The position numbers and the translations under genes are program-made. The notes beneath the pieces are model-generated. The model was not told where the DNA came from and did not search any database. It saw only the letters and a list, made by a program, of their open reading frames with translations. Of a stretch of 64,000 nt of DNA, positions 1 to 64,000 are shown piece after piece. How positions within the stretch are numbered: the stretch's first letter is position 1; each line of letters opens with the position of its first letter. The DNA comes from Clostridia bacterium (GTDB taxonomy: Bacteria > Bacillota > Clostridia > Lutisporales > Lutisporaceae). Where the stretch lies: NCBI GenBank assembly GCA_035628995.1, contig DASPIR010000034.1, positions 1 through 64,000 of the forward strand. The letters are read 5' to 3'.

Positions 1-413
1 GTGCCTAATAGCCAATCATAGCAACTCCAGCCAGCCGACATTGTTAATTCTTTTCCGCTATCAATCCAACGGTCGGCAACGGTAAAGGCAATATCTGTTT
101 CGGCAAGAGTTACTGCCACAATATAGTCCGAAATCATATAAAAATAAGCGCCTTCTATCCATCGGTTAAAATCTTCTTCTGCCATTTTCTTTGGCTCCGC
201 TATCATGCCCGCTAAATACATGGCATCATAATTTCCTGTTGCATAAAGCTGCTCTGCCAAAGGCTGGTTGTATTTTATTTTCTTAAAAATCGGCTTCATA
301 GCGCTTATGGTTACGCCAAAAATAGGCTCCTTAGCACCATTTCCCATGTAAATTTTTTTCGTACGTTCTGTACCAAGAGACCTTAGTTCGTCCATGATTT
401 CGTTTAATTCCAT
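1..413 (-). CDS. DNA alkylation repair protein, AlkD-like (partial, C-terminus off left edge)
   Basis: The reading frame starts at an ATG (413-411) behind a good ribosome site (AAGGAGAT) and stays open to the window edge, giving about 137 residues. The N-terminal residues (MELNEIMDELRSLG, then KIYMGNGAKEP and YATGNYDAMYLAGMIAEP) match the HEAT-repeat DNA alkylation repair family, which removes N3- and N7-alkylated purines without base flipping. The GNAT gene upstream on the same strand ends 72 bp before this start, so the two could share a transcript. The catalytic part of the family lies further along and is outside the window, so activity cannot be judged. Confidence 0.8.
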   Translation of the reverse strand, partial: MELNEIMDELRSLGTERTKKIYMGNGAKEPIFGVTISAMKPIFKKIKYNQPLAEQLYATGNYDAMYLAGMIAEPKKMAEEDFNRWIEGAYFYMISDYIVAVTLAETDIAFTVADRWIDSGKELTMSAGWSCYDWLLG

Positions 414-485
414 TTGTAATATCTCCTTAAAATATTATAGTAAAATTCGTAACTTGATAATATCTACGGCATCGCTTCTTAATAG

Positions 486-956
486 CTATTTATTAATATT
501 AAGCTTCAAACGCCAGTTATTGCATCGCATGTAACTCCCTAGCGGGTATTCAAATTCATGTTCTGAGATAAAATCAAAGCCCAGCTTCTGACAGATTGCA
601 TTAGAGGCAAGATTATTGATTGAAGGAAAAGCGTGAATATATTCATACTTGTTCTCGGCAGTTGCTGCGTCTATTGCTAACTTGGCGGCACCTGTAGCTA
701 TCCCTTTCCCCTGATATGAAGGTAGGACGCTCCACCCTATTTCGTATATACCTTCGCAATTCCAAACTTTTTCCCAATAACCAATACAGCCGACTTCCTT
801 CAAATCTGGATATAATATGATACTAAACATACATCCCTTATCGCCAAGCTCTAAATAACGTTTGTGACGACTCAAAACCTGTTCTTTGGTATCAGGTCCT
901 CCAAGATATTCCATCATCTCTGGTTCGTTAATAACTCGTTTAGGTGCCAGGTGCAA
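486..956 (-). CDS. GNAT-family N-acetyltransferase, N-terminally truncated by a repeat
   Basis: The body has the GNAT fold signature: a central strand (YEIGWSVLPSYQGKGIATGAAK, containing the acetyl-CoA pyrophosphate loop Q-G-K-G-I-A) and the late motif NNLASNAICQKLGF, typical of RimJ/RimL-like enzymes. The first residues (MHLAPK) are not native: they are read from the 87-bp repeat at 938-1024, with a TTG as the only nearby start. Relatives normally have some 15-20 further residues before the VNEPEMMEYLG segment, forming the first strand and helix. The gene has therefore probably lost its own start and promoter and may be inactive. Function is inferred from fold only; the acceptor substrate is unknown. 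Confidence 0.7.
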   Translation of the reverse strand: MHLAPKRVINEPEMMEYLGGPDTKEQVLSRHKRYLELGDKGCMFSIILYPDLKEVGCIGYWEKVWNCEGIYEIGWSVLPSYQGKGIATGAAKLAIDAATAENKYEYIHAFPSINNLASNAICQKLGFDFISEHEFEYPLGSYMRCNNWRLKLNINK

Positions 957-1024
957 AGGTTATTAGGTTACTGAAATCGATGATTGCAATAACCTAATAA
1001 CCTCGGAGGCTGGCACTTATCTAC
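938..1024 (-). repeat. 87-bp hairpin repeat, copy 1 (REP-like, GTAG foot)
   Basis: One of three nearly identical 87-bp copies (others at 3411-3497 and 5043-5129), all in the same orientation. Read on the minus strand it begins GTAGATAAGTGCCAGGC and ends CCTGGCACCTAAAC. It contains nested inverted repeats: outer GTGCCAGG/CCTGGCAC, inner AGGTTATTAGGTTA/TAACCTAATAACCT with a short loop. A GTAG foot followed by an imperfect palindrome is the hallmark of REP sequences mobilised by RAYT (Y1) transposases. This copy supplies the stop codon of the GrpB gene on one side and the TTG start of the truncated GNAT on the other. Confidence 0.85.
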
Positions 1025-1559
1025 TCTTTTCCTCTTTAGCTTTTTCCAGTATATTTTCTATAAAAGGATCTTTTTTTCTGGCATATCCATCTCTGTTATC
1101 AGCAAACTCACTTTCTAGACTTTCTTTTAAAATACTATATTCTTTTACTAATTCAAAATGATTATTTAGATAGTCTCTATACAAAATATGATTGGTCCAT
1201 AATTCCCCATCAATTGGCTCTACATGTACATAATGAGTTCTTAATTCTCCGTTACCTTTCTTAAAAAAATGCCTACCCGGTATTTTCCCATCTCCATCAT
1301 ATATATAGCCTATTTTCTCTAATACAGATATCAATTTTTCACCATATTCAAGTGATTCTACTCCTATTGCAATATCAATTATTGGCTTGGCTGAACATCC
1401 TATAATAGATGTACTTCCAACATGTTGTATATTTACATTATATTCTTTTAAAGCCGTTTCCAACCTTATCCATTCCTTTTCAAATTCGTTTTTCCATTCC
1501 GGATTATATTTTTCTATTCTCACGGTTCCGCTTTTCAAGCCTAACATAAAAACCTCCAT
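1017..1559 (-). CDS. GrpB-family (UPF0157) nucleotidyltransferase-fold protein
   Basis: About 180 residues, the normal size for the family. Recognisable features are an opening VRIEKYNPEWKNEF, the nucleotidyltransferase signature HVGSTS followed by AKPIIDIAIGV (Gly-Ser then Asp-x-Asp-type acidic region), and YVHVEPI. GrpB proteins have a nucleotidyltransferase fold and poorly defined cellular function. The final Arg codon and the TAA stop lie in the 87-bp repeat, so the last residue or two may differ from the ancestral protein. It lies downstream of the MFS gene on the same strand but is separated by about 260 bp. The start ATG at 1559 or the next Met (1545, MLGLKSG) are both possible; the AGGTTTTT upstream of the latter is weak. 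Confidence 0.8.
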   Translation of the reverse strand: MEVFMLGLKSGTVRIEKYNPEWKNEFEKEWIRLETALKEYNVNIQHVGSTSIIGCSAKPIIDIAIGVESLEYGEKLISVLEKIGYIYDGDGKIPGRHFFKKGNGELRTHYVHVEPIDGELWTNHILYRDYLNNHFELVKEYSILKESLESEFADNRDGYARKKDPFIENILEKAKEEKSR

Positions 1560-1821
1560 ATATCGTGGTAGTAAATTATATAAATACCCAACACTTAAAT
1601 AAATTCTGGGAACTTCCCATTATTAGCCTAATCAGAACAACTTGTCCATGATAATTGTATGGATAACTGGAAGCTCAGGTATTGCGTAACATAAGAATAT
1701 AACGTATTATTGATTCGGAGCTTTGCGAAGAACTTGGCAAAAATTAAGCCTTTTGTTTGGAACACATGAATTAAATACATATATTCACTTCATGTATCAT
1801 TATGTATATATGTATTTGGTG
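1560..1821. other. Intergenic region without a recognisable gene
   Basis: This A/T-rich stretch between the GrpB and MFS genes holds no convincing coding frame. A loose inverted repeat built on AATACATATA and TATATGTATT (about 1776-1818) lies just after the MFS stop codon and could act as its transcription end, but it has no clear T-run. Confidence 0.4.
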
Positions 1822-3087
1822 TTATCCTTGCAATTCCTCTTTTGGCTCTTCAACAGTTAGCTGAGTGGTTGATGAACTGCTCATATGTTTATTCATATAA
1901 CGCATCAGCACTGCCAATAGTAAACCCATCACAATCGCCAAAATCCAATGGGCGGTAAAAATATCACTTTTATCCTTCAAAACGCCCATGATAGGTAAAA
2001 TCAATGCAACAGTCAGATTGGAACATAGACTTTGGAAAGACAAGACCGTTGCCCTTTTATCCGATGGGATATATTTGTTCATATACTTGGATGTCACCGG
2101 ACGGTAAAATCCTTTTGCGAATTGCTGCAACAGAATGAACAAAACGCCGACCCATATATGGAGGGAAGCAATAAAAACATAGGATACAATCAGCAATCCG
2201 CCGAGAACACCGAGGGTTCTAGATTTTGTCCAGTTTATAAAATCGTGACTGCGCTTTGAGGCGTATGCAGCTGCAATGTTGAAAACAAAGAACGTGATGC
2301 CGAAATAGCTGACCGGTATATGTACCGCCTCCATATAAGGCTGGACGTACCAAAATCCGGCGCGATAAAAGGTGTAGAAAAGCATCGTAAATAAGATCAC
2401 AGATCGCAGTTTGGGATGCCGGACTGCATAAGATCCGCTCTCCCGAATCTGGTTAAAATAGGCACGCATTGGAGATGCAGACATGGTGAATGTAGGCATC
2501 TTGCTATCGCTAAGAGTTTCTTGCTCGCTTTCCACCCCGACTTGTTTTTCTTCAAAACACAGCGCGAAAAGCACCGACATCGCAATAAACCCTATAGAAA
2601 TAATTAAAGGCAGATGAATATTGATTTCGTAAGCAAAACCTGCAGTGATTGACCCAAAGGCTAGTGTATAAAGTGCGAATGACCGTGCCTTTCCCTCAAC
2701 CTTCAAATAACGGTCCTCTTGTTGGCGAAGTTTCAACGAGTCATATATCAGTGCACTATCCGCACCTGATTTGAATGCAGCGCCGAAACCGAAAAGCACC
2801 TCCGCGAAAGCAAAAACGGCAAACCGATTTCCGATAATGTAGATAAATAAGCTTATACAGCAAAGTATCCCGCCCAAAACCAAACACCATTTGCGACCCA
2901 ATTTATCTGCCAACGCACCAGTGGGGACCTCAAATGCGAAAATTGCAATGGCTAAAATTGAGTCGATCAGCAAGATTTCTGTAAACGATAGTCCTTTTGC
3001 CGTTAGGTAGAGTACGATAATCGGAGTTAAAATCACTAAATCAGCAAATGCAGAGTACCAGTAATAGATTTTTTCGTTTCTATGCAT
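1822..3087 (-). CDS. MFS transporter
   Basis: A 421-residue polytopic membrane protein with about 12 hydrophobic segments, the usual length for a major facilitator. The loop between helices 2 and 3 carries GALADKLGRKWCLVLGG, the MFS motif A, and a long charged cytoplasmic loop (around residues 185-220) separates the two six-helix halves. The opening NEKIYYWYSAFADLVILTPIIVLYL resembles the DHA1-like drug/unknown substrate exporters common in Firmicutes. Substrate cannot be assigned. The start ATG (3087) has GGGGGACAT upstream. No partner gene is adjacent. Confidence 0.85.
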   Translation of the reverse strand: MHRNEKIYYWYSAFADLVILTPIIVLYLTAKGLSFTEILLIDSILAIAIFAFEVPTGALADKLGRKWCLVLGGILCCISLFIYIIGNRFAVFAFAEVLFGFGAAFKSGADSALIYDSLKLRQQEDRYLKVEGKARSFALYTLAFGSITAGFAYEINIHLPLIISIGFIAMSVLFALCFEEKQVGVESEQETLSDSKMPTFTMSASPMRAYFNQIRESGSYAVRHPKLRSVILFTMLFYTFYRAGFWYVQPYMEAVHIPVSYFGITFFVFNIAAAYASKRSHDFINWTKSRTLGVLGGLLIVSYVFIASLHIWVGVLFILLQQFAKGFYRPVTSKYMNKYIPSDKRATVLSFQSLCSNLTVALILPIMGVLKDKSDIFTAHWILAIVMGLLLAVLMRYMNKHMSSSSTTQLTVEEPKEELQG

Positions 3088-3410
3088 ATGTCCCCCTCTT
3101 TCACGCGTTTTTTACTGATTTCTCATTTCAAATTTAATCATTCTCCACTTTTATTGATTACGGACTGATCAACATCATTATAGAGCATTTTAATCCAATT
3201 ATTATAATCATCATTTTATTATTTACTATATCTGCTGTCCAGCCTTTCACATAAACACTTTCCTTTGATTTCGCGTCTTACGCAATATTATACATTTCTG
3301 CCCTAAATAGCTATTTCAGTTGCCCCTTACCCGGAGTTTATGGATAATCCTGCTAATAAAAGTCAACCATAAATTTCAGAAAATATCAATATAAAAATGG
3401 GTATAGTAAT
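3088..3410. other. Intergenic region, no gene seen
   Basis: This A/T-rich 320-bp stretch lies upstream of the MFS gene and ends at repeat copy 2. No ORF with a ribosome site, no terminator hairpin and no riboswitch signature were found. It presumably contains the MFS promoter. Confidence 0.5.
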
Positions 3411-3497
3411 GTTTAGGTGCCAGGTGCAAAGGTTATTAGGTTACTGAAATCGATGAATACAATAACCTAATAACCTCGGAGCCTGGCACTTATCTAC
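3411..3497 (-). repeat. 87-bp hairpin repeat, copy 2
   Basis: Differs from copy 1 at only a few positions, all in the loop and the outer stem. It truncates the hypothetical gene to its right, to which it contributes the C-terminal residues VDKCQAPRLLGYC. Together with copy 3 it brackets the segment containing the PemK-like toxin gene as direct repeats. Confidence 0.85.
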
Positions 3498-3741
3498 TCC
3501 TGAAATATAGTCAGGGTAAAGAGAATAGACAGCTTCAAATTGTTTGAATGTTATTGTCCTCTGACCTGATAATCTAGCGCTATTAGTTTTTTCAGCAGCT
3601 TCGTCTACGATGATAGAATCATCGCCCCACCACGCAGTGAAATAGACAGGTGGTTTGCGAATCCTGGTAAATGAAGAAAATTCAGTTGGACTATTCCTAA
3701 GCTTCTCCAACAATAGATTTCAGGCTTGTCTGATTTCCATT
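3441..3741 (-). pseudogene. Broken hypothetical gene (internal TGA, 3' end replaced by repeat)
   Basis: An ATG at 3741 behind GGAGAAAG opens a frame MEIRQA that meets a TGA at codon 7, then continues as NLLLEKLRNSPTEFSSFTRI and SARLSGQRTITFKQFEAVY. The reading frame runs into the 87-bp repeat at 3497, which replaces the natural C-terminus with VDKCQAPRLLGYC. The good ribosome site on the far side of the stop suggests a once-functional gene that has acquired a nonsense codon and lost its 3' end. The protein family was not recognised. Confidence 0.5.
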
Positions 3742-4134
3742 TACTTTCTCCTTTGAATAAGTTGATTTTAAGAATGATGTACCAAAATTGTTGCTCAACA
3801 TTCAATAGCAGATAGTTTACTATTGATAATATTGTACCGCGTACACCGGATAAGAAGTTATTGCGAAATGATGCAAATATAACCACATAACCGCTGTGCC
3901 CGGTACATATTTTATAATCATAATCCTTCACGCGATGTGGCGGTCCTATACGCGCGATTTCAGATAACGTCTTTCCATTCACGACGTTTACCCCAAAGCC
4001 GAACCCCCAAAGAAAATGTCCGTCGAATGGATTGTTAGCCGACGTTCCCATAACGTTAGGTGATAGTGACACTATATGGATAATTGCACCATATGATATA
4101 CTATAAAGAAATAATATAAACTTTCCATAATATA
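3742..4134. other. Unassigned, probably degenerate region
   Basis: About 390 bp between the broken gene and the PemK-like promoter. A minus-strand frame is open through it, but it has no ribosome site, mixed composition and no recognisable motif. The 3830-4060 part is clearly richer in G/C than its surroundings, which suggests a remnant of different origin. No function can be given. Confidence 0.4.
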
Positions 4135-4154
4135 TTTCTAATTGTGTCAAAATA

Positions 4155-4163
4155 TGGTATAAT
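4155..4163 (+). promoter_or_regulatory. Extended -10 promoter of the PemK-like gene
   Basis: TGGTATAAT forms a TGn-extended consensus -10 hexamer (TATAAT at 4158-4163) with no good -35. Transcription would begin near 4170, giving a leader of about 22 nt that contains the ribosome site GGGAGGATAACG before the ATG at 4193. This fixes the start used for the gene. Confidence 0.6.
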
Positions 4164-4192
4164 TGGGACATGTATTTTGTGGGAGGATAACG

Positions 4193-4840
4193 ATGGATGC
4201 ATTAGACTTTAATAAAATTGACAAAATTGATGAAAAAAATAAAATATTAACTTCATTATCTGGTTTAGATAGAATTAAACTACTACAATCTCAAATTAAT
4301 TTAATATACAAATATTGGAATGATTCTATGATAAAAGTTAATGATAAAATTACTGCCAGTAATTCTGATTTATTTAATAAGTTATTATTTTATGACTTTG
4401 TTTTATCTCAAGCAATTTGGGCTAATAAAAAAATTGATTACCCTAAAGAAAGTCCAGACCAAATATTCCAATGGGGTATTTTAAATTGTGATTTAGGATA
4501 TAATATAGGGAGCGAACAAAATAAAAAAAGACCTGTAATTGTTTTAAATAATACCTTTTTTACTAGGTCTTCAATGATGATTGTTGCACCAATAACAGGA
4601 AGTGGTAAAAAAATATATAATCCAGAGGTTCAACTATATGAGACTTCTTATAGTAAAGTGACAGGTAAAATTGATTTGTCTCAAATGAGGTCTGTAAGTT
4701 CGGATAGATTTGATTTAAAAATAACTGATAAATTAATGAGCGAAGATGAATATAAAAGTAAATATAAAGATGGAAAATATACACCAATACAGGATATAAT
4801 AAGAAATAAACTTAAAAATATATTTGGTATTGTAATCTAA
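4193..4840 (+). CDS. MazF/PemK-like type II toxin with a long N-terminal extension
   Basis: The C-terminal part shows the MazF/PemK growth-inhibitor signature: GILNCDLGYNIGSEQNKKRP (the G-S-E-Q-x-K-x-R-P core), VIVLNN, then VAPITGSGKK and KIDLSQMRSVSSDRF, corresponding to the conserved strands and the Gln-x-Arg-x-x-Ser/Thr element of these ribosome-independent endoribonucleases. Residues 1-90 are an extra charged, helical region not present in the classic 110-residue toxins. No small antitoxin ORF is adjacent, so either the extension or a distant gene provides control, or it acts differently. The gene is much more A/T-rich than its neighbours, which points to horizontal acquisition, and it lies between two direct 87-bp repeat copies. 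Confidence 0.75.
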   Translation: MDALDFNKIDKIDEKNKILTSLSGLDRIKLLQSQINLIYKYWNDSMIKVNDKITASNSDLFNKLLFYDFVLSQAIWANKKIDYPKESPDQIFQWGILNCDLGYNIGSEQNKKRPVIVLNNTFFTRSSMMIVAPITGSGKKIYNPEVQLYETSYSKVTGKIDLSQMRSVSSDRFDLKITDKLMSEDEYKSKYKDGKYTPIQDIIRNKLKNIFGIVI

Positions 4841-4916
4841 ATACATGTATGTTATACTTTAGCTACAGTAGCGTGAGCTAACAATAAAGTATTTTAGGCA
4901 CATGAGTGCAAAATAG

Positions 4917-4952
4917 GAAAAGACTTCTGATTAATTTCAGGAGTCTTTTTCA
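4917..4952 (+). terminator. Rho-independent terminator after the PemK-like gene
   Basis: AAAGACTTCTGA and TCAGGAGTCTTTTT form a stem with one T-G wobble and a short loop, followed by a T-run on the plus strand, about 80 bp after the stop codon. Confidence 0.75.
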
Positions 4953-5042
4953 TTATCAAAAACCAAAAAACAATCATGAAAAATAAAAATTCCTCCAATG
5001 CCCTACCCTAAAATGATGTGGAGGCTGAGGGGAATACTGTGC

Positions 5043-5129
5043 GTTTAGGTGCCAGGTGCAAAGGTTATTAGGTTACTGAAATCGATGATTACAATAACCT
5101 AATAACCTCGGAGCCTGGCACTTATCTAC
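5043..5129 (-). repeat. 87-bp hairpin repeat, copy 3
   Basis: Same length and orientation as copies 1 and 2. It cuts off the DUF6602-like gene on its right and supplies that gene's last residues (VDKCQAPRLLGYC). The flanking bases differ completely from those of the other copies, so the 87-bp unit is well delimited. Confidence 0.85.
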
Positions 5130-5224
5130 ATAATGCGGATTATCTTTTTTTATTTCTTCAAAGTCATAACGCAGTTGCTTGCCTGCTTCAATGAATAAGT
5201 TTAATATCTTTTCATTCTTCTCCA
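5073..5224 (-). pseudogene. Truncated DUF6602-like gene fragment
   Basis: From an ATG at 5224 (GTGAGG upstream) the frame reads MEKNEKILNLFIEAGKQLRY and then FEEIKKDNPHY before entering the 87-bp repeat. This resembles the first 30-odd residues of DUF6602 proteins, where the segment continues with a conserved Gly-Glu-x-Gly region and a nuclease-like core. Everything after that is missing. Assignment is from memory of the family opening and is tentative; that the gene is truncated is clear because the repeat supplies its end. Confidence 0.45.
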
Positions 5225-5279
5225 TAATTAACCTCACAAATAATTTGGTATTCCCTATAATCGGTAAATTCATCTGCAG

Positions 5280-5670
5280 CTTCCCATTATAGACACAATT
5301 ACACTTCTATCAGCAAATACGTAACATATTCCCAGATATTTTTACCCCAGATAGTCAGGCCATTAAATACCGCCAGTTTTATCTGTAACTCTGCATAGAT
5401 CCTACACTAAATGGTAATATTGCCTGACTCTAAACTATAGCTATATATCTAAACTAAATTCGAAATGCTCTTAGCGTAGCATAATACCCCTACTATTAAT
5501 TTATAGAGTTCAATTGGTGCCTTTCAAAATCCTCCTGTACATCCATTAAGTCCCTGATAATTCGACCGCATTATTCGACTTATTTCGCAATTTACTAATC
5601 ATCTAATCATTTACCTTCATATTACGGTTCTATGAATTCTCCTACATAGCTTTAATTTGAGTAAGGGCAT
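5280..5670. other. Degenerate intergenic stretch
   Basis: No intact gene. A short minus-strand remnant around 5505-5570 reads IIRDLMDVQEDFERHQLNSI followed by a stop, which has protein-like composition but no ribosome site and no upstream continuation. It is probably the tail of a lost gene. Confidence 0.35.
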
Positions 5671-5715
5671 AAAAAGAGAACCTAATCGTCAATTGACAAT
5701 GAGGTTCTCTTTTTA
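5671..5715 (-). terminator. Strong terminator of the small Cys-cluster gene
   Basis: AAAAAGAGAACCT and AGGTTCTCTTTTT pair perfectly around a loop that itself contains TCAATTGA. It directly follows the stop codon at 5718 and would work in both directions. Confidence 0.85.
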
Positions 5716-5717
5716 TG

Positions 5718-5975
5718 TTACTCTCTTGGGTATGTCTCGGAAGCATTATGTAAGGCTTGAAGTGCTTGCTCTGCAGGCATTTTTGCAATTGTTGCTGCGC
5801 ACTTGTTACAAAGGGTTTTCCCTTTGCCTTTAAAAACGTCTCTGCTTCTTAAGTCACGACAAGGGTTATTGAATATTGGCACATTACATAATTCACATCG
5901 TTGATGCTGCTCATATAGACCATGCCCTTTTTCGCTGCTTTGATCATTCATACTCCTTAGCTTTACGAGCTTCAT
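5718..5975 (-). CDS. Small Cys-cluster (zinc-ribbon-like) protein
   Basis: An 85-residue soluble protein. It has two cysteine pairs, CELC near residue 27 and CNKC near residue 57, plus a single Cys in NNPCRDL, an arrangement that would bind zinc or an Fe-S cluster. No known family was recognised. The ATG at 5975 has GGAAGTG at proper distance; a second Met (MNDQSS) has its AAGGAG too close. It has its own terminator and lies at the edge of the metal-homeostasis cluster, but its link to it is only positional. Confidence 0.6.
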   Translation of the reverse strand: MKLVKLRSMNDQSSEKGHGLYEQHQRCELCNVPIFNNPCRDLRSRDVFKGKGKTLCNKCAATIAKMPAEQALQALHNASETYPRE

Positions 5976-6065
5976 TGTTTCACTTCCTTATTGGTTTGTT
6001 ATTATTTTGCCCAAATTCTTATTTACTAATATCTATATCCAATAGATGCACAAAGTACTGCAATC

Positions 6066-6108
6066 AAAAGAGAACCTGCATGCCCAAGGGACAATAAGGT
6101 TCTCCTTT
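6066..6108 (-). terminator. Terminator of the duplicated-domain lipoprotein gene
   Basis: AAAAGAGAACCT pairs with AGGTTCTCCTTT around an 18-nt loop containing GCATGCCC, 35 bp beyond the stop codon. Its arms share the sequence GAGAACCT/AGGTTCTC with the terminator at 5671. Confidence 0.75.
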
Positions 6109-6143
6109 ATCTAATAAGCTTATGTTTTAGTTCTTCGAATCAG

Positions 6144-6824
6144 TTACTTCAAATCAAAAGGCTTTAATAACTTGTCAACTTCAATATCCTTGCCGTTATC
6201 ATCCTTGACTGGGACCTTTGCGAATACCCAGCCTTCCACTTTAGCAGGGTCAACGCCTGCATCGATAAATGGCTGTGGGTTCAATACGAATACGATGTCC
6301 TTATCATTGGTATTCATGTCCTTTGCCCATTCAAACATATTGCCGTTGCCCAATGCGACACCATAGTGGTCAAGCTTTTCATGGTAACCAATACTGTCTC
6401 GGTGTGTTTCTACGATTTTCTTGAAGGAATCCAAAGGTTTCGCTTCTCCGCTATAAGTAAACTTTTCATTGCCTAACTCAGAGTGAACCATTAGTTTATC
6501 CATATCGCTGACATATAAATAAGTCTCTTTTGGCAGCTTATTTACGTCCAACCCCGCATTAATAAAAGGTTTTGCATCAAACTCGAGCATAATATCAGGT
6601 GCACCTTCTTTGCTGAAGTCCTTCCCCCATATGAATCTTTCACCGGTTGGGGAAGTTAATGCCCATCCATTATTTACTTCGTCAGAAGCTATTTTGTCAG
6701 GAATTTTATTTAATACTGCTTCAAAGGATGTTACTGCAACTTTGCCCACTACATCTGTTGCTTGGCATGCTGCCAGGGATGCTGCCAACGATAAAACCAA
6801 AACAATAACTATTATTCTTTTCAT
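6144..6824 (-). CDS. Secreted lipoprotein with a duplicated domain, in the metal cluster
   Basis: Starting at MKRIIVIVLVLSL the protein has a signal peptide and a lipobox LAAC, so it is anchored on the outer face of the membrane. The mature part is an internal duplication: GWALTSPTGERFIWGKDF with FDAKPFINAGLDVNKLP recurs about 100 residues later as YGVALGNGNMFEWAKDM with LNPQPFIDAGVDPAKV. No Cys or Met cluster is visible. The family was not recognised. Its promoter carries the tandem 11-bp-spaced box and the C-rich motif shared with copA, which suggests coregulation with copper export. A longer start at 6848 is possible but the 6824 start gives a canonical signal peptide. Confidence 0.7.
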   Translation of the reverse strand: MKRIIVIVLVLSLAASLAACQATDVVGKVAVTSFEAVLNKIPDKIASDEVNNGWALTSPTGERFIWGKDFSKEGAPDIMLEFDAKPFINAGLDVNKLPKETYLYVSDMDKLMVHSELGNEKFTYSGEAKPLDSFKKIVETHRDSIGYHEKLDHYGVALGNGNMFEWAKDMNTNDKDIVFVLNPQPFIDAGVDPAKVEGWVFAKVPVKDDNGKDIEVDKLLKPFDLK

Positions 6825-6852
6825 ATTCACTAACCTACTTTCTTTCATAATT

Positions 6853-6868
6853 ACTTTACCCCCCTACC
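6853..6868 (-). promoter_or_regulatory. C-rich motif, candidate CsoR-type operator (lipoprotein gene)
   Basis: ACTTTACCCCCCTACC (plus-strand reading) is identical to the motif at 14644-14659 in front of copA. Both begin 11-13 bp beyond the proposed -10, that is around the transcription start. CsoR operators are typically TACCC-rich/GGGTA-rich sites in such positions. Identification as a CsoR site is inference. Confidence 0.5.
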
Positions 6869-6881
6869 GTACATATATATT

Positions 6882-6916
6882 AATATAAACATTTATTATG
6901 AAGATTTAATGGAGAT
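6882..6916 (-). promoter_or_regulatory. Promoter with tandem 11-bp boxes (lipoprotein gene)
   Basis: On the minus strand ATCTCCAT (6909-6916) is followed exactly 11 bp later by ATCTTCAT (6898-6905), then a 10-bp gap and a -10 TATATT (6882-6887). No -35 hexamer is present at the expected place; the boxes occupy it. This matches the layout at copA, larE and three other genes here and is typical of OmpR/PhoB-family activator sites. Confidence 0.6.
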
Positions 6917-7002
6917 TTTGACTTTCCCGATATATATTTCTTCTAATAGTATTATTGCCAGAGGAAGTATGACATACTACTTTCCATCTGCTAAAACAAG
7001 CA

Positions 7003-7031
7003 AAGAAGGCTCAAATGCTTGAGCCTTCTTC
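7003..7031 (-). terminator. Terminator of the DUF2680 gene
   Basis: GAAGGCTCAA and TTGAGCCTTC pair perfectly around a 4-nt loop, with A/T-rich flanks on both sides, some 50 bp past the stop codon at 7079. Confidence 0.8.
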
Positions 7032-7078
7032 AATATAAAAACCATCTAAAAAAGAGAGGGTATTAGATGTGATGTTAG

Positions 7079-7477
7079 TTATTGAACAGCGTAATTAAAA
7101 CCATTCATCATGTTGTAGCCAGAGCCTCCGCCCATCATTCCACTGCCAAATCCAAATCCAAATCCGGTGTTATTGCTGGTTTTGCTGTTATTGAAGCTTC
7201 CGCCTCCACAGCCGCCGAACCCTCCAGTCATCATACCATTCGGGAAACCGTTTTCTGTATGGAACTTTTCCATTTGGTCGATATTGTCTTTATATAGTTT
7301 TGCCTGATCCTGAGTTATGGAGCCATCCTTCGCAGCTTGGTCAACCTGTGTCTTTCTCGCTGATATCATATCCTTAAACCACTGCGGCACATTTGCATTG
7401 TCAGCCGCGAAGACAACGGTTGCAAGCATAAGAGAGATGATGCTCATTATTGTAACAATCGTAATTATTCTTTTCAT
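7079..7477 (-). CDS. DUF2680-type secreted protein with Gly/Met-rich tail
   Basis: A 132-residue exported protein: signal peptide to about residue 24 (ending VVFA-AD), then the DUF2680-like core VPQWFKDMISARKTQVDQAA, ITQDQAKLYKDNIDQMEKF and HTENGFPNGM. The C-terminal 45 residues are low-complexity Gly/Asn/Phe/Met with MMGGG and YNMMNGF patches and one Cys. Met-rich extracytoplasmic tails often bind Cu(I), which fits the setting, but copper binding is not shown. RBS GAAGGAGGAATTTG supports the ATG at 7477. Its promoter shows the tandem-box layout of the cluster. Confidence 0.7.
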   Translation of the reverse strand: MKRIITIVTIMSIISLMLATVVFAADNANVPQWFKDMISARKTQVDQAAKDGSITQDQAKLYKDNIDQMEKFHTENGFPNGMMTGGFGGCGGGSFNNSKTSNNTGFGFGFGSGMMGGGSGYNMMNGFNYAVQ

Positions 7478-7509
7478 TCAAATTCCTCCTTCAATTTTTC
7501 CATATTTTT

Positions 7510-7543
7510 ATAATAACAGGGTTTTGTGAAGAAAATATGAAGT
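7510..7543 (-). promoter_or_regulatory. Promoter with tandem 11-bp boxes (DUF2680 gene)
   Basis: ACTTCATA (7536-7543) and TCTTCACA (7525-7532) on the minus strand are 11 bp apart, with a -10-like TATTAT at 7510-7515, nine bases downstream. The boxes overlap the stop codon of the LDCC mini-protein gene, so this gene can be expressed separately from it. Confidence 0.5.
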
Positions 7544-7546
7544 TTC

Positions 7547-7672
7547 TTACTTGCTAGTTTTGTTTGGTCGGTCCAATTTACAACAGTCCAGCTTTTCATT
7601 ACCAAACTGCTCTTGATTTTGTTTTGCCAGTTTTTTTAAAAAATTGTCAATCATTTTCTTAAAACTTATCAT
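7547..7672 (-). CDS. LDCC-motif putative metal-binding mini-protein (41 aa)
   Basis: A 41-residue ORF with a strong ribosome site (GAGGAGGTTGAGATT before the ATG at 7672). It reads MISFKKMIDNFLKKLAKQNQ, then EQFGNEKLDCCKLDRPNKTS. The vicinal cysteines in LDCC define a known clostridial class of small putative metal-binding proteins. An amphipathic N-terminal helix precedes the Cys pair. It is 55 bp downstream of the His/Cys-rich membrane protein gene and probably in the same transcript. Likely a copper or zinc chaperone or buffer, by context only. Confidence 0.75.
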   Translation of the reverse strand: MISFKKMIDNFLKKLAKQNQEQFGNEKLDCCKLDRPNKTSK

Positions 7673-7727
7673 AATCTCAACCTCCTCTTATCCCATCATT
7701 AGCCTTATGAATATCCTCATCATTATA

Positions 7728-8036
7728 TTATTCTGCAGGTTTATTTAATTCAAGTGGCTTAGTATCATCTTGATTCTCATTTTTATCATCACAACAATTT
7801 CCTTTTTTGTTGCCCCCCAACATCATTGGCAACATTGAAATCATCAATATCGGACATAAAAATGGCGCTATCTTTCCTAGTATTCCACCAGCCGCAGGAC
7901 TATACCTTGTTATTAGTGGCAAAGATCCAATAATAATTATAGGTAATCCACAACAGAGAGCCATGTGCAGCATATGCTTTAATGCACTATGTTTATGCGA
8001 TCCTTGCTCACCTTTGTTATCTCCATGACAATTCAT
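7728..8036 (-). CDS. Small His/Cys-rich two-helix membrane protein
   Basis: A 102-residue protein. The N-terminus is rich in potential metal ligands (MNCHGDNKG, then HKHSALKHMLHMALCC), followed by two hydrophobic helices with a conserved-looking ALCCGLPIIIIGSLP and FLCPILMISMLPMM, and a tail with NCCDDKNENQDD. Such proteins occur in clostridial copper loci; the His/Met/Cys content suggests copper binding at the membrane. RBS GGAGGGTTAAGT supports ATG 8036. It is divergent from the HMA-TauE-cupredoxin gene across 172 bp. Confidence 0.65.
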   Translation of the reverse strand: MNCHGDNKGEQGSHKHSALKHMLHMALCCGLPIIIIGSLPLITRYSPAAGGILGKIAPFLCPILMISMLPMMLGGNKKGNCCDDKNENQDDTKPLELNKPAE

Positions 8037-8051
8037 ACTTAACCCTCCAAT

Positions 8052-8076
8052 ATGCTTTTCTTAATTAAGAAAGCAT
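8052..8076 (-). promoter_or_regulatory. Near-perfect palindrome in the divergent control region
   Basis: ATGCTTTTCTTAA and TTAAGAAAGCAT form a 25-bp palindrome with one extra T in one arm, 16 bp upstream of the start codon of the small membrane protein. It could be an operator or a leader hairpin of that gene. Read on the plus strand it is followed by T-rich sequence like a terminator, but no plus-strand gene lies upstream. Confidence 0.4.
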
Positions 8077-8140
8077 TTTTCTTTAATTATATTTAATAAC
8101 AAATGTATGTAGATTGTATGAAGGAATAAAATTTTCTTTC

Positions 8141-8175
8141 ATCTCCATAAAACCCACATATTTATTGTATATACT
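8141..8175 (+). promoter_or_regulatory. Promoter with tandem 11-bp boxes (HMA-TauE-cupredoxin gene)
   Basis: ATCTCCAT (8141-8148) is followed 11 bp later by the weaker ACCCACAT (8152-8159), then a 10-bp gap and -10 TATACT (8170-8175). The layout is the same as in front of copA. RBS TAGGAGGATATCT lies just before the ATG at 8209. Confidence 0.5.
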
Positions 8176-8208
8176 CTTGATTTGTAAAGTAAAATTAGGA
8201 GGATATCT

Positions 8209-10008
8209 ATGAGTATTAAAAATGAAAAAATTAAAGTTTATGAAATGACCTGTACCTCCTGTGAAAGTCGTGTTGAGAAAGCTATTAAGAAATTGGATGG
8301 AGTAATGGATGTCAAAGCCAGCTATAGTGGACAATTTGCAGAAGTCAATTACGATGATGAATTATGCAACTTGGACAAAATTAGAGCCGCTGTAAAAAAT
8401 GCAGGATACAGCACACAAGGTTCTAAAGACTATAAATTTATGGGAATTCTTATAGTTGTAGCTGCTGTAGTTTTGCTTGGCCTGAAAACCAGCGGTTTTG
8501 ACATGGAAGCAAAGCTTGCTAATGCTTCCTATGCGGTTCTTTTCGTAGTAGGAGTTCTTACATCGCTTCACTGTGTGGGTATGTGCGGTGGGATTATGCT
8601 TTCACAAAGCTTGTCAAAAGAAAGCAAGAACAGATTTGAAGCTATTCAACCGGCACTTTTATATAATATAGGAAGAGTAATTTCTTACACTATTCTTGGT
8701 GGAATAATCGGTGCCCTTGGTTCTGTGTTTTCGCTTTCAATTGTTGCGAAGTCGGCAATGCAAATACTTGCTGGTTTATTCATGATTTTGATGGGCTTTA
8801 ATATGGCGGGCTTTAGTACATTTAGAAAATTTCATATTAAGCTGCCTTTCTCAGCGTGTAAAATAAAAAACAAGTCTGGATCTCCATTTATTGTTGGCCT
8901 TTTAAACGGACTTATGCCCTGTGGTCCTCTTCAAACCATGCAGCTTTTTGCTCTAGGTACAGGAAGTGCCACAAAAGGAGCTTTGGCAATGCTCGTGTTT
9001 TCTATAGGAACAGTACCTCTTATGCTAACCTTTGGTGCATTGTCAGGGCTTTTAAGTAAAGGCTATACTAAGAAAATACTTAAATTCAGCGGTGTGCTTA
9101 TTATAGTCCTTGGCTTAATCATGGGAAATAGAGGTCTTGCCCTTGCCGGTATAAATATTAATCCAATGACCGCATTAGCCAACGACTCAGGTGGCTCTTC
9201 AAGTGCATATGTTGCGAAGGCTACTTTACAAGATGGCATTCAGATTATAAATATGACTGCTGACAACAATGGTTATTCTCCTAACTCTTTTTATGTACAA
9301 AAGGGAATACCTGTTAGGTGGATAATCGATGGGAAAGAAATGAATTCGTGTAATAATGCGATTGTTGCACGAGAATTAAATCTTGAATGGAAATTAAAAA
9401 AGGGAGAAAATATTAAAGAATTTACTCCAGGGGATAAAGATATAAACTTCAGCTGTTGGATGGGTATGATACGAGGTGTAATAAAAGTAGTAGATAATCT
9501 TGACTCTGTAGATACATCAAAGGCTGATCCGTCCTTACCTCCACCAAGCACAGGTCCCAGCTGTTGTGCAACTCCAATAGATGAGGGTTCTGATGAACCA
9601 AGCCAGCCAAGCATTTATGCTGGTATAGACCAAATTTCAACTGAAACGCTAATTAAAAAAGCTCTAGTTGATGGGAAACAACAAAGTGCTTCATTTAAAG
9701 GTATTGGTTATGAATTGCAGCCATTGATAGCTGTTACAGGAAGCAGTGAAAAAACTAAGTTGACCTTTGATTTAAACGATTTTGATAATGCTGAAGGGGA
9801 ATATTTAATTGTAGATGTTACTACAGGAGAAAAAGTTACCTCTTTCACTGGCAAGAAAGGTATAAACGAAGTCGAGTTTAGTCCTGAAAAGGCTGGTGGT
9901 TATGCAATTGTAAAGGACGAAAACATTTTAGGCATAATTGAAGTAGTTGATGACCTTAAGGCTAAAGACTTAGAAGAAATACGAGAGCTGTATCTTCCGA
10001 AAAGTTAA
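8209..10008 (+). CDS. HMA - TauE/DsbD-like membrane - cupredoxin fusion protein
   Basis: A 599-residue multidomain protein. Residues 5-70 are a heavy-metal-associated domain with MTCTSC (Cys15, Cys18). Residues 75-315 are a six- or seven-helix sulfite exporter TauE/SafE (DsbD/CcdA-like) domain with the motifs LHCVGMCGG (120-128) and MPCGPLQ (237-243), candidates for Cu(I) or thiol chemistry inside the membrane. Residues 335-428 look like a cupredoxin: NGYSPNSFYVQKGIPVRW, then SC (380-381) and FSCWMGMIRG (414-423) at the ligand positions. A Pro/Ser linker with a CC pair (452-453) leads to an unassigned beta-rich C-terminal domain (about 468-599). It probably moves Cu(I) from the cytoplasm to an external copper site; this is inference from domains and neighbours. 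Confidence 0.8.
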   Translation: MSIKNEKIKVYEMTCTSCESRVEKAIKKLDGVMDVKASYSGQFAEVNYDDELCNLDKIRAAVKNAGYSTQGSKDYKFMGILIVVAAVVLLGLKTSGFDMEAKLANASYAVLFVVGVLTSLHCVGMCGGIMLSQSLSKESKNRFEAIQPALLYNIGRVISYTILGGIIGALGSVFSLSIVAKSAMQILAGLFMILMGFNMAGFSTFRKFHIKLPFSACKIKNKSGSPFIVGLLNGLMPCGPLQTMQLFALGTGSATKGALAMLVFSIGTVPLMLTFGALSGLLSKGYTKKILKFSGVLIIVLGLIMGNRGLALAGININPMTALANDSGGSSSAYVAKATLQDGIQIINMTADNNGYSPNSFYVQKGIPVRWIIDGKEMNSCNNAIVARELNLEWKLKKGENIKEFTPGDKDINFSCWMGMIRGVIKVVDNLDSVDTSKADPSLPPPSTGPSCCATPIDEGSDEPSQPSIYAGIDQISTETLIKKALVDGKQQSASFKGIGYELQPLIAVTGSSEKTKLTFDLNDFDNAEGEYLIVDVTTGEKVTSFTGKKGINEVEFSPEKAGGYAIVKDENILGIIEVVDDLKAKDLEEIRELYLPKS

Positions 10009-10111
10009 GTTTATTTCATAGATTGTATAAACCTTCAAATTAATGTTAAAATAAATCATTAGTTTGGAGGTTTCTTATTGTAGGAAGAGGGTAACTAAAG
10101 GAGGCAGAAAA

Positions 10112-11146
10112 TTGGATTTAACAGTACTATGGACTATAGCTGGGAGTATGGGTACTTTATCTGATATTGCAATGCTGAGAAGGGTTAAGTCCTTTGACAT
10201 TGATGTGATTACTGCAGATTCAGAAGACAAAAATAATGCAGGATTTGCAGCGACAGATAAAAAATATGTGGTTCCTAAAGTGAAAGACTCAAAATACATA
10301 GATGCAATATTGGATATATGTCAACATGAAAAAATAACAACCATAATACCTCAATACACTGATGAGCTCTTTCTTATGTCAGAAAATATTAAGCGTTTCA
10401 ACAGCTTGGGTATAAAGGTACTTGTGACAGAGGACACTGAAAGTCTTGGAATCGCAAATAGTAAAATCAATCTCTATCAATTCTTGAACAACAAGGATTT
10501 CATACCAAAATACACGGTAGCTTCAAATATTGATTCTGTTAAAAATGCTGTTTTAGCGCTTGGCTATCCTAATGTGCCTGTATGTATAAAACCTGGCCAG
10601 GGTGAGGGAGGAAAGGGCTTTAGAATTATAACCGAAGAAAAAATCGACATGTTTAATGAACCCCCAGGCCCCCCTAAGATGAGCCTTGAAGCATATATTA
10701 ACCAGCTAAAAGCAGTAGATAATATCCCTGATCTTTTAGTTACAGAATATCTTCCCGGAAAAGAGTATAGTGTTGACTGTGTATGCAAAAATGGAACTAC
10801 CTATATCTGCATACCCAGGCAGAGAATTGAGACTTCAATGGGTGTATCCAGTGTTTCCTTAATTGAGAAAAATGAAGGCTTAATTGCGTATACAAAAGAG
10901 ATAATATCAAGTCTTAACCTTTCATACAATATAAATGTTCAGTTTAAATATTCTAATGACGGAAAGCCGAAGCTTATAGAAATAAACCCCCGGGTGTCTG
11001 GTTCCCTTGTTGCAAACTACGGAGCAGGAGTAAACATGCTGGAAGAGTCTTTAAGACTTGCTTATGATATGCCTGTTGAAAATGTAGATATTAAGTGGGG
11101 AACTAAAATGATACGGCATTGGGATCAAACCTTTATACGGGTATAA
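10112..11146 (+). CDS. ATP-grasp domain protein (carbamoyl-phosphate synthase L-chain-like)
   Basis: Starts at TTG 10112, seven bases after AAAGGAGG, giving 344 residues. The N-terminal third is a pre-ATP-grasp Rossmann part (VLWTIAGSMGTLSDIAMLRR). The ATP-grasp core has VPVCIKPGQGEGGKGF (nucleotide-binding loop), LVTEYLPGKEYSVDCV and KLIEINPRVSGSLVANY (metal-binding Glu and Asn). These ligases join a carboxylate to an amine or thiol through an acyl-phosphate. The closest general shape is PylC/CarB-like single-domain ligases; the substrates are unknown. It sits within the metal cluster but has no metal-binding feature, and faces the DUF2156 gene head to tail across a shared hairpin. Confidence 0.8.
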   Translation: MDLTVLWTIAGSMGTLSDIAMLRRVKSFDIDVITADSEDKNNAGFAATDKKYVVPKVKDSKYIDAILDICQHEKITTIIPQYTDELFLMSENIKRFNSLGIKVLVTEDTESLGIANSKINLYQFLNNKDFIPKYTVASNIDSVKNAVLALGYPNVPVCIKPGQGEGGKGFRIITEEKIDMFNEPPGPPKMSLEAYINQLKAVDNIPDLLVTEYLPGKEYSVDCVCKNGTTYICIPRQRIETSMGVSSVSLIEKNEGLIAYTKEIISSLNLSYNINVQFKYSNDGKPKLIEINPRVSGSLVANYGAGVNMLEESLRLAYDMPVENVDIKWGTKMIRHWDQTFIRV

Positions 11147-11172
11147 TATTTTTCAATATCATACCCGTATAA
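11133..11172. terminator. Shared hairpin between convergent genes
   Basis: TTATACGGGTAT and ATACCCGTATAA pair with a further GATATTG/CAATATC extension around a short T-rich loop. The stem includes the stop codon region of the ATP-grasp gene and ends 16 bp before that of the DUF2156 gene. It lacks a long T-run on either strand, so it may stop transcription imperfectly. Confidence 0.6.
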
Positions 11173-11187
11173 GATTTCAGTAACTTT

Positions 11188-12009
11188 CTAACCCGGAAAC
11201 GCTTTATATTTCTTCAACATAGTGCAAGGATTATATTTTTCTTTAAATCTCCTAAGTCCGGGAAGCCCCAAATCATCTTCTTTATTAATGTAAACCGCAT
11301 CCATTCTTTTTGCCAGTTCATTGATAAGATAGGCATGCACCCCTCTGTGGGAATTGTTTGTAAGCTCAACATGCGATTGAACCGTATCATCAGATATTTT
11401 CTCATACAAACAAAATGCCGCCACCTCATCACTATCCAGGACTACCCCACCCTTTAAATTGAATTCGTTAATATTATCAAGCATTTTATATGTAGGGTTC
11501 AGCTTATCCGGTGAATTGTGATACTTTAGCGTAAAAGCTTTGCATTTATCTATATACAGCTCTACCCTATCATCGAATTTCGGTGTGAAGCTTTTAAAAT
11601 AACTAGATAAGTTATTTCTCTGATTCCTCAATTCCTTACCTTTATATTCAATGAAATCTGAGTTTTTGTATATATAATCAAAGGAATCTCTATCCTCTTC
11701 TATGATGAATTTAAGATCATTAAAAATCCCTAAATAATCTTGAGGTATTTTAGCGAATACGGGACTTATATTATTTTCCTTACAATATTCAAGAACTGAT
11801 GCAATCCCCTGCTTCATGTCCCCAAGAGGCATATAGAAGCTGGTGTTTTCAATGTCAGACCGGATAACTACTGCCCCATTCTTTTCTGCTATTTTAAGTT
11901 TATACAATTCCTGGTACATATAGATATATGAGAATAAATAATCCGAACAAATATTTCTATACCTATCAAAGGTTTTCTTATCATCAAGTGTTACTTCTCT
12001 GAAATTCAA
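11188..12009 (-). CDS. DUF2156 protein (phosphatidylglycerol lysyltransferase C-domain-like)
   Basis: The preferred start is TTG at 12009, about 11 bases after AAGGAGG; a longer TTG start at 12039 would place the ribosome site inside the gene. The sequence matches the DUF2156 double-GNAT fold: EYKGKELRNQRNNLSSYFKSF, then FNLKGGVVLDSDEVAAFCLY, VQSHVELTNNSHRGVHAYLI and LGLPGLRRFKEKYNP near the end. The family is related to MprF aminoacyl-transferase domains but usually lacks the flippase part, as here. Donor and acceptor are unknown. Confidence 0.75.
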   Translation of the reverse strand: MNFREVTLDDKKTFDRYRNICSDYLFSYIYMYQELYKLKIAEKNGAVVIRSDIENTSFYMPLGDMKQGIASVLEYCKENNISPVFAKIPQDYLGIFNDLKFIIEEDRDSFDYIYKNSDFIEYKGKELRNQRNNLSSYFKSFTPKFDDRVELYIDKCKAFTLKYHNSPDKLNPTYKMLDNINEFNLKGGVVLDSDEVAAFCLYEKISDDTVQSHVELTNNSHRGVHAYLINELAKRMDAVYINKEDDLGLPGLRRFKEKYNPCTMLKKYKAFPG

Positions 12010-12051
12010 ATATTTTTCTGCCTCCTTCAAGATGTACAAAACTGTACCTTT

Positions 12052-12089
12052 ATGCTACCATTATACCACAAACGGCACAATGGTAGCAT
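12052..12089 (-). promoter_or_regulatory. Hairpin with embedded extended -10 (DUF2156 promoter)
   Basis: ATGCTACCATT and AATGGTAGCAT pair around a 16-nt loop between copA and the DUF2156 gene. The minus strand reads TGTGGTATAATGG, an extended -10 (TATAAT at 12060-12065) inside one arm. It could be both the end of the copA transcript and an operator for the next promoter. Confidence 0.45.
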
Positions 12090-12125
12090 TGACTCACAGC
12101 TTTGATTCGAAGGTCCCACCGTCAT

Positions 12126-14585
12126 TTATTTATACGGTTTGAAGCCTTTCAGCCTCAAAGCATTTGTTAAAACAGAAACTGAACTTAATGACATCGCTGC
12201 TGCTGCCAATATTGGATTTAGCAGTGGTCCGCCAAATAAATGCAGGATGCCTGCTGCAACTGGTATTCCAGCTACGTTGTAGCCAAATGCCCAGAAAAGA
12301 TTCTGCTTGATATTGCGAATTGTGCTCTTACTGAGTTGTATTGCTGTCGGAACATCCATCAAGTCACTTCGCATCAATACTATATCTGCAGATTCCATAG
12401 CTACATCAGTACCAGAGCCTATTGCAATTCCTATATCCGCTTGAGCCAGCGCCGGTGCATCGTTGATACCATCACCAACCATGGCTACCTTCTTGCCTTC
12501 AGCCTGCAGCTTCTTTACTTCATTGGCCTTATCCTGTGGAAGAACCTCCGCCAGCACACGGTCTATACCAACCTGCTTTGCAATAGCTTCGGCTGTCTTG
12601 CGGTTGTCACCGGTAATCATAGCTACTTCGATGCCCATATCATGAAGCTTCTTTATTGCTCTTGCGCTGCTCTCTTTTACTATATCAGCAACAGCAATAA
12701 TTCCCGCCATTTGATTGTCTATAGCGACGTACATCGGTGTTTTTCCCTCTGTTGCCAATCTGTCTGATTCCGTTTCAAGTGCAGAAAGGCTGATATTTCT
12801 ATCCATCATAAGCTTTCTATTCCCAAGCAATACATTCTTACCTTCTATTTCAACCTCGATACCATAACCTGGTATTGCATTGAACTTCTCTACTTTAAGG
12901 CTTTCCAGATTTTCTTTCTCTGCCCCACGTACTATTGCCTCACCAAGAGGGTGTTCAGAGCCTTTTTCGGCAGATGCTGCAATCTGAAGCAGCTTATTTT
13001 TTTCAATAATCTTTGTAGTGACTATATCCGTCACCTCTGGTCTGCCTTCAGTTATTGTCCCGGTTTTGTCAAATACAATTGTTTTAATCTTATGTGTTGT
13101 TTCAAGTGCAGCCCCGCCCTTAATCAACACGCCGTATTCGGCTCCTTTTCCTGTTCCAACCATAATGGCTGTTGGGGTAGCCAGGCCTAATGCACAAGGG
13201 CAAGCAATAACCAATACAGCTATAAAGATTGTTAACGCGAATACTGGTGTTTCACCGCCAATAAAGTACCATGCTAATGCTGACAGTGTTGCTATTATGA
13301 AAACAATCGGTACAAAATATCCAGATACTATATCTGCCATTTGTGCAATTGGCGCCTTTGATCCTTGAGCGTCTTCCACCAGCTTTATTATTTGGGCTAA
13401 AGCTGTATCACTTCCTACTTTAGTAGCCTTAAATCTAATAGACCCAGTCTTGTTTATGCTTGCAGCAAATACTTTATCTCCCTGTTTTTTCTCAACAGGT
13501 ATGCTCTCGCCTGTTAACATGGATTCATCAATTGCTGTAAGTCCTTCTACTACTTCACCATCCACCGGAATCTTTGAACCTGGTTTTACGATTATGATAT
13601 CGCCTACTTCAACTTCTTCAATAGGTATCTCAATTTCCTTGCCTTCCTGAAGTATGATAGCGGTTTTCGGTGTCAACCCCATCAGTTTTTTGATAGCCTC
13701 TGAAGTTCTTCCTTTTGATACTGCTTCCAGGGATTTACCTAAAAGAATCAATGTTATAATTACACCTGCTGTTTCGAAATAGAGGTCTTCAACATATTGA
13801 AAATCTCCGATACTTATTCGATAGGTTGAGTACAGGCTGTAAAGAACAGCAGCTGAAGTACCCATTGCTATCAGAGAGTCCATATTTGGACTTCTGTGAA
13901 ATATTGCTTTAAATCCCACCGTATAAAAACGGTAGCCGGCTATTATTACGGGTATGACAAGTAAAATTTCTACTAAAGCGTAGAAGAGCGGGTAATCCAT
14001 TGGATTCAAAGCTTTCGGCAATGGCCAGCCCAGCATGGCGCCCATTGCTATATATAAGAGAGGGACAGCAAAAACTGCTGAAACCGTAAATTTAGTCCAT
14101 AAGATTCTTATTTCTTTTTGCTTCCGCAGTCTATCCTCATCCACTCTGTCCTTGCTTTCTATTTCAAGTGCTTTATATCCCGCCTTCGCAATAGCCTGCT
14201 TGATTTCTGACATTCTTAAGTCAGTTGGGTTATATCGAATATTCGCTTTCTCTGTTGCAAAGTTGACTGACACAGCTTCCACTCCCGGAAGCTTGCCAAC
14301 TGCTCTTTCAATTGCCTTGGCACACGCAGAACATGTCATACCTTCTATTGGTATGGCAACCTCTTTTGTATTCTTTTCTTCCAGAGCTTCGTAGCCCGCT
14401 TTTGATACAGCCTCCATAATGTCACTGGATTTGATTTTTGCTTCATCGTAAGTAAGGGCAAGCTTATCTGTCGCAATATTTACAGTGGCATCGGTTATTC
14501 CATCTAATTTTTTAACGGCTCTCTCTACAGCTTTAGCGCAAGCTGCACAAGTCATTCCATTTATTTTATAGCTTTCCGATTTCAT
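12126..14585 (-). CDS. copA: Copper-exporting P1B-type ATPase CopA
   Basis: An 819-residue heavy-metal ATPase. It has two N-terminal HMA domains with MTCAAC (11-16) and MTCSAC (83-88), the actuator-domain TGE (358-360), the intramembrane metal site ACPCALGLATP (CPC 462-464), the phosphorylation site DKTGT (Asp506), the nucleotide-binding HP motif (SEHPLGEAI), and GDGINDAPAL. The membrane C-terminus keeps YN and MSLSS motifs (FGYNVAGIPVAAG, AAAMSLSSVSVL), which define Cu(I) specificity (P1B-1). It exports Cu(I) using ATP. RBS GAGAGGAGATAAATT precedes ATG 14585. The promoter combines tandem boxes with a C-rich putative CsoR site. Confidence 0.95.
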   Translation of the reverse strand: MKSESYKINGMTCAACAKAVERAVKKLDGITDATVNIATDKLALTYDEAKIKSSDIMEAVSKAGYEALEEKNTKEVAIPIEGMTCSACAKAIERAVGKLPGVEAVSVNFATEKANIRYNPTDLRMSEIKQAIAKAGYKALEIESKDRVDEDRLRKQKEIRILWTKFTVSAVFAVPLLYIAMGAMLGWPLPKALNPMDYPLFYALVEILLVIPVIIAGYRFYTVGFKAIFHRSPNMDSLIAMGTSAAVLYSLYSTYRISIGDFQYVEDLYFETAGVIITLILLGKSLEAVSKGRTSEAIKKLMGLTPKTAIILQEGKEIEIPIEEVEVGDIIIVKPGSKIPVDGEVVEGLTAIDESMLTGESIPVEKKQGDKVFAASINKTGSIRFKATKVGSDTALAQIIKLVEDAQGSKAPIAQMADIVSGYFVPIVFIIATLSALAWYFIGGETPVFALTIFIAVLVIACPCALGLATPTAIMVGTGKGAEYGVLIKGGAALETTHKIKTIVFDKTGTITEGRPEVTDIVTTKIIEKNKLLQIAASAEKGSEHPLGEAIVRGAEKENLESLKVEKFNAIPGYGIEVEIEGKNVLLGNRKLMMDRNISLSALETESDRLATEGKTPMYVAIDNQMAGIIAVADIVKESSARAIKKLHDMGIEVAMITGDNRKTAEAIAKQVGIDRVLAEVLPQDKANEVKKLQAEGKKVAMVGDGINDAPALAQADIGIAIGSGTDVAMESADIVLMRSDLMDVPTAIQLSKSTIRNIKQNLFWAFGYNVAGIPVAAGILHLFGGPLLNPILAAAAMSLSSVSVLTNALRLKGFKPYK

Positions 14586-14643
14586 AATTTATCTCCTCTC
14601 GATTATATAATGTAATTAATATCTCTCTTCTAACAATGTATTT

Positions 14644-14659
14644 ACTTTACCCCCCTACC
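14644..14659 (-). promoter_or_regulatory. C-rich motif, candidate CsoR-type operator (copA)
   Basis: ACTTTACCCCCCTACC, identical in all 16 bases to 6853-6868, lies around the predicted transcription start of copA. A repressor bound here would block initiation at the TATACT/TATAAT -10 region. The CsoR-family gene at 24.3 kb has a differently sequenced operator, so another CsoR elsewhere is more likely to act here. Confidence 0.5.
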
Positions 14660-14670
14660 CTATATTATAC

Positions 14671-14705
14671 AGTATAAGTATTCAATATGGAGATTTTATG
14701 GAGAT
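14671..14705 (-). promoter_or_regulatory. Promoter with tandem 11-bp boxes (copA)
   Basis: Two perfect copies of ATCTCCAT on the minus strand (14698-14705 and 14687-14694) 11 bp apart, then 10 bp to a TATACT -10 (14671-14676); a second -10 (TATAAT, 14663-14668) overlaps downstream. Further upstream the segment TCTAATAGTATTATTGCCA is also shared with the lipoprotein promoter region. Confidence 0.65.
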
Positions 14706-14826
14706 TTTATTTTGTTTATTTTTATTTCCTCTAATAGTATTATTGCCAATATGAGTTTAAATCCAACAGAGTTAAGAACAATCAGTGTATTCATAATTAT
14801 ACCGCCTGTTTCGGTATAACAAAAGG

Positions 14827-14858
14827 AAAAGCACCATTCATACACGAATAGTGCTTTC
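14827..14858 (-). terminator. Terminator of the DUF2318 gene
   Basis: AAAGCACCATTC pairs with GAATAGTGCTTT (one C-A mismatch) around a 6-nt loop, immediately downstream of the stop codon at 14863, with a T-run on the minus strand. Confidence 0.75.
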
Positions 14859-14862
14859 TATG

Positions 14863-15420
14863 CTATCTTTTCCAGTCTGAAAATAAGCCTTTGCTTGCTT
14901 CCAGGAACTCTTTCTTTACCGTTATATAATTGCCATCATCGGCTTTACTTTCCTCAAGAACCGGAACAGGGTTGCATCCGCCTTTCACTACTTCAACATC
15001 ATCTACACCAAATATATTCCCACAATTCTGACATACTAGTGTATCATCTACTTGCTTATAGTATCCACGACCAGAGTCAAAACAAACCTGACATGTGTTT
15101 AATGCTGTACGAATACTTCCATCTGTTGCTTTCACAGCTAACACTTCCATGTAAGTATCACCAGCTTTGTATGGATAAAATTTAGCTTTTTCGGTTATCT
15201 CACTCTTTAATATCTTAACGTCTATATTGCTTGGTATGTCGACAGCTTCACCTTTTTCTACTGTCACCGGCGGTTTGCCCGAATCTGCTGAAGATGCCTG
15301 TTGTTTCTGATTGCTATTGATAATTGTATACACTGCAAAAGATGCCAAAACTGCAACAAGTATAATAAATATAATATTTTTGCTTTTGCTTTTATTGTCC
15401 AAAATAACTCCACCCTTCAT
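14863..15420 (-). CDS. Membrane-anchored DUF2318 protein (Cys-rich)
   Basis: 185 residues: a short charged N-terminus, one transmembrane helix (NIIFIILVAVLASFAVYTII), a linker, then the DUF2318 domain outside the cell. The domain shows NTCQVCFDSGRGYY, VCQNCGNIFG and the closing GGCNPVPV, so five cysteines in the usual CxxC...CxxC...C pattern, suited to metal binding. In many bacteria DUF2318 is joined to or beside metal permeases (iron or copper). Here it sits upstream of copA with its own tandem-box promoter. ATG 15420 and TTG 15402 are both possible starts; GGTGGAG fits the TTG better. Confidence 0.75.
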   Translation of the reverse strand: MKGGVILDNKSKSKNIIFIILVAVLASFAVYTIINSNQKQQASSADSGKPPVTVEKGEAVDIPSNIDVKILKSEITEKAKFYPYKAGDTYMEVLAVKATDGSIRTALNTCQVCFDSGRGYYKQVDDTLVCQNCGNIFGVDDVEVVKGGCNPVPVLEESKADDGNYITVKKEFLEASKGLFSDWKR

Positions 15421-15428
15421 TTTCCTCT

Positions 15429-15464
15429 AATAATACATATTGTATATGGAGATATTATGGAGAA
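15429..15464 (-). promoter_or_regulatory. Promoter with tandem 11-bp boxes (DUF2318 gene)
   Basis: TTCTCCAT (15457-15464) and ATCTCCAT (15446-15453) on the minus strand are 11 bp apart, followed after 11 bp by TATTAT (15429-15434). Same plan as copA. Confidence 0.55.
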
Positions 15465-15541
15465 ACGGATACATTTTAACTTTTTTATTTATGGAAAACT
15501 ATATTCTCCTATAAAAAAACAGATATTACTTAGAAGACAGC

Positions 15542-16453
15542 TTAGTAGTATAGATTTTTGCTGAAATATCGGTCACCGCGATCTGGAAAGACAGTTACAA
15601 TATTCCCTGATGTGATTCTCTGTGTCAACTTTAATACAGCCGCCATGGCAGCACCTGATGAAGAACCCACGATGAGGCCCTCCTTTCTCGCCAGCTCCTT
15701 TGCCATAAAGAAGGCTTCCTCATCATTGACCTTGATTACATCGTCCACAAGTTCCATATCCATTGTCTGTGGTATAAAGTTATTGCCGATTCCTTCCATC
15801 AGATAGCAGCCCTCTTCTCCACCACCCATGGTTGAACCGGCCGGATCCGCTAATATTGCTTTTATTCTGCCATCCTTCTCTTTCAAATATCTAGCAACAC
15901 CTGTATATGTTCCACCACTGCCTGCTCCTGCAACAAAGTAGTCAATTTGACCCTCCAGATCCGTGAATATTTCCTGTCCGGTTGTCTCATAGTGAATTAG
16001 TGGATTTTGCTGATTTTCAAACTGCTTCAAGGTAACAGAATTCTCAATGGTACTAAGCAGCTCTTCTGCCTTTTCCATGGCTCCCTTCATTCCCTTATCC
16101 TTCGGAGTATTAATGATTTCACCCCCGAGTGCGCGCATCAGCACTTGCTTTTCTATCGAAAACTTGTCGGGCACGACAAAAATTACTCTATACTCCTTGT
16201 TTAATGCCGCTAATGCAACCCCCAATCCGGTATTACCGGCTGTTGCCTCAACTATGGTGCTGCCTGGCTTAAGCAGTCCGTCTCCTTCTGCCTTGCTGAT
16301 CATCGACAAACCAATCCTATCCTTCACGCTGCCGGCAGGATTGAAGCACTCAAGCTTGGCGAATACATTTATCCCGGCTTTAATGCCCATATTGTTCAGC
16401 TTTATTATAGGCGTCTTTCCTATCAATTCCCGAATATCATTCACATATCTCAT
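15542..16453 (-). CDS. mccA: O-acetylserine-dependent cystathionine beta-synthase (cysteine synthase family)
   Basis: 303 residues of the PLP fold-type II cysteine synthase/CBS family: SVKDRIG with the PLP-binding Lys44, TAGNTGLG substrate loop (71-78), GAGSGGTYTGVARYL phosphate cup and GSSSGAAMAA near the end. Its place directly after an mccB-like gene (11-bp gap) at the end of a cystine uptake operon matches the B. subtilis mccA/yrhA enzyme, which joins O-acetylserine (or serine) and homocysteine to cystathionine. A plain cysteine synthase CysK cannot be excluded from sequence alone. Last gene of the T-box operon. Confidence 0.8.
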   Translation of the reverse strand: MRYVNDIRELIGKTPIIKLNNMGIKAGINVFAKLECFNPAGSVKDRIGLSMISKAEGDGLLKPGSTIVEATAGNTGLGVALAALNKEYRVIFVVPDKFSIEKQVLMRALGGEIINTPKDKGMKGAMEKAEELLSTIENSVTLKQFENQQNPLIHYETTGQEIFTDLEGQIDYFVAGAGSGGTYTGVARYLKEKDGRIKAILADPAGSTMGGGEEGCYLMEGIGNNFIPQTMDMELVDDVIKVNDEEAFFMAKELARKEGLIVGSSSGAAMAAVLKLTQRITSGNIVTVFPDRGDRYFSKNLYY

Positions 16454-16464
16454 CTAATCCACCC

Positions 16465-17616
16465 CTACCGCTGCAATTTCGCTGCTTCGATAGCATTCAT
16501 TATGTCTGAAAGCAAGTCATCCTTGTTCTCAATTCCCACTGACAGCCGAACCATATTGTCCAAAATACCTACTTTCTGCCTTAGTTCATACGGGATGGCT
16601 CCATGGGTCATTGTGGCCGGGTGGGTCATCAATGACTCTACCCCCCCCAAACTTTCTCCAACAGTTATGGTTTTTAAACCTTTAAGGAAACGGTTAACAT
16701 CATAATTCTCATCCAAAATAATAGAAATCACAGCTCCCGGCTTTTTTGCCTGACTTTTGTGAAGCTCATATCCCTGATGGTTTTTTAATCCAGGGTAATA
16801 TACTTTTGAAACTGCACTTAGCTCATTTAGCTTCTCTGCAATATATTCAGCGTTTTCAACGTGCCTATCCATTCTAACCGATAATGTCTTAATTCCTCTT
16901 ATGAGCAGCCATGAATCAAAGGGTCCAAGTATTCCTCCTGTTGCATTCTGAATGAAGTGTATACGGTTTGCAAGCTCTTCATTATTTACCACAACCAGTC
17001 CTGCTACTAAATCGCTGTGTCCCCCCAGATACTTGGTTGCACTATGAACAACAATGTCCGCTCCCAGTTCAATCGGTTTTTGCAAATATGGAGTCATGAA
17101 TGTATTGTCGACTATTGTAAGCAAGCCCCTTTGTTTCGCAATAGCAGATAGCCTGGAAATATCAGTGATGGTCATTAATGGGTTGGTAGGCGTCTCGATA
17201 AATATGGCCTTAACACTATTATCCAGGTGCTCTATTACCTGCTCTTCATTGCTGGTATCAACAATCTCATATTGTATTCCAAAATTCGTAAAAACCTTAT
17301 CCAATACTCTAAAGGTGCCCCCATAGATATTATCCGGTATCAGTATTTTATCTCCACTCTTAAAGAGCATCAAGACAGCTGTAATAGCTGCCATTCCTGA
17401 CCCAAATGCATATCCGGCATAGCCTCCCTCCAGCTCAGCAATAAGCTTTTCCAAAGCATGCCTGGTTGGATTCCCAGTTCTCGAATATTCATATCCCTTA
17501 TGTTCACCAATACCTGCCTGCTTATAGGTCGAGGTCTGGTAAATTGGTACACTGACTGCACCGGTTTGCTCATCCCCATCAATACCGCCATGGATTAATA
17601 ACGTTTCTATGTTCAT
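16465..17616 (-). CDS. mccB: Cystathionine gamma-lyase / homocysteine gamma-lyase
   Basis: 383 residues, the usual length of the Cys/Met metabolism PLP enzymes. It shows YEYSRTGNPTR, FGSGMAAI, ETPTNPLM and the PLP lysine in VVHSATKYLGGHSD (Lys195). With the mccA-like gene it would complete reverse transsulfuration: cystathionine to cysteine, 2-oxobutyrate and ammonia. Cystathionine gamma-synthase is the alternative reading of such sequences; the operon partner and the upstream cysteine T-box favour the lyase. RBS GGAGGTATTTTA supports ATG 17616. Confidence 0.8.
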   Translation of the reverse strand: MNIETLLIHGGIDGDEQTGAVSVPIYQTSTYKQAGIGEHKGYEYSRTGNPTRHALEKLIAELEGGYAGYAFGSGMAAITAVLMLFKSGDKILIPDNIYGGTFRVLDKVFTNFGIQYEIVDTSNEEQVIEHLDNSVKAIFIETPTNPLMTITDISRLSAIAKQRGLLTIVDNTFMTPYLQKPIELGADIVVHSATKYLGGHSDLVAGLVVVNNEELANRIHFIQNATGGILGPFDSWLLIRGIKTLSVRMDRHVENAEYIAEKLNELSAVSKVYYPGLKNHQGYELHKSQAKKPGAVISIILDENYDVNRFLKGLKTITVGESLGGVESLMTHPATMTHGAIPYELRQKVGILDNMVRLSVGIENKDDLLSDIMNAIEAAKLQR

Positions 17617-17654
17617 TAAAATACCTCCAATATTATATCTATTATGCTGCAGCT

Positions 17655-18407
17655 CTATATGATCTTGCTTAAGAAAGCCTTAGTCCTATCCTTGACAGGG
17701 TTGTTAAACAGGTTTTCCGGTGTATTCTCTTCAATTATTTCACCATTGTCCATAAATATCACTCTATTAGCCACTTCTTTCGCAAAGCCCATCTCATGAG
17801 TCACAACCAGCATGGTCATACCTTCCAAGGCTAGTGAACTCATTACTTCCAGGACTTCAGAGACAAGCTCGGGATCAAGAGCTGATGTAGGCTCATCAAA
17901 AAGCATAATCTCCGGCTTAGTCGCCAGTGCTCTGGCAATAGCAACCCTTTGCTGCTGTCCCCCTGAGAGCTTTGATGGGTATACATCCGACTTATCACTA
18001 AGTCCCACCTTATCAAGCAATTGGAGTGCATATTCTCTGGCATTGTCCTGATGAATTTTTTTCACCACTCTTGGAGCAAGCATGATGTTTTCCAGAACAG
18101 TCATGTGAGGGAATAGATTGAACCGTTGGAAAACCATGCCTATCTCAGAACAAACCTCTGATATTCTTTGCTTTGATGGCTTGAGCATATCCTTATTGTC
18201 TTTTCTATCGTAGATTAGTTCGTCTTTTATGAATATCCTTCCGCTGGTTATCTTCTCCAGTTGGTTTAAGGACCGGAGGAGTGTGCTTTTACCAGAACCG
18301 CTGGGGCCTATTATGCAGACCACTTCACCTTTTTCCACCGAGAGGTTTATGCCCTTTAGCACCTCAAGAGAACCGAAATTCTTATACACATTTTCCAATC
18401 GTATCAA
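17655..18407 (-). CDS. Polar amino acid (cystine) ABC transporter ATP-binding protein
   Basis: 250 residues with Walker [10 protein letters not shown] (34-42), Q-loop [17 protein letters not shown], signature LSGGQQQR and Walker [13 protein letters not shown]. The QRFNLFPH form is typical for the polar amino acid (HisP/GlnQ) class. Located between the permease gene and mccB in the T-box operon, it most likely energises uptake of cystine (TcyC-like). Assignment of the substrate is by context. Confidence 0.85.
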
Positions 18408-18433
18408 TTTGCATCCCTACCCTATTTCATATA

Positions 18434-19111
18434 TTATCTTGCCAAATGCCTTCCGAAACGTGCTTCCATTCTAGATTGCAGCACTGTAAGTCCTGAGCAG
18501 AAGATCAGATATATCACAGCCGCTTCTGTATATAACCACAAGGGTTCATAGGTTCGCGCAGTTATCTGCTGAGCCACCTGGAACATTTCTGACACAGTAA
18601 TAGTCGCCGCCAGAGAGGTATCCTTTACAAGGCTTATGAAGGAATTGGATAAAGGCGGTATTGCTACCCTTATTGCCTGCGGAAGTATTATATGCCTCAA
18701 GGCTTGAGCCTTCGACATTCCAAGAGCATGTGCCGCCTCCCATTGTCCACTCGATATCGACTGGATAGACCCCCTTATAATTTCTGAGCCATATGCCCCA
18801 ACACTTAGGGAGAAACCGATAACTGCAGATGTTAAGGCATCCAGCGTTATCCCTATACTTGGGAGACCATAAAATATTATGAAAAGCTGCACCAGTAAAG
18901 GTGTTCCCCTTATAATCCAAACATAAAAACGGGCTATGACCTCAAAGGGTTTGATTTCTAAAACCTTTACTATCGCAACAACAAAAGCTATGACCACCCC
19001 AAAAAAGAAGGACAGGATGGTAAGTGGCACAGTAAATTGTATCCCCGCCTTTAAAAGCGGGAGAAAGGAATCAGTAAGTATTTGTACAATTCTTACCATT
19101 CTGTCTGACAT
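18434..19111 (-). CDS. Polar amino acid (cystine) ABC transporter permease
   Basis: 225 residues of the HisM/GlnP permease family: about five helices, FYVWIIRGTPLLVQLFIIFY, and the EAA loop EAAHALGMSKAQALRHIILP that docks on the ATPase. A single permease gene implies a homodimer, as in TcyB. It lies 20 bp after the binding-protein gene. RBS is the GAGGTGATTTCAT before ATG 19111. Confidence 0.85.
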   Translation of the reverse strand: MSDRMVRIVQILTDSFLPLLKAGIQFTVPLTILSFFFGVVIAFVVAIVKVLEIKPFEVIARFYVWIIRGTPLLVQLFIIFYGLPSIGITLDALTSAVIGFSLSVGAYGSEIIRGSIQSISSGQWEAAHALGMSKAQALRHIILPQAIRVAIPPLSNSFISLVKDTSLAATITVSEMFQVAQQITARTYEPLWLYTEAAVIYLIFCSGLTVLQSRMEARFGRHLAR

Positions 19112-19131
19112 ATGAAATCACCTCATGCATT

Positions 19132-19953
19132 TTATTTGGACACGTCTGCCCCGAACCATTTCTCTGATATCTTAAGGTATGTGCCGTCAGCTTTCATTTC
19201 ATCCAATGCCTTGTTGACCGCGTCTACAAGCTCCGCATTTCCTTTATTGAACATTATCCCCATTTGATCCATGGTATCCATCTTATCTACAATCTTTATA
19301 GGTGTCTCAGGTCTCTGCTTCTTAAAATCCAGGAAGGACAGACCGTCATTAATAGTAGCATCAATACGTTTGGAAGTAAGTAGGTCTATTGCTTGGTTAA
19401 ACCCGTCGGTCTGTACTATTTCCGCTCCGAATGACTTGGCGATATCTGATAGATTGCTTGTAAGCGACTGCCCTGATTTCTTTCCTTTCAAATCTTCAAA
19501 TGCTTTGATGTCAGTGTTTTCTTCATTTACTATGAGTACAGCCTTTGAAACGATATATGAAGTGGAGAAATCATATTTTTCGAGTCTGTCTTCTCTTATT
19601 GCAACCTCATTTGCTATGGCATCAAATCTTTTTGCATCCAAGCCGGCGAATATTCCATCCCATTTGGTTTCTATGAACTCGGCTTTTACACCCAAACGTT
19701 TTGCTATTTCCTCAGCAATTTCAACATCAAAGCCTGTAAGCTTGCCGGCTTCGTCATGGAAAGTAAAGGGTGCATATGTGCCTTCAGTTCCAAATTTGAT
19801 CTTTCCCTCGGCTTTTATCTGTTCAAGCAGATTCTGTGGTTTTGCATCATTTCCTGATTGGTTTGCTGCTGTCTGGTTTGATGCGCTGCATCCACTGAAT
19901 ACCAACGCCAAAATGGTAATAATTGCTGTAACTAAAATAATTCTTTTTTTCAT
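19132..19953 (-). CDS. Polar amino acid (cystine) ABC transporter substrate-binding lipoprotein
   Basis: 273 residues. Signal peptide with lipobox VFSGCSAS, then the family-3 solute-binding fold: KIKFGTEGTYAPFTFHDEAG, LTGFDVEIAEEIAKRLG (the signature of the class), KWDGIFAGLDAKRFDAIAN and a late GIMFNKGNAELVDAVNKAL. First structural gene after the cysteine T-box leader, so cystine or cysteine is the most likely ligand (TcyA-like). RBS AGGAGGATTAATC precedes ATG 19953. Confidence 0.85.
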   Translation of the reverse strand: MKKRIILVTAIITILALVFSGCSASNQTAANQSGNDAKPQNLLEQIKAEGKIKFGTEGTYAPFTFHDEAGKLTGFDVEIAEEIAKRLGVKAEFIETKWDGIFAGLDAKRFDAIANEVAIREDRLEKYDFSTSYIVSKAVLIVNEENTDIKAFEDLKGKKSGQSLTSNLSDIAKSFGAEIVQTDGFNQAIDLLTSKRIDATINDGLSFLDFKKQRPETPIKIVDKMDTMDQMGIMFNKGNAELVDAVNKALDEMKADGTYLKISEKWFGADVSK

Positions 19954-20078
19954 GATTAATCCTCCTATTATTATATATTACTATTCCTATTGTTTTTGTA
20001 GGTTATTGTATGCTGCATTGCATTAAAGTTTTGTTATCCCTCCTCGATATTATGTAATTTGTATAGTAGGAACTAAGG

Positions 20079-20382
20079 CAAAAAACAAAAACTCCCGCCT
20101 CTATTACAGAGGCGAAAGTTTATTTCGCGGTTCCACTCTGTTTATTTGCATCATTATGTTGGAATGCAAATAACTCGTAATTCCGGTACAATCATACCTT
20201 AATGCTATAACGGGCATACCCGTCGGAGCCTACTAAAATCAGGATTGATTCACAATCGCTAAAGTATTCGGTCCGGTGTTCCGAGATGCACTTCAGACAA
20301 GTTACGCTTAAAAGTCCTCTCAACATTGGACTTTCTCTCTGTCAGTTTCTCTTGACCTACTCTTCTCTTCAATACATTTCCC
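20079..20382 (-). promoter_or_regulatory. T-box leader, probable cysteine specificity
   Basis: The minus strand contains the T-box sequence AGAGTGGAACCGCGAAATAA (about 20119-20138), an upstream Stem I with an AGTAG start (around 20360), and the attenuator hairpin. A UGC triplet followed by A (in GAAGTGCATCTCGG) lies at the place expected for the specifier loop, fitting tRNA-Cys and the downstream cystine uptake and cysteine-forming genes. The element binds uncharged tRNA and then lets RNA polymerase read through. The specifier was located by eye, not by folding. Confidence 0.85.
20087..20121 (-). terminator. T-box attenuator hairpin
   Basis: On the minus strand AACTTTCGCCTCT and AGAGGCGGGAGTT form a stem with a 5-nt loop followed by a run TTTTTGTTTTTT. 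It overlaps the antiterminator side of the T-box and would stop transcription when the tRNA is charged. Confidence 0.85.
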
Positions 20383-20409
20383 ATTATTCCTACTGGTTTT
20401 ATATGTTTT

Positions 20410-20438
20410 ATTTTACTATATAATTTTAACTATGTCAA
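20410..20438 (-). promoter_or_regulatory. Promoter of the T-box operon inside the larE stop region
   Basis: TTGACA (20433-20438), a 17-bp spacer and TAAAAT (20410-20415) on the minus strand: a near-consensus sigma-A promoter. The -35 hexamer covers the stop codon of larE (20435-20437). Confidence 0.8.
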
Positions 20439-21259
20439 TCGTTTTTTTCTACTTCTTTCAATGTATAGTTCATACTGCCAGTTTTATAACCAGACAGCTC
20501 TAATGTCACATATAGAAAGCCCAAGGATTTGAGCTTATCAGTAATTTGATCCGCAAAGGTCACAATCCGCCCTAGATCAGCCTTACCTACTTCTATCCTT
20601 GCTATGGTATCATGATGTCGAACTCTTAGCTCCGGAAAGCCCAAGTCTCTGATAAAGTCTTCCGCTTCGCCAATTACAACAAGCTTATCGGGTGTAATCT
20701 TCGTTCCATATGGAAATCTTGATGACAGACATGCAAAGGAAGGCTTGTTCCAAGTGCTCAATCCAAACTCTTTGGACATCTCACGTATATCGTCCTTTGT
20801 CATTTCCGCATCCTTCAATGGACTGACAACCCCTAGCTGCTTGGCGGCACGCATGCCTGGCCTGTGATCATTCCTGTCATCAAAGTTTGATCCATCAAAA
20901 ACATACCTTAAACCATTATTCTTTGCTATCTCTGTAAGCTTGGAAAACAACTCATGCTTGCAATAAAAGCATCTATCCGGCGGATTGTCTGCAAAACCTG
21001 CTATCTCAAGCTCAAGGGTTTCAATTACTATATGTCTTATTCCTTGAGTTTCGGCAAAAAGCTTTGCCTCTTCAAGTTCCCTTTTGGGATAAGTTTCTGA
21101 ATTTGCTGTCACAGCAATAATATTATCTCCAAGAACTTCTGAAGCAACCTTTAGTAGAAAGGTGCTGTCCACTCCCCCTGAGAATGCAACAACTGCTCCG
21201 TCTGTGTTCCTGATTATTTTTCTAAGGTTCTCCAGTTTATTTTGTAATTGCTCTTTCAT
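20435..21259 (-). CDS. larE: LarE-type ATP-dependent sacrificial sulfur transferase
   Basis: 274 residues of the PP-loop family with SGGVDST (27-33), NPPDRCFYCKHELF (Cys97, Cys100), DGSNFDDRNDHRPGMRAA and PSFACLSSRFPYG (Cys177). LarE inserts sulfur into the nickel-pincer nucleotide precursor; Cys177 matches the sacrificial cysteine of the Lactobacillus enzyme, where the protein loses its own Cys sulfur. The three-Cys Fe-S cluster type is not seen around that residue. LarA, LarB and LarC are not in the window. It lies just upstream of a cystine import operon and has a tandem-box promoter like the copper genes. Confidence 0.85.
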   Translation of the reverse strand: MKEQLQNKLENLRKIIRNTDGAVVAFSGGVDSTFLLKVASEVLGDNIIAVTANSETYPKRELEEAKLFAETQGIRHIVIETLELEIAGFADNPPDRCFYCKHELFSKLTEIAKNNGLRYVFDGSNFDDRNDHRPGMRAAKQLGVVSPLKDAEMTKDDIREMSKEFGLSTWNKPSFACLSSRFPYGTKITPDKLVVIGEAEDFIRDLGFPELRVRHHDTIARIEVGKADLGRIVTFADQITDKLKSLGFLYVTLELSGYKTGSMNYTLKEVEKND

Positions 21260-21345
21260 ATTTCTCCTCCGTTTATGTTTTACTTATTGCACTTATGCTA
21301 TCTTATAAAACAACTCTTGTCTACCCTGTGCAGGTTTTACATTTA

Positions 21346-21379
21346 AGTATATAAAACATTTGTGAAGATATTATGAAGC
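21346..21379 (-). promoter_or_regulatory. Promoter with tandem 11-bp boxes (larE)
   Basis: GCTTCATA (21372-21379) and TCTTCACA (21361-21368) on the minus strand are 11 bp apart, then nine bases to -10 TATACT (21346-21351). This yields a leader of roughly 80 nt before the larE ATG (RBS GGAGGAGAAAT). Same plan as the DUF2680 and copA promoters. Confidence 0.55.
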
Positions 21380-21410
21380 TTTAATCGATTTCTATTGAGC
21401 TGATAACGTT

Positions 21411-21444
21411 AAAAGCCTCTGCAAAGATATTGCAGAGGCTTTTA
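21411..21444 (-). terminator. Terminator of the APC permease gene
   Basis: AAAAGCCTCTGC and GCAGAGGCTTTT pair perfectly around a 10-nt loop, with T-runs on both strands, 30 bp past the stop codon at 21475. Confidence 0.9.
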
Positions 21445-21474
21445 AATCTATTAGATATGAAAGTTATTTAAATA

Positions 21475-22848
21475 TTAAACAGCTTGTTCTGATTTTCCTT
21501 TATTATTCTGAAGCTTCATGTACACATAGAATGGTATTCCTACAAGCATTAACAGGAAGCCATACATTACAACTGTTGCGCCTGTTCCATATATTGCATA
21601 TATTGAATATACAAATGCTAAAAGTGCCATGAATGAATTCTTAATGAAGTTCCAAACATTAAAGTCAGCAGAATGTTTTGTTAATAACAATATTTCAGCT
21701 GCTGCTGTAAATGAGTATGCTGGAAGGAACGCCAGTGTTGCGAGAAGCAGCATAAAGTTAAACGCAGATGTAAGTGAACCTACATAGTTCATTATAAGAA
21801 GAATGTTTGCGCAAACTCCTGCTACAATTAATGAAGTGTGTGGAGTCTTAAACTTCGGATGGATATTACCAAAGAATTTAGGGAACAACTTATCTTCAGC
21901 AGCTGCATATGAGCTTCTTGCTGTAGTTAAAATCCAGCCTGATGTTGCACCAAGTGTTGAAATTACTGCACCTAATGCTATCAGAGTTCCACCCCATGTT
22001 CCGCCGATTGCGAAGTTTATTATATCTGCAAGAGGAGCGCTTGATCCTGCCAACTTGTCCTGAGGCATTGCACCAATTGCAAGGAAACTGATTACTACAT
22101 AAATAACTGCTGTTACTATAGTTCCATATATTGTACTTAATCTAATATTTCTTTCAGGATTTTTGATTTCTCCTGCTGGAACTGTTGCACTTTCAAGTCC
22201 AACGAAGGACCAGAGTGTAATACCAACAGCGGCTGGTATTGTTGCCATTGTGGAAACTTCAACTGATGATACTGTGCCAAAGTTGCCTCCATCAAACTTC
22301 ATAGCAGCAATTCCTGCAAAGATGATCAGTGGAACTAACTTGCATGCTGTAGTAACTATACCAACAAGTCCGGCTCCCTTAACCCCTTTAATATTTATCC
22401 AAGTAAATATCCATAGTACAAGGGATGACATTAAAAATGCGAAAAGTCTGTTTTCTCCGAATACAGGGAAGAAGTAAGTAAAATAGCTCATGAAACCTGT
22501 TATAATTGCTGCGTTTCCAACCCAAGCACCTATCCAATAAGTCCATGCAATCAAGAATGCTGCAAATTCTCCAAAGGCAGCTCTTGAATAAACTATAGGT
22601 CCACCTGTCTTTGGCATAGCGGTACTCATTTTAGCAAAGCTTAAAGCTAATAAAATTGAACCGATTGATGTAATAATCCAGGCTATCATTGCAGCCTTTG
22701 GATTTGATGCTGCTGCAAGTCCTTGTGGAGCCATAAATATTCCTGACCCTATCATGTTTCCAACAACAATCGCTGTCGCTGCGGCTAGACCTAGTTCCCT
22801 CTTAAGTCCACCGTTTTCCAATGACTCGCTTTTGAACTTTTCTTTCAT
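21475..22848 (-). CDS. APC-family amino acid permease
   Basis: 457 residues with 12 predicted helices. Helix 1 carries AAATAIVVGNMIGSGIFMAPQG, the G-x-G unwound substrate site of the amino acid-polyamine-organocation family, and helix 6 has ITLWSFVGLESATVPAGEIKNPERNI, the conserved cytoplasmic loop. It resembles basic or neutral amino acid antiporters; the substrate is not determinable. RBS GAGGAGGAATATT supports ATG 22848. It is monocistronic with its own terminator. Confidence 0.85.
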   Translation of the reverse strand: MKEKFKSESLENGGLKRELGLAAATAIVVGNMIGSGIFMAPQGLAAASNPKAAMIAWIITSIGSILLALSFAKMSTAMPKTGGPIVYSRAAFGEFAAFLIAWTYWIGAWVGNAAIITGFMSYFTYFFPVFGENRLFAFLMSSLVLWIFTWINIKGVKGAGLVGIVTTACKLVPLIIFAGIAAMKFDGGNFGTVSSVEVSTMATIPAAVGITLWSFVGLESATVPAGEIKNPERNIRLSTIYGTIVTAVIYVVISFLAIGAMPQDKLAGSSAPLADIINFAIGGTWGGTLIALGAVISTLGATSGWILTTARSSYAAAEDKLFPKFFGNIHPKFKTPHTSLIVAGVCANILLIMNYVGSLTSAFNFMLLLATLAFLPAYSFTAAAEILLLTKHSADFNVWNFIKNSFMALLAFVYSIYAIYGTGATVVMYGFLLMLVGIPFYVYMKLQNNKGKSEQAV

Positions 22849-23118
22849 TAATATTCCTCCTCTTTGATAATATTTATGAGATAATCTTAGATTAACTCCG
22901 TTTATTATATGCTTCCAACTAAATATTTAGATTTAATTCAGTAAGGAATTAGTTATGAGCTTTCTACCCTTTATGGTTTTCTGATTTGAAGAATTTGTAA
23001 CACATTCTTAATATAATTTACTAATGAGTATATTATACCATAAAAGTTGCTAAAGACAAGCGGTGTTTACGCTGCCTCTGGCGAAAGCAACCCACCCTAC
23101 AATATAGGGGATTGGGGT
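22849..23118 (-). other. Long leader/promoter region of the APC permease
   Basis: About 270 bp without a gene. An extended -10 (TGGTATAAT, -10 at 23032-23037) with a -35-like TTGTCT (23054-23059) gives an A/T-rich leader of about 175 nt. No known riboswitch pattern is seen in it. Beyond the promoter lies a GTAG-footed palindromic element (23063-23105). Confidence 0.55.
23063..23105 (-). repeat. REP-like element with GTAG foot
   Basis: On the minus strand GTAGGGTGGGTTGC starts a G/C-rich imperfect palindrome ending in AGCGTAAACACC (GGTG...CACC and GCC...GGC pairs). It is much richer in G/C than its A/T-rich surroundings and has the same GTAG start as the 87-bp repeat and the element at 46.5 kb, but a different sequence. 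Confidence 0.5.
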
Positions 23119-23153
23119 AATATAAGCCTACGTCCCCTCGTAGGCTTATATTT
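23119..23153 (-). terminator. Terminator of the CsoR/DMT operon
   Basis: AATATAAGCCTACG and CGTAGGCTTATATTT pair perfectly around a CCCC-containing loop, 30 bp beyond the stop codon of the DMT transporter gene. Confidence 0.85.
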
Positions 23154-23182
23154 ATATCGTGCGGCTGCCCCTTGAAAACTGT

Positions 23183-24265
23183 CTAATGAGAATGTCTGTG
23201 ATGCAGGTCCGGCAAATGAGTATGCTTATGTTCGACAGCTTCATGAGTATGTTCATGACTATGCTCTCCTATCACTTCCTGCTCATGGATGTGAATATGA
23301 TGACCATCAATGTGGTTGTGCTTATGTTCATGAACTTCCTCAGTATGAATATGGGTGTGCTTGTGATCCTCAGATACTGCAAAATAGGTCCCAACCAACA
23401 TAATTATCAATGCAATCAAAAAAGAATCAGCAATCCCTTCTTGTAATACAAACCATGAAATCAAGACTCCAATAAATGGTGCTGCTGCGTAAAAAGCACT
23501 CGTTCTGGCTGCTCCAAGTTCTCTTTGTGCTTTAATATAGAAGAATATACTTAGTCCATAAGCTACAAAGCCAAGTAAAAGGGCAAACGCAATATATGCA
23601 ACATTGCTGCTATATTCCTTCAAAGTCATAGAGATGATGAGTGAACCAACGCCTGACCCAAAGCCTTTTACAACAACTATTTGCAAAGGGTCTTTTAACG
23701 AAAGCATACGTGTGCAGTTATTCTCAAAGCCCCAACATAAGCAAGCCATAATTACAAAAATTGACCCTATCGAAAATGAAAAGCTGCTAAAATCCTTAAC
23801 TGACAGAATAATGCTCGAAATCGTAATAAGGGATATTGCTATCCACATTCTTTTACCTATAGCTTCTTTGAAAATAGACAAAGCAATAAGAGCTGTTGCA
23901 ACGATTTCAAAGTTGTTCAGCAAAGATGCATTTGATGACGTTGTAATTGTTAGTCCTAACATCAAAAAAATAGGAGCCGCAATATCAAGAAGGATCATAC
24001 CGACTACATATGGTATCTCTTTATTGGTCATTTTGGCTTCTATTTGCTCTCGCTTCCGTAATACCTTGAGCATATTAACAAGTAACATTCCTAAGCCAGC
24101 ACCTAAATATAATAGTGCTGCCATTAATGTTGGTGGTATCTCTATGAGCAGCAGTTTTGATACAGGTGAACTAATACCATAAAGAGCTGCAGCCAAAATA
24201 GCCATAAGTATTGGTTGTATTTTTTTGTCTTTAGAAGCTAATTTTTTTATTTTTAATAAATCCAT
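23183..24265 (-). CDS. DMT/EamA transporter with a histidine-rich C-terminal tail
   Basis: About 360 residues. Ten hydrophobic helices in two EamA repeats (AALYGISSPVSKLLL opens the first; CLCWGFENNCTRMLS opens the second), the usual drug/metabolite transporter plan. After helix 10 (about residue 295) comes a 63-residue cytoplasmic or external tail with 23 histidines in HxH runs, a strong binder of Ni, Co, Zn or Cu ions. The gene lies 20 bp after a CsoR/InrS-like regulator. A metal efflux role is inferred from this pairing; the substrate is not proven. ATG 24265 follows AGTGAGGCAATAT; a GTG at 24277 is less likely. Confidence 0.75.
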   Translation of the reverse strand: MDLLKIKKLASKDKKIQPILMAILAAALYGISSPVSKLLLIEIPPTLMAALLYLGAGLGMLLVNMLKVLRKREQIEAKMTNKEIPYVVGMILLDIAAPIFLMLGLTITTSSNASLLNNFEIVATALIALSIFKEAIGKRMWIAISLITISSIILSVKDFSSFSFSIGSIFVIMACLCWGFENNCTRMLSLKDPLQIVVVKGFGSGVGSLIISMTLKEYSSNVAYIAFALLLGFVAYGLSIFFYIKAQRELGAARTSAFYAAAPFIGVLISWFVLQEGIADSFLIALIIMLVGTYFAVSEDHKHTHIHTEEVHEHKHNHIDGHHIHIHEQEVIGEHSHEHTHEAVEHKHTHLPDLHHRHSH

Positions 24266-24284
24266 ATATTGCCTCACTCACTAA

Positions 24285-24566
24285 TCAAATCATTTTCGTA
24301 TATTGGCTTAAAGCACGTTTTAAACTATTAATCTGGACTTCACCATCTCCATCACGAAGTGCGTCTAGTACACAATGATCCAGATGGTCTTCCAGCACAA
24401 TTTGACTTATTTTCTGCAAAGCAGCTTTCGCTGAATTAAGTTGAATAATGATTTCATCACAGGGTTTGTTGCTTTCAAGCATCTTACGAATTCCACCTAA
24501 TTGCCCTTCAATCCTATTAATTCTTTTACATAGCTTTTCAACATCATGGTGTTGTTGAGTTGACAT
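24285..24566 (-). CDS. CsoR/RcnR-family metal-sensing repressor (InrS-like ligand set)
   Basis: 93 residues, all-helical DUF156 protein: LCKRINRIEGQLGGIRKMLE then DEIIIQLNSAKAALQKISQI. Predicted ligands are Cys36, His61 and Cys65, the C-H-C set of Cu(I) sensor CsoR, plus His6/His7 near the N-terminus, which together resemble the H-C-H-C set of the nickel sensor InrS. RcnR would have His in place of Cys65. The downstream target with a His-rich tail parallels NrsD, the nickel exporter controlled by InrS. So nickel or cobalt sensing is more likely than copper, by inference. RBS TAGGAGGAAGAAA precedes ATG 24566. Confidence 0.8.
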   Translation of the reverse strand: MSTQQHHDVEKLCKRINRIEGQLGGIRKMLESNKPCDEIIIQLNSAKAALQKISQIVLEDHLDHCVLDALRDGDGEVQINSLKRALSQYTKMI

Positions 24567-24599
24567 TTTTCTTCCTCCTAATTTTAATAGTTATATGCC

Positions 24600-24620
24600 A
24601 TATGCCCCTATTGGGCATAT
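24600..24620. promoter_or_regulatory. Palindromic operator of the CsoR/InrS-like regulator
   Basis: ATATGCCC-CTATT-GGGCATAT is a perfect-arm inverted repeat 34 bp before the regulator's start, in the promoter zone. G/C-tracts flanked by AT dyads are the typical operator form of CsoR/RcnR-family proteins. It suggests autoregulation of the two-gene operon. Confidence 0.7.
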
Positions 24621-24738
24621 AATTATTGTATTCTCCTTTATGCCTGCTGTCAATCTACGATTAGATGCAAAAAAAATGCCGGCTAAGATGCGCAATGCAC
24701 CTCAGTCGACGGTTGTATTTACACTTTTAACTGCCTAT

Positions 24739-26487
24739 TCATATCTTAATTTCTTCCGAGTCTTCAAACTGTGCATTATACAATGATGCGTATACTCCAT
24801 TGTTGTTTATAAGCTCCTCATGGCTTCCCTTTTCCTCTATGCCGTTATCGGTAAGCACCAGTATAGTCTTTGCCCTCTTGATTGTCGAAAGTCTATGAGC
24901 TATAACAAAGGTGGTCCTGTTGCTGGACAGGCTTTCCAGAGACTGCTGAACAACTTTTTCGCTTTGATTATCCAAGGATGAAGTAGCTTCATCAAGTATC
25001 AATATAGGCGGATTCTTTAGAAAAGCCCTTGCAATGCTTATTCTCTGCTTTTGTCCGCCCGAAAGCTTGACTCCTCTTTCTCCCACATAGGTATCGTAGC
25101 CCTTTTCCAGCCCCATTATAAAATCGTGAGCATTTGCCTTCTTGGCGGCGTCTATTATTTCCTCCCTAGAGGCTCCCGGCTTTCCATAATTGATATTTTC
25201 CAGAATTGTCCCTGCGAAAAGATATACATCCTGCTGAACAATTCCAATATTTTTTCTCAAGGATTCAAGCTTAATGCCCCTGATATCCCTTCCGTCAATC
25301 CTTATGGTCCCGCCAGTTACATCATAAAACCTTGGTATAAGGCTGCAGAGGGTGGACTTGCCTCCTCCTGAAGGTCCCACAAGAGCTGCAGTCTCCCCAG
25401 GCTCCAGGTTCAAGTCGATATCCTTCAGCACATGTCCTCCCTCATCATACTTGAAGGAAACACTCTCAAACTCGACTCTGCCTTTGACTTCCTCCAGTAT
25501 AACGCTGTCCACGCTGTCTTTTATATCCGGCTCCGTATCCATGATTTCCAGGAATCTTTCAAAGCCAGTCATACCTTTTTGGAACTGCTCAGTAAAATTA
25601 ATCAGTGATCTTATAGGCGTAAGGAAGGTATTTATATAAAGCAGATACGCAACAAGATCTGAGGTTGACGCTGCACCAAGCTTTATGAAATATGCTCCGG
25701 CAATTACCGCAACAATATATATTACACCGTTAAATAGCTCGACGCCGCTAAAGAATCGTCCCATGTAAAAGTAGCTCTCCTGCTTTGTCTTCAGGAAACC
25801 CATATTTCCTATGCTAAACTTCTCCTGCTCCACCTTCTCATTGGAAAAGGACTGCACTACCCTTACTCCAGCTATGCTATCCTCCAGCTGGGCGTTAATC
25901 TCCGCAATTTTCTGCCTGTTTCTCATAAATACGGAGCGCATTTTATTATTGTAGAAAATAGCAAAGACCATCATGAACGGGATGAATGCAAAGATTATCA
26001 AGGTAAGCTTAACATTGATGCTAAGCAATATGAAGAAGGAACCAAGTATCTTTATCGCAGAAATGAACACTTCTTCAGGACCGTGATGTGCAAGCTCGCT
26101 TATATCAAACAAATCATTGACTATCCTTGACATTATCTGTCCGGTCTTGTTGTTGTCATAGTATGAGAAGGACAACTTCTGCAGATGCGCGAAAATATCT
26201 TTGCGCATGTCGTATTCCATTTTTGCCCCCATTATATGACCCCAGGCAGTAATGAAATATTGGCAGAAATATTTTAGTATTTGTATGGCGAGCATTACTG
26301 CCCCTATCTTTATTATGATGTCAAAGGCCGTATTCAGCTCTGCACTAAGGCTCTTCTCAAGCAGGTACTTTACCAGCACAGGGAAGAGCAGGTCTACCCC
26401 CGCTGCTGTAAAGGCGCAGAACATATCAAGAAAGAACAGGCCTTTATAAGGCTTATAATATGAGATGAATCTCCATAGCTTATTCAT
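24739..26487 (-). CDS. ABC exporter (fused membrane and ATPase, MsbA/LmrA type)
   Basis: 582 residues: six transmembrane helices in the first 310 residues, then a nucleotide-binding domain with Walker A GPSGGGKST, signature LSGGQKQR, Walker B ILILDEATSSLD and H-loop VIAHRLSTI. The catalytic Glu is present, so it may work as a homodimer; no second half-transporter is adjacent. Such proteins export lipids, drugs or peptides. RBS GGAGGTTGACCA lies before ATG 26487. No neighbour hints at the substrate. Confidence 0.85.
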   Translation of the reverse strand: MNKLWRFISYYKPYKGLFFLDMFCAFTAAGVDLLFPVLVKYLLEKSLSAELNTAFDIIIKIGAVMLAIQILKYFCQYFITAWGHIMGAKMEYDMRKDIFAHLQKLSFSYYDNNKTGQIMSRIVNDLFDISELAHHGPEEVFISAIKILGSFFILLSINVKLTLIIFAFIPFMMVFAIFYNNKMRSVFMRNRQKIAEINAQLEDSIAGVRVVQSFSNEKVEQEKFSIGNMGFLKTKQESYFYMGRFFSGVELFNGVIYIVAVIAGAYFIKLGAASTSDLVAYLLYINTFLTPIRSLINFTEQFQKGMTGFERFLEIMDTEPDIKDSVDSVILEEVKGRVEFESVSFKYDEGGHVLKDIDLNLEPGETAALVGPSGGGKSTLCSLIPRFYDVTGGTIRIDGRDIRGIKLESLRKNIGIVQQDVYLFAGTILENINYGKPGASREEIIDAAKKANAHDFIMGLEKGYDTYVGERGVKLSGGQKQRISIARAFLKNPPILILDEATSSLDNQSEKVVQQSLESLSSNRTTFVIAHRLSTIKRAKTILVLTDNGIEEKGSHEELINNNGVYASLYNAQFEDSEEIKI

Positions 26488-27024
26488 TGGTCAACCTCCA
26501 CATTAATACAATATAATAATCCTACACAACCAAAAAATCAACCATTAATATTATAATAGATGGTTGATCAATTCTAAATTATGTATTTATTTAGCCTTCC
26601 CCGCCGCTGCCTGTGCAGTGCACAACTCATTTCCCGGTTAAATGTCCTGCATAATTCCGTCTCATAATCATTGAGTCGTCTACAATCAAAATTTTTGCCA
26701 CTTTATCACCCGGATTTATGCTTAAATGAATGAAACAATAACAATATGCATTCTACATTAAATATACTCTTTTTGCTTCGTTACTGTCAACTGACAGAGA
26801 ATAATGTCGATTGCAAAAACCAAATATAATGCATTGGGTTTATTTAAAAATCCTAGCATTATATTCAGAAACCTTATTGGTTTTGAAGAAGAATATATGT
26901 GAACAGCAAGTGCTTTTTAACACAACAAATTTCTGATAATCAAGTGTTAAAAATGCACTTCCTTGATGTTGTATCTCTGCAGGATTAACATTTCTTTCAG
27001 TTAAGAGATACAAGCGCTGAGTTT
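26488..27024. other. Intergenic region with a response-regulator remnant
   Basis: About 540 bp without an intact gene. It holds an inverted repeat ATCAACCAT...ATGGTTGAT (about 26527-26562) upstream of the ABC exporter, a short CheY-like remnant at 26627-26701, and a loose long-loop inverted repeat GTATCTCT...AGAGATAC (about 26970-27012) after the next gene. Confidence 0.5.
26627..26701 (-). pseudogene. CheY-like response regulator fragment
   Basis: From a GTG at 26701 the minus strand reads AKILIVDDSMIMRRNYAGHL then a stop after three more codons. The first 14 residues are the beta-1/alpha-1 start of a CheY-type receiver with the acidic pair Asp-Asp. The remaining ~100 residues are absent. 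A relic of a deleted gene. Confidence 0.6.
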
Positions 27025-27522
27025 TTAACTGTTACCCTTCTTGCTGCCCTTTCCTGTAATTATTGCAATTCCTATAATTATTAAAACGGCTGGTATTATA
27101 TAATCCTTTAAGTCAACGCGTATATAAGTTCTCAGCAGTGCTGACAATCCTATGCCGCCTAAAATGGCTACAGGCACTAAAAGTCCTTTGTCATGGTTTC
27201 CAAACAGGTACAGTTCAAATAGGCCTATTGCAACACCTATAAGAAACAGCGGCCAAAGATCAGCCATCATGTGCCATCCGAAAAACACGTTGGCATAAAA
27301 AAGCGCTCCGTAAGTAGTGAGTATTCCTCCTGGCACAAGTATTCCAGGGTTCTTGTCAATTCCCGTGAAGAATGCAAAATGCATATATAATCCAGGAACC
27401 AGCAACGCCAGAGGCCATATATAGTTCCATGTGAAATTCAGATAACCCAGGTTCGACATGAGAAACAGTGCTCCCATAGCTATCAAAACAGTACCAATTA
27501 CAATATTAGAATTCCTATTCAT
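27025..27522 (-). CDS. LiaI/LiaF-like transmembrane-domain protein
   Basis: 165 residues from ATG 27522 (RBS GGGAGGTAAAATA). Six short hydrophobic segments, with the repeated element IGTVLIAMGALFLMSNLGYL and NYIWPLALLVPGLYM, then LWPLFLIGVAIGLFEL and IPAVLIIIGIAIIT. This W-P-L repeat is the LiaF/LiaI transmembrane (DUF5668-like) signature, found in cell-envelope stress proteins. No sensor kinase or regulator is next to it. Function unknown beyond membrane location. Confidence 0.65.
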   Translation of the reverse strand: MNRNSNIVIGTVLIAMGALFLMSNLGYLNFTWNYIWPLALLVPGLYMHFAFFTGIDKNPGILVPGGILTTYGALFYANVFFGWHMMADLWPLFLIGVAIGLFELYLFGNHDKGLLVPVAILGGIGLSALLRTYIRVDLKDYIIPAVLIIIGIAIITGKGSKKGNS

Positions 27523-27769
27523 TATTTTACCTCCCATATATTTTGCGAAAAACATTATATATTTAATCCTTATGCTTTGCGTTTTATCTTTCATAGTAAT
27601 ATACGCGAAACTGGAATATATGTCTGATAAAAGTATGGATTTTCAAGAGGCTTTTTTTTAATTCCGCAGCAAGCCAGCTGCTACATATAAATTCTCAATT
27701 GCGCCCAACATATAATGAGTGATAATATAATTGTTATGGAAGTAATACTGCCAAAATGTGGAGGAGTAT

Positions 27770-28351
27770 ATGAAGGATTCAATAAGAAAACAAATACTTG
27801 GTATAAGGAATAAATTATCCGATTATGAGGTAAACAACCTCAGCGAAAGTATTTTTCTCAATCTGAGGAAAAACAGCTTTCTTGATAGCTCACTTCATGT
27901 GATGGTATATCTGGATTTTAAGCACGAGGTGAAAACCGACGCTATTATAAACTATTGCCTGGAGCAGAACAAAAAAGTATATATACCAATATGTATACCC
28001 GAGACTCATGAGGTTTCCATTTCAAGGATTACAAATCTGGAAGAGCTCCAATCAGGACATTTCGGAATACGTGAGCCCATGCTGCAGCATATCAGACTTG
28101 CCGACAGCAGACTTATTGACTTGGTGCTCGTACCGGGCATAGCCTTTGACAAGGTCGGAAACAGAGTGGGCTTTGGAGCAGGCTATTATGACAGGTTCAT
28201 GAAGCGCTTGCAGCCGGGTGCAGTTAAGGCCGCCCTTGCGTTTTCCTTTCAGATAGTAGACTTTGTTCCATCAGATGAATACGATATTCCTGTAGATTAC
28301 ATAGTAACTGAAAAAGGCACAATCAGATGCACACATAGCAGTATAGACTAA
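27770..28351 (+). CDS. 5-formyltetrahydrofolate cyclo-ligase
   Basis: 193 residues from ATG 27770 (RBS GTGGAGGAGTAT). Typical features: KDSIRKQILGIRNKLSD at the start, the basic/ATP-binding region, ELQSGHFGIREP, LVLVPGIAFDKVGNRVGFG and GYYDRFM, the conserved end motif. The enzyme converts 5-formyl-THF to 5,10-methenyl-THF with ATP, returning stored folate to one-carbon metabolism. It heads a small plus-strand group with the chromate transporter pair, 25 bp upstream of it, with no functional link known. Confidence 0.9.
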   Translation: MKDSIRKQILGIRNKLSDYEVNNLSESIFLNLRKNSFLDSSLHVMVYLDFKHEVKTDAIINYCLEQNKKVYIPICIPETHEVSISRITNLEELQSGHFGIREPMLQHIRLADSRLIDLVLVPGIAFDKVGNRVGFGAGYYDRFMKRLQPGAVKAALAFSFQIVDFVPSDEYDIPVDYIVTEKGTIRCTHSSID

Positions 28352-28376
28352 GAATAACGAAATAGAAGGTGATAAC

Positions 28377-28910
28377 ATGCTACTTGACATTTTCTTTACT
28401 TTTTTTAAAATAGGCTCTTTTACGATTGGAGGAGGCTATGCAATGCTTCCCGTGATACAGCGGGAGGTTGTAGACAATAAAAAGTGGCTGGGCGACGAAG
28501 AGTTCTTGGATTCTATTGCCGTTACCAACAGCCTGCCCGGCCCCTTGGCTATCAACTGTGCCACTTTTGTAGGTTACAAAAAAGCCGGTTTTGCAGGAGC
28601 GATTTCTGCAGCTCTTGGAGCAGTTATGCCTTCCTTCCTGATTATACTGCTGATTGCTTTATTCTTTGGCTCGATTCAGGAAAATCCCATTGTTGAGTAT
28701 GTATTTGCAGGGATAAGACCAGCAGTGGTAGCATTAATTGCTTATGCCTTGGTAAAGCTTGTAAAATCAATGGGTATAAATTTGGTTAACATATCAATCT
28801 CTTTGGCGGTACTACTAGCGATTCTCCTGCTTAATTTCCACCCCATAGTAACTATAGTAATATGCGGGGGTTTGGGATTTTTCCTCTTCAGAAAGGAGGA
28901 GAAGGCATGA
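28377..28910 (+). CDS. Chromate transporter, first half-protein
   Basis: 177 residues, six hydrophobic segments, with the ChrA-domain signature FKIGSFTIGGGYAMLPVIQR and TNSLPGPLAINCATFVGYKK. In many Firmicutes CHR-family transporters are made of two homologous short proteins acting together, as here. The stop overlaps the next start (ATGA), implying translational coupling. These proteins carry chromate or related oxyanions by proton coupling; the real substrate here is unknown. Confidence 0.85.
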   Translation: MLLDIFFTFFKIGSFTIGGGYAMLPVIQREVVDNKKWLGDEEFLDSIAVTNSLPGPLAINCATFVGYKKAGFAGAISAALGAVMPSFLIILLIALFFGSIQENPIVEYVFAGIRPAVVALIAYALVKLVKSMGINLVNISISLAVLLAILLLNFHPIVTIVICGGLGFFLFRKEEKA

Positions 28911-29437
28911 CTGCACTATTGAAGCTTTTTTTAGCTTTCCTCAAGATTGGAGCCTTCAGTTTCGGCGGAGGATATGCGGTTCTATCCCTTATACAGGAGG
29001 AAGTAATTGAAGGCAACGGCTGGATTTCACCGGAGGATTTCATTGATATTGTTGCCATAGCAGAAATGACTCCCGGGCCAATCGCCGTCAATTCTTCAAC
29101 CTTTGTGGGTTACAAGGTCGGAGCTCTGGCAGGATCAGCCATTGCAACCTTTGCAGTTGTGCTGATACCTATTACAATCACACTGCTCGTATCGGTTTAT
29201 TATAATAAGTTCAAGCATCTGAAGCAGGTAAACTGGGTCATACTAGGCATAAGACCTGCAGTATTGGGGCTTATCGCAGCAGCGTGTGTAAAAATTGGTA
29301 AGGTGTCTATTATTGATCTTAAGGGTGCGATAATTGCATTGCTGGTCTTTGCGGGAGTCTACAAGCTAAAGATAAACCCAATAATTGCAATAGTTATTTC
29401 AGGAGTGCTTGGAATAGTATTCTATGGAATGATGTAA
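28907..29437 (+). CDS. Chromate transporter, second half-protein
   Basis: 176 residues, homologous to the preceding protein: FLKIGAFSFGGGYAVLSLIQ and AEMTPGPIAVNSSTFVGYKV. ATG 28907 follows AGGAGGAGAAGGC and overlaps the stop of the first half by the ATGA arrangement. The two presumably form a heterodimer equivalent to a long ChrA. A terminator follows. Confidence 0.85.
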   Translation: MTALLKLFLAFLKIGAFSFGGGYAVLSLIQEEVIEGNGWISPEDFIDIVAIAEMTPGPIAVNSSTFVGYKVGALAGSAIATFAVVLIPITITLLVSVYYNKFKHLKQVNWVILGIRPAVLGLIAAACVKIGKVSIIDLKGAIIALLVFAGVYKLKINPIIAIVISGVLGIVFYGMM

Positions 29438-29457
29438 ATATCTGGTTGCCCATTGCC

Positions 29458-29500
29458 AAAAAATCCACAGTCATGTAACGCATGATTCTGGATTTTTCTT
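29458..29500 (+). terminator. Terminator after the chromate transporter pair
   Basis: AAAAAATCCACAGTCATG and CATGATTCTGGATTTTTC pair with a small internal mismatch around ACG-containing loop, then a T-rich tail on the plus strand. Confidence 0.75.
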
Positions 29501-29558
29501 ATTTTTGTTTTAAACTCTTGTTCTTTGTTAATAATATTACAGGGAAAGAGGTGATTTA

Positions 29559-30563
29559 GTGGCTTTAAAAGTAGGCATTCCCAGAGGAATGTATTTTTAC
29601 AAGTATTATCCCTTTATACAGACCTTTCTTACGGAGCTCGGGGCTGAAGTAGTTCCTTCTCCGGAGACAACTAAGGAAATACTTGATAAGGGTGTACAGT
29701 ACAGCATTGATGACGCATGTCTCCCGGTAAAGGTATACCATGGTCATGTAAATAATCTGAAGGATAAGGTGGACCGCATGCTTGTACCCCGCCTTACAAG
29801 CGTATCAAGGGGTGAATATATATGTCCGAAATTCGGGGGGCTTCCCGAGATGATTAAATACTCAGTTCCAGATTTGCCCCCCCTAATCGATACAGAGATA
29901 AACCTTTTAAAAAGCCAAAGGGAGCTTGTAAAAGCACTATATAAAATGGCATTTTCGTTAAGGTTCAAAAACCCGATGAGAATCAGCAAAGGCATAAATT
30001 TAGCGTTGAAGGCCCATGAGGAGTTTAAATCATCAGTACATAAAGGCAATACTCCCGACAGCGTAATTATGGTCAGACCAGATATTTCATACAAGCGCAA
30101 AATCACAATAGGGCTTATCGGGCACCCGTACCTGCTTTATGATAACTTTATAAACATGAGCCTGATAAAAAAGCTGAGGGATCGAGGTGCCGAAATATTA
30201 ACTCCCGATATGATAGACCCACATATTATAAATGAAAGATGTATGGAACTTTCTAAAAGAATGTTCTGGAGCAGCGGCAAAAGCATTATCGGCAGTGCAT
30301 TATACATAATGGACAATAGCTCCATTGATGGAATGCTGTCACTGACAGCCTTCGGCTGCGGAGTAGATTCTCTTGCGGGAGAATTCATTGAGAAATATGC
30401 TAGAAAATATTATAAAAAACCCTACATGGTGTTGAATATTGACGAACATACCGGAGATGCAGGCTTCAACACCCGCTTAGAGGCGTTTTTTGACCTATTG
30501 GACTGGAGGAATACAAATGCGGCTTACTTATCCGCACATGGGCGAAGCATACATAGCAATTAA
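29559..30563 (+). CDS. DUF2229/HgdB-like protein (CoA-dehydratase activase-associated), first
   Basis: 334 residues from GTG 29559. It resembles the DUF2229 part of large acyl-CoA dehydratase activase-related proteins: VGIPRGMYFYKYYPFIQTF, IDDACLPVKVYHGHV, SRGEYICPKFGGLPEMI, and a second half with IGLIGHPYLLYDNF, SLTAFGCGVDSL and DEHTGDAGFNTRLEAF. Conserved Cys residues (CLPVK, CPKF, FGCG) may hold an Fe-S cluster, as in 2-hydroxyacyl-CoA dehydratase subunits. It overlaps its paralogue downstream by 47 bp. The family is widespread in Clostridia and biochemically undefined. Confidence 0.75.
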   Translation: MALKVGIPRGMYFYKYYPFIQTFLTELGAEVVPSPETTKEILDKGVQYSIDDACLPVKVYHGHVNNLKDKVDRMLVPRLTSVSRGEYICPKFGGLPEMIKYSVPDLPPLIDTEINLLKSQRELVKALYKMAFSLRFKNPMRISKGINLALKAHEEFKSSVHKGNTPDSVIMVRPDISYKRKITIGLIGHPYLLYDNFINMSLIKKLRDRGAEILTPDMIDPHIINERCMELSKRMFWSSGKSIIGSALYIMDNSSIDGMLSLTAFGCGVDSLAGEFIEKYARKYYKKPYMVLNIDEHTGDAGFNTRLEAFFDLLDWRNTNAAYLSAHGRSIHSN

Positions 30564-31617
30564 AAGTCTTATGGATGAGGTAGGAGTTGAAAGCGTCATC
30601 CCTTCATTTACAACTAGTGCAACCTTAAGGCTCGGCTCTTCCATCTCACCGGAAACTATATGTCTCCCGTACAAGATTATGCTTGGAAATTATATTAACA
30701 GTATCAATGCAGGAGCAGACACAATACTCATCACCGGGAGCTGCGGGCCTTGCAGGTTTGGCTACTATGGTCCCTTGCAGAAGCAAGCCTTGGAGGAAGC
30801 AGGATATAAAGACATAGATATCATGATTCTTGACCCTCCGAAGGAAGGATATCGGAAATTCTTTGAAACAATCAAGAAAATTGCCGGAAACAATAGAGCA
30901 AATATCGTAAGGGCCTTTTTGAATGCTTATAAGGTATGCTGTGAAGTGGACAGCTTGAATGAATTGCTTTATTATACAAGGCCGCGGACTGTCAATAAAG
31001 CTGAATTACGGGCAATCGTACATGAGTTTAAGAGGAATGTGATGAATGCTAAGGGCACAGCCGAGATGCTGAGTTTAATCGGTGAAACCAAGAATCTTAT
31101 AAAAAAAGTAAATATAGACACCAGCTTTAAGCCTGTGAGAATAGGAATCATCGGAGAGATATATACAATTATTGAGCCATTCACTAATCTTAATGTAGAG
31201 GAAAAGCTTGGGGACTTGGGTGTGGAAGTGCACAGGTCAATGACTGTAAAGGATTGGGCTCGCAATAATGTGATTCTTCCTGCTACCGGGCGAAAGCCGT
31301 ATACGAAGGAAAAGAAGCTGTCGAAGCCCTACCTGCCCACTCTCATTGGAGGGCATTCCCAGGAATGCATCGGTCATGCAATACATTATGCAAAAATGGG
31401 CTATGATGGACTTATACAGATTTACCCCATGACCTGCATGCCTGAAATAGTATCCCGATCAATACTTCCTCAGATAGAAAAAGATTATTCCATCCCCATA
31501 CTTTACATGATAGTGGATGAGCAGACAGGTGAGGCTGGATTCCAAACAAGGCTGGAGGCCTTTGTGGACTATATAGGGAAGAATAGAAGCAACAAAGCTA
31601 GTGGAGTACTCCACTAG
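30517..31617 (+). CDS. DUF2229/HgdB-like protein, second
   Basis: 366 residues from ATG 30517 (RBS GGAGGAATACAA). Paralogue of the preceding protein: RLTYPHMGEAYIAIKSLMDE, SPETICLPYKIMLGNYI, ITGSCGPCRFGYYGPLQ, then IRIGIIGEIYTI-like Rossmann element, YPMTCMPEIVSRSILPQ and DEQTGEAGFQTRLEAF. Three cysteine spots (CLPYK, CGPC, TCMPE) fit an Fe-S site. Together with the first protein it looks like a split pair of subunits of a 2-hydroxyacyl-CoA dehydratase-like enzyme; the ATPase activase at 49.9 kb could serve them. The stop lies inside a palindrome shared with the convergent prsW-like gene. Confidence 0.75.
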   Translation: MRLTYPHMGEAYIAIKSLMDEVGVESVIPSFTTSATLRLGSSISPETICLPYKIMLGNYINSINAGADTILITGSCGPCRFGYYGPLQKQALEEAGYKDIDIMILDPPKEGYRKFFETIKKIAGNNRANIVRAFLNAYKVCCEVDSLNELLYYTRPRTVNKAELRAIVHEFKRNVMNAKGTAEMLSLIGETKNLIKKVNIDTSFKPVRIGIIGEIYTIIEPFTNLNVEEKLGDLGVEVHRSMTVKDWARNNVILPATGRKPYTKEKKLSKPYLPTLIGGHSQECIGHAIHYAKMGYDGLIQIYPMTCMPEIVSRSILPQIEKDYSIPILYMIVDEQTGEAGFQTRLEAFVDYIGKNRSNKASGVLH

Positions 31618-31623
31618 CTTTTA
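31594..31623. terminator. Palindromic bidirectional terminator across two stop codons
   Basis: AAAGCTAGTGGAGT and ACTCCACTAGCTTT form a perfect 28-bp palindrome ending in TTTT. The DUF2229 stop (TAG 31615-31617) and the PrsW stop (31614-31616 on the minus strand) both lie in one arm, so each gene's final codons are written by the terminator. Confidence 0.85.
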
Positions 31624-32321
31624 TCTTTCTCAGCATCCGAGTACTCTTCCTCTGCTTTTCTAAAGGGTGAGAACTCCACTAGTTCATCTACATGTCTGAG
31701 CCCACTTTTCCAAAGATACAGCATATATGGCAGGAAAAAAAGCAGCATGTAAAATTTCTGTGAAAACAGTATGAAATCATATATTCCATGAAGTATTACC
31801 GGAACTGCAAATCCAAGCAATAAATATTTCTGCCTGTACTGTGGCTTTGCAAATTTGGCTATGCCCAGGTAATATCCCATTGCTACGGAAAATAGAGCAT
31901 GTGCAGGCACAGCAGTAATGGACCTGACAATTGCAGTGCTGAAGCCACTTGAAAGCACATATGCAAGGTTTTCGACAGTAGCGAAACCTAAGGAAATGAA
32001 CACTGCATATACGATACCGTCATACATTTCGTTGAACTCTCTGCTCTTCCATATATAGAAGAAAAACAATAAAAACTTGGAGGATTCTTCTACAAGCCCC
32101 GCCACTATAAAAGCAGTATAGCCAGCGGTCAACAAGCTAAAGTCAGTCGTATCAAATATATTCAAGGTCATCTCTATAAAAAGTACCGGTATTACAAGGC
32201 CTCCGCCCAACAGGAATGCTTTTAAAAGCAGCCGCCTGGGCTCCTTTTCATATTTATCTCTGGTATAAAAGTAGTACAGCAAAGCAGCAGATGGAGCCAC
32301 CGCCGCAGCCAACAAAAGCAT
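31614..32321 (-). CDS. PrsW-family intramembrane metalloprotease
   Basis: 235 residues from ATG 32321, with AAGGAGGGGTCGAG at correct distance (a longer frame upstream runs through repeat DNA and is not native). Eight hydrophobic segments and the PrsW motifs: GLVEESSKFLLFF (Glu-Glu-x-x-Lys), GFATVENLAYV, VPAHALFSVAMGY and HGIYDF, which supply the His and Glu zinc ligands. PrsW cleaves anti-sigma factors in some Firmicutes; no anti-sigma or sigma gene is near, so the target is unknown. Confidence 0.85.
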   Translation of the reverse strand: MLLLAAAVAPSAALLYYFYTRDKYEKEPRRLLLKAFLLGGGLVIPVLFIEMTLNIFDTTDFSLLTAGYTAFIVAGLVEESSKFLLFFFYIWKSREFNEMYDGIVYAVFISLGFATVENLAYVLSSGFSTAIVRSITAVPAHALFSVAMGYYLGIAKFAKPQYRQKYLLLGFAVPVILHGIYDFILFSQKFYMLLFFLPYMLYLWKSGLRHVDELVEFSPFRKAEEEYSDAEKDKS

Positions 32322-32607
32322 CTCGACCCCTCCTTGTTGAATTAAATATATACTAAAATAAATAATGCGCAGAAAGCAAAGGAGAAACGGGAACCACGGT
32401 TTTCCTTCGGAAAAACACTGAAACCCACGGAAGACACGGCGAAAAAAAATAGACTGAAACATAAGTATTAATCGATAATGAAGTAAGAATCAAAAACCAC
32501 TAATGCCGCTATATATTATATAAAATCAACCGTGCAATTCCGTAGGAATCCGTGGAACATCCGTGTGTTCAGTGGTATCCGTTCCCCTGTGTCACATTAT
32601 TCTATAA
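32322..32607. repeat. Intergenic inverted array of CCGTG-type repeats
   Basis: Two blocks (about 32385-32440 and 32529-32587) carry degenerate TCCGTG and TTCAGTG units in opposite orientation: the minus strand of the left block reads TCTTCCGTGGGTTTCAGTG and the plus strand of the right block ATCCGTGTGTTCAGTGG. A/T-rich DNA lies between. No gene is present. The arrangement could fold or serve as a recombination site; its nature is unknown. Confidence 0.6.
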
Positions 32608-34356
32608 CTATTTGTTAGATTTATTACTAGACACATTGCCATTATTCTCAACAATTTTTATCTGTCTTTCATTTAATCCATACAGCTTATATAGTTCCCT
32701 GTCGATTTCATATGTAACAGCCCTTTTGTATTCCTCATTTTTACAATCCTTTAGCTGGCGAGCCTTCTCTTGTATGAGACTTCCGGCTATGGGCATAGGA
32801 ATTCTCATTCTCAGCACTGTATTGGGATAATAATCATATAGGTTTTCACTGATTTTTTTTGCATAGCATTTAAAATAGTATTCGAACAGCTGTGAATTAA
32901 GGATTGCTGCAATATAATCCAATGAAATAATGCCTTCATATTCCTTCTTAAGCTTCAGGCTGTATATGTCCGCACTGCAGAAGTTGCCTGCTTCATCAAC
33001 TGCAAAACGGCTGTTTGAGGACTTGTAGGGGTAGATTATTTTGGGCGACTCAAAAATCCCGTTGTTTCTGCCCCACTGCAGCTGATACCACTTCCGCACT
33101 CCCCGCCTGCATTCTCTTCTCTCTTGAAGTTTATCCCGGCAGCTTGCAATGTATTTTATAGCATTTGGAAAATCCTTCTCCTCCTGTATAAAATCAGAGT
33201 ATATAAGGAACCTGTCAGTTACCTTTATACCATGCTTTAAGATATCACTGTTCTTAATCCATGGTCTCAAAAGCGATTTCTCTATCCCATGCTCCGAAAC
33301 CTCACTTCCACTTAAAACAAAAGCCCTGTCACAGCCGGTTATTATACCCTGATAACTGTGGGCAATGTCTTTCAGAGTCACACTGCTCTTTGCTTCAAGA
33401 GCTGCAAATATTTCATATTTCTCAGGGCTTAAAAGCACCCAGCCATCATCCTTGAATTCCGTGCTATTTACAGTAAAGTGCTCAAAGCTTGAAGGAGCAA
33501 ACAATTCAGCTTCTGAAGCAGCTATATTTTGTTTTTGCTTCAAAACTACAGTTTCGCCAACAAAGCTTCCCTTATTCAGCGTAATTATACAGGCAGCGAC
33601 TCCTGCGTCCTGAAAAACGCGACTCCCGTAAAAGTCAACTACTTCAGTGATATTGCATTTATCGGTTATATACCTTCTAAGTCCCGCAGCAGATGGGCCT
33701 TCCATAAAGTATCTGGAAGTAATGAAGCTTAAAGTGCCCCCCTGACGCAGAAAATCTATGCCCCTTTTCAGAAAGCAGTAAGATATGTCAGACTTATCCA
33801 TGTAAATTCCTTTATATATCTGCTGCAAGACTTTCTTATATTCACTGGATACCATCTTATGACCTATGTATGGAGGGTTGCCCAATATATAGTCGTACTC
33901 CCCTTCTACTCCGCCCAGCAGGCTGTCACAGCAGGCAAGATTCCCCCGGCATTCTCTCCCTGCCAACCGCATTAGTATTTCACCGGCTGTATCCAAAGCT
34001 TCCTGATCTATATCGGCACCCCATAAGTTGTTTTCAACTATAAAGCGCCCTATACCCTCCTTTTGCAGCTTTCCTTGCAGCTCTTTATTCCTGTCCAATA
34101 TTGTCTCATAGTTTCTCTCGAACTTCTCCTTCAGCATCTGGAAGGCTTTTATAAGGAAAAGACCCGTCCCGCAGGCAGGGTCCAATATCCTGATATAAGG
34201 ATTCTCTATCACATCTGCCTTGGACAGCACTTTCTCAGTCATTCTTTCTATGACCTCCGGGGGAGTATAGAAAACCCCCTTGTCTTTTCTGTCCCTGCGG
34301 CTTTTCTTCGATTGTACTTTATCACTCTCTTTGAGTATTGATTCTTTTATACTCAT
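32608..34356 (-). CDS. Orphan N6-adenine DNA methyltransferase (Eco57I/TaqI-like)
   Basis: 582 residues from ATG 34356 (GAGG at proper distance). Features: KDKGVFYTPPEVIERMTEKV, SAM motif I ILDPACGTGLFLIKAF, catalytic motif IV GNPPYIGHKM, and a C-terminal TaqI-like target recognition part ending near YYPNTVLRMRIPMP. This is the gamma-class m6A methyltransferase layout. No restriction endonuclease gene is adjacent and the protein is too short for a fused type IIG nuclease, so it is an orphan. It is 14 bp downstream of the amylase stop, as if it were the last gene of the glycogen operon. Confidence 0.85.
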   Translation of the reverse strand: MSIKESILKESDKVQSKKSRRDRKDKGVFYTPPEVIERMTEKVLSKADVIENPYIRILDPACGTGLFLIKAFQMLKEKFERNYETILDRNKELQGKLQKEGIGRFIVENNLWGADIDQEALDTAGEILMRLAGRECRGNLACCDSLLGGVEGEYDYILGNPPYIGHKMVSSEYKKVLQQIYKGIYMDKSDISYCFLKRGIDFLRQGGTLSFITSRYFMEGPSAAGLRRYITDKCNITEVVDFYGSRVFQDAGVAACIITLNKGSFVGETVVLKQKQNIAASEAELFAPSSFEHFTVNSTEFKDDGWVLLSPEKYEIFAALEAKSSVTLKDIAHSYQGIITGCDRAFVLSGSEVSEHGIEKSLLRPWIKNSDILKHGIKVTDRFLIYSDFIQEEKDFPNAIKYIASCRDKLQERRECRRGVRKWYQLQWGRNNGIFESPKIIYPYKSSNSRFAVDEAGNFCSADIYSLKLKKEYEGIISLDYIAAILNSQLFEYYFKCYAKKISENLYDYYPNTVLRMRIPMPIAGSLIQEKARQLKDCKNEEYKRAVTYEIDRELYKLYGLNERQIKIVENNGNVSSNKSNK

Positions 34357-34370
34357 GCTTAACCTCATAT

Positions 34371-36332
34371 CTACAGCTTTTCCATATATAATTTCCCCTG
34401 CAGGGGTTCCAGGATAATGTCCAGCCTGCCCTCAACAATGTCAATACCTTTACTGCCCTCAAGCAAGTCATACATGCTGCTCTTGCACCATTTCCCCATG
34501 TCTATTGATACATGGCGCCGGCTGTCCCTGCTCCTGTTCACCAGCACAAGGGCAGTATTGTCCTCACAATGCTCCCCGAATGCATCCCTGCCATTATCTA
34601 TACTTCTTACATAACCATAAACATCGCCTTCAGCATATACCGTAATCCATTTGCCTGTGCTGAAAACATCATATTTGCCTCTAATAGACGTTATAGTCTT
34701 ATACCAATCAAGCAGTTCAGAGTTTTCATTTCCCCAAGGATAGGTTCCCCTGTTCAGAGGGTCCTTGTACCCCTCCAGTCCTGCTTCATCTCCATAATAT
34801 ATGCTTGGAACTCCAGGAAAGGTCATTTGTATAAGCGACAATAGCTTAAGTCTTGCTATGCCTAGAGACCTCTGACTCTCAGGCAGGCGATATGTTTCCT
34901 TTTGCATCTGCGACAGCTGCTGCTCCCCGGGGGCATCCCCCAGTATGGTCAGTATTCTTGGAACGTCATGGGTACCGATCAAATTCATATTGCTGTAGAA
35001 ATTATGGAGAGGATAATTCTCATAAATACTCATGAGAACTTCATTTGCATGTCTTGCATCGTGTCTCCCGGTAAAAAAGTCGATCATTATTTCCCTAAAG
35101 GGATAATTCATTACTGAATCCAGTTCCTCTCCCATAAGATAAGCCCTCTTTTTTCCATAGCTTTCCTTATTAGAGGCATCTTCCCAAACTTCTCCCATAA
35201 GTACCGAGTCAGCATCCTTTTCCTTCATAGCCTTACGGAGAATGCGGATAAATTCGTCGGGAAGCTCATCTGCCACGTCCAGACGCCAGCCCTTTGCACC
35301 CAAGTCCATCCATTGCTTTATGACGCTGTTCTGCCCGGTAATTATATAGTCAACATATCCAGGATCCATTTCATTGACATTGGGCAGGCTTTCGACTCCC
35401 CACCAGCACTCATAGTCATCCTTGGAGCACTTGAAGCGGTACCATGAGTAATATGGGGATTCTGTTGACTGAAACGCTCCTATACCGGGATAGCTGCCAT
35501 ACCTGTTGAAGTATATGCTGTCGCTGCCGGTATGGCTGAAAACCCCATCCAGCATAATAGATATCCCCCGCTGTTCCGCCTTTTTGCACAAGTCCTTGAA
35601 GGTCTCATTGCTGCCAAACATCGGGTCTATCTTTTTATAATCCGCCGTATCGTATTTGTGGTTACTGGGTGCCTCAAAAATAGGATTCAAGTAAATCACA
35701 GCGATACCCAGCGCTCTTAGATAGTCCAGCTTATCTATCACACCCTGAAGGTTTCCTCCGAAAAAGTCCCACCTGGCTATTGAGCCATTCTCACAGTCCT
35801 TTATATAAGTAGGGGTATCCTCCCAATTGGCATATATGAAGCTGTTCTTCTTAGGGTTCAGCGCCTTGCCGTCTTTGCTCCCATTATAGAATCTGTCCAC
35901 AAATATCTGGTACATTATTGCTCTTTTATACCAATATGGAGTTTTTGCTTCTCCCTTATATACTGTAATCTGATATCTTGGAGGGATTGTATCATATACG
36001 CGGCCTATACCTCCCAGCGAGCTTTCGCTGTTCCCGCAGTAATACTTTCTGCCCTCCATGACTAGCTCAAAATAGTACCACAGAAGTCCCGGCTCCTGTG
36101 GTACATCCACTTCTGCAGTATAGTGCATTGCTTCTCCCGATTCGTCCTTTAAGGCTAAGCCCAACCTCTGTTCAATGCCGCCCTCTATACTGATTATTAC
36201 ATCAGCTGAGCTTATTGGACTCGAGGTGTGAACTGTAAGCCCCAGGCTGACTTTGCTGCCGCAGGGAACTGCACCAAAGGGGAAACGATATTTTTCCTCA
36301 TGAGAGTTATGAAAAAACAATGTATTCGTCAT
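34371..36332 (-). CDS. GH13 alpha-amylase family enzyme (neopullulanase/amylopullulanase-like)
   Basis: 653 residues from ATG 36332 (RBS AGAGGTGATTAT), its ATG overlapping the stop of glgP (ATGA). An N-terminal beta-sandwich (FPFGAVPCGSKVSLGLTVH) precedes the catalytic barrel with LNPIFEAPSNHKYDTADYKK, MLDGVFSHTGSDS, WRLDVADELPDEF (nucleophile Asp), LMGEVWEDAS (acid/base Glu) and LIGTHDVPRI (third acid). It has no signal peptide, so it acts in the cytoplasm, most likely on glycogen-derived maltodextrins. Exact linkage specificity cannot be read from sequence. Confidence 0.88.
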   Translation of the reverse strand: MTNTLFFHNSHEEKYRFPFGAVPCGSKVSLGLTVHTSSPISSADVIISIEGGIEQRLGLALKDESGEAMHYTAEVDVPQEPGLLWYYFELVMEGRKYYCGNSESSLGGIGRVYDTIPPRYQITVYKGEAKTPYWYKRAIMYQIFVDRFYNGSKDGKALNPKKNSFIYANWEDTPTYIKDCENGSIARWDFFGGNLQGVIDKLDYLRALGIAVIYLNPIFEAPSNHKYDTADYKKIDPMFGSNETFKDLCKKAEQRGISIMLDGVFSHTGSDSIYFNRYGSYPGIGAFQSTESPYYSWYRFKCSKDDYECWWGVESLPNVNEMDPGYVDYIITGQNSVIKQWMDLGAKGWRLDVADELPDEFIRILRKAMKEKDADSVLMGEVWEDASNKESYGKKRAYLMGEELDSVMNYPFREIMIDFFTGRHDARHANEVLMSIYENYPLHNFYSNMNLIGTHDVPRILTILGDAPGEQQLSQMQKETYRLPESQRSLGIARLKLLSLIQMTFPGVPSIYYGDEAGLEGYKDPLNRGTYPWGNENSELLDWYKTITSIRGKYDVFSTGKWITVYAEGDVYGYVRSIDNGRDAFGEHCEDNTALVLVNRSRDSRRHVSIDMGKWCKSSMYDLLEGSKGIDIVEGRLDIILEPLQGKLYMEKL

Positions 36333-38755
36333 ATAATCACCTCTTTGACCCCCCATATGCCTGTTGCATATTCCGATATTGTCCTGTCGCTGGAGAATAC
36401 TCCAGAGTGAGCAATATTGTTTATACTCATCCTTGCCCACTTGGATTTTTGCCGATAGAGCTCATCCGCCCATTTATGGGCTTCCACATATGCATTAAAG
36501 TCTTTCAGCACAAAGTACTCATCGTTTTGCAGCAGCAGGTGGTTGTAAATGCCCATGAACTCAACATTGCTCACCGGGAAGAAGCCGTTTACCAACTGGT
36601 CTACAACTTTTTTAATCCTTGGATCATTGTTATACATCTCGACTGCATTGTATCCACCTTGCCTGTAGTAATCCATTACTTCTCTTTCTGTCATTCCAAA
36701 TATAATAATATTTTCATCCCCGACTTCATCCCTTATCTCGACATTTGCCCCATCCAGAGTAGCGACAGTAATGGCTCCATTCATCATGAGCTTCATATTT
36801 CCTGTACCTGAGGCTTCCTTTGTGGTAGTAGATATCTGCTCACTCACATCAGCTGCCGGAATTATCCTTTCAGCCAAAGATACCTTATAGTCTTCCATAA
36901 ATACAACTTTAAGCTTATTTTCAATGGTCCTGTCATTATTTATTTTATCGGCGAGGGTGTTTATAAGCTTAATCTCCTGTTTAGCCAAATAATACCCCGG
37001 TGCCGCTTTGGCCCCGAATATGAAGGTTCTTGGGATAATATCCAGCTTGGGATTCTCCTTCAAACAATTGTAAAGGTGCATTATATGGAGCACATTAAGA
37101 AGCTGTCTCTTATATGCATGCATTCTCTTTATCTGCACATCGAATATTGAGCTTGGATCAACATCTATTGAATACTTCTGTTTTATTATTCTTGCCAACT
37201 CCAGCTTATTATTCTGCTTTATTCTCATTATCTTTTCCTGAACTGCAGCATCATCCTGATATTTTAATAGTTTTATAAGATCTGTGGGATGCTTTGCCCA
37301 ACTGGTCCCTATGGTCTCCTTAAGCAGCTGTGCCAGCTCGGGATTTGACTTCAGCAGCCACCTTCTATGGGTAATGCCGTTGGTCTTGTTATTGAACTTG
37401 TATGGATAGAAATGATAGAAATCCACAAGCTCCTGCTTTTTCAATATTTCAGTATGAATCTTGGCAACCCCGTTTACACTGTGGCTCCCCACTATTGCCA
37501 GGTGTGCCATTTTCACATATCCTTCCGCTGTAATAGCCATTCTTGATATCTTGTCCCATTGACCGGGATATCTATTCCACAAATCCCTGCAAAATCTCTC
37601 GTTTATCTCCTCAATAATCATATAAATTCTCGGCAGCATTGATTTGAACATATCTATAGGCCATTTTTCCAGTGCCTCGGATAGAATAGTATGATTGGTG
37701 TAGGAAATAGTATTTGTAGTTATCTTCCATGCCGTATCCCAGTCTATGCCTTCCTGGTCCATGAGAATTCTCATTAGCTCAGGTATGGCCACTGCAGGGT
37801 GAGTGTCATTTATATGAATTGCCACCTTTTCATCAAAATCCTTAATGCTTTCATTTGCATGCTTGTAGGTTCTTACAATACTCTGCAGGCCCGCAGACAC
37901 AAAGAAGTACTGCTGCTTGAGTCTCAGTTTCCTGCCTTCTACATAGCTGTCATCAGGGTAAAGCACCTGTGATATGGCCTCTACAGAGTATTTGTTCTCC
38001 ACTGCCTTCATGTAATCCCCTTTGCTGAAGGAGGATAAGTCGAAATCCTTCTCTGGGTTTTCTGCACTCCAGAGCCTTAATGTGTTAACAGTTTCATTTT
38101 TATAACCCATTATCGGTGTGTCATAAGGAACTGCCAGCACTGTGTCATAGTTCTCATGCTTGAATTTTAGCTTGTCGTTCTCATACTCGGTGGCCACATT
38201 TCCCCCAAACCTGACTTCAACAGCCTTGTCAGCCTTCCTCATCTCCCAAACATTTCCCTCTCTGAGCCAATTCTCAGGGAGCTCCACCTGATAGCCGTCA
38301 ACGATTTTCTGATGGAACAGTCCATACTTGTATCTGATTCCACAGCCATGCCCAGGTATTCCAAGGGAAGCCATGGAATCAAGAAAGCAAGCAGCCAGCC
38401 TTCCAAGTCCTCCATTTCCAAGCCCAGCATCAGGCTCGGCAGACTTTATCTCCTTCAGGGTGGTTCCGAGTTCTTGAAGCACTTCCTCGCAGACCTTCTC
38501 CATATCGGTATTTACCAGGTTGTTGCCCAGGAGTCTTCCCAGCAGGAATTCAATAGAGAAATAATATACCTGCTTTATATTCTTTTTATGATATTCTTCA
38601 TTTGTCTTAATCCAATCCCCTGATACATAATCCCTGATTAGGCTTCCAAGAGCTGTATACCGGTCATTGTTTGTTGCTTCCTCAAAGCTTTTCGCATGCA
38701 TGGTTGATATTTTTTTCAAGTAATCATGTTTAAATCTATCTTTACTTATAATCAT
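36329..38755 (-). CDS. glgP: Glycogen/starch/alpha-glucan phosphorylase
   Basis: 808 residues, standard GT35 length. Conserved regions are AEPDAGLGNGGLGRLAACFLD, HINDTHPAVAIPELMRILMD, NKTNGITHRRWL and the PLP site EASGTGNMKLMMNGA followed by TLDGANVEI. It releases glucose-1-phosphate from glycogen ends. Its presence in the synthesis operon supplies the breakdown step. Translation is coupled to the downstream amylase. It lies 228 bp after glgA, whose terminator stands between, so it may have its own promoter. Confidence 0.95.
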   Translation of the reverse strand: MIISKDRFKHDYLKKISTMHAKSFEEATNNDRYTALGSLIRDYVSGDWIKTNEEYHKKNIKQVYYFSIEFLLGRLLGNNLVNTDMEKVCEEVLQELGTTLKEIKSAEPDAGLGNGGLGRLAACFLDSMASLGIPGHGCGIRYKYGLFHQKIVDGYQVELPENWLREGNVWEMRKADKAVEVRFGGNVATEYENDKLKFKHENYDTVLAVPYDTPIMGYKNETVNTLRLWSAENPEKDFDLSSFSKGDYMKAVENKYSVEAISQVLYPDDSYVEGRKLRLKQQYFFVSAGLQSIVRTYKHANESIKDFDEKVAIHINDTHPAVAIPELMRILMDQEGIDWDTAWKITTNTISYTNHTILSEALEKWPIDMFKSMLPRIYMIIEEINERFCRDLWNRYPGQWDKISRMAITAEGYVKMAHLAIVGSHSVNGVAKIHTEILKKQELVDFYHFYPYKFNNKTNGITHRRWLLKSNPELAQLLKETIGTSWAKHPTDLIKLLKYQDDAAVQEKIMRIKQNNKLELARIIKQKYSIDVDPSSIFDVQIKRMHAYKRQLLNVLHIMHLYNCLKENPKLDIIPRTFIFGAKAAPGYYLAKQEIKLINTLADKINNDRTIENKLKVVFMEDYKVSLAERIIPAADVSEQISTTTKEASGTGNMKLMMNGAITVATLDGANVEIRDEVGDENIIIFGMTEREVMDYYRQGGYNAVEMYNNDPRIKKVVDQLVNGFFPVSNVEFMGIYNHLLLQNDEYFVLKDFNAYVEAHKWADELYRQKSKWARMSINNIAHSGVFSSDRTISEYATGIWGVKEVII

Positions 38756-38953
38756 AATTGCCTCCTAGTTTTGTGTATACAAAACATTCATCGATTTTGT
38801 CCATTCGTTCAGCTTTGCTGCACGCTGACAGGCTTTGCCTGGAAGGGACATTAAATAACGATTTATAGCGAATAATGTTACTTTATTATATAATATTTTC
38901 AAAATTTAAACTATGGATAAAAAAATGTATTATTCCTTGTAATACCATGATAC

Positions 38954-38983
38954 GAAAAAAGCGCAGAATGTGCGCTCTTTTTT
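38954..38983 (-). terminator. Terminator directly after glgA
   Basis: GAAAAAAGCGCA and TGTGCGCTCTTTTTTC pair around a short loop, starting at the glgA stop codon. It would reduce transcription from the biosynthetic genes into glgP. Confidence 0.8.
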
Positions 38984-40408
38984 CTATGTAATGCTTTGAT
39001 AAAGCTTCTTATATGCCATTGCAGTTCTCTTCCAGCTGTAATCCTCTTTCATGGCGTTCTTTGCTATCTGCAGCCAGCTATCGCCCTTATAGTACTCCAA
39101 AGCCTTCTTAATTGCGCCAAGCAGGTGCTGCGGCGTATACTGGCTGAAGCTGAAGCCGTTTCCTTCGCCTGTGCTGTCATTGTATGCCTTGACTGTATCT
39201 TTAAGTCCGCCGGTTTCCCGCACTATGGGAATGCAGCCATAACGAAGAGCAATAAGCTGCCCCACTCCACAGGGTTCAAAAAGGGATGGCTTCAAATAGA
39301 AGTCTGAAGCAGCGAAAATCTTGCGGGCAAGCACATCGTCATATGTAATGCTGGCTGAAAACTTATCTGGATAGTTGTTCTCATAATTCCTGAACAATGT
39401 CTCATAATTGTTATCTCCCTGACCTAACACCACCAGCTGAACATCCATTGCAAGTATGCCATCGAGCACATTAGCTATAAGATCAAGTCCTTTTTGTCGT
39501 GTTAAGGTGCTAACCAATGCAAGCATCGGTATATCCTTGTTGACAGGCAGCTTTAACTGCTCCTGAAGTTTTGTCTTGTTCAACGCTTTGTTTTTAATAT
39601 TTTTAGAATCATACTTCACAAAGATTCCCTTATCGGTTTTGGGGTCAAAACTGCTGTAGTCAATTCCATTTACAATTCCGAAAAGTCCTTCCCTCTTCAT
39701 TCTCAGCAAGTCATCCAACTGCTCACCGAAGAAAGGTGTCTGGATTTCCTCCCTGTATGTATCGCTTACTGTCGTAATGACATCGGAATAATTGATTCCA
39801 CCTTTCGTAAAGCTTATCCCTCCGAAAAACTCCACCGCATCTACGTTAAAGTAATCATCACCCAGATCCAATAGCTCTCCAAGAACTTCCTTTGGGAAAA
39901 TACCCTGGTATTGCAGGTTGTGTATTGTAAACACGGTTTTTATGCCATTATATGCAGCATCACTGTCATAATGTGCTTTCAACAGCAAATTAGCCATCCC
40001 GGTCTGCCAGTCATGGCAGTGCAATATATCCGGCTTAAAATCCAAATACCTGATGGCTTCCAGGGCAGCCCTGCAGAAGAATGCATACCGCTCCGCTTCA
40101 TCATAGAACCCATACATCCCCTGACGTTTGAAGTAATACTCATTGTCTATGAAGTAGAAGGGCATTCCTTCGTATTTTATTTCTTCCACACCACAGTATT
40201 GGTTTCTCCAGCCTACAGGTACGTTGAATATACTTACGCAGGACATCTTCTCTCTGAAAAATGATGGTATATCCCCGTATTTGGGAATCATGACCCTGGC
40301 ATCTATCCCTAATCTTCGAAGCTCTCTCGGCAATGAGAAAATCACATCCCCCAGACCTCCGGACTTTATAAAGGGAAATGCCTCTGAAGCTATAAAAAGC
40401 ACCTTCAT
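38984..40408 (-). CDS. glgA: Glycogen synthase (ADP-glucose type, GT5)
   Basis: 474 residues from ATG 40408 (GGGGGGAGTAGTTGAA upstream). MKVLFIASEAFPFIKSGGLGDV at the N-terminus holds the KSGGLGDV ADP-glucose-binding motif; HCHDWQTGMANLLL and the late SLFEPCGVGQLIALRYGCIP with TGGLKDTV complete the GT5 signature. It elongates alpha-1,4-glucan from ADP-glucose. It follows glgD by 32 bp. Confidence 0.95.
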   Translation of the reverse strand: MKVLFIASEAFPFIKSGGLGDVIFSLPRELRRLGIDARVMIPKYGDIPSFFREKMSCVSIFNVPVGWRNQYCGVEEIKYEGMPFYFIDNEYYFKRQGMYGFYDEAERYAFFCRAALEAIRYLDFKPDILHCHDWQTGMANLLLKAHYDSDAAYNGIKTVFTIHNLQYQGIFPKEVLGELLDLGDDYFNVDAVEFFGGISFTKGGINYSDVITTVSDTYREEIQTPFFGEQLDDLLRMKREGLFGIVNGIDYSSFDPKTDKGIFVKYDSKNIKNKALNKTKLQEQLKLPVNKDIPMLALVSTLTRQKGLDLIANVLDGILAMDVQLVVLGQGDNNYETLFRNYENNYPDKFSASITYDDVLARKIFAASDFYLKPSLFEPCGVGQLIALRYGCIPIVRETGGLKDTVKAYNDSTGEGNGFSFSQYTPQHLLGAIKKALEYYKGDSWLQIAKNAMKEDYSWKRTAMAYKKLYQSIT

Positions 40409-40439
40409 TTCAACTACTCCCCCCATAGATAAACTGAAA

Positions 40440-41558
40440 CTATATTATAGCTTTCTTCTCTATAACAATTGGGTAGTTTTGATCCCCCTTAAGCTGTTTT
40501 TCCTTTGTTATCTTCACACTCTTATCAAGTATTACATTCCTTAACAATGAATCCTCTTCTATAATACAGTTCTGCATTACAATGCTGTTTCTGACCACTG
40601 CTCCCTTTTTTATCTTCACACTTCTGAATATAATGCTGTTCTCCACCTCGCCGTTTATTATGCATCCATTAGCTACCAATGAGTTTATCACCCTTGCATC
40701 TTCTGCATACTTTGTCGGCGGCTCATCCTTTACCTTTGTATATATAAGCCCATTTTTAAAGAACAGCTCCTTTGAAATATTCAGATCCAAGAGCTGCATA
40801 TTCGCCCTGTAATAGCTCTGTATTGAATTGACGCAGGCAAGGTAGCCATCGAACTTATACCCGTATACCTTGAACTTGTCTAAGTTCTTATGTACTGCAT
40901 CCTTAAAGTAGTCACAGTCACCCTTGGATATGCAGGTATGGACTATATCCAAAAACAGTGCTTTTTTCATAATGAATATATCCATAGAAATGTTGCCTTC
41001 ACTCTTTTTACCCAGATTAATATCGACATCTGTAATCCTGCCGCTCTCATCCAAGGTAAGAGTGTTGCAATATTTGAAATCCTCGGTGCAATTGTCCACT
41101 TGCTTGTATACCATTGTGATGTCTGCTCCTGTTTCATTATGATGCTTTATTGCATTCTCATAATTCAAGTTGCATACCATGTTGCTTGAGGTCATAATGA
41201 TATTGTTCTGCTTGCTTAGATGAATATAGTCAATATGGTTCTTGAAATTCTCCATATCTCCCCTGTAAATGCCCAGAGTATAATAGTTAAACATAGGTGT
41301 CATTATAAAAAGTCCGTCGTTTTTCCTGTCCAGATCCCAAGCCGCTCCCGTCCCCAGATGATCTAAAAGAGACCTGTATTTGTTCTGTGTGAATATGCTG
41401 ATATTCTGAACGCCGACGTTCACCAGGTTTGAAAGAGTAAAATCTATCATCCTGTATCTTCCGGCTATCGGTACTGCAGCTATAGGTCTGTTATATGTCA
41501 ATTCCTTTATATTGTCCTCTCTCTCGCTTAAGTTGATAATTCCCATATAGTCCAGCAT
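40440..41558 (-). CDS. glgD: Glucose-1-phosphate adenylyltransferase regulatory subunit GlgD
   Basis: 372 residues, homologous to GlgC (RPIAAVPIAGRYRMIDFTLSN, GTGAAWDLDRKNDGL) but lacking the catalytic glycine-rich GGxGxRL loop at the N-terminus: here the corresponding stretch is LSEREDNIKELTYN. This is the known feature of GlgD in Firmicutes, where it forms a heterotetramer with GlgC and alters its kinetics. The C-terminal left-handed helix repeats are present (VIMQNCIIEEDSLLRNVIL). Confidence 0.92.
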   Translation of the reverse strand: MLDYMGIINLSEREDNIKELTYNRPIAAVPIAGRYRMIDFTLSNLVNVGVQNISIFTQNKYRSLLDHLGTGAAWDLDRKNDGLFIMTPMFNYYTLGIYRGDMENFKNHIDYIHLSKQNNIIMTSSNMVCNLNYENAIKHHNETGADITMVYKQVDNCTEDFKYCNTLTLDESGRITDVDINLGKKSEGNISMDIFIMKKALFLDIVHTCISKGDCDYFKDAVHKNLDKFKVYGYKFDGYLACVNSIQSYYRANMQLLDLNISKELFFKNGLIYTKVKDEPPTKYAEDARVINSLVANGCIINGEVENSIIFRSVKIKKGAVVRNSIVMQNCIIEEDSLLRNVILDKSVKITKEKQLKGDQNYPIVIEKKAII

Positions 41559-41594
41559 GATTATCCCTCCCTCAGTGTATTTAGGTGCACCCGG

Positions 41595-42749
41595 TCACTC
41601 ATTGTAAGCAGTGCCTTCGGACAGCTGCTCATATTCCCCTACGAGCGCAATGGATTTGGATTTGCTGTCGCCTATCCTGCAGTCGTCCTTAATGACAGAT
41701 CCCAAACCTATTATGGCGCGTTCTATAGTAACATTGTCGCCGATTAAAACCTTCGGCATCACAACAGTGTCAATAACCTTTGTGTTTTTACCTACGTAAA
41801 CTCCGGGGAACAAAACTGAGTTTCTTACTTCTCCATATATGACACAGCCTTCACCTACCATTGAGTTCTTTATAACAGCAGTTTCCCCTGCAAAATGAGG
41901 CGGTCTGATAGGATTTACCGAATAAATCTTCCACATTGGGTCGTAAAGATTAAGCTCGTTATCCTCCTTCAGCAGGTCCATATTAGCTTCCCAAAGGCTT
42001 TCTATAGTACCTACGTCCTTCCAGTAGCCTTCAAAGGGATATGCATAAAGCTTCATCCCATTGTTCAGCATCTGAGGTATGACATTTTTGCCAAAGTCAT
42101 TGCTGGAGCTAAGATCTGCTTCATCTTCCATCAGATACTTTCGCAGAACCTCCCAGTTGAAAATATATACTCCCATTGAGGCTAAATTGCTCTTCGCTTT
42201 CTTAGGCTTTTCATCAAATTCATATATTCTGCTGTCAGGTTCAGTGTTCATAATCCCGAACCTGTCGGTTTCTTCCCATGGAACCTCTATAACTGCAAGA
42301 GTGGCATCTGCTGACTTCTGCTTATGAAAATCCAGCATTTTTGAATAATCCATTTTGTAAATGTGATCTCCCGACAGCACTACAACATAGTCAGGATTGT
42401 GCCCATCTATGAAATTGATATTTTGATATATCGCATTGGCTGTACCCTTATACCATTCCCCGCCCTTTTCATTCACATAGGGTGACAGAAGTGTAACCCC
42501 GCCTTTTTTCCTATCCAGATCCCAAGGGCTGCCAATTCCTATGTGCGCGTTCAAAACCAGTGGTTGATATTGTGTCAATACACCTACAGTATCTATTCCT
42601 GAATTTGAGCAATTGCTTAGTACAAAATCAATGATTCTATACTTACCCCCAAAGTATACAGCGGGCTTTGCAATCTTCTTCGTAAGCAAAGTCAGCCTGC
42701 TGCCTTGTCCGCCAGCCAGAATCATGGCAATCCATTCTTTTTTCCTCAT
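41595..42749 (-). CDS. glgC: Glucose-1-phosphate adenylyltransferase GlgC
   Basis: 384 residues with the full catalytic set: [50 protein letters not shown] and [10 protein letters not shown]. It makes ADP-glucose from glucose-1-phosphate and ATP, the first step of glycogen synthesis. It precedes glgD by 36 bp. RBS AGGAGGGGTATGC before ATG 42749. A repeat-bearing 184-bp gap separates it from glgB. Confidence 0.95.
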
Positions 42750-42838
42750 GCATACCCCTCCTTAAATTATTCAGGTTATCCATATCTATTAATATCCATA
42801 ATGATTTATTCTCGTATCATAGTAAATTATAGAAATTT

Positions 42839-42928
42839 GTTACGAGTTACGGGTTACGAGTTGCGAGTTTTAGCTATGGCTTCGAAGCCTTTGCTTAATC
42901 GCGTAACGCGAAACACGAAACGCGCAAC
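42839..42928. repeat. Head-to-head 7-bp tandem repeats (GTTNCGN) between glgB and glgC
   Basis: The left block (42839-42870) is GTTACGA GTTACGG and then GTTACGA GTTGCGA GTTT. The right block (42897-42928) is the same kind of array on the other strand: GTTGCGC GTTTCGT then GTTTCGC GTTACGC GATT. Both are 32 bp. The 26-bp centre contains GGCTTCGAAGCC, a perfect palindrome. The whole can fold as a large imperfect hairpin in the operon mRNA. Confidence 0.75.
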
Positions 42929-42933
42929 CAGAA

Positions 42934-44892
42934 TTAAACCCTTAAAAGCTCAGGCTCTAGAGCTTCAATACTTTCTACATAAGAATCCACTTCTTCTAAA
43001 TTACCGACAGGTTTAAAATATACAACAGCCAGCGGTGGTACCTTTATCTCTATTAGGTATTGCTGATTCTGCCATTTCAGTTTTTTTGCACTCATGATTT
43101 CTTCATTTTTCTGTCCTGAGCCCCCGAACTCCTGCCAATCGCTATTGAATACCTCGGTATAATCACCCTTGTATGGCACTCCGATTTTGTAGTCTTCATA
43201 AAACCCAGGAGTAAAATTGCATACTGTTATAATAGTATCCTTAGGGTCCTTACCTTTGCGCATGAAAACTATTATGCTCTGATTGAAATTATTGGCATCA
43301 ATCCATTCAAAGCCTTCAAACACATGGTCCAGCTCCCATAATGCCGGCTCTTTGCTATAAACTCCATTTAGATATTTTGCATAATGCTGCATTTTCCTGT
43401 GCATTTCGTAGTCCAACAGCAGCCAGTCCAGGCTGGAGTCAAAACGCCATTCTATGAACTGTCCCAGCTCTCCTCCCATAAAAAGCAGCTTCTTTCCAGG
43501 ATGTGCTGCCATATAGCCTAGGAATAACCTGAGGTTTGCAAACTTCTGCCAGTAATCCCCGGGCATTTTATCCAGAAGCGACTTTTTTCCATGTACCACT
43601 TCATCATGGGATAGTGGCAGGATGTAGTTCTCGGTAAATGCGTACATAAGTGAAAATGTAAGCAGGCTGTGATGCCACTTTCTGTGTATAGGATCCATTG
43701 ACATGTATTTGAGCATATCATTCATCCAACCCATATTCCACTTATAATTGAAGCCAAGCCCCCCAAGATAGGTGGGAGCTGTCACAAGAGGCCAGGTAGT
43801 GGATTCCTCAGCTATCATAAGCACATTGGGGAAGTATTCAAAAACAATCTTGTTAAGCTTTCTTATGAAATCTACCGCCTCAAGGTTTTCCCTGCCGCCA
43901 TATTTATTGGGCGCCCATTCCCCGGGCTTTCTCTCATAGTCAAGATAAAGCATGCTTGCAACTGCATCTACTCTCAGTCCATCTATGTGATACATTTCGA
44001 ACCAGAAAACCGCATTGGATATCAAAAAACTGTGTACCTCCGGCTTTCCAAGATCAAAATGGCAGGTGCCCCAGCCATAGTTCTCACCCTTTCTCGGATC
44101 ACTGTACTCATAAAGGGCAGTACCATCAAAAAGTCTCAAACCATTATCGTCCTTGCAGAAATGTCCTGGAACCCAGTCCAGTATTACTCCTATCCCCTCC
44201 TGGTGACACTTATCTACAAAGTGCATCAGGTCTCGAGGTGAGCCGTATCTGCTGGTTACTGAATAATATCCGGTGGATTGGTAGCCCCAGGAGCCATCGA
44301 AGGGATGCTCAGTAAGAGGCATCAGCTCTATATGGGTGTAGCCCATGTTCTTAACATAGTCCACAAGCTCCTCTGCAAGCTCCCAGTATGAATAATACTC
44401 TCCATCAGGTTTTTGCTTCCAGGAGCCCGGATGCACTTCATAAATGTTAATAGGGCACTCGTATATGTTTGCGTTTTTGCGTTGTTCCATCCACTTTGCG
44501 TCATTCCAATTGAAGCCTTTGAGTAAAACCAACTTTGACGCTTTACCCGGTCGAAGCTCTGAATAAAAGGCATAGGGGTCTGATTTAACAATGACACTGC
44601 CATCCTTTGCATGTATCTCATATTTGTACATATCCCACTCTTTCAAGCCGGGAATAAACGCAGACCATATGCCGGAATCGTCGGTTCTTTCCATAGCAAA
44701 GCCGGCTCCCTTCCAGCTGTTAAAATCCCCTAATAAACTTACAGAACCGGCATTTGGAGCCCATACGCGGAATACTGCTCCATCAAGTCCGTTTGTATTT
44801 GTAAGATGTGCACCCAGGAAATCATAACTCCTATAATGATTTCCCTCCCGAAAGAGATAAGCATCATAGGAGCTAAGGGGTTGCTTTTTCAT
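42934..44892 (-). CDS. glgB: 1,4-alpha-glucan branching enzyme GlgB
   Basis: 652 residues from ATG 44892 (GGAGGGG at six bases; the ATG at 44898 is too close to it). A CBM48 part (VFRVWAPNAGSVSLLGDFNSW) precedes the GH13 catalytic domain with YGSPRDLMHFVDKCHQEGIG, DGLRVDAVASMLYLDY (nucleophile), LMIAEESTTWP (acid/base) and LPLSHDEVVHGKKSLL. It introduces alpha-1,6 branches. It is the first gene of the glycogen operon. No clear promoter was identified in the A/T-rich 200 bp upstream. Confidence 0.95.
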   Translation of the reverse strand: MKKQPLSSYDAYLFREGNHYRSYDFLGAHLTNTNGLDGAVFRVWAPNAGSVSLLGDFNSWKGAGFAMERTDDSGIWSAFIPGLKEWDMYKYEIHAKDGSVIVKSDPYAFYSELRPGKASKLVLLKGFNWNDAKWMEQRKNANIYECPINIYEVHPGSWKQKPDGEYYSYWELAEELVDYVKNMGYTHIELMPLTEHPFDGSWGYQSTGYYSVTSRYGSPRDLMHFVDKCHQEGIGVILDWVPGHFCKDDNGLRLFDGTALYEYSDPRKGENYGWGTCHFDLGKPEVHSFLISNAVFWFEMYHIDGLRVDAVASMLYLDYERKPGEWAPNKYGGRENLEAVDFIRKLNKIVFEYFPNVLMIAEESTTWPLVTAPTYLGGLGFNYKWNMGWMNDMLKYMSMDPIHRKWHHSLLTFSLMYAFTENYILPLSHDEVVHGKKSLLDKMPGDYWQKFANLRLFLGYMAAHPGKKLLFMGGELGQFIEWRFDSSLDWLLLDYEMHRKMQHYAKYLNGVYSKEPALWELDHVFEGFEWIDANNFNQSIIVFMRKGKDPKDTIITVCNFTPGFYEDYKIGVPYKGDYTEVFNSDWQEFGGSGQKNEEIMSAKKLKWQNQQYLIEIKVPPLAVVYFKPVGNLEEVDSYVESIEALEPELLRV

Positions 44893-45106
44893 ATGCATCC
44901 CCTCCTTGTATTATTTTTGAATATTTTGAATTTACCTTATAATTCTACAAACCCTATTTTTTTCCTTCTGACTAGTAAAATTTTCAAAAAACAAAAATAT
45001 ACCTCTAATGCTGGATTTCGTATTGATAATTAAACTTGACGTGTTTCAGCAGCGGGTATATAAAAGACACTCAACATTATATTATTGCTGAGGCAAGAAT
45101 ATTACT

Positions 45107-46183
45107 CTATAGCTCCAGATTAGTATTCATTTTATTGAGATATTTTATAAACTCTTGCTGCTCTGCCTCCTCCATGGGAAAAGGCCTTCCCGATCTTATG
45201 GTACCGGGTACTGCCTTAACGGACCTAAGCACTCCTTTATTGTCATACCTTACGGTTGCCATTATAGTTTTGTTGCATATTTCTGCATGTGAGGTTGTAA
45301 AGAAGAAATTACCCAGGCTGTAAAATATCGGCCTGTCATTGTACATTTCAATTCCCTGTACAACATGCGGATGATGTCCCACTATGACATCAGCTCCTGA
45401 ATCAACCAGCTTATGTGCAAGCTCTGTCTCTTCCTTCCTCACAACGATTGATCCTTCCTTGCCCCAATGCAATGAGACTACCATAAGGTCGCATTTTTCA
45501 TTCAAATTCTTCACGGCCTCTAAAACTTCTGCTTCATGAACCTTGTAAGCTCCTATTATACCAGGCTTTTTAGCTCTGGCATACCAATCCAAACTGGGTA
45601 TTACTCTTGTAAAAGCAATAAAACCAATCTTGACTCCCTTTTTCTCTATTACAACTCCATTGGAAGCCTCTTGCTTGTTGTAGCCTCCGCCCCCATAGCT
45701 TATACCATTTTCCTTCAGCAGCTTCATAGTATCATTGAAGGCTGATGGTCCATAATCCAGTACATGATTGTTTGCAATACTCAATGCTGTAAAATTGTGT
45801 TTCTTCAAGTGGGGAGCGAGCTTTGGACTGCTCCTGAAGGTATATTCCTTCTCCTTTATTGGCTGTCCTCTACCGCTGAGAGCTGTCTCAAGGTTTCCAA
45901 AAACAATATCACTGCTCTTGAATTGCTTTTCATAACCTTCAAAAACATAGTCCTCCCCCTTCGACTTGATAAAACCGGCAACCGACTTATCAAACATCAT
46001 ATCTCCTACAAAAGAAAGCACCAGTTCTTCCTGATCATCTTTCTGCTGCACTGTTTCCTTCACACTGCTGCTCTGCTCATTCTCCTGACTGCTCTTAATA
46101 TTATTCTGCTGACTGTCCGCTCTTGAACAGCCTAGAAATATAATTATCAAAACCATCGCAAATAAAGCTGCGAGTCTTTTCAT
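45107..46183 (-). CDS. CapA-family lipoprotein (poly-gamma-glutamate/envelope phosphoesterase-like)
   Basis: 358 residues: signal peptide with lipobox IFLGCSRA, a Ser/Gln-rich linker, then the CapA metallophosphatase-like domain: LSFVGDMMFDKSV, VFGNLETALSG, LSIANNHVLDYG, VVSLHWGKEG, VIVGHHPHVVQGIE and YSLGNFFF. The Asp, Asn and His residues would bind a metal pair. In Bacillus CapA takes part in poly-gamma-glutamate capsule formation, but the pgs/cap partner genes are absent here, so its role is open. Confidence 0.85.
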   Translation of the reverse strand: MKRLAALFAMVLIIIFLGCSRADSQQNNIKSSQENEQSSSVKETVQQKDDQEELVLSFVGDMMFDKSVAGFIKSKGEDYVFEGYEKQFKSSDIVFGNLETALSGRGQPIKEKEYTFRSSPKLAPHLKKHNFTALSIANNHVLDYGPSAFNDTMKLLKENGISYGGGGYNKQEASNGVVIEKKGVKIGFIAFTRVIPSLDWYARAKKPGIIGAYKVHEAEVLEAVKNLNEKCDLMVVSLHWGKEGSIVVRKEETELAHKLVDSGADVIVGHHPHVVQGIEMYNDRPIFYSLGNFFFTTSHAEICNKTIMATVRYDNKGVLRSVKAVPGTIRSGRPFPMEEAEQQEFIKYLNKMNTNLEL

Positions 46184-46195
46184 TTTTTCACCCCG

Positions 46196-46477
46196 CTATT
46201 CACCCTTTTTTCTATTCACAAAGGGTATTACCTTAGATTTACCGCTTATTAAAGTTCCTTTTGCCTTACCATACTCATCCAGTTCGGATTTCAGTGCAAG
46301 CCAAATAAATGTTATTACAGCTATATCATCCAGTATCCCAAGCCCGAGAATAAAATCCGGAACTATGTCGACAGGGAAAACAAGATATAGTGCACTCCCG
46401 ATTATAAGCAGCTTTTTAACAAAAGGTACATTCTTATCCTTCAAATACTGTATCGTCAGCTTTATTCTTTTAAACAT
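46196..46477 (-). CDS. YkvA/DUF1232 family membrane protein
   Basis: 93 residues. The DUF1232 motif LIIGSALYLVFPVDIVPDFI followed by GLGILDDIAVITFIW is clear, forming two hydrophobic helices. The function of the family is unknown. It lies 12 bp upstream of the CapA gene on the same strand and is probably co-transcribed. Confidence 0.8.
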   Translation of the reverse strand: MFKRIKLTIQYLKDKNVPFVKKLLIIGSALYLVFPVDIVPDFILGLGILDDIAVITFIWLALKSELDEYGKAKGTLISGKSKVIPFVNRKKGE

Positions 46478-46512
46478 AGTATCATCCTCGCAAGTTATTG
46501 TTCAAAGCTATT

Positions 46513-46540
46513 GTCGGGCGATTCATGAATCGCCCCTACT
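46513..46540 (-). repeat. GTAG-footed palindrome (REP-like)
   Basis: The minus strand reads GTAG then GGGCGATTCATGAATCGCCC, a perfect 20-bp palindrome. This GTAGGGGCGATTCATGAATCGCCC type is known from several bacterial genomes as a dispersed extragenic palindrome. It lies upstream of the YkvA gene. Confidence 0.6.
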
Positions 46541-46636
46541 CCTCGTAACCTCGCACCAATTATATTATTGATTAATTCGACTAATGTTATGTATTTCCTG
46601 CAAGTACCAAATATTCAACTAATAGAAAATTTTAAC

Positions 46637-46665
46637 TTCACACGGCTATTCTACTGTAGTATAAT
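46637..46665 (+). promoter_or_regulatory. Promoter of the c-di-AMP riboswitch gene
   Basis: TTCACA (46637-46642), 17-bp spacer, TATAAT (46660-46665): a near-consensus sigma-A promoter placed just before the riboswitch. Confidence 0.75.
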
Positions 46666-46671
46666 AGAGGC

Positions 46672-46800
46672 AATAAGACAGGCTTAATTCCATAGTGGAA
46701 GCGGGGGATATACGTCTGGGGTGAATAGCATGACATCTTTCTGAATGCTTAGGATTACTCTCGATCCGAATCCGTCAACTAACCTCGTAAGCCAATTGAG
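46672..46800 (+). promoter_or_regulatory. c-di-AMP riboswitch (ydaO/yuaA type)
   Basis: The leader contains the highly conserved ydaO segments: GCGGGGGATATACG, GGGGTGAATAGCATGAC, and CCGAATCCGTCAACTAACC followed by TCGTAAGCC. This riboswitch class binds cyclic di-AMP and usually turns off genes for cell-wall remodelling or potassium uptake. The gene downstream encodes a LysM/peptidoglycan-binding exported protein, a typical target. The final GAGAGGAG of the element is close to or part of the ribosome site. Confidence 0.88.
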
Positions 46801-46812
46801 AGGAGATATCAC

Positions 46813-48021
46813 ATGAAAGGCAATACCTTAAAGAGAGCATTTCTTATCCCACTGTGTTTGGCGCTGATATTCAGTATGACTATTTCTTTATACGCCGACA
46901 CTTCCTCTTTTAAAAAAGGGGACAAATCCGATGAAATAGTAAAAGCACAGGCAGCATTAAAAAAACTTGGCTTTTTTGATGAAGTCTGTACAGGCTATTT
47001 CGGAGATGTTACAGAAGACGCAGTACTGAAATTCCAGAAAAAAAATGGTTTGGATGCTGACGGCATATTGGGTTCTGCGACAATCAGCTTGATTAATAAG
47101 CTTGCAGGAGAGCATATTGCAATTCCCAGCCGTTCCTCAGCTGCCCGAAAGGATACAACCAAGGTCAATGTCAAGTACAAAATCAAAGATGGTGATACTA
47201 TATGGGATATAGCAGCTGATTATAACGTAACTGTTGATTCCATACTTCAATATAACAATCTTAATGAGAAAAGCATACTTGATATAGGTGATGAGATTAT
47301 AATACCAAATGTAGTTAAAGTGGTAAAGCCATCCCCTGCCAAGCCTGCTGAAACAAAACCTGCAACCCCCGTACAGGATAGCTCAGAGCTGGAAAACATA
47401 TATGACTATAATAAGAATGTTTATGTTGTAAAGGAAGGGGACACTTTTGAATCCATTGCAGAAGATTATGGTGTTACCGCAGAAGCAATTAAGAACGAAA
47501 ACAACTTCAGCAGCGACACAACTCTTCAGGCAGGCCAGGAAGTAAAGATTCCCGAAGGCAACGATAATAATATAGAAGAGGATCCAAAGGACGAGCCCAG
47601 CACATCAGCCACAAAAGGCGAATACCTGGATTGGTTCAAAGAAGTACAGTATATTTATGAAAAGGGTGACACAGCCACAGTAACCGATGTAGAAACAGGC
47701 AAATCCTTTAAGGTAAAGAGATTGTACGGCAGAAACCATGCTGACTCCGAACCCTTGACCGCCGAAGATACAAAAATCATGAAGAGTATCTACGGAAGCT
47801 GGAGCTGGGACAGAAGAGCGGTAATTGTGACTATAGAGCATAAAGGTGTAGAAAGAAAAATAGCAGCCTCCATGAACGGCATGCCCCATGGCGGTGAATC
47901 GATAGGAAACAACAACTTCAAAGGTCATTTCTGCATCCACTTTAGAAACAGTAGAACCCACAGCGGAAGCAGACTGGATCCCGGACACCAGAAGGCTGTT
48001 AAAAAAGCAGCAGGACTATAG
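46813..48021 (+). CDS. Exported peptidoglycan-binding protein with two LysM domains and a C-terminal conserved domain
   Basis: 402 residues: signal peptide (about 1-28), a PG_binding_1 domain (GDKSDEIVKAQAALKKLGF, FGDVTEDAVLKFQKKNGLD), LysM 1 (KYKIKDGDTIWDIAADYNVT), LysM 2 (VYVVKEGDTFESIAEDYGVT), and a 130-residue C-terminal domain with TVTDVETGKSFKVKRLYG, MKSIYGSWSWDRRAVIV, AASMNGMPHGGESI and HFCIHFRNSRTHSG. The last part has conserved His and Asp residues that could form a hydrolase site and occurs in other clostridial LysM proteins; its activity is unknown. Expression is controlled by the upstream c-di-AMP riboswitch. Confidence 0.85.
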   Translation: MKGNTLKRAFLIPLCLALIFSMTISLYADTSSFKKGDKSDEIVKAQAALKKLGFFDEVCTGYFGDVTEDAVLKFQKKNGLDADGILGSATISLINKLAGEHIAIPSRSSAARKDTTKVNVKYKIKDGDTIWDIAADYNVTVDSILQYNNLNEKSILDIGDEIIIPNVVKVVKPSPAKPAETKPATPVQDSSELENIYDYNKNVYVVKEGDTFESIAEDYGVTAEAIKNENNFSSDTTLQAGQEVKIPEGNDNNIEEDPKDEPSTSATKGEYLDWFKEVQYIYEKGDTATVTDVETGKSFKVKRLYGRNHADSEPLTAEDTKIMKSIYGSWSWDRRAVIVTIEHKGVERKIAASMNGMPHGGESIGNNNFKGHFCIHFRNSRTHSGSRLDPGHQKAVKKAAGL

Positions 48022-48033
48022 TTTAGGAAACAT

Positions 48034-48065
48034 AAAGCCCCTCAATTTCGAGGGGCTTTGCTATT
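48034..48065 (+). terminator. Terminator of the LysM gene
   Basis: AAAGCCCCTC and GAGGGGCTTT pair perfectly around a 6-nt loop, followed by a T-rich stretch, 12 bp past the stop. Confidence 0.88.
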
Positions 48066-48228
48066 TGCTTATAGGATTATTATGCCAACATGCCTTTTTT
48101 TTAATATTATTTTATAGTTCAGAAGGATATTTGAATTTTACATAGTAATATATATCATATTGACAATTGAATTACCTATCACCGAGGGAACTATGCATCA
48201 AATAATTTGTTAAAAGGAATGTGATTAG

Positions 48229-48456
48229 ATGAATGATAAAATAATTGATGTTCTTAAGTACTTCTTTCTCACGTTTTTTTCCCTCGGATTAATGTATTAT
48301 ATAGCCAGAAGCAGCTTAAACCTTGGATTAGTGCTTCTAGTATCCATAGCATTTACAGTTTTGTATGCTCTGGATAAGTTCAAGGTATTAGGCAAACTTT
48401 TTTTTCCTGAGAAAAGCATTACTTCTCAGAACACAAAGAAGGACCAAGCTATGTAG
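48229..48456 (+). CDS. Small two-helix membrane protein, unknown
   Basis: 75 residues with two hydrophobic stretches (YFFLTFFSLGLMYYIARSS and LGLVLLVSIAFTVLYAL) and a Lys-rich tail. No known family was recognised. A spaced GGAATGTGATTAG precedes the ATG. It has its own weak terminator at 48466-48490. No functional cue from neighbours. Confidence 0.6.
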   Translation: MNDKIIDVLKYFFLTFFSLGLMYYIARSSLNLGLVLLVSIAFTVLYALDKFKVLGKLFFPEKSITSQNTKKDQAM

Positions 48457-48465
48457 ATGCTTACG

Positions 48466-48490
48466 GAGTCTCAATGAGGGGCTCTTTTTT
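48466..48490 (+). terminator. Weak terminator after the small membrane protein gene
   Basis: GGAGTCTCAATGAGGGGCTC forms a short stem using G-T wobbles, followed by TTTTTT. Confidence 0.5.
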
Positions 48491-48529
48491 AGTTTTAAGC
48501 TTCGGCCTCTTAAAATTAAGTTTACAGTA

Positions 48530-48592
48530 TTTACTTTTAATTTATTAGTGGTATAATTAAACCATAGAATTTATTTAATAATAATCGTTATC
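48530..48592 (+). promoter_or_regulatory. Upstream perR promoter with Fur/PerR-like box
   Basis: TTTACT (48530-48535), a 16-bp spacer and TATAAT (48552-48557) form a promoter. Shortly after it TAATAATAATCGTTATC (48576-48592), minus strand GATAACGATTATTATTA, resembles the 7-1-7 Fur/PerR box. It is placed to repress this promoter, consistent with autoregulation. Confidence 0.5.
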
Positions 48593-48652
48593 GTACATAT
48601 GAGAAAGTTGTTAATTCATTATCATACTCTTCCATTTTATACCTAAGATGTC

Positions 48653-48681
48653 TTGACAAATGTAAATATTTACATTATGCT
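48653..48681 (+). promoter_or_regulatory. Proximal perR promoter with a palindrome in the spacer
   Basis: TTGACA (48653-48658), 17-bp spacer, TATGCT (48676-48681). The spacer is almost filled by ATGTAAATATTTACAT, a perfect 16-bp palindrome, an ideal place for a repressor dimer. Confidence 0.6.
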
Positions 48682-48719
48682 TTTTCTATATGAATAATAA
48701 TTTCGCTGGAGGAATAAAC

Positions 48720-49136
48720 ATGGTTGATTTAATTAAATATCTAAAGGAAAAGGGCTATAAAGTAACTCCCCAGCGTATAGCTGTTTACGACATATTGAAG
48801 AATACAAAAGAGCATCCCAGTGTGGATATGCTATACAACAGGTTACAGCCTGTATATCCTACAATGAGCCTTGCCACAGTATACAAATCCCTTGAAGTAT
48901 TCAAGGGGTTGGGGCTGGTACAAGAGCTTAATGTTGGGGAAGACAAATTCAGATATGATGCTAATGTTAGTCAACATCCGCATATTACCTGTGCAGGCTG
49001 CGGAAAGGTTGAAGACGTAGAAGACGAAATGCTGTTTGACCTTATGGAGCAGGTATCGAATAAGACAGGTTACAAGTTGGTTAGCCAGCAGCTTTATTTC
49101 TTTGGTTATTGCCCTAACTGCAAACACAGCCAGTAA
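48720..49136 (+). CDS. perR: PerR-like Fur-family peroxide/metal-responsive repressor
   Basis: 138 residues from ATG 48720 (RBS GGAGGAATAAAC). Winged helix: LIKYLKEKGYKVTPQRIAVY and PTMSLATVYKSLEVFKGLGL. The dimer domain has RYDANVSQHPHITCAGCGKVEDV, and a second zinc pair in CPNC. Aligning to B. subtilis PerR, the residues at regulatory positions H37, D85, H91, H93 and D104 are all retained (EHPS, RYD, HPH, VED), and Asp rather than Glu at 104 is the mark of PerR over Fur. It would sense peroxide by iron-catalysed histidine oxidation. Fur/PerR-like sites lie in its promoter. Confidence 0.8.
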   Translation: MVDLIKYLKEKGYKVTPQRIAVYDILKNTKEHPSVDMLYNRLQPVYPTMSLATVYKSLEVFKGLGLVQELNVGEDKFRYDANVSQHPHITCAGCGKVEDVEDEMLFDLMEQVSNKTGYKLVSQQLYFFGYCPNCKHSQ

Positions 49137-49262
49137 CAAAGGCGGCAAAGCCCCTTTGAAGCCCATGTGCCTTTTTCAAAGCAATGAGAAAATGCTGGCA
49201 CGGGCAGTTAAATCAAAACTGAATTATTATATGGGAAAGTGTAACTTTCATATATAATAATT

Positions 49263-49297
49263 AATCTCAATGGTATAAATACCATTGAGATTTTTCA
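49263..49297. terminator. Bidirectional terminator between perR and the FMN-binding gene
   Basis: AATCTCAATGGTAT and ATACCATTGAGATT pair perfectly around a short loop with TTTTT following. It lies between convergent genes. Confidence 0.88.
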
Positions 49298-49305
49298 TTT
49301 CCGAT

Positions 49306-49755
49306 CTATTGCTTAATGAGAGACTCGTTCAAGGCATTTCTTACGGCCTTGATCACTTTGCTCAACACATAGGAGGTATTACCGGTATCATCTGCCGTTG
49401 CAACATCCTGTGACTTTATTGTTGTATAGATGATTTCAGAAATTTCATCATTTATACTGGGGTTGTTACTTATGTATTCGGAAGGCATTTCGATAAGCTT
49501 TATGTCTTTTATCTTTGTGTTCTTTATGGTTACCTCGGCCTTCACATCTCCGGACTCAGTCTTTTCAATGCCTACATATACTCCGTCATTGTATCTTAAA
49601 TATGTATATCCTGAGGTAGCAAGTCCTACCTCATTACTTCTTAATGTAAACAATAAGACCAAGCCAATAACCAGGATCAGCAGTAGTGCAGTATAAATCA
49701 TGAGACTCTTCTTGGTTAAAATAATAATTCTCGGTTTTATAAATATCCCTCCCAT
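49306..49755 (-). CDS. Membrane-anchored FMN-binding domain protein
   Basis: 149 residues: one N-terminal helix (SLMIYTALLLILVIGLVLLF) and an extracytoplasmic FMN-binding domain recognisable by YNDGVYVGIEKTESGDVKAEVTI, then IDDEISEIIYTTI-like helix and DDTGNTSYVLSKVIKAVRNAL, where the Thr/Ser cluster (GNTSY) is the usual FMN attachment region (D/S-G-A-T-x-S/T). Covalent FMN by ApbE is possible in the family; the motif is slightly atypical. The start is uncertain: ATG 49755 has no clear ribosome site. Confidence 0.65.
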   Translation of the reverse strand: MGGIFIKPRIIILTKKSLMIYTALLLILVIGLVLLFTLRSNEVGLATSGYTYLRYNDGVYVGIEKTESGDVKAEVTIKNTKIKDIKLIEMPSEYISNNPSINDEISEIIYTTIKSQDVATADDTGNTSYVLSKVIKAVRNALNESLIKQ

Positions 49756-49835
49756 CTTAGTATATTAGACGAAATCCTTTATGCATTTCCTTATATAAAG
49801 TTATTACGGAAGGAATGAATATATGCAACCTTTTA

Positions 49836-49867
49836 GAAAAAAAGCGGCTTAAGCCGCTTACTTTTTT
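49836..49867 (-). terminator. Terminator of the activase gene
   Basis: AAAAAAAGCGGCTTAAGCCGCTTACTTTTTT: the core AGCGGCTTAAGCCGCT is a perfect palindrome with A- and T-runs, about 20 bp beyond the stop codon at 49886. Confidence 0.85.
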
Positions 49868-49885
49868 CACTATGCAATCATACTT

Positions 49886-50854
49886 TTAACTCACAACAGA
49901 ATTGGTCCATTTCCCACATCTGTCGCCCCACATTGCCACTATTTTCTTGTTCAGCTCCACTTTGATGACCTCGCAGGAATTGTCACAGCCACTGCATTCA
50001 AAGCTTGTAGGAGTAAAATCGAAGTCACTGACCTCAAAGCCTCTGAACCTTGTTGCAACTCCGGTGCCTTCCAAATGCTCTTTGGCTAGTATTGCAGAAC
50101 CAATTGCTCCCATAACATTATAATGTTCAGGGATAACAACTTCATGCCCTACTACTCTTTCGAAGGCTGCCTTGATGCCCTTGTTGGCAGCCACACCACC
50201 CTGGAATACAAAAGGAGCTTCAAACTTTTTGCCTCTTCCAAGATTATTTATGTAGTTTCTGACAAGAGCTTCGCACAAGCCATTAATAATATCTGCTTTT
50301 GAAAAACCATACTGCTGCTTTGCAATCATATCAGACTCTGCAAATACAGTACATCTTCCGGCGATTCTGACATTTTTCTCTGCTGACAATGCAAGATCTC
50401 CAAACTCCTCTATCCTAACCTTCAGCCTTTCAGCTTGATGCTCCAGGAAGGAGCCTGTACCGGCTGCACAAACTGTATTCATTGCAAAGTCCACAACCAT
50501 ACCATCTTTAAGTATTATAATCTTTGAATCCTGACCGCCAATCTCAAATATAGTTCTAGCTTCGGGAAAATATGTAATGGTAGCAGTTGCGTGAGCTGTT
50601 ATTTCATTTTTCACTACATCAGCGCCTACCACTATACCTGTAAGCTGCCTTCCGCTGCCTGTAGCACCCACTCCCAGCACCTTTCCATCGTTCTTAAATT
50701 CCTCCCTGAGGTTTCGCAGTCCCTGCTTTACTGATTCCAAAGGCTGCCCGTTTGTCCTTATATATTGTTTTGACAACACATTGTAGTTATTGTCCACTGC
50801 AACCACATTTGTACTTACCGACCCCACGTCTACACCTATGTATAACTCCTTCAT
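49886..50854 (-). CDS. Acyl-CoA dehydratase activase (BadF/BcrA-type ATPase)
   Basis: 322 residues from ATG 50854 (RBS GGAGGTATGTG). ASKHA fold with YIGVDVGSVSTNVVAVD, VGATGSGRQLTG, IFEIGGQDSKII, AAGTGSFLEHQAERL (the Cys before this, NTVCAAGTGS, is one Fe-S ligand), RCTVFAESDMIAKQQ (second Cys) and FQGGVAANKGI. Such homodimers bind one [4Fe-4S] cluster and drive electrons into 2-hydroxyacyl-CoA dehydratases. A C-terminal extension with ECSGCDNSCEV and GDRCGKW adds four or five cysteines. The DUF2229 pair at 29.6-31.6 kb is a possible partner. Confidence 0.85.
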   Translation of the reverse strand: MKELYIGVDVGSVSTNVVAVDNNYNVLSKQYIRTNGQPLESVKQGLRNLREEFKNDGKVLGVGATGSGRQLTGIVVGADVVKNEITAHATATITYFPEARTIFEIGGQDSKIIILKDGMVVDFAMNTVCAAGTGSFLEHQAERLKVRIEEFGDLALSAEKNVRIAGRCTVFAESDMIAKQQYGFSKADIINGLCEALVRNYINNLGRGKKFEAPFVFQGGVAANKGIKAAFERVVGHEVVIPEHYNVMGAIGSAILAKEHLEGTGVATRFRGFEVSDFDFTPTSFECSGCDNSCEVIKVELNKKIVAMWGDRCGKWTNSVVS

Positions 50855-51037
50855 CACATACCTCCTTATTCTGCTGCGCATATAGTGCTTCATCACAACT
50901 TAAATTTCTCCAACAATTACGATTCTTATTCCTCACTACCTTTTGATAACTTCATCACTATTCTAAAAGCAACATATTTCATAGATTTTTCGCAAGCTAA
51001 AAAACATTGCCGTTGTCTTTGCTGCAATAATAGATAA

Positions 51038-51066
51038 AAAGAGCACTTTTACCCATGAGCACTCTA
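51038..51066 (-). terminator. Terminator of the MocR-like gene
   Basis: AGAGTGCT and AGTGCTCT (minus strand) pair with two G-T wobbles, followed by TTTTTATC, about 55 bp past the stop codon at 51122. Confidence 0.6.
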
Positions 51067-51121
51067 TCGGAATTTCCAATTTTGCTTTATTGTTTTCTAA
51101 GTATTATGGCTTTGAAGGAGA

Positions 51122-52570
51122 TTATTTAGTGCTTTTCATCTCCTCCATAACCTGCCCTATTATTGATATTCCTTCTGTTATTTGCTCAATGCCGGTGCTT
51201 GCAAAGCTTATCCTAATATGCTGTTCCCCTGGGTAGGTCTTTATAAATACCGTTCCAGGCGTAAAAAGCACCTTTCTTTCTTTGCATCTGTCATAAAGCT
51301 CACCGGAGCTTATCCCCTCCGGCAGCTTTACCCATAGGTTCAGCCCTCCATATGGCTGGGTGAAGCTAGCCCCCCTGAGGTACTTTTTGACCGCTCTTAC
51401 TGCCTCATAATATCTAACGCTGTATTCCTTCTTCATATATTCCAGATGTTTATTCCATATACCACTCCTGAGATACAGGTCAAGAACCCTTTGCATAAGT
51501 CCAGAGGTAGATATGTCCGTTATGTGCTTGATGCTCATAACCCTTTCCTTGATGGAACTCGGTATAATCAAATACCCCACTCTTAGTCCAGGCATGAATA
51601 TCTTGGAGAAACTCTTTATATATATTACACGATCTTCATTATCAAGTCCTTTTAGAGGTCTTGCTCCCTTGTCAATGTAACTGAGGTCGCTCATATAATC
51701 ATCCTCAACGGCCATTACATCATATCTTCTGCACAGCAGCAGCAGATGTTTGCGCTTCCTTTCGGAATAAGTGCAGCCGGTAGGATTCTGAAAATTTGGC
51801 ATTATATATATAAATTTAGGTCTGATAAGCTTAAGCATTTTCTCCAGCACTTTCATATCCGGTCCATCAGTAAGCAGTGGTATCTCCACAATCTTTGCTC
51901 CCCTTGACTTGAAGACAGCCACAGCACCATTGTACGTGGGGCTTTCCACAAAAACATAGTCTCCGTTTGTAAGCAGAACCCTGGAAACAATATCTATGCC
52001 TTGCTGAGCACCGGATATAATATGTATATCCTCAGCAGATGCCTTTATACCGTACGCCGGCAGATATTGCGCTATTGACTCCCTTAGAGGCTTATAACCC
52101 ATACTTTCATGATACATGAAGGCACTGCCTCCGTCCCTTTCCAATACCTCATTAAGTACACGCTTGAAATCTCTTACGGGAAAAAGCTTCGGATCGGGAG
52201 AAGCGGCAGAAAGGTTTATAGTATCCTCATATACTTCTCTGTCCATATCGAACTCAATTTCGTCACTTACAGTGACTGCATCCCTTTCCAGATTTATATC
52301 ATCCTTCAAGGGCATCACAAAGGTGCCGCTGCCTACCTTCTTATACACCAGCTTGTTATCCTCCAGCATCTTGTATGCGTTGACTATGGTCACATTATTT
52401 ACTGCCAGATGCAGAGCAAAGCTTCTTATGGTCGGAAGCTTATAATCCTCGGCCAATATGCCCTCATTTATTAATTTCTTCAACTGCTCATACAGCTGTA
52501 TATAAAGAGGTTTAGCGTCACTCCTGTCTAAAACAATATCAATTTCCCCCGGGTAAATCACATCTCCCAT
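51122..52570 (-). CDS. MocR-type regulator (GntR helix-turn-helix fused to aminotransferase)
   Basis: 482 residues. The N-terminal GntR winged helix (PLYIQLYEQLKKLINEGIL, LPTIRSFALHLAVNNVTIVNAY, VGSGTFV) is followed by a class I aminotransferase-like domain: SGAQQGIDIVSRVLL, PNFQNPTGCTYSERKRK, VEDDYMSDL and the PLP lysine in YIKSFSKIFMPGLRVGYL. Members sense PLP or amino compounds and control vitamin B6, GABA or similar pathways; no such gene is adjacent, so the target is unknown. RBS AAGGAGTGGGAAT precedes ATG 52570. An operator palindrome covers its start site region. Confidence 0.88.
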   Translation of the reverse strand: MGDVIYPGEIDIVLDRSDAKPLYIQLYEQLKKLINEGILAEDYKLPTIRSFALHLAVNNVTIVNAYKMLEDNKLVYKKVGSGTFVMPLKDDINLERDAVTVSDEIEFDMDREVYEDTINLSAASPDPKLFPVRDFKRVLNEVLERDGGSAFMYHESMGYKPLRESIAQYLPAYGIKASAEDIHIISGAQQGIDIVSRVLLTNGDYVFVESPTYNGAVAVFKSRGAKIVEIPLLTDGPDMKVLEKMLKLIRPKFIYIMPNFQNPTGCTYSERKRKHLLLLCRRYDVMAVEDDYMSDLSYIDKGARPLKGLDNEDRVIYIKSFSKIFMPGLRVGYLIIPSSIKERVMSIKHITDISTSGLMQRVLDLYLRSGIWNKHLEYMKKEYSVRYYEAVRAVKKYLRGASFTQPYGGLNLWVKLPEGISSGELYDRCKERKVLFTPGTVFIKTYPGEQHIRISFASTGIEQITEGISIIGQVMEEMKSTK

Positions 52571-52586
52571 ATTCCCACTCCTTCGT

Positions 52587-52602
52587 ATTGTATCGATACA
52601 AT
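52587..52602. promoter_or_regulatory. Palindromic operator upstream of the MocR-like gene
   Basis: ATTGTATCGATACAAT is a perfect 16-bp palindrome. On the minus strand it directly follows TATAGTATAAT, a -10, so it sits at the transcription start of the regulator gene. The site is in the divergent region with the calcium-loop protein gene and could control both. Confidence 0.65.
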
Positions 52603-52737
52603 TATACTATAATATGATGTTCCTGCCTATAGTAATAAGTTAAGTATGTTCCAAAATTTTCCGATATATTGTATACCAGTGCCAAGGCACAAATGGATTG
52701 CCGCTTTGGCTTACAATTCATACAAGGAGGTAAAAAA

Positions 52738-53775
52738 ATGAAAATCGAAAGCTCAAGCATCTCTTTCCTAAGCCAGCATGCCATGCTGGAGGTGAATCAG
52801 AAGCAGGAGAACCTGCAGTTCTGGGTAGGTGACAATCCTAATGAAGGGATGAAAGGTCCGCCGGGAGTAACTATTGATATATCCGAGATAGGACGTGAAA
52901 TGCAGAAATCCCTTTGCAGCAGTGAAACCCAAAGTGTCGAGGATGACATGGAGGATATGCTGAGTGAAAAGGATAAGCTGAAACTGCAGCTCATCGAAGC
53001 TATGATGGAGTATTTTCTTGGCAGGGAAGTAAAGCTCAAGCTTCCGAAAAAAATCAGAACAAGTGAAGAAGTTCAGCCAAATTTGGTCATAGAATCACCA
53101 AAGGCTGGATGGGGGCTCATCTACGACTCTCATAAATCACACTATGAGAGTGAAAAAATGTCCTTCAGGTCAACGGGTATTATAAAAACCGCTGATGGGA
53201 AGGAAATAAAGGTTGACCTCCAACTGAACATGAGCAGGGAATTCTATACCAGCCAAAGCATACATATAAGAGCCGGAGATGCAATAAGAAAAGATCCTTT
53301 GGTAATTAACTTTGATTCCCCCACTGCTAAGCTTTCCGACAGCAAGTTCAGCTTTGACATTGATTGTGACGGGTATTCAGATCAAATATCACAGCTGAGT
53401 ACCGGAAGCGGATTCCTGTCCCTTGACCTTAATGGTGATGGCAAGATAAATGATGGCAGCGAGCTTTTTGGTCCTAAAAGCGGCGACGGCTTCTCGGATT
53501 TATCCCTTTATGATGGAGATAAGAACGGGTGGATAGATGAAAATGACGCTGTTTTTGACAAGCTGAGAATATGGACTAAGGACGAGCATGGAAATGGCAC
53601 TCTTTTTGCACTTGGCCAAAAGGGAATAGGTGCAATATGTCTGGGCAGTGCAGCCACACCCTTCAGTTTGAAAGGTGCAGAGAATACCGAAAATGGAGTT
53701 ATCCAGAAGACCGGCATTTTCCTCAGGGAAAACGGACTGGCAGGTACTATCCAGCATGTAGACTTAGCAGTTTAG
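52738..53775 (+). CDS. Protein with calcium-loop (EF-hand/dockerin-like) repeats, unknown
   Basis: 345 residues from ATG 52738 (RBS AAGGAGGTAAAAAA). No signal peptide is seen. The N-terminal half is acidic and helical. The C-terminal half has Asp-rich loops DLNGDGKINDGSELFG, GDGFSDLSLYDGDKNGWIDE and NDAVFDKLRIWTKDEHGN, which are DxDxDG-type calcium sites. This domain combination (LDLNGDGKINDGSELFG...FDKLRIW) recurs in uncharacterised bacterial proteins. Function unknown; divergent from the MocR-like regulator. Confidence 0.7.
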   Translation: MKIESSSISFLSQHAMLEVNQKQENLQFWVGDNPNEGMKGPPGVTIDISEIGREMQKSLCSSETQSVEDDMEDMLSEKDKLKLQLIEAMMEYFLGREVKLKLPKKIRTSEEVQPNLVIESPKAGWGLIYDSHKSHYESEKMSFRSTGIIKTADGKEIKVDLQLNMSREFYTSQSIHIRAGDAIRKDPLVINFDSPTAKLSDSKFSFDIDCDGYSDQISQLSTGSGFLSLDLNGDGKINDGSELFGPKSGDGFSDLSLYDGDKNGWIDENDAVFDKLRIWTKDEHGNGTLFALGQKGIGAICLGSAATPFSLKGAENTENGVIQKTGIFLRENGLAGTIQHVDLAV

Positions 53776-53942
53776 ATGCACGTGCGGCTATGTATCGCAA
53801 CATAGTCGCATTAGCCAAATCGCTATATAGCATACACCCATGAGTAACTACTTGGTAGAACAGCCATATCAATAGCCTAAGTATGCTTATACAGAAATTG
53901 TCAATGGCACTTATGAACGTAGCCTTAGAAAAGTCGTATGCG
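53776..53942. other. Intergenic region, nothing recognised
   Basis: Contains a small hairpin CTATGTATCGCAACATAG (about 53789-53807) just after the stop of the calcium-loop gene, without a T-run. No gene or riboswitch seen. Confidence 0.4.
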
Positions 53943-53967
53943 AGGTAGGAAACGAGCTTCCTACCTT
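53943..53967. terminator. Bidirectional terminator overlapping the DUF5050 stop codon
   Basis: AGGTAGGAA and TTCCTACCT pair around a 6-nt loop; the DUF5050 gene's TAG is in one arm. Confidence 0.7.
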
Positions 53968-54938
53968 TCTACTTTTTCCACCATTTGAATTTTAGTCCCG
54001 TCATTTTTCATCTTATACAGCCTGTTGGAAGCAGAGTCTACAATGAAGTACAGCCAACCGTCTGCAATATTCAGGAACTTTGAGCTTTCATAATTCAGAA
54101 TGTTCTTCTCAGTGCCATCTTTTTTTATCTTATACACCCTGTTGCCATTATATCCATTGCTGTAATATACCCAGTCCCCGGACACATTTATATACAGCGC
54201 TTCTTCAATAGTCAGTCCAGTCCTCCCGGTTCCGTCCTTCTTGATTTTGTATAGCTTGTTTCCATCCGAACCATTGCTGTAGTATATCCAGTCCCCCTCA
54301 ACATTTATATATGCGGCAGCATCCTCAGATATCTTCTCTCTTTTTGAGCCATCGATACTTGCCCTGTAAATTCGCCTCTTATCATCTCCATTGCTATAAT
54401 ATACCCAATCATCCTGTACATTCAGATATGAAGAAAAGTCAGCAGCTAAGCATATTTTTTCTGTGCCGTCTATTTTCATCTTGTATATACGCCTGTTATC
54501 CGAGGCATTGCTGTAATATATCCATTCATCCACAACATTTATGAAGGAAGCAGAATCATTGGTCAGTTTTGTTCTTTTCGAACCATCAGTCTTTATTTTA
54601 TATATTCTATTGCTTTCTGTCTCTTCAATATTGCTGTAATAAATCCAATCTCCCTGTACATTAATGAACATTGATTTGTCACTATTTATTTTTGTTTTAT
54701 CCGAACCGTTTAATTTCGTCTTATATATGCTGACATCATCAGTACCGTTGCAGTAGTAAACCCAATCTCCCTGATATGCCACAATGCCCCCATTTGATAT
54801 ATTCCCAAGGGTATTTCCATAGCCCTTGGAAGGTATCCCTGCATTATTTCCCGAAGCTTTATCATTTTTACTGGTACAGCCTGAAAGGTTAGCTATAATA
54901 AAAAACACTAAAACAAAAGCTGTCAGAAGCTTTCTCAT
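53961..54938 (-). CDS. DUF5050-type beta-propeller lipoprotein
   Basis: 325 residues: signal peptide with lipobox NLSGCTSK, then seven tandem units of about 37 residues of the form WVYYSNG....RIYKIKTDGSKRTKL....A.YINV. This repeat is the DUF5050/low-density-lipoprotein-receptor-like six- or seven-bladed propeller found in clostridial surface proteins. The protein is anchored outside the cell; ligand unknown. RBS ATAGGAGAGATAAT supports ATG 54938. Two long-loop inverted repeats stand upstream. Confidence 0.8.
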   Translation of the reverse strand: MRKLLTAFVLVFFIIANLSGCTSKNDKASGNNAGIPSKGYGNTLGNISNGGIVAYQGDWVYYCNGTDDVSIYKTKLNGSDKTKINSDKSMFINVQGDWIYYSNIEETESNRIYKIKTDGSKRTKLTNDSASFINVVDEWIYYSNASDNRRIYKMKIDGTEKICLAADFSSYLNVQDDWVYYSNGDDKRRIYRASIDGSKREKISEDAAAYINVEGDWIYYSNGSDGNKLYKIKKDGTGRTGLTIEEALYINVSGDWVYYSNGYNGNRVYKIKKDGTEKNILNYESSKFLNIADGWLYFIVDSASNRLYKMKNDGTKIQMVEKVER

Positions 54939-54955
54939 ATTATCTCTCCTATATG

Positions 54956-55058
54956 TTTCGCACTAAATCCATTAGAAAATAGTTCAATAGTGCGAAACGT
55001 TTTCATTGATGTTATAAATCGCAGCTATTCTATGTAATCTGCATAGGCGATTTATATC
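54956..55058. repeat. Two long-loop inverted repeats upstream of the DUF5050 gene
   Basis: TTTCGCACTA (54956-54965) pairs with TAGTGCGAAA (54988-54997), and TATAAATCGC (about 55013-55022) pairs with GCGATTTATA (about 55045-55054). The 320-bp region between the divergent genes has no ORF. The hairpins may be leader structures or operator pairs. Confidence 0.45.
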
Positions 55059-55258
55059 GCATGATTATTCTTTGAATATATTCAACGTCATTGCTGCAAT
55101 TCCTCTATAACGAATAGGAAAGTATAAATTACCTTATTCAAAAATCTTATATATTTTTTCGGTACATAAGAAGAAAATGTTAATATTGTATTGCTGATGC
55201 TATAAAAGTTATAATTGTATAAGAATAAAATTTCCAGAAAATTCATGGAGGTATACAA

Positions 55259-55936
55259 ATGCAGAGATACATCAGAAATATAAATACCCTCAGCATTGAA
55301 GAAAATGACAGCCTTAAAGGTTTCAAAGTCTGTGTTGTGGGCTGTGGTGGCCTCGGAGGCTATATAATAGAGCAGCTTGCACGTTTGGGAATAGGCTTTA
55401 TTACAGCTGTTGATGGAGATATTTTTGATGAGTCGAACCTTAACCGGCAGCTGCTGTCTGAGATGGACAACCTTGGCTGCAGCAAGGCTAAAGCCGCAGA
55501 GGAAAGAATAGGAAGAGTCAATCCGCTTATTGCCGTAACACCAATACAACAAAGGCTCACCGCTGATAATGGTCTTGAAATAATAAAGGGCCATGATGTA
55601 GTCGTTGATGCTTTGGATAATATAGAAAGCCGCATTGTGCTCGAGGAGCTTGCCGAAAGGGCAGGAATCCCACTGGTGCATGGGGCGATTGCAGGCTGGT
55701 TCGGGCAAGTTACTACGATATTTCCCGGGGATAGAACCTTAAGCCGCTTGTACCCAAATGATGTACAGCATGGCATAGAAAAGGAGCTGGGCAATCCGGC
55801 TTTTACACCCGCAATGATCGCCTCCATACAGGTCGCGGAGGTATTAAAGGTCCTAATAAAACGTGGTAACACTCTGAGTAGACGACTGTTGGTTATAAAC
55901 CTGCTGAACCATGAATATGAGGTCATTGAGCTATAA
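55259..55936 (+). CDS. ThiF/MoeB-like E1-type adenylyltransferase, single domain
   Basis: 225 residues with GCGGLGGYIIEQLARLG (28-33 core, ATP-binding), AVDGDIFDESNLNRQLL (Asp and the Arg-Gln finger), DALDNIESRIVLEELA and HGAIAGWFGQVTTIFPG. The structural zinc CxxC pairs of MoeB/ThiF are absent and there is no rhodanese domain. It adenylates the C-terminus of a ubiquitin-like sulfur carrier or a small peptide. No ThiS/MoaD gene is adjacent; the next gene encodes a divergent cis-prenyltransferase. RBS CATGGAGGTATACAA. Confidence 0.8.
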   Translation: MQRYIRNINTLSIEENDSLKGFKVCVVGCGGLGGYIIEQLARLGIGFITAVDGDIFDESNLNRQLLSEMDNLGCSKAKAAEERIGRVNPLIAVTPIQQRLTADNGLEIIKGHDVVVDALDNIESRIVLEELAERAGIPLVHGAIAGWFGQVTTIFPGDRTLSRLYPNDVQHGIEKELGNPAFTPAMIASIQVAEVLKVLIKRGNTLSRRLLVINLLNHEYEVIEL

Positions 55937-55976
55937 AACTTCATACAAGGCTAATTTTCTCTATATCGGGTAATAA

Positions 55977-56012
55977 TATAGCAGTGCAGATATTGGCGTG
56001 GTATCTGCTATA
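55977..56012 (+). promoter_or_regulatory. Hairpin between the ThiF-like and prenyltransferase-like genes
   Basis: ATAGCAGTGCAGATA and TATCTGCTAT form an imperfect stem in the 96-bp gap. No T-run follows, so it is not a standard terminator; it may modulate read-through or mRNA stability. Confidence 0.35.
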
Positions 56013-56032
56013 TTGAAATGTGAGGTGAATAT

Positions 56033-56707
56033 ATGAGTGTTCCTCTCTTTAGGAGGCTGCCTCAGCACATTGGAATTATTCCCGATGGAAATAGAAGATG
56101 GGCCCAGATGAAAGGCTATGAAAAGCAGGATGGATACAGCCATGGCATAGGACCCGGCTTTGAGCTTTACAGCCTATGTCTTGAGCTTGGAATTAAAGAA
56201 CTGACTTTATACGGTTTTACCCAAGATAATACCAAGAGGCCTTCCGTACAAACCCAGGCTTTCAGCAAAGCTTGCGTTGACGCTGTTATGCAGCTTGCGG
56301 GAAAGGACGCGGAGCTTTTGGTCATAGGAAATGCGGAATCACCGATGTTTCCACAAGAGCTGCTGCCCTATACCAAGAGGGTAAAGTTTGGAAAGGGTCT
56401 TATCAAAATAAACTTTTTAGTCAATTACGGATGGAACTGGGATCTAAACCACGCACTCAGCAGTATCAAAGACTGCAGATCAGCAGAAAATATCAATCTT
56501 GCAGAGCATATTGCGTCTGCGGATATATCCAGAGTGGATTTGATGATACGTTGGGGAGGAAGGCGCAGACTCAGCGGTTTTTTACCTATTCAGTCAGTAT
56601 ATGCAGATTTTTATATAATTGAGGAAATGTGGCCGGATTTTGATCGGTCACAGTTTTATAAAGCCCTTGAGTGGTATCAGGATCAGGATGTAACGCTCGG
56701 AGGTTAG
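56033..56707 (+). CDS. Divergent undecaprenyl diphosphate synthase-like cis-prenyltransferase
   Basis: 224 residues. The start HIGIIPDGNRRWAQMKGY keeps the catalytic Asp (18) of the family, but later signatures differ: FTQDNTKRPS replaces FSTENWKRP, and IRWGGRRRLSGFLPIQ replaces the usual RTGGExRiSNFLLWQ (Thr to Trp, Glu to Arg, Asn to Gly, Trp to Ile). The following AYADFYIIEEMWPDF-like end (VYADFYIIEEMWPDFD) is normal. These changes sit in the isopentenyl diphosphate and metal site, so specificity or activity has likely changed. A standard UppS must exist elsewhere. RBS GTGAGGTGAATAT. It is placed between ThiF-like and cca genes. Confidence 0.75.
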   Translation: MSVPLFRRLPQHIGIIPDGNRRWAQMKGYEKQDGYSHGIGPGFELYSLCLELGIKELTLYGFTQDNTKRPSVQTQAFSKACVDAVMQLAGKDAELLVIGNAESPMFPQELLPYTKRVKFGKGLIKINFLVNYGWNWDLNHALSSIKDCRSAENINLAEHIASADISRVDLMIRWGGRRRLSGFLPIQSVYADFYIIEEMWPDFDRSQFYKALEWYQDQDVTLGG

Positions 56708-56731
56708 TGCTTAACTATAGGGGGAGAGTCT

Positions 56732-58072
56732 ATGAAATACAATATGAACATTTTGATACCCCAGAAGGTGCAATTTATTCTTGACACCTTGCAAAAGCAA
56801 AAGCATCAAGCTTTTGTAGTGGGCGGCTGCGTTAGGGACTCCATATTAGGCAAGACTCCCGGGGACTGGGATATTGCTACAGACGCAGTACCAGAGGAAA
56901 TAAAGCAGCTTTTTTCAAAGACAGTTGATACCGGCATCAAGCACGGTACTGTCACAATAATTTTGGAGGGAAGCAGCTACGAGGTAACAACCTACAGGGT
57001 TGACGGTGAATATCTTGACTTCAGAAAGCCTGAGTCAGTAACCTTTACTTCCTCAATTGAGGAAGACCTTTCTAGAAGGGATCTCACTATCAATGCCCTC
57101 GCCTACAACCCGCTTATAGGAATTGTTGATCCTTTTGGGGGCATAGTTGATATTGAGGCTGGTATTATAAGAACAGTGGGAGACCCAGACAAAAGGTTCA
57201 ACGAAGATGCGCTGCGGATGCTTAGGGCTGTTCGCTTCTCAGCTCAGCTCGGTTTTACAATTTATGAAAGCACTCTGAAGTCTATTAGGAAGAACTGCCA
57301 GCTGATAGAAAATATAAGCAGTGAACGGATACGGGATGAGCTGACTAAAATACTGTTATCCGACAACCCATTCTGCTTCTCACTTTTAATGGACACAAAA
57401 CTGATAAAGTATACCCTTCCGGAATTTGAGCCTTGCTTTCTCACTGTACAGAACAATCCATACCATGCCTATGATGTGGCCATGCATACCTTGCATTCGG
57501 TAGCCAACATAGAAAAGAACAGGATTCTAAGATGGGTCATGCTGTTTCACGATATAGGAAAGCCGGGTATGAAAAGCACTGATGAGAAAGGTATCGACCA
57601 TTTTTACAATCATCAGCAGCTGAGCGTCAAACTCTCAAAAACAGCTATGCTGAGGCTCAGGTTTGATAATAAGTCAATGGACAGAATACTTCTGTTGGTG
57701 AGATGTCATGATATGCATATAAAAACCGAATATAAATCTGTAAGGAAAGCCATGTTCAAGGTAGGAGAGGAAGTGTTCGAGGACCTTCTGAAGGTAATGG
57801 AAGCCGATAAGAAGGCTCAGAATCCAAAGCTTTTACAGGAACGCACCGAAAAGTTTAAAAGGTTATGGGAAATATACCGGGATATAAGAGAAAAAGGGCA
57901 GTGCACAAGCTTGAAATCTCTCGCAGTTAACGGAGATGACCTTATAACTCTGGGCATAAAGCCTGGAAAGAAAATAAAGGAGCTACTCAATAATCTTTTG
58001 GAAAAGGTAATTGAGGAGCCCCAGCTTAACAACCGTGAAGCACTATTGAGTTTACTTCGCCAATATAATTGA
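56732..58072 (+). CDS. cca: CCA tRNA nucleotidyltransferase
   Basis: 446 residues. N-terminal polymerase-beta-like head FVVGGCVRDSILGKTPGDWD with the Asp-x-Asp metal site, RRDLTINALAYNP, DPFGGIVDI, RFNEDALRMLRAVRF, then an HD domain (WVMLFHDIGKPGMKS, NHQQLSVKL) as in class II bacterial enzymes. It builds or repairs the CCA end of tRNAs. It follows the prenyltransferase-like gene by 24 bp. Its 3' end overlaps the convergent Yip1 gene by 21 bp. Confidence 0.92.
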   Translation: MKYNMNILIPQKVQFILDTLQKQKHQAFVVGGCVRDSILGKTPGDWDIATDAVPEEIKQLFSKTVDTGIKHGTVTIILEGSSYEVTTYRVDGEYLDFRKPESVTFTSSIEEDLSRRDLTINALAYNPLIGIVDPFGGIVDIEAGIIRTVGDPDKRFNEDALRMLRAVRFSAQLGFTIYESTLKSIRKNCQLIENISSERIRDELTKILLSDNPFCFSLLMDTKLIKYTLPEFEPCFLTVQNNPYHAYDVAMHTLHSVANIEKNRILRWVMLFHDIGKPGMKSTDEKGIDHFYNHQQLSVKLSKTAMLRLRFDNKSMDRILLLVRCHDMHIKTEYKSVRKAMFKVGEEVFEDLLKVMEADKKAQNPKLLQERTEKFKRLWEIYRDIREKGQCTSLKSLAVNGDDLITLGIKPGKKIKELLNNLLEKVIEEPQLNNREALLSLLRQYN

Positions 58073-58732
58073 GCCAAAGGATATCGCCAGAGAAATCAGC
58101 CACATGCCGACAACTATTATGGTGCTCTTCTTTTCAGGCAAGCCTGATACGGCAGAAATGCCAAATACCATCAAAATCGACTGCCATATAATAAAAAGAT
58201 CCAGATTGTCATACAACGCGTCGACAAATGTAGGGCTTAGGTTTATATACAGCAGATTACCGGTAAGGTACATATAGGCTAGTTTGACCAGAATTCCAAT
58301 GACAGATGCCATATAAGCCAAAGTATACACCGAAACCATCTGTGAGTATTTTATCTTGCCCTTTAATGCTCTGACAAATGCCATATATACAAGAGAAATC
58401 AATAATATGATTGCAATTATGGATACTGCACCAATTAACGCAGAAATGCCATTCATCATAGGTGAATTCAAAAACGTAATGGAACCCTTTACAGCTTCAG
58501 CCTGATCCGGTGGCATTGAAGCAGCCTTCTCTTCCATCAATTCAGTAAAAAGATCCTTGCCTAATATCTTGGTCGCATATGTATATAATGCTGTTACTAC
58601 AGCTATTACGAGGAGCTTCAATGCCCAAGCAGGCTTCTCCAAGTAATCCTTGAACAGCTCAGATGGTTTGACTACAAACAGCTTGAGCTTTTGCAGCAGG
58701 GTCTTTTTTGTACTAACTTCATTTGTCTCCAT
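58052..58732 (-). CDS. Yip1-family membrane protein
   Basis: 226 residues: a basic N-terminus with LLQKLKLFVVKPSELFKDYLEKPAW, typical of Yip1-domain proteins (PSELF... motif), then five hydrophobic helices including IAIILLISLVYMAFVRALKG, GKIKYSQMVSVYTLAYMASV and LFIIWQSILMVFGISAVSGL. Bacterial Yip1 proteins are integral membrane proteins of unknown role. RBS is weak (GGGGGTTTTATAA). Confidence 0.75.
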   Translation of the reverse strand: METNEVSTKKTLLQKLKLFVVKPSELFKDYLEKPAWALKLLVIAVVTALYTYATKILGKDLFTELMEEKAASMPPDQAEAVKGSITFLNSPMMNGISALIGAVSIIAIILLISLVYMAFVRALKGKIKYSQMVSVYTLAYMASVIGILVKLAYMYLTGNLLYINLSPTFVDALYDNLDLFIIWQSILMVFGISAVSGLPEKKSTIIVVGMWLISLAISFGSIILAK

Positions 58733-58828
58733 TTATAAAACCCCCTCATATAAAATATTGGAATAATTAAAACCCCTCAATAGAATTATATTCCAGTTGC
58801 TATGAATTTTAAACCTTTAAATTTAAAA

Positions 58829-58853
58829 GGAATAAGGCTTTTCGCCTTATTCC
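58829..58853 (-). terminator. Terminator overlapping the GT2 stop codon
   Basis: GGAATAAGGC and GCCTTATTCC pair around TTTTC; the glycosyltransferase TAA (58847-58849) is within one arm, and a T-rich stretch follows on the minus strand. Confidence 0.8.
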
Positions 58854-60103
58854 AATTCATGTATCGTAACTTTTCTTGTATGAAGCGTATGGCTCCATTC
58901 CTTGTTTTTCATCATTACTATACCTTGCATGGCTATAGGTATCCAGGTAAGGCAGTACAATATGTATGTAGGGTAATAAAGGAACAGCTTATATGAAAGC
59001 TTCTTATCATAATACAAGCATAAGGGTATCAGCAGGAATTGTGTTAAACCATATACTTGAAAGAATGCCGGAGCAATTTGTGCTGATATTACATACATGC
59101 TCTCATCCATTACATATGTATTTACTAAAGGAACCAGCAGCATTGCAGCGCCGATCAGTATAAGATAAGGCTGCAGCGTATATACTGCACAGTCAACAAG
59201 TGCTATATTGCGTTCCTTTATGCCCTTTATGAAAAGCTTGAAGAAATATCTGGAGCAGACATCCGCAAAACCCTGCATCCACCTTCTTCTCTGCTTCCAG
59301 GACTGAGCCATGGTTAGGGGCTTCTCATCATATACTATTGCTTCGTGAGCCCAGCCTACCTTTATGCCATTCAGCATCAATTTCATAGTAAATTCAAGGT
59401 CTTCTACCAGACAGGTAGCATGCCAGCCAACCTGTTTCAAAACGCTAACATCCACGCAGAAGCCTGTGCCCCCAATTTCACAGCTCATTCCCATAAATGA
59501 TCTTGCGCATTGGAACAGCCTGTTGGAGGACCAGAAAGCAATGGAATAGCTTGCTGTAATCCATGAATCATTGGGGTTCTTACTGTCTATGTAACCTTGT
59601 ATAACTTTATTGCCATCACAAAGCTTGCTGTTCATTTCCTTTAAAAAATTCTTTGATACCAGATTATCGGCGTCGAATATGACAGCTGCATCATATTCAC
59701 AATCTTCCCCATACAGTTCCTTCTCAAAAGCCCACTCCAGGGCATATCCTTTGCCGCCCTTCTTATCGTCAAACCTCTCAAGTACATTTGCACCTGCTGC
59801 ACTTGCGATTGCAGCTGTATTATCCGTACAGTTGTCCGCAATTACGAACACTTCGTAAGAATCCTTGGGATAATTCAGTTGTTTTAAATTATCCACTATA
59901 TTCTCTATTACGACTTCTTCATTATGGGCAGGAATAAAAATTGCAAATCTTTTTATAGGCAAATAATTCTTTGAGGCTTTGCCGTATACCTTCTCTGCAA
60001 GCCCGAATATTGAAGTAGCAAAGTAATAGAAGCCCATTGTGAAAAACAGTATCTGAAATATTAAAAATATGATATTTATTGAATCCTTAAACATTAATGT
60101 CAT
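58847..60103 (-). CDS. Processive-type family 2 glycosyltransferase, membrane
   Basis: 418 residues: one N-terminal helix, GT-A domain and four C-terminal helices. Motifs: IFIPAHNEEVVIENIV, VIADNCTDNTAAIA, AVIFDADNLVSKNFL (DAD metal site), CLVEDLEFTMKLML (catalytic ED) and QRRRWMQGFADV (QxxRW), the set of processive synthases such as those for poly-N-acetylglucosamine or hyaluronan. Product unknown; no polysaccharide export gene is adjacent. Confidence 0.85.
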   Translation of the reverse strand: MTLMFKDSINIIFLIFQILFFTMGFYYFATSIFGLAEKVYGKASKNYLPIKRFAIFIPAHNEEVVIENIVDNLKQLNYPKDSYEVFVIADNCTDNTAAIASAAGANVLERFDDKKGGKGYALEWAFEKELYGEDCEYDAAVIFDADNLVSKNFLKEMNSKLCDGNKVIQGYIDSKNPNDSWITASYSIAFWSSNRLFQCARSFMGMSCEIGGTGFCVDVSVLKQVGWHATCLVEDLEFTMKLMLNGIKVGWAHEAIVYDEKPLTMAQSWKQRRRWMQGFADVCSRYFFKLFIKGIKERNIALVDCAVYTLQPYLILIGAAMLLVPLVNTYVMDESMYVISAQIAPAFFQVYGLTQFLLIPLCLYYDKKLSYKLFLYYPTYILYCLTWIPIAMQGIVMMKNKEWSHTLHTRKVTIHELE

Positions 60104-60333
60104 TCCCTCCGCTTACATTAGAGGCATAAACCTACTGAAAATGGTTAGAAACACCGTTTTCTTAATTTTCCCCTGTGGTTTTTTTCATACTCTACCATGA
60201 TATCACTTTTCCCACCATAATAAAACTATACTGGATATTATATTTGGGACTACTTTCCCATTATTCACATTCTAGGCTAAAATAACTCAATGTATTGCAA
60301 TTATACTTGGAATCTATCCGGAATGCTCGAATT
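60104..60333. other. Intergenic region upstream of the GT2 gene
   Basis: A/T-rich, no ORF with a ribosome site. Presumably the GT2 promoter lies here. Nothing else seen. Confidence 0.4.
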
Positions 60334-60367
60334 TAAAAAAAATAATAAGACACTCAGTCTTATTATC
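60334..60367 (-). terminator. Terminator of the unknown 60.4-kb gene
   Basis: GATAATAAGAC and GTCTTATTATT on the minus strand pair around a 5-nt loop, followed by TTTTTTT. Confidence 0.8.
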
Positions 60368-60399
60368 TCTCGTATTTGCAAATATATTAATAATTCTGT

Positions 60400-60789
60400 C
60401 TAATTTGCTTCCTGCAGAAGCGTTAGAGCCTTAGGACTCATGAACGTTATCCTGTTCTGAGGTGTCGCAAATTCCTTTTCTACGAAGGACTTTGCTCCAT
60501 CATTGCTGTTCAGCCAAACCATATAATATATGATAAAATCATCCTTCAATATGCTGCTTCTGTTGTATACCATGTCGGGACTCCTGCCCAGGCAGTCGGA
60601 TACTGCAGTAATAACATCATTCATCATTGTGGGAATTTTACTTAGAGACACAATTATCTCATCTTCTGTGGCTGTGATTACTATTATGCTGCTATTCTCA
60701 GCGTTTTTTACTGTAACCACTGATTTCCTCACTATGGCTTCCGTCAATGCGTCCAATAGTGCCCCTTGAAACTCCTTCTCCATATACAT
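60400..60789 (-). CDS. Unknown soluble protein
   Basis: About 129 residues from ATG 60789 (GAAAGGATGGAT upstream); a longer start at 60816 is possible. The sequence is mixed alpha/beta (LLDALTEAIVRKSVVTVKNA, SSIIVITATEDEIIVSLSKI, FIIYYMVWLNSNDGAKSFVE) with no signal peptide, no helix in the membrane and no catalytic motif that could be recognised. Monocistronic with its own terminator. No function is proposed. Confidence 0.6.
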   Translation of the reverse strand: MYMEKEFQGALLDALTEAIVRKSVVTVKNAENSSIIVITATEDEIIVSLSKIPTMMNDVITAVSDCLGRSPDMVYNRSSILKDDFIIYYMVWLNSNDGAKSFVEKEFATPQNRITFMSPKALTLLQEAN

Positions 60790-60920
60790 ATCCATCCTTT
60801 CAGGTATTGAACGCACGTCAGTATACTCATTGTGTATAGTGCGAATTCAATAACAACTAATGAAACCGATTTTGCGGAATTTGATTACTTGTATAGCTGT
60901 TTTTCCGCAAAACGCCTGCC

Positions 60921-61622
60921 TCACATCAAAAACGCTGCGGTAACAAGATTCGATACAACATGAGTTATTACGGCTCCATAAAAGCCCTTCTTTTCGTACA
61001 TGAAGGTGCAGTAAAGTCCCAAACCCAGAAAGGTAGGAATACCTGATACATTAAAATGCAGCAGGGTGAAAAGGGCAGATGATATGATTGCAGCCACAAC
61101 AGCCGGCATCCTTGGGAGCAAAAGCTTATCATATATATAATACCGGAAGATATATTCCTCCACAAAAGGCGCCAATACCACCACCAAAACAAAGAGCATG
61201 ACTTTGTAATACAACTCTCCGTCTACAAACTCACCAACTATCTCTTGAGGTTTGGCGCTAATTCCTAAATATACATCTATTATATTTATGTATAATCTGT
61301 TCAACTGGCTTATCACAATCTTAAATACCAAGGCTGCTCCAGCGACAAAAGCGATATCAATGTAGCCAATTGACCATATATTGATGTCTCTCAACTGTGT
61401 TTCGTTTTCTGATTTTCTATGTACTCTGAAAATGAGTATAAGCACCCCGATAAAAGGAACCAGCTCCTGGGTCAGAAATGCAAAAAACCAGTACAAAACA
61501 CATACTGTAATCTTGGCAAATGGGTTGAGGTCCTTCATTACATACTTATAAAGCGATATAAATATCGGAATGTTAAGCAGCAAAAAAGTAAAGATCAAAA
61601 TAAATGTCTCATAAAACAGCAA
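60921..61622 (-). CDS. CPBP-family intramembrane glutamic protease (CAAX-like)
   Basis: 233 residues with about seven hydrophobic segments and the CPBP motifs VLAPFVEEYIFRYYIYDKL (EExxxR), SALFTLLHFNVSG (FxxxH) and VITHVVSNLVTA (HxxxN). In bacteria these proteases act in bacteriocin immunity or membrane-protein turnover. It is 24 bp downstream of engB on the same strand, so probably joined to the lon-engB transcript. Confidence 0.85.
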   Translation of the reverse strand: MLFYETFILIFTFLLLNIPIFISLYKYVMKDLNPFAKITVCVLYWFFAFLTQELVPFIGVLILIFRVHRKSENETQLRDINIWSIGYIDIAFVAGAALVFKIVISQLNRLYINIIDVYLGISAKPQEIVGEFVDGELYYKVMLFVLVVVLAPFVEEYIFRYYIYDKLLLPRMPAVVAAIISSALFTLLHFNVSGIPTFLGLGLYCTFMYEKKGFYGAVITHVVSNLVTAAFLM

Positions 61623-61646
61623 AATCGTCCCCCCAATCCGATAAAC

Positions 61647-62228
61647 CTACACTCCGGCCGTCATTACCTCCCATAACTCCTCTCTCCCCGCATGGGTTTC
61701 CGAGGAATAAGGTATCAAAATACCATTTTCGTCCATTTCAAGCTTTTTCCTAATTATATTCAAATTCTTGTTTACTGATGACCTCGATATCTTGTCTAAT
61801 TTCGTTGCAACAACAATTACAGGCTCCTTGTAATACTTTATGAAATCGTACATTAGCTTGTCATCTGCCGTTGGCTCATGTCTTATATCAACAAGTAAAA
61901 CCACATACCGTAAGTTTTCTCTGTTTTTTAAATATTCTTCTATCATTTTGCCCCAGGCTGCCTTTTCAGTTTTAGCTACTGCCGCATAACCGTAGCCAGG
62001 CAAGTCCACCAAAACGCTTTGCTCATTAATCAGAAAGAAATTAATCAGTCTGGTCTTCCCTGGATTTGAGCTGACTTTGACAAGCTTTTTCCTATTGAGC
62101 AGTGAATTTATCAGTGAGGATTTCCCCACATTGGACCTGCCGGAAAAAGCTATTTCCGGCAGGTCCAACTCTGGGTATTGATCTTTATGAACTGCACTTT
62201 TTAAAAATTCACATTTCTTAATTATCAT
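61647..62228 (-). CDS. engB: Ribosome biogenesis GTPase YsxC/EngB
   Basis: 193 residues from ATG 62228 (AAAGGGTGATAAAA). G1 [15 protein letters not shown]2 [10 protein letters not shown]3 [10 protein letters not shown]4 ATKLDKIS, G5 YSSETHAG. This GTPase takes part in late assembly of the large ribosomal subunit. The gene overlaps the end of lon, a common Firmicutes arrangement. Confidence 0.93.
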
Positions 62229-64000
62229 TTTTATCACCCTTTACCAGAGCATGTGGCAGGACCTCATCCATATCAGACACAAGCACAAATTTCATATTCC
62301 TTTTTACTGTGTCTGGAATCTCCTCAAGATCCTTCTCATTCTCAAAGGGCAGAATAATAGTCTTTATACCTGCACGCTTAGCAGCAAGCACCTTCTCCTT
62401 CAGCCCGCCTATAGGAAGCACCCTGCCCCTTAAGGTGATTTCTCCGGTCATCGCAACCTCTCTGAATACCGGTGTCTTGGTCAAAGCTGATACCAAGGCT
62501 GTAGTCATTGTTATTCCTGCCGAAGGACCATCCTTGGGAGTGGCACCCTCCGGAACATGTATGTGTATATCCATATTCTTTGTAAATTCCTTATCAATAC
62601 CAAGCTCTTCAGCTCTGGAACGAATATAGCTTAAACCGGCTCTTGCTGATTCCTTCATGACATCCCCAAGCTGACCTGTGAGCTCTAGCTTGCCTGTGCC
62701 AGACATAACAGAAACCTCAATAAAAAGCGTATCTCCGCCCACAGGTGTCCAAGCAAGGCCAGTTACTACACCTATCTCATTCTTCTGATTAATAATATCA
62801 TACCTGTATTTTGCTATCCCAAGATATTTCCTGAGATTAGCAGGAGTTATCCTGACTTTTTTCTTATTATCCTCAACTATTTGAGTTGCGCATTTTCTTA
62901 TAACATTCGCAATCTCCCTCTCCAGGCTCCTTACTCCGGCCTCTCTTGTGTAACCACTTATTATGCCTTTTATGGAAGCCTCAGATATAAGTATATTCTC
63001 CACGCTCAGCGAGTGCTCTTTTATCTGCTTAGGCACAAGGTAATCTGTAGCTATATGAAGCTTCTCCTCTTCTGTATAGCCAGAAATATGAATTACCTCC
63101 ATCCTATCCAAGAGCGGTGCCGGTATCGTGTCTATCGAGTTTGCAGTCGTGAGGAACATAACCTTGGAGAGGTCAAAGGGCAGCTCCATATAGTGATCCC
63201 TAAAGTCCTTGTTTTGTTCTGCATCAAGCACCTCAAGCAGTGCAGATGCCGGGTCTCCCCTAAAATCACTTGCAAGCTTGTCAATTTCATCGAATAGGAA
63301 CAGCGGGTTCTTGGAGCCTGCCTGTTTGATAGAATATATTATTCTGCCTGGGATAGCTCCAATATAAGTTCTCCTATGTCCCCTTATTTCAGCCTCATCG
63401 CGTACTCCACCCAAGGACATCCTGGCAAACTTCCTTCCCATAGCCCTCGCAATGGATTTGGCTATGGAGGTCTTGCCAACCCCAGGAGGTCCGACTAAGC
63501 ACAATATAGGTCCTTTCATGTTGTTGGAAAGCTGTCTTATTGCAAGGTATTCAAGCACCCTCTCCTTAACCTTCTTAAGGCCATAATGATCCTCATCAAG
63601 CACCTTTCTGGCATTCTTTATATCAAGGTTGTCGACCGTAGCAATGTTCCATGGCATATCAAAAATCCAGTCCAGATAGGTTCTGGTTACTCCTACCTCA
63701 GGAGAACCCGGGGACATCTTGGACAGCCTATCCAGCTCCTTTTCTACCTTATCCTTTACTTCTTCAGGAACCTCAAGCTTTGAGAGTTTTTCTCTATACA
63801 GGTCAATCTCTTCTGTATGGCCTTCCTTTTCACCCAGCTCCCGCTGTATAGCCTTAAGCTGCTCTCTCAGATAGTACTCCTTCTGTGATTTGTCTATCTG
63901 CTTTCTTACTCTGCCGTTTATCTTTCTTTCTATTTCAAGTATCTCAAGCTCCCTGGAGAGAATCTCATAAATCTTCTCTATTCTTTCCTTTATATCAAAT
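62218..64000 (-). CDS. lon: ATP-dependent protease Lon (partial, N-terminus off right edge)
   Basis: The frame runs from the stop at 62218 to the window edge, about 594 residues, so only the first ~200 residues (most of the substrate-binding N-domain) are missing. The visible part starts in the coiled-coil ([19 protein letters not shown]), then AAA+ with Walker [10 protein letters not shown], Walker [10 protein letters not shown], and the P-domain with the catalytic Ser in [11 protein letters not shown] and Lys in [15 protein letters not shown]. Upstream in-frame codons before 63717 clearly belong to the gene. It degrades misfolded and regulatory proteins. Confidence 0.95.

Follow-up and report, generated by a model that had tools for sequence, protein, structure and literature searches.

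The window, the whole 64,000-nucleotide stretch of DNA analysed here, carries near its start three copies of a short repeat set among genes, gene fragments and cassette remnants. Below, the genome to which it belongs is called the home genome (G000), contigs given by C and a number alone are from that genome, and the other G numbers denote related genomes. The features concerned are as follows.

486..933, reverse strand: GNAT acetyltransferase gene without its first 28 codons (94% DNA identity to a complete G008 gene; broken off 5 bp from copy 1)
937..1024, reverse strand: element copy 1 (putative TIR-dimer, MITE-like), GTAG end towards GrpB and opposite end towards GNAT
1017..1559, reverse strand: GrpB-family gene with a complete domain, its TAA stop inside copy 1
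3410..3497, reverse strand: element copy 2 (putative TIR-dimer, MITE-like)
3498..3740, reverse strand: hypothetical ORF, a putative fragment running into copy 2, with the tail VDKCQAPRLLGYC
3957..4134, forward strand: attC-like/cassette-leader remnant, 83% similar to C24
4163..4840, forward strand: PemK/MazF-like toxin-domain gene, between copies 2 and 3
4969..5039, forward strand: gene-cassette 3' end halting at copy 3, seen twice on C24
5042..5129, reverse strand: element copy 3 (putative TIR-dimer, MITE-like)
5130..5295, reverse strand: gene fragment (98%) joined to copy 3; intact gene at C33:94660-95895

The three repeats and the genes beside them

A repeat search of the window bore out the preliminary description of three 87-bp copies in one orientation. 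The copies are about 87-88 bp long (88 bp as placed above), 95-98% identical and lie within 4.2 kb, and their flanks are mutually unrelated. The two arms of the element, 38 bp each, are about 80% complementary, and as single-stranded DNA each window copy is predicted to form a single long hairpin with a minimum free energy of -21 to -23.5 kcal/mol (z about -7 to -8 relative to shuffled sequences). The preliminary description had the ORFs next to copies 2 and 3 gaining the same residues; they do share the identical tail VDKCQAPRLLGYC, which is encoded by the element. Searches of Rfam (with window positions 1-8000) and of plasmid and phage collections returned no match.

The loss of the GNAT N-terminus at copy 1 is confirmed by the intact counterpart in G008, which encodes 176 aa and to which the 94% DNA identity extends over 486-933. 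This level of identity, to a gene on G008:C9, is reached across genera of the family, and in both genomes the DNA is unrelated from the stop codon onward; the gene-sized piece may have been acquired by recent horizontal transfer. For the hypothetical ORF at copy 2, the 22 genomes of the family that were searched gave no homologue, and its truncation is therefore only putative.

To the left of copy 3, the cassette 3' end stops 2-6 bp short of the element; on C24 it is followed by an attC-like site, which is missing beside copy 3. To the right, 5130-5288 or 5295 (159-166 bp) duplicates, at 98% identity, the first part of a C33 gene that encodes 411 aa, and the far end of this fragment passes, at a shared ATAGACA (5289-5295), into native sequence that can be recognised in G004. 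Since the gene is intact elsewhere in the same genome, it was copied and not truncated in place, and the C-terminal truncation of a DUF6602-like gene claimed at this site has to be rejected.

Related to the cassette remnants at 3957-4134 and 4969-5039 are attC-like arrays in the home genome (G000:C9:1-19000, C3:1-9000 and C24). Their sites are about 200-230 bp long (CTAAC...CACG // CGTGAGTGC...GTTAG), are spaced 0.7-1.7 kb apart in one orientation per array, and accompany genes of cassette type (GNAT, NUDIX, hydrolase, nitroreductase). The arrays appear to form a chromosomal-integron-like system, which G008, G003, G004, G005 and G006 also have; a search for IntI gave no recombinase over the cut-off of TIGR02249 (integron-integrase). 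Window positions 1-468 and G000:C18:6641-7107 are paralogous segments with 90% identity, and the 7.5-kb C18 contig also holds an element copy and a cassette leader like window 4081-4190. Another pair of inverted repeats, AAGAGAACCT...AGGTTCTCTTTT, at window positions 5668-5717 and 6068-6115, is found at the same locus in G004; these are probably terminators or another small repeat.

Matching ends on Y1 transposase units of relatives

A search of relatives revealed inverted half-elements that bracket transposase genes. In G021:C12 (RAYT A) a 278-aa transposase gene lies between GATAAGTGCCAGGTATAAAGGTTATTAGGTTATTG and TAACCTAATAACCTTTGTACCTGGCACCTAA, ends to which the halves of window copy 3 are identical at 30/35 and 30/31 positions, and the same layout, again with matching element ends, is found at G006:C55. 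Because its halves match the ends of such a unit, the 87-bp repeat appears to be the transposase unit minus its gene, end joined to end. The cognate-type transposases match Y1_Tnp (PF01797, 45-48 bits, cut-off 23) and score 71-75 bits against NF047646 (REP-associated tyrosine transposase), just under the cut-off of 80. For the C-terminal extension of the 278-aa protein, Sigma70_r4 (E 0.01) and Bac_DnaA_C (E 0.04) both fell below their cut-offs, and there is no more than a hint of the HTH extension that characterises subclass 2.1. The correspondence of the ends lends good support to what the preliminary description had proposed, namely that a RAYT-type Y1 transposase mobilises the element.

Further transposase units of this group are present at several sites in G021, G020 and G005, where their ends are related to these but differ from them. 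Their occurrence at several sites suggests that the units themselves transpose, unlike the usual single-copy RAYTs. Units of about 930-960 bp with >90% DNA identity were seen at different sites (G021:C12:389391, G021:C12:397357, G021:C13:49251 and G020:C55).

No cognate transposase was found in the home assembly, a draft that is 99% complete. Its full RAYT (C8:73628-74392) is 33% identical to the cognate type and has different ends (GGGGACAGGTACC), which rules it out as the mobiliser and leaves the window copies with no visible partner transposase in that assembly. Thus the Y1 gene sought for this repeat was located in relatives, whereas the home genome offered a RAYT of a different type only. 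In the region of the home RAYT (G000:C8:73500-74420) the RAYT start is partly duplicated in tandem, and the TIRs are of the other type (GGGGACAGGTACCTTGTCCC), fitting the GGGGWSAS TIRYT motif.

We also considered the initial proposal that the repeats are GTAG-footed REP sequences with nested inverted repeats. One strong long hairpin is present, but the rest of this structure did not hold: GTAG occurs in all three window copies, yet the foot reads TTAG in the C18 copy and ATAG in the C16 copy and is variable in relatives, and the half-elements alone fold no better than shuffles (0 to -1.4 kcal/mol), with no small hairpin per half. A canonical GTAG REP or REPIN of a domesticated RAYT could appeal to the GTAG at one end of the window copies, to the hairpin and to the NF047646 match of the relatives' Y1 transposase; set against the unconserved foot, the unfolded halves and transposase units that are multi-copy and TIR-flanked, it is scarcely credible, and we reject it. 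The description of TIRYTs or TIRtrons fits better: these are RAYT-like genes flanked by long terminal inverted repeats and not by GTAG REPs (PMC3733652; subclass 2.1, PMC6006769), and their TIRs can form moderately abundant repeat families, some of them as dimers (PMC3733652).

Junctions beside the element

The home genome holds about 13 copies of the element, 6 well preserved and about 7 diverged or partial; the well-preserved copies outside the window are at C18:4666, C16:7316 and C8:79107. A recognisable broken feature lies beside 6 of the approximately 13, counting copy 2, where the break is putative. Outside the window, the C16 copy is joined to half of an attC-like site, the copy at C8:79107 adjoins a 117-bp C-terminal RAYT fragment whose intact gene is 5 kb away, and at the C27 copy an FMN-reductase fragment (Pfam positions 74-137 of 198) ends at the element. 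On C18, C26, C29 and C15, and at C8:29491 and C8:40364, the copies are bordered by genes that seem intact, while the case of C8:49345 is ambiguous. The C26 copy is old and also occurs in G012, a genome of another genus. The association with breaks is therefore not general to all copies, but covers young copies and transposase units. The preliminary description had placed each copy at a truncation and named a majority in intact intergenic regions as the contrary outcome; what we found lies between the two: intact intergenic DNA surrounds roughly half of the home copies, most of them old or partial.

Similar junctions are found in relatives. The unit called RAYT 1 in G021 lies 4 bp past the position at which a DegV gene and its G020 orthologue diverge, and the element supplies the DegV stop codon; to the right of the unit is a fragment of an IS3-like transposase, and a search of G021 (96% complete) did not find the native right flank. 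Next to RAYT A is a second, truncated copy, 82 codons short, of a DUF4367-domain gene whose intact version lies 3 kb away; measured against G014, the two flanks of RAYT A retain their order, but 1,374 bp are absent. An element on G004:C145 adjoins a HicB gene without its start, hicA being missing, and one on G012:C150 adjoins a tmRNA gene without about 65 nt of its 5' end. Further homology breaks lie 1 bp (G005:C74), 10 bp (G005:C276) and 4 and 30 bp (G006:C55) from the element, and the broken features include IS3 and IS4 fragments.

These junctions were scored by comparing the 80 bp beside the element with a comparator, and the 80 bp beyond the element with the comparator's continuation. Scoring was limited to copies with a homologous flank: 17 comparisons in all, covering 11 element copies with 13 junctions, from six genomes (the home genome, G021, G005, G004, G012 and G006). 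Several of the scored flanks are multi-copy sequences, and the junctions are not fully independent, as some of them share one element. Near flanks matched with z of 16-36, whereas far flanks gave z of -1.3 to 1.9 against the continuation. Homology to the relative or paralogue breaks within about 10 bp of the element at 12 of the 13 junctions (30 bp at the other) and never resumes past it (13/13), the comparators being other species or paralogues of about 73-99% identity and not sister strains. When 12 flank pairs with the element removed were searched as composites against 22 genomes, only one-sided matches were obtained and none across the flank junction; no clean empty site was therefore found at the 13 informative junctions with these comparators. 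The gaps between the near-identical G021 and G020 genomes likewise contained no clean element insertion, and the native break points displayed no consistent motif or microhomology. Y1 (HUH) transposases of the IS200/IS605 type insert a single strand cleanly and keep the target DNA; the junctions here do not show such clean insertion.

It is conceivable, but rather improbable, that elements and breaks have no causal link and that the elements merely persist in dispensable, already scrambled DNA such as integron-like cassettes, IS graveyards and duplicated genes. The window start, C16, C18 and C24 are indeed cassette-like regions with attC-like sites, and flanks are often IS fragments or duplicates. 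However, homology breaks at the element itself, at no more than about 10 bp in 12/13 junctions, and does so beside core-type genes (DegV, tmRNA) as well. Assembly artefact, in which short-read assembly would have used the repeated element to link contigs that do not belong together, we judge very unlikely. Repeats of 87-950 bp are typical points of mis-joining, and all of the genomes are drafts, several highly fragmented; but all 13 junctions, from six genomes, show the pattern, the copy-3 fragment has a far end at 5289 where there is no repeat, and both flanks of RAYT A keep the relative's order.

Homologous recombination deserves more weight, although we still consider it unlikely. Here an element would have inserted cleanly into a gene, and deletion, inversion or exchange between copies in the same orientation would then have left one copy with unrelated flanks. 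In its favour are the three near-identical, same-orientation copies within 4.2 kb, and the expected far half is missing at every informative junction. Against it, no copy was recognised that separates the two halves of a single gene; searches beside other home copies did not turn up the GNAT N-terminus, the body of the C33 gene or the RAYT body; and G021 yielded no native right flank for RAYT 1. Nor does recombination predict tiny two-ended fragments such as the 117 bp of RAYT and the 159-166 bp of the C33 gene. These searches thus lent no support to recombination between copies, one of the two routes offered in the preliminary description. We favour imprecise insertion, with recombination behind it and misassembly less likely.

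A proposed mechanism and comparison with known systems

The reading that we prefer, at somewhat better than even confidence, is that the repeats are non-autonomous TIR-dimer miniatures of a Y1 transposon, whose insertion or its aftermath often removes or replaces adjacent DNA. The parent transposon would consist of one RAYT/TIRYT-type Y1 (HUH) gene between TIRs of about 31-35 bp (AAGTGCCAGG...AGGTTATTAGGTTA / TAACCTAATAACCT...CCTGGCACCTAA). In the 87-bp form the two ends would abut, so that the single strand folds into one long hairpin, and this miniature would presumably have been mobilised in trans by a transposase of the type that relatives retain. Insertion itself, or the processing that follows shortly, would often delete or replace adjoining DNA, either by adjacent deletion or by template-switch or end-joining repair at a break, which may be made at the hairpin or by the transposase (off-target cleavage). 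The element would thus end up with a truncated gene on one side and, on the other, filler DNA that is unrelated or copied. Long hairpins provoke SbcCD cleavage and deletions, according to work cited in PMC3733652.

Insertion with loss of adjacent DNA, the other route first suggested, is supported by two cases, the 1.37 kb missing at RAYT A and the native right flank of RAYT 1 that was not found. At copy 3, however, a fragment copied from elsewhere is needed, and the copied fragments at copy 3, on the left flank of RAYT A and at C8:79107 are not explained by simple deletion. With the present comparators, deletion at insertion would look the same as deletion afterwards. More broadly, and only tentatively, RAYT/TIRYT transposons and their miniatures in this family might not insert cleanly; they might enter at breaks, or create them, with repair that loses adjacent DNA and adds short templated filler, and so act as generators of truncations and chimeric junctions.

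To our knowledge, RAYT-type movement and its effect on the target have hardly ever been observed directly. The main point of interest is the systematic absence of clean insertion sites. Intact units, miniatures and many junctions coexist in related genomes, so clean insertion and a delete-and-patch mode can be tested against each other; if the latter is true, small hairpin repeats are a direct source of broken genes.

Like the MITEs of IS elements, the repeats are non-coding and have ends matching those of an autonomous unit; unlike them, they belong with a Y1 (HUH) rather than a DDE transposase, and target-site duplication was not seen. With REPINs (PMC3116915) they share two inverted ends and a short spacer forming one hairpin, and presumed movement in trans by a RAYT. 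They differ in having no conserved GTAG, no hairpin per half, a low copy number and a home genome without the cognate transposase; REPINs are described as extragenic (PMC3116915). The closest likeness is to TIRYTs or TIRtrons, where a Y1 transposase gene lies between TIRs and TIR repeats, some of them dimers, occur elsewhere (PMC3733652; PMC6006769). In the portions of these two papers drawn on here, no association with chimeric junctions is mentioned, and set beside their accounts the units here differ in being several per genome and in having ends (AAGTGCCAGG...) other than the common, non-universal GGGGWSAS motif, for which the home C8 RAYT has GGGGACAG. Judged by their sequence, the repeats appear to be a new member of this described kind, a TIRYT-type TIR dimer that is MITE-like.
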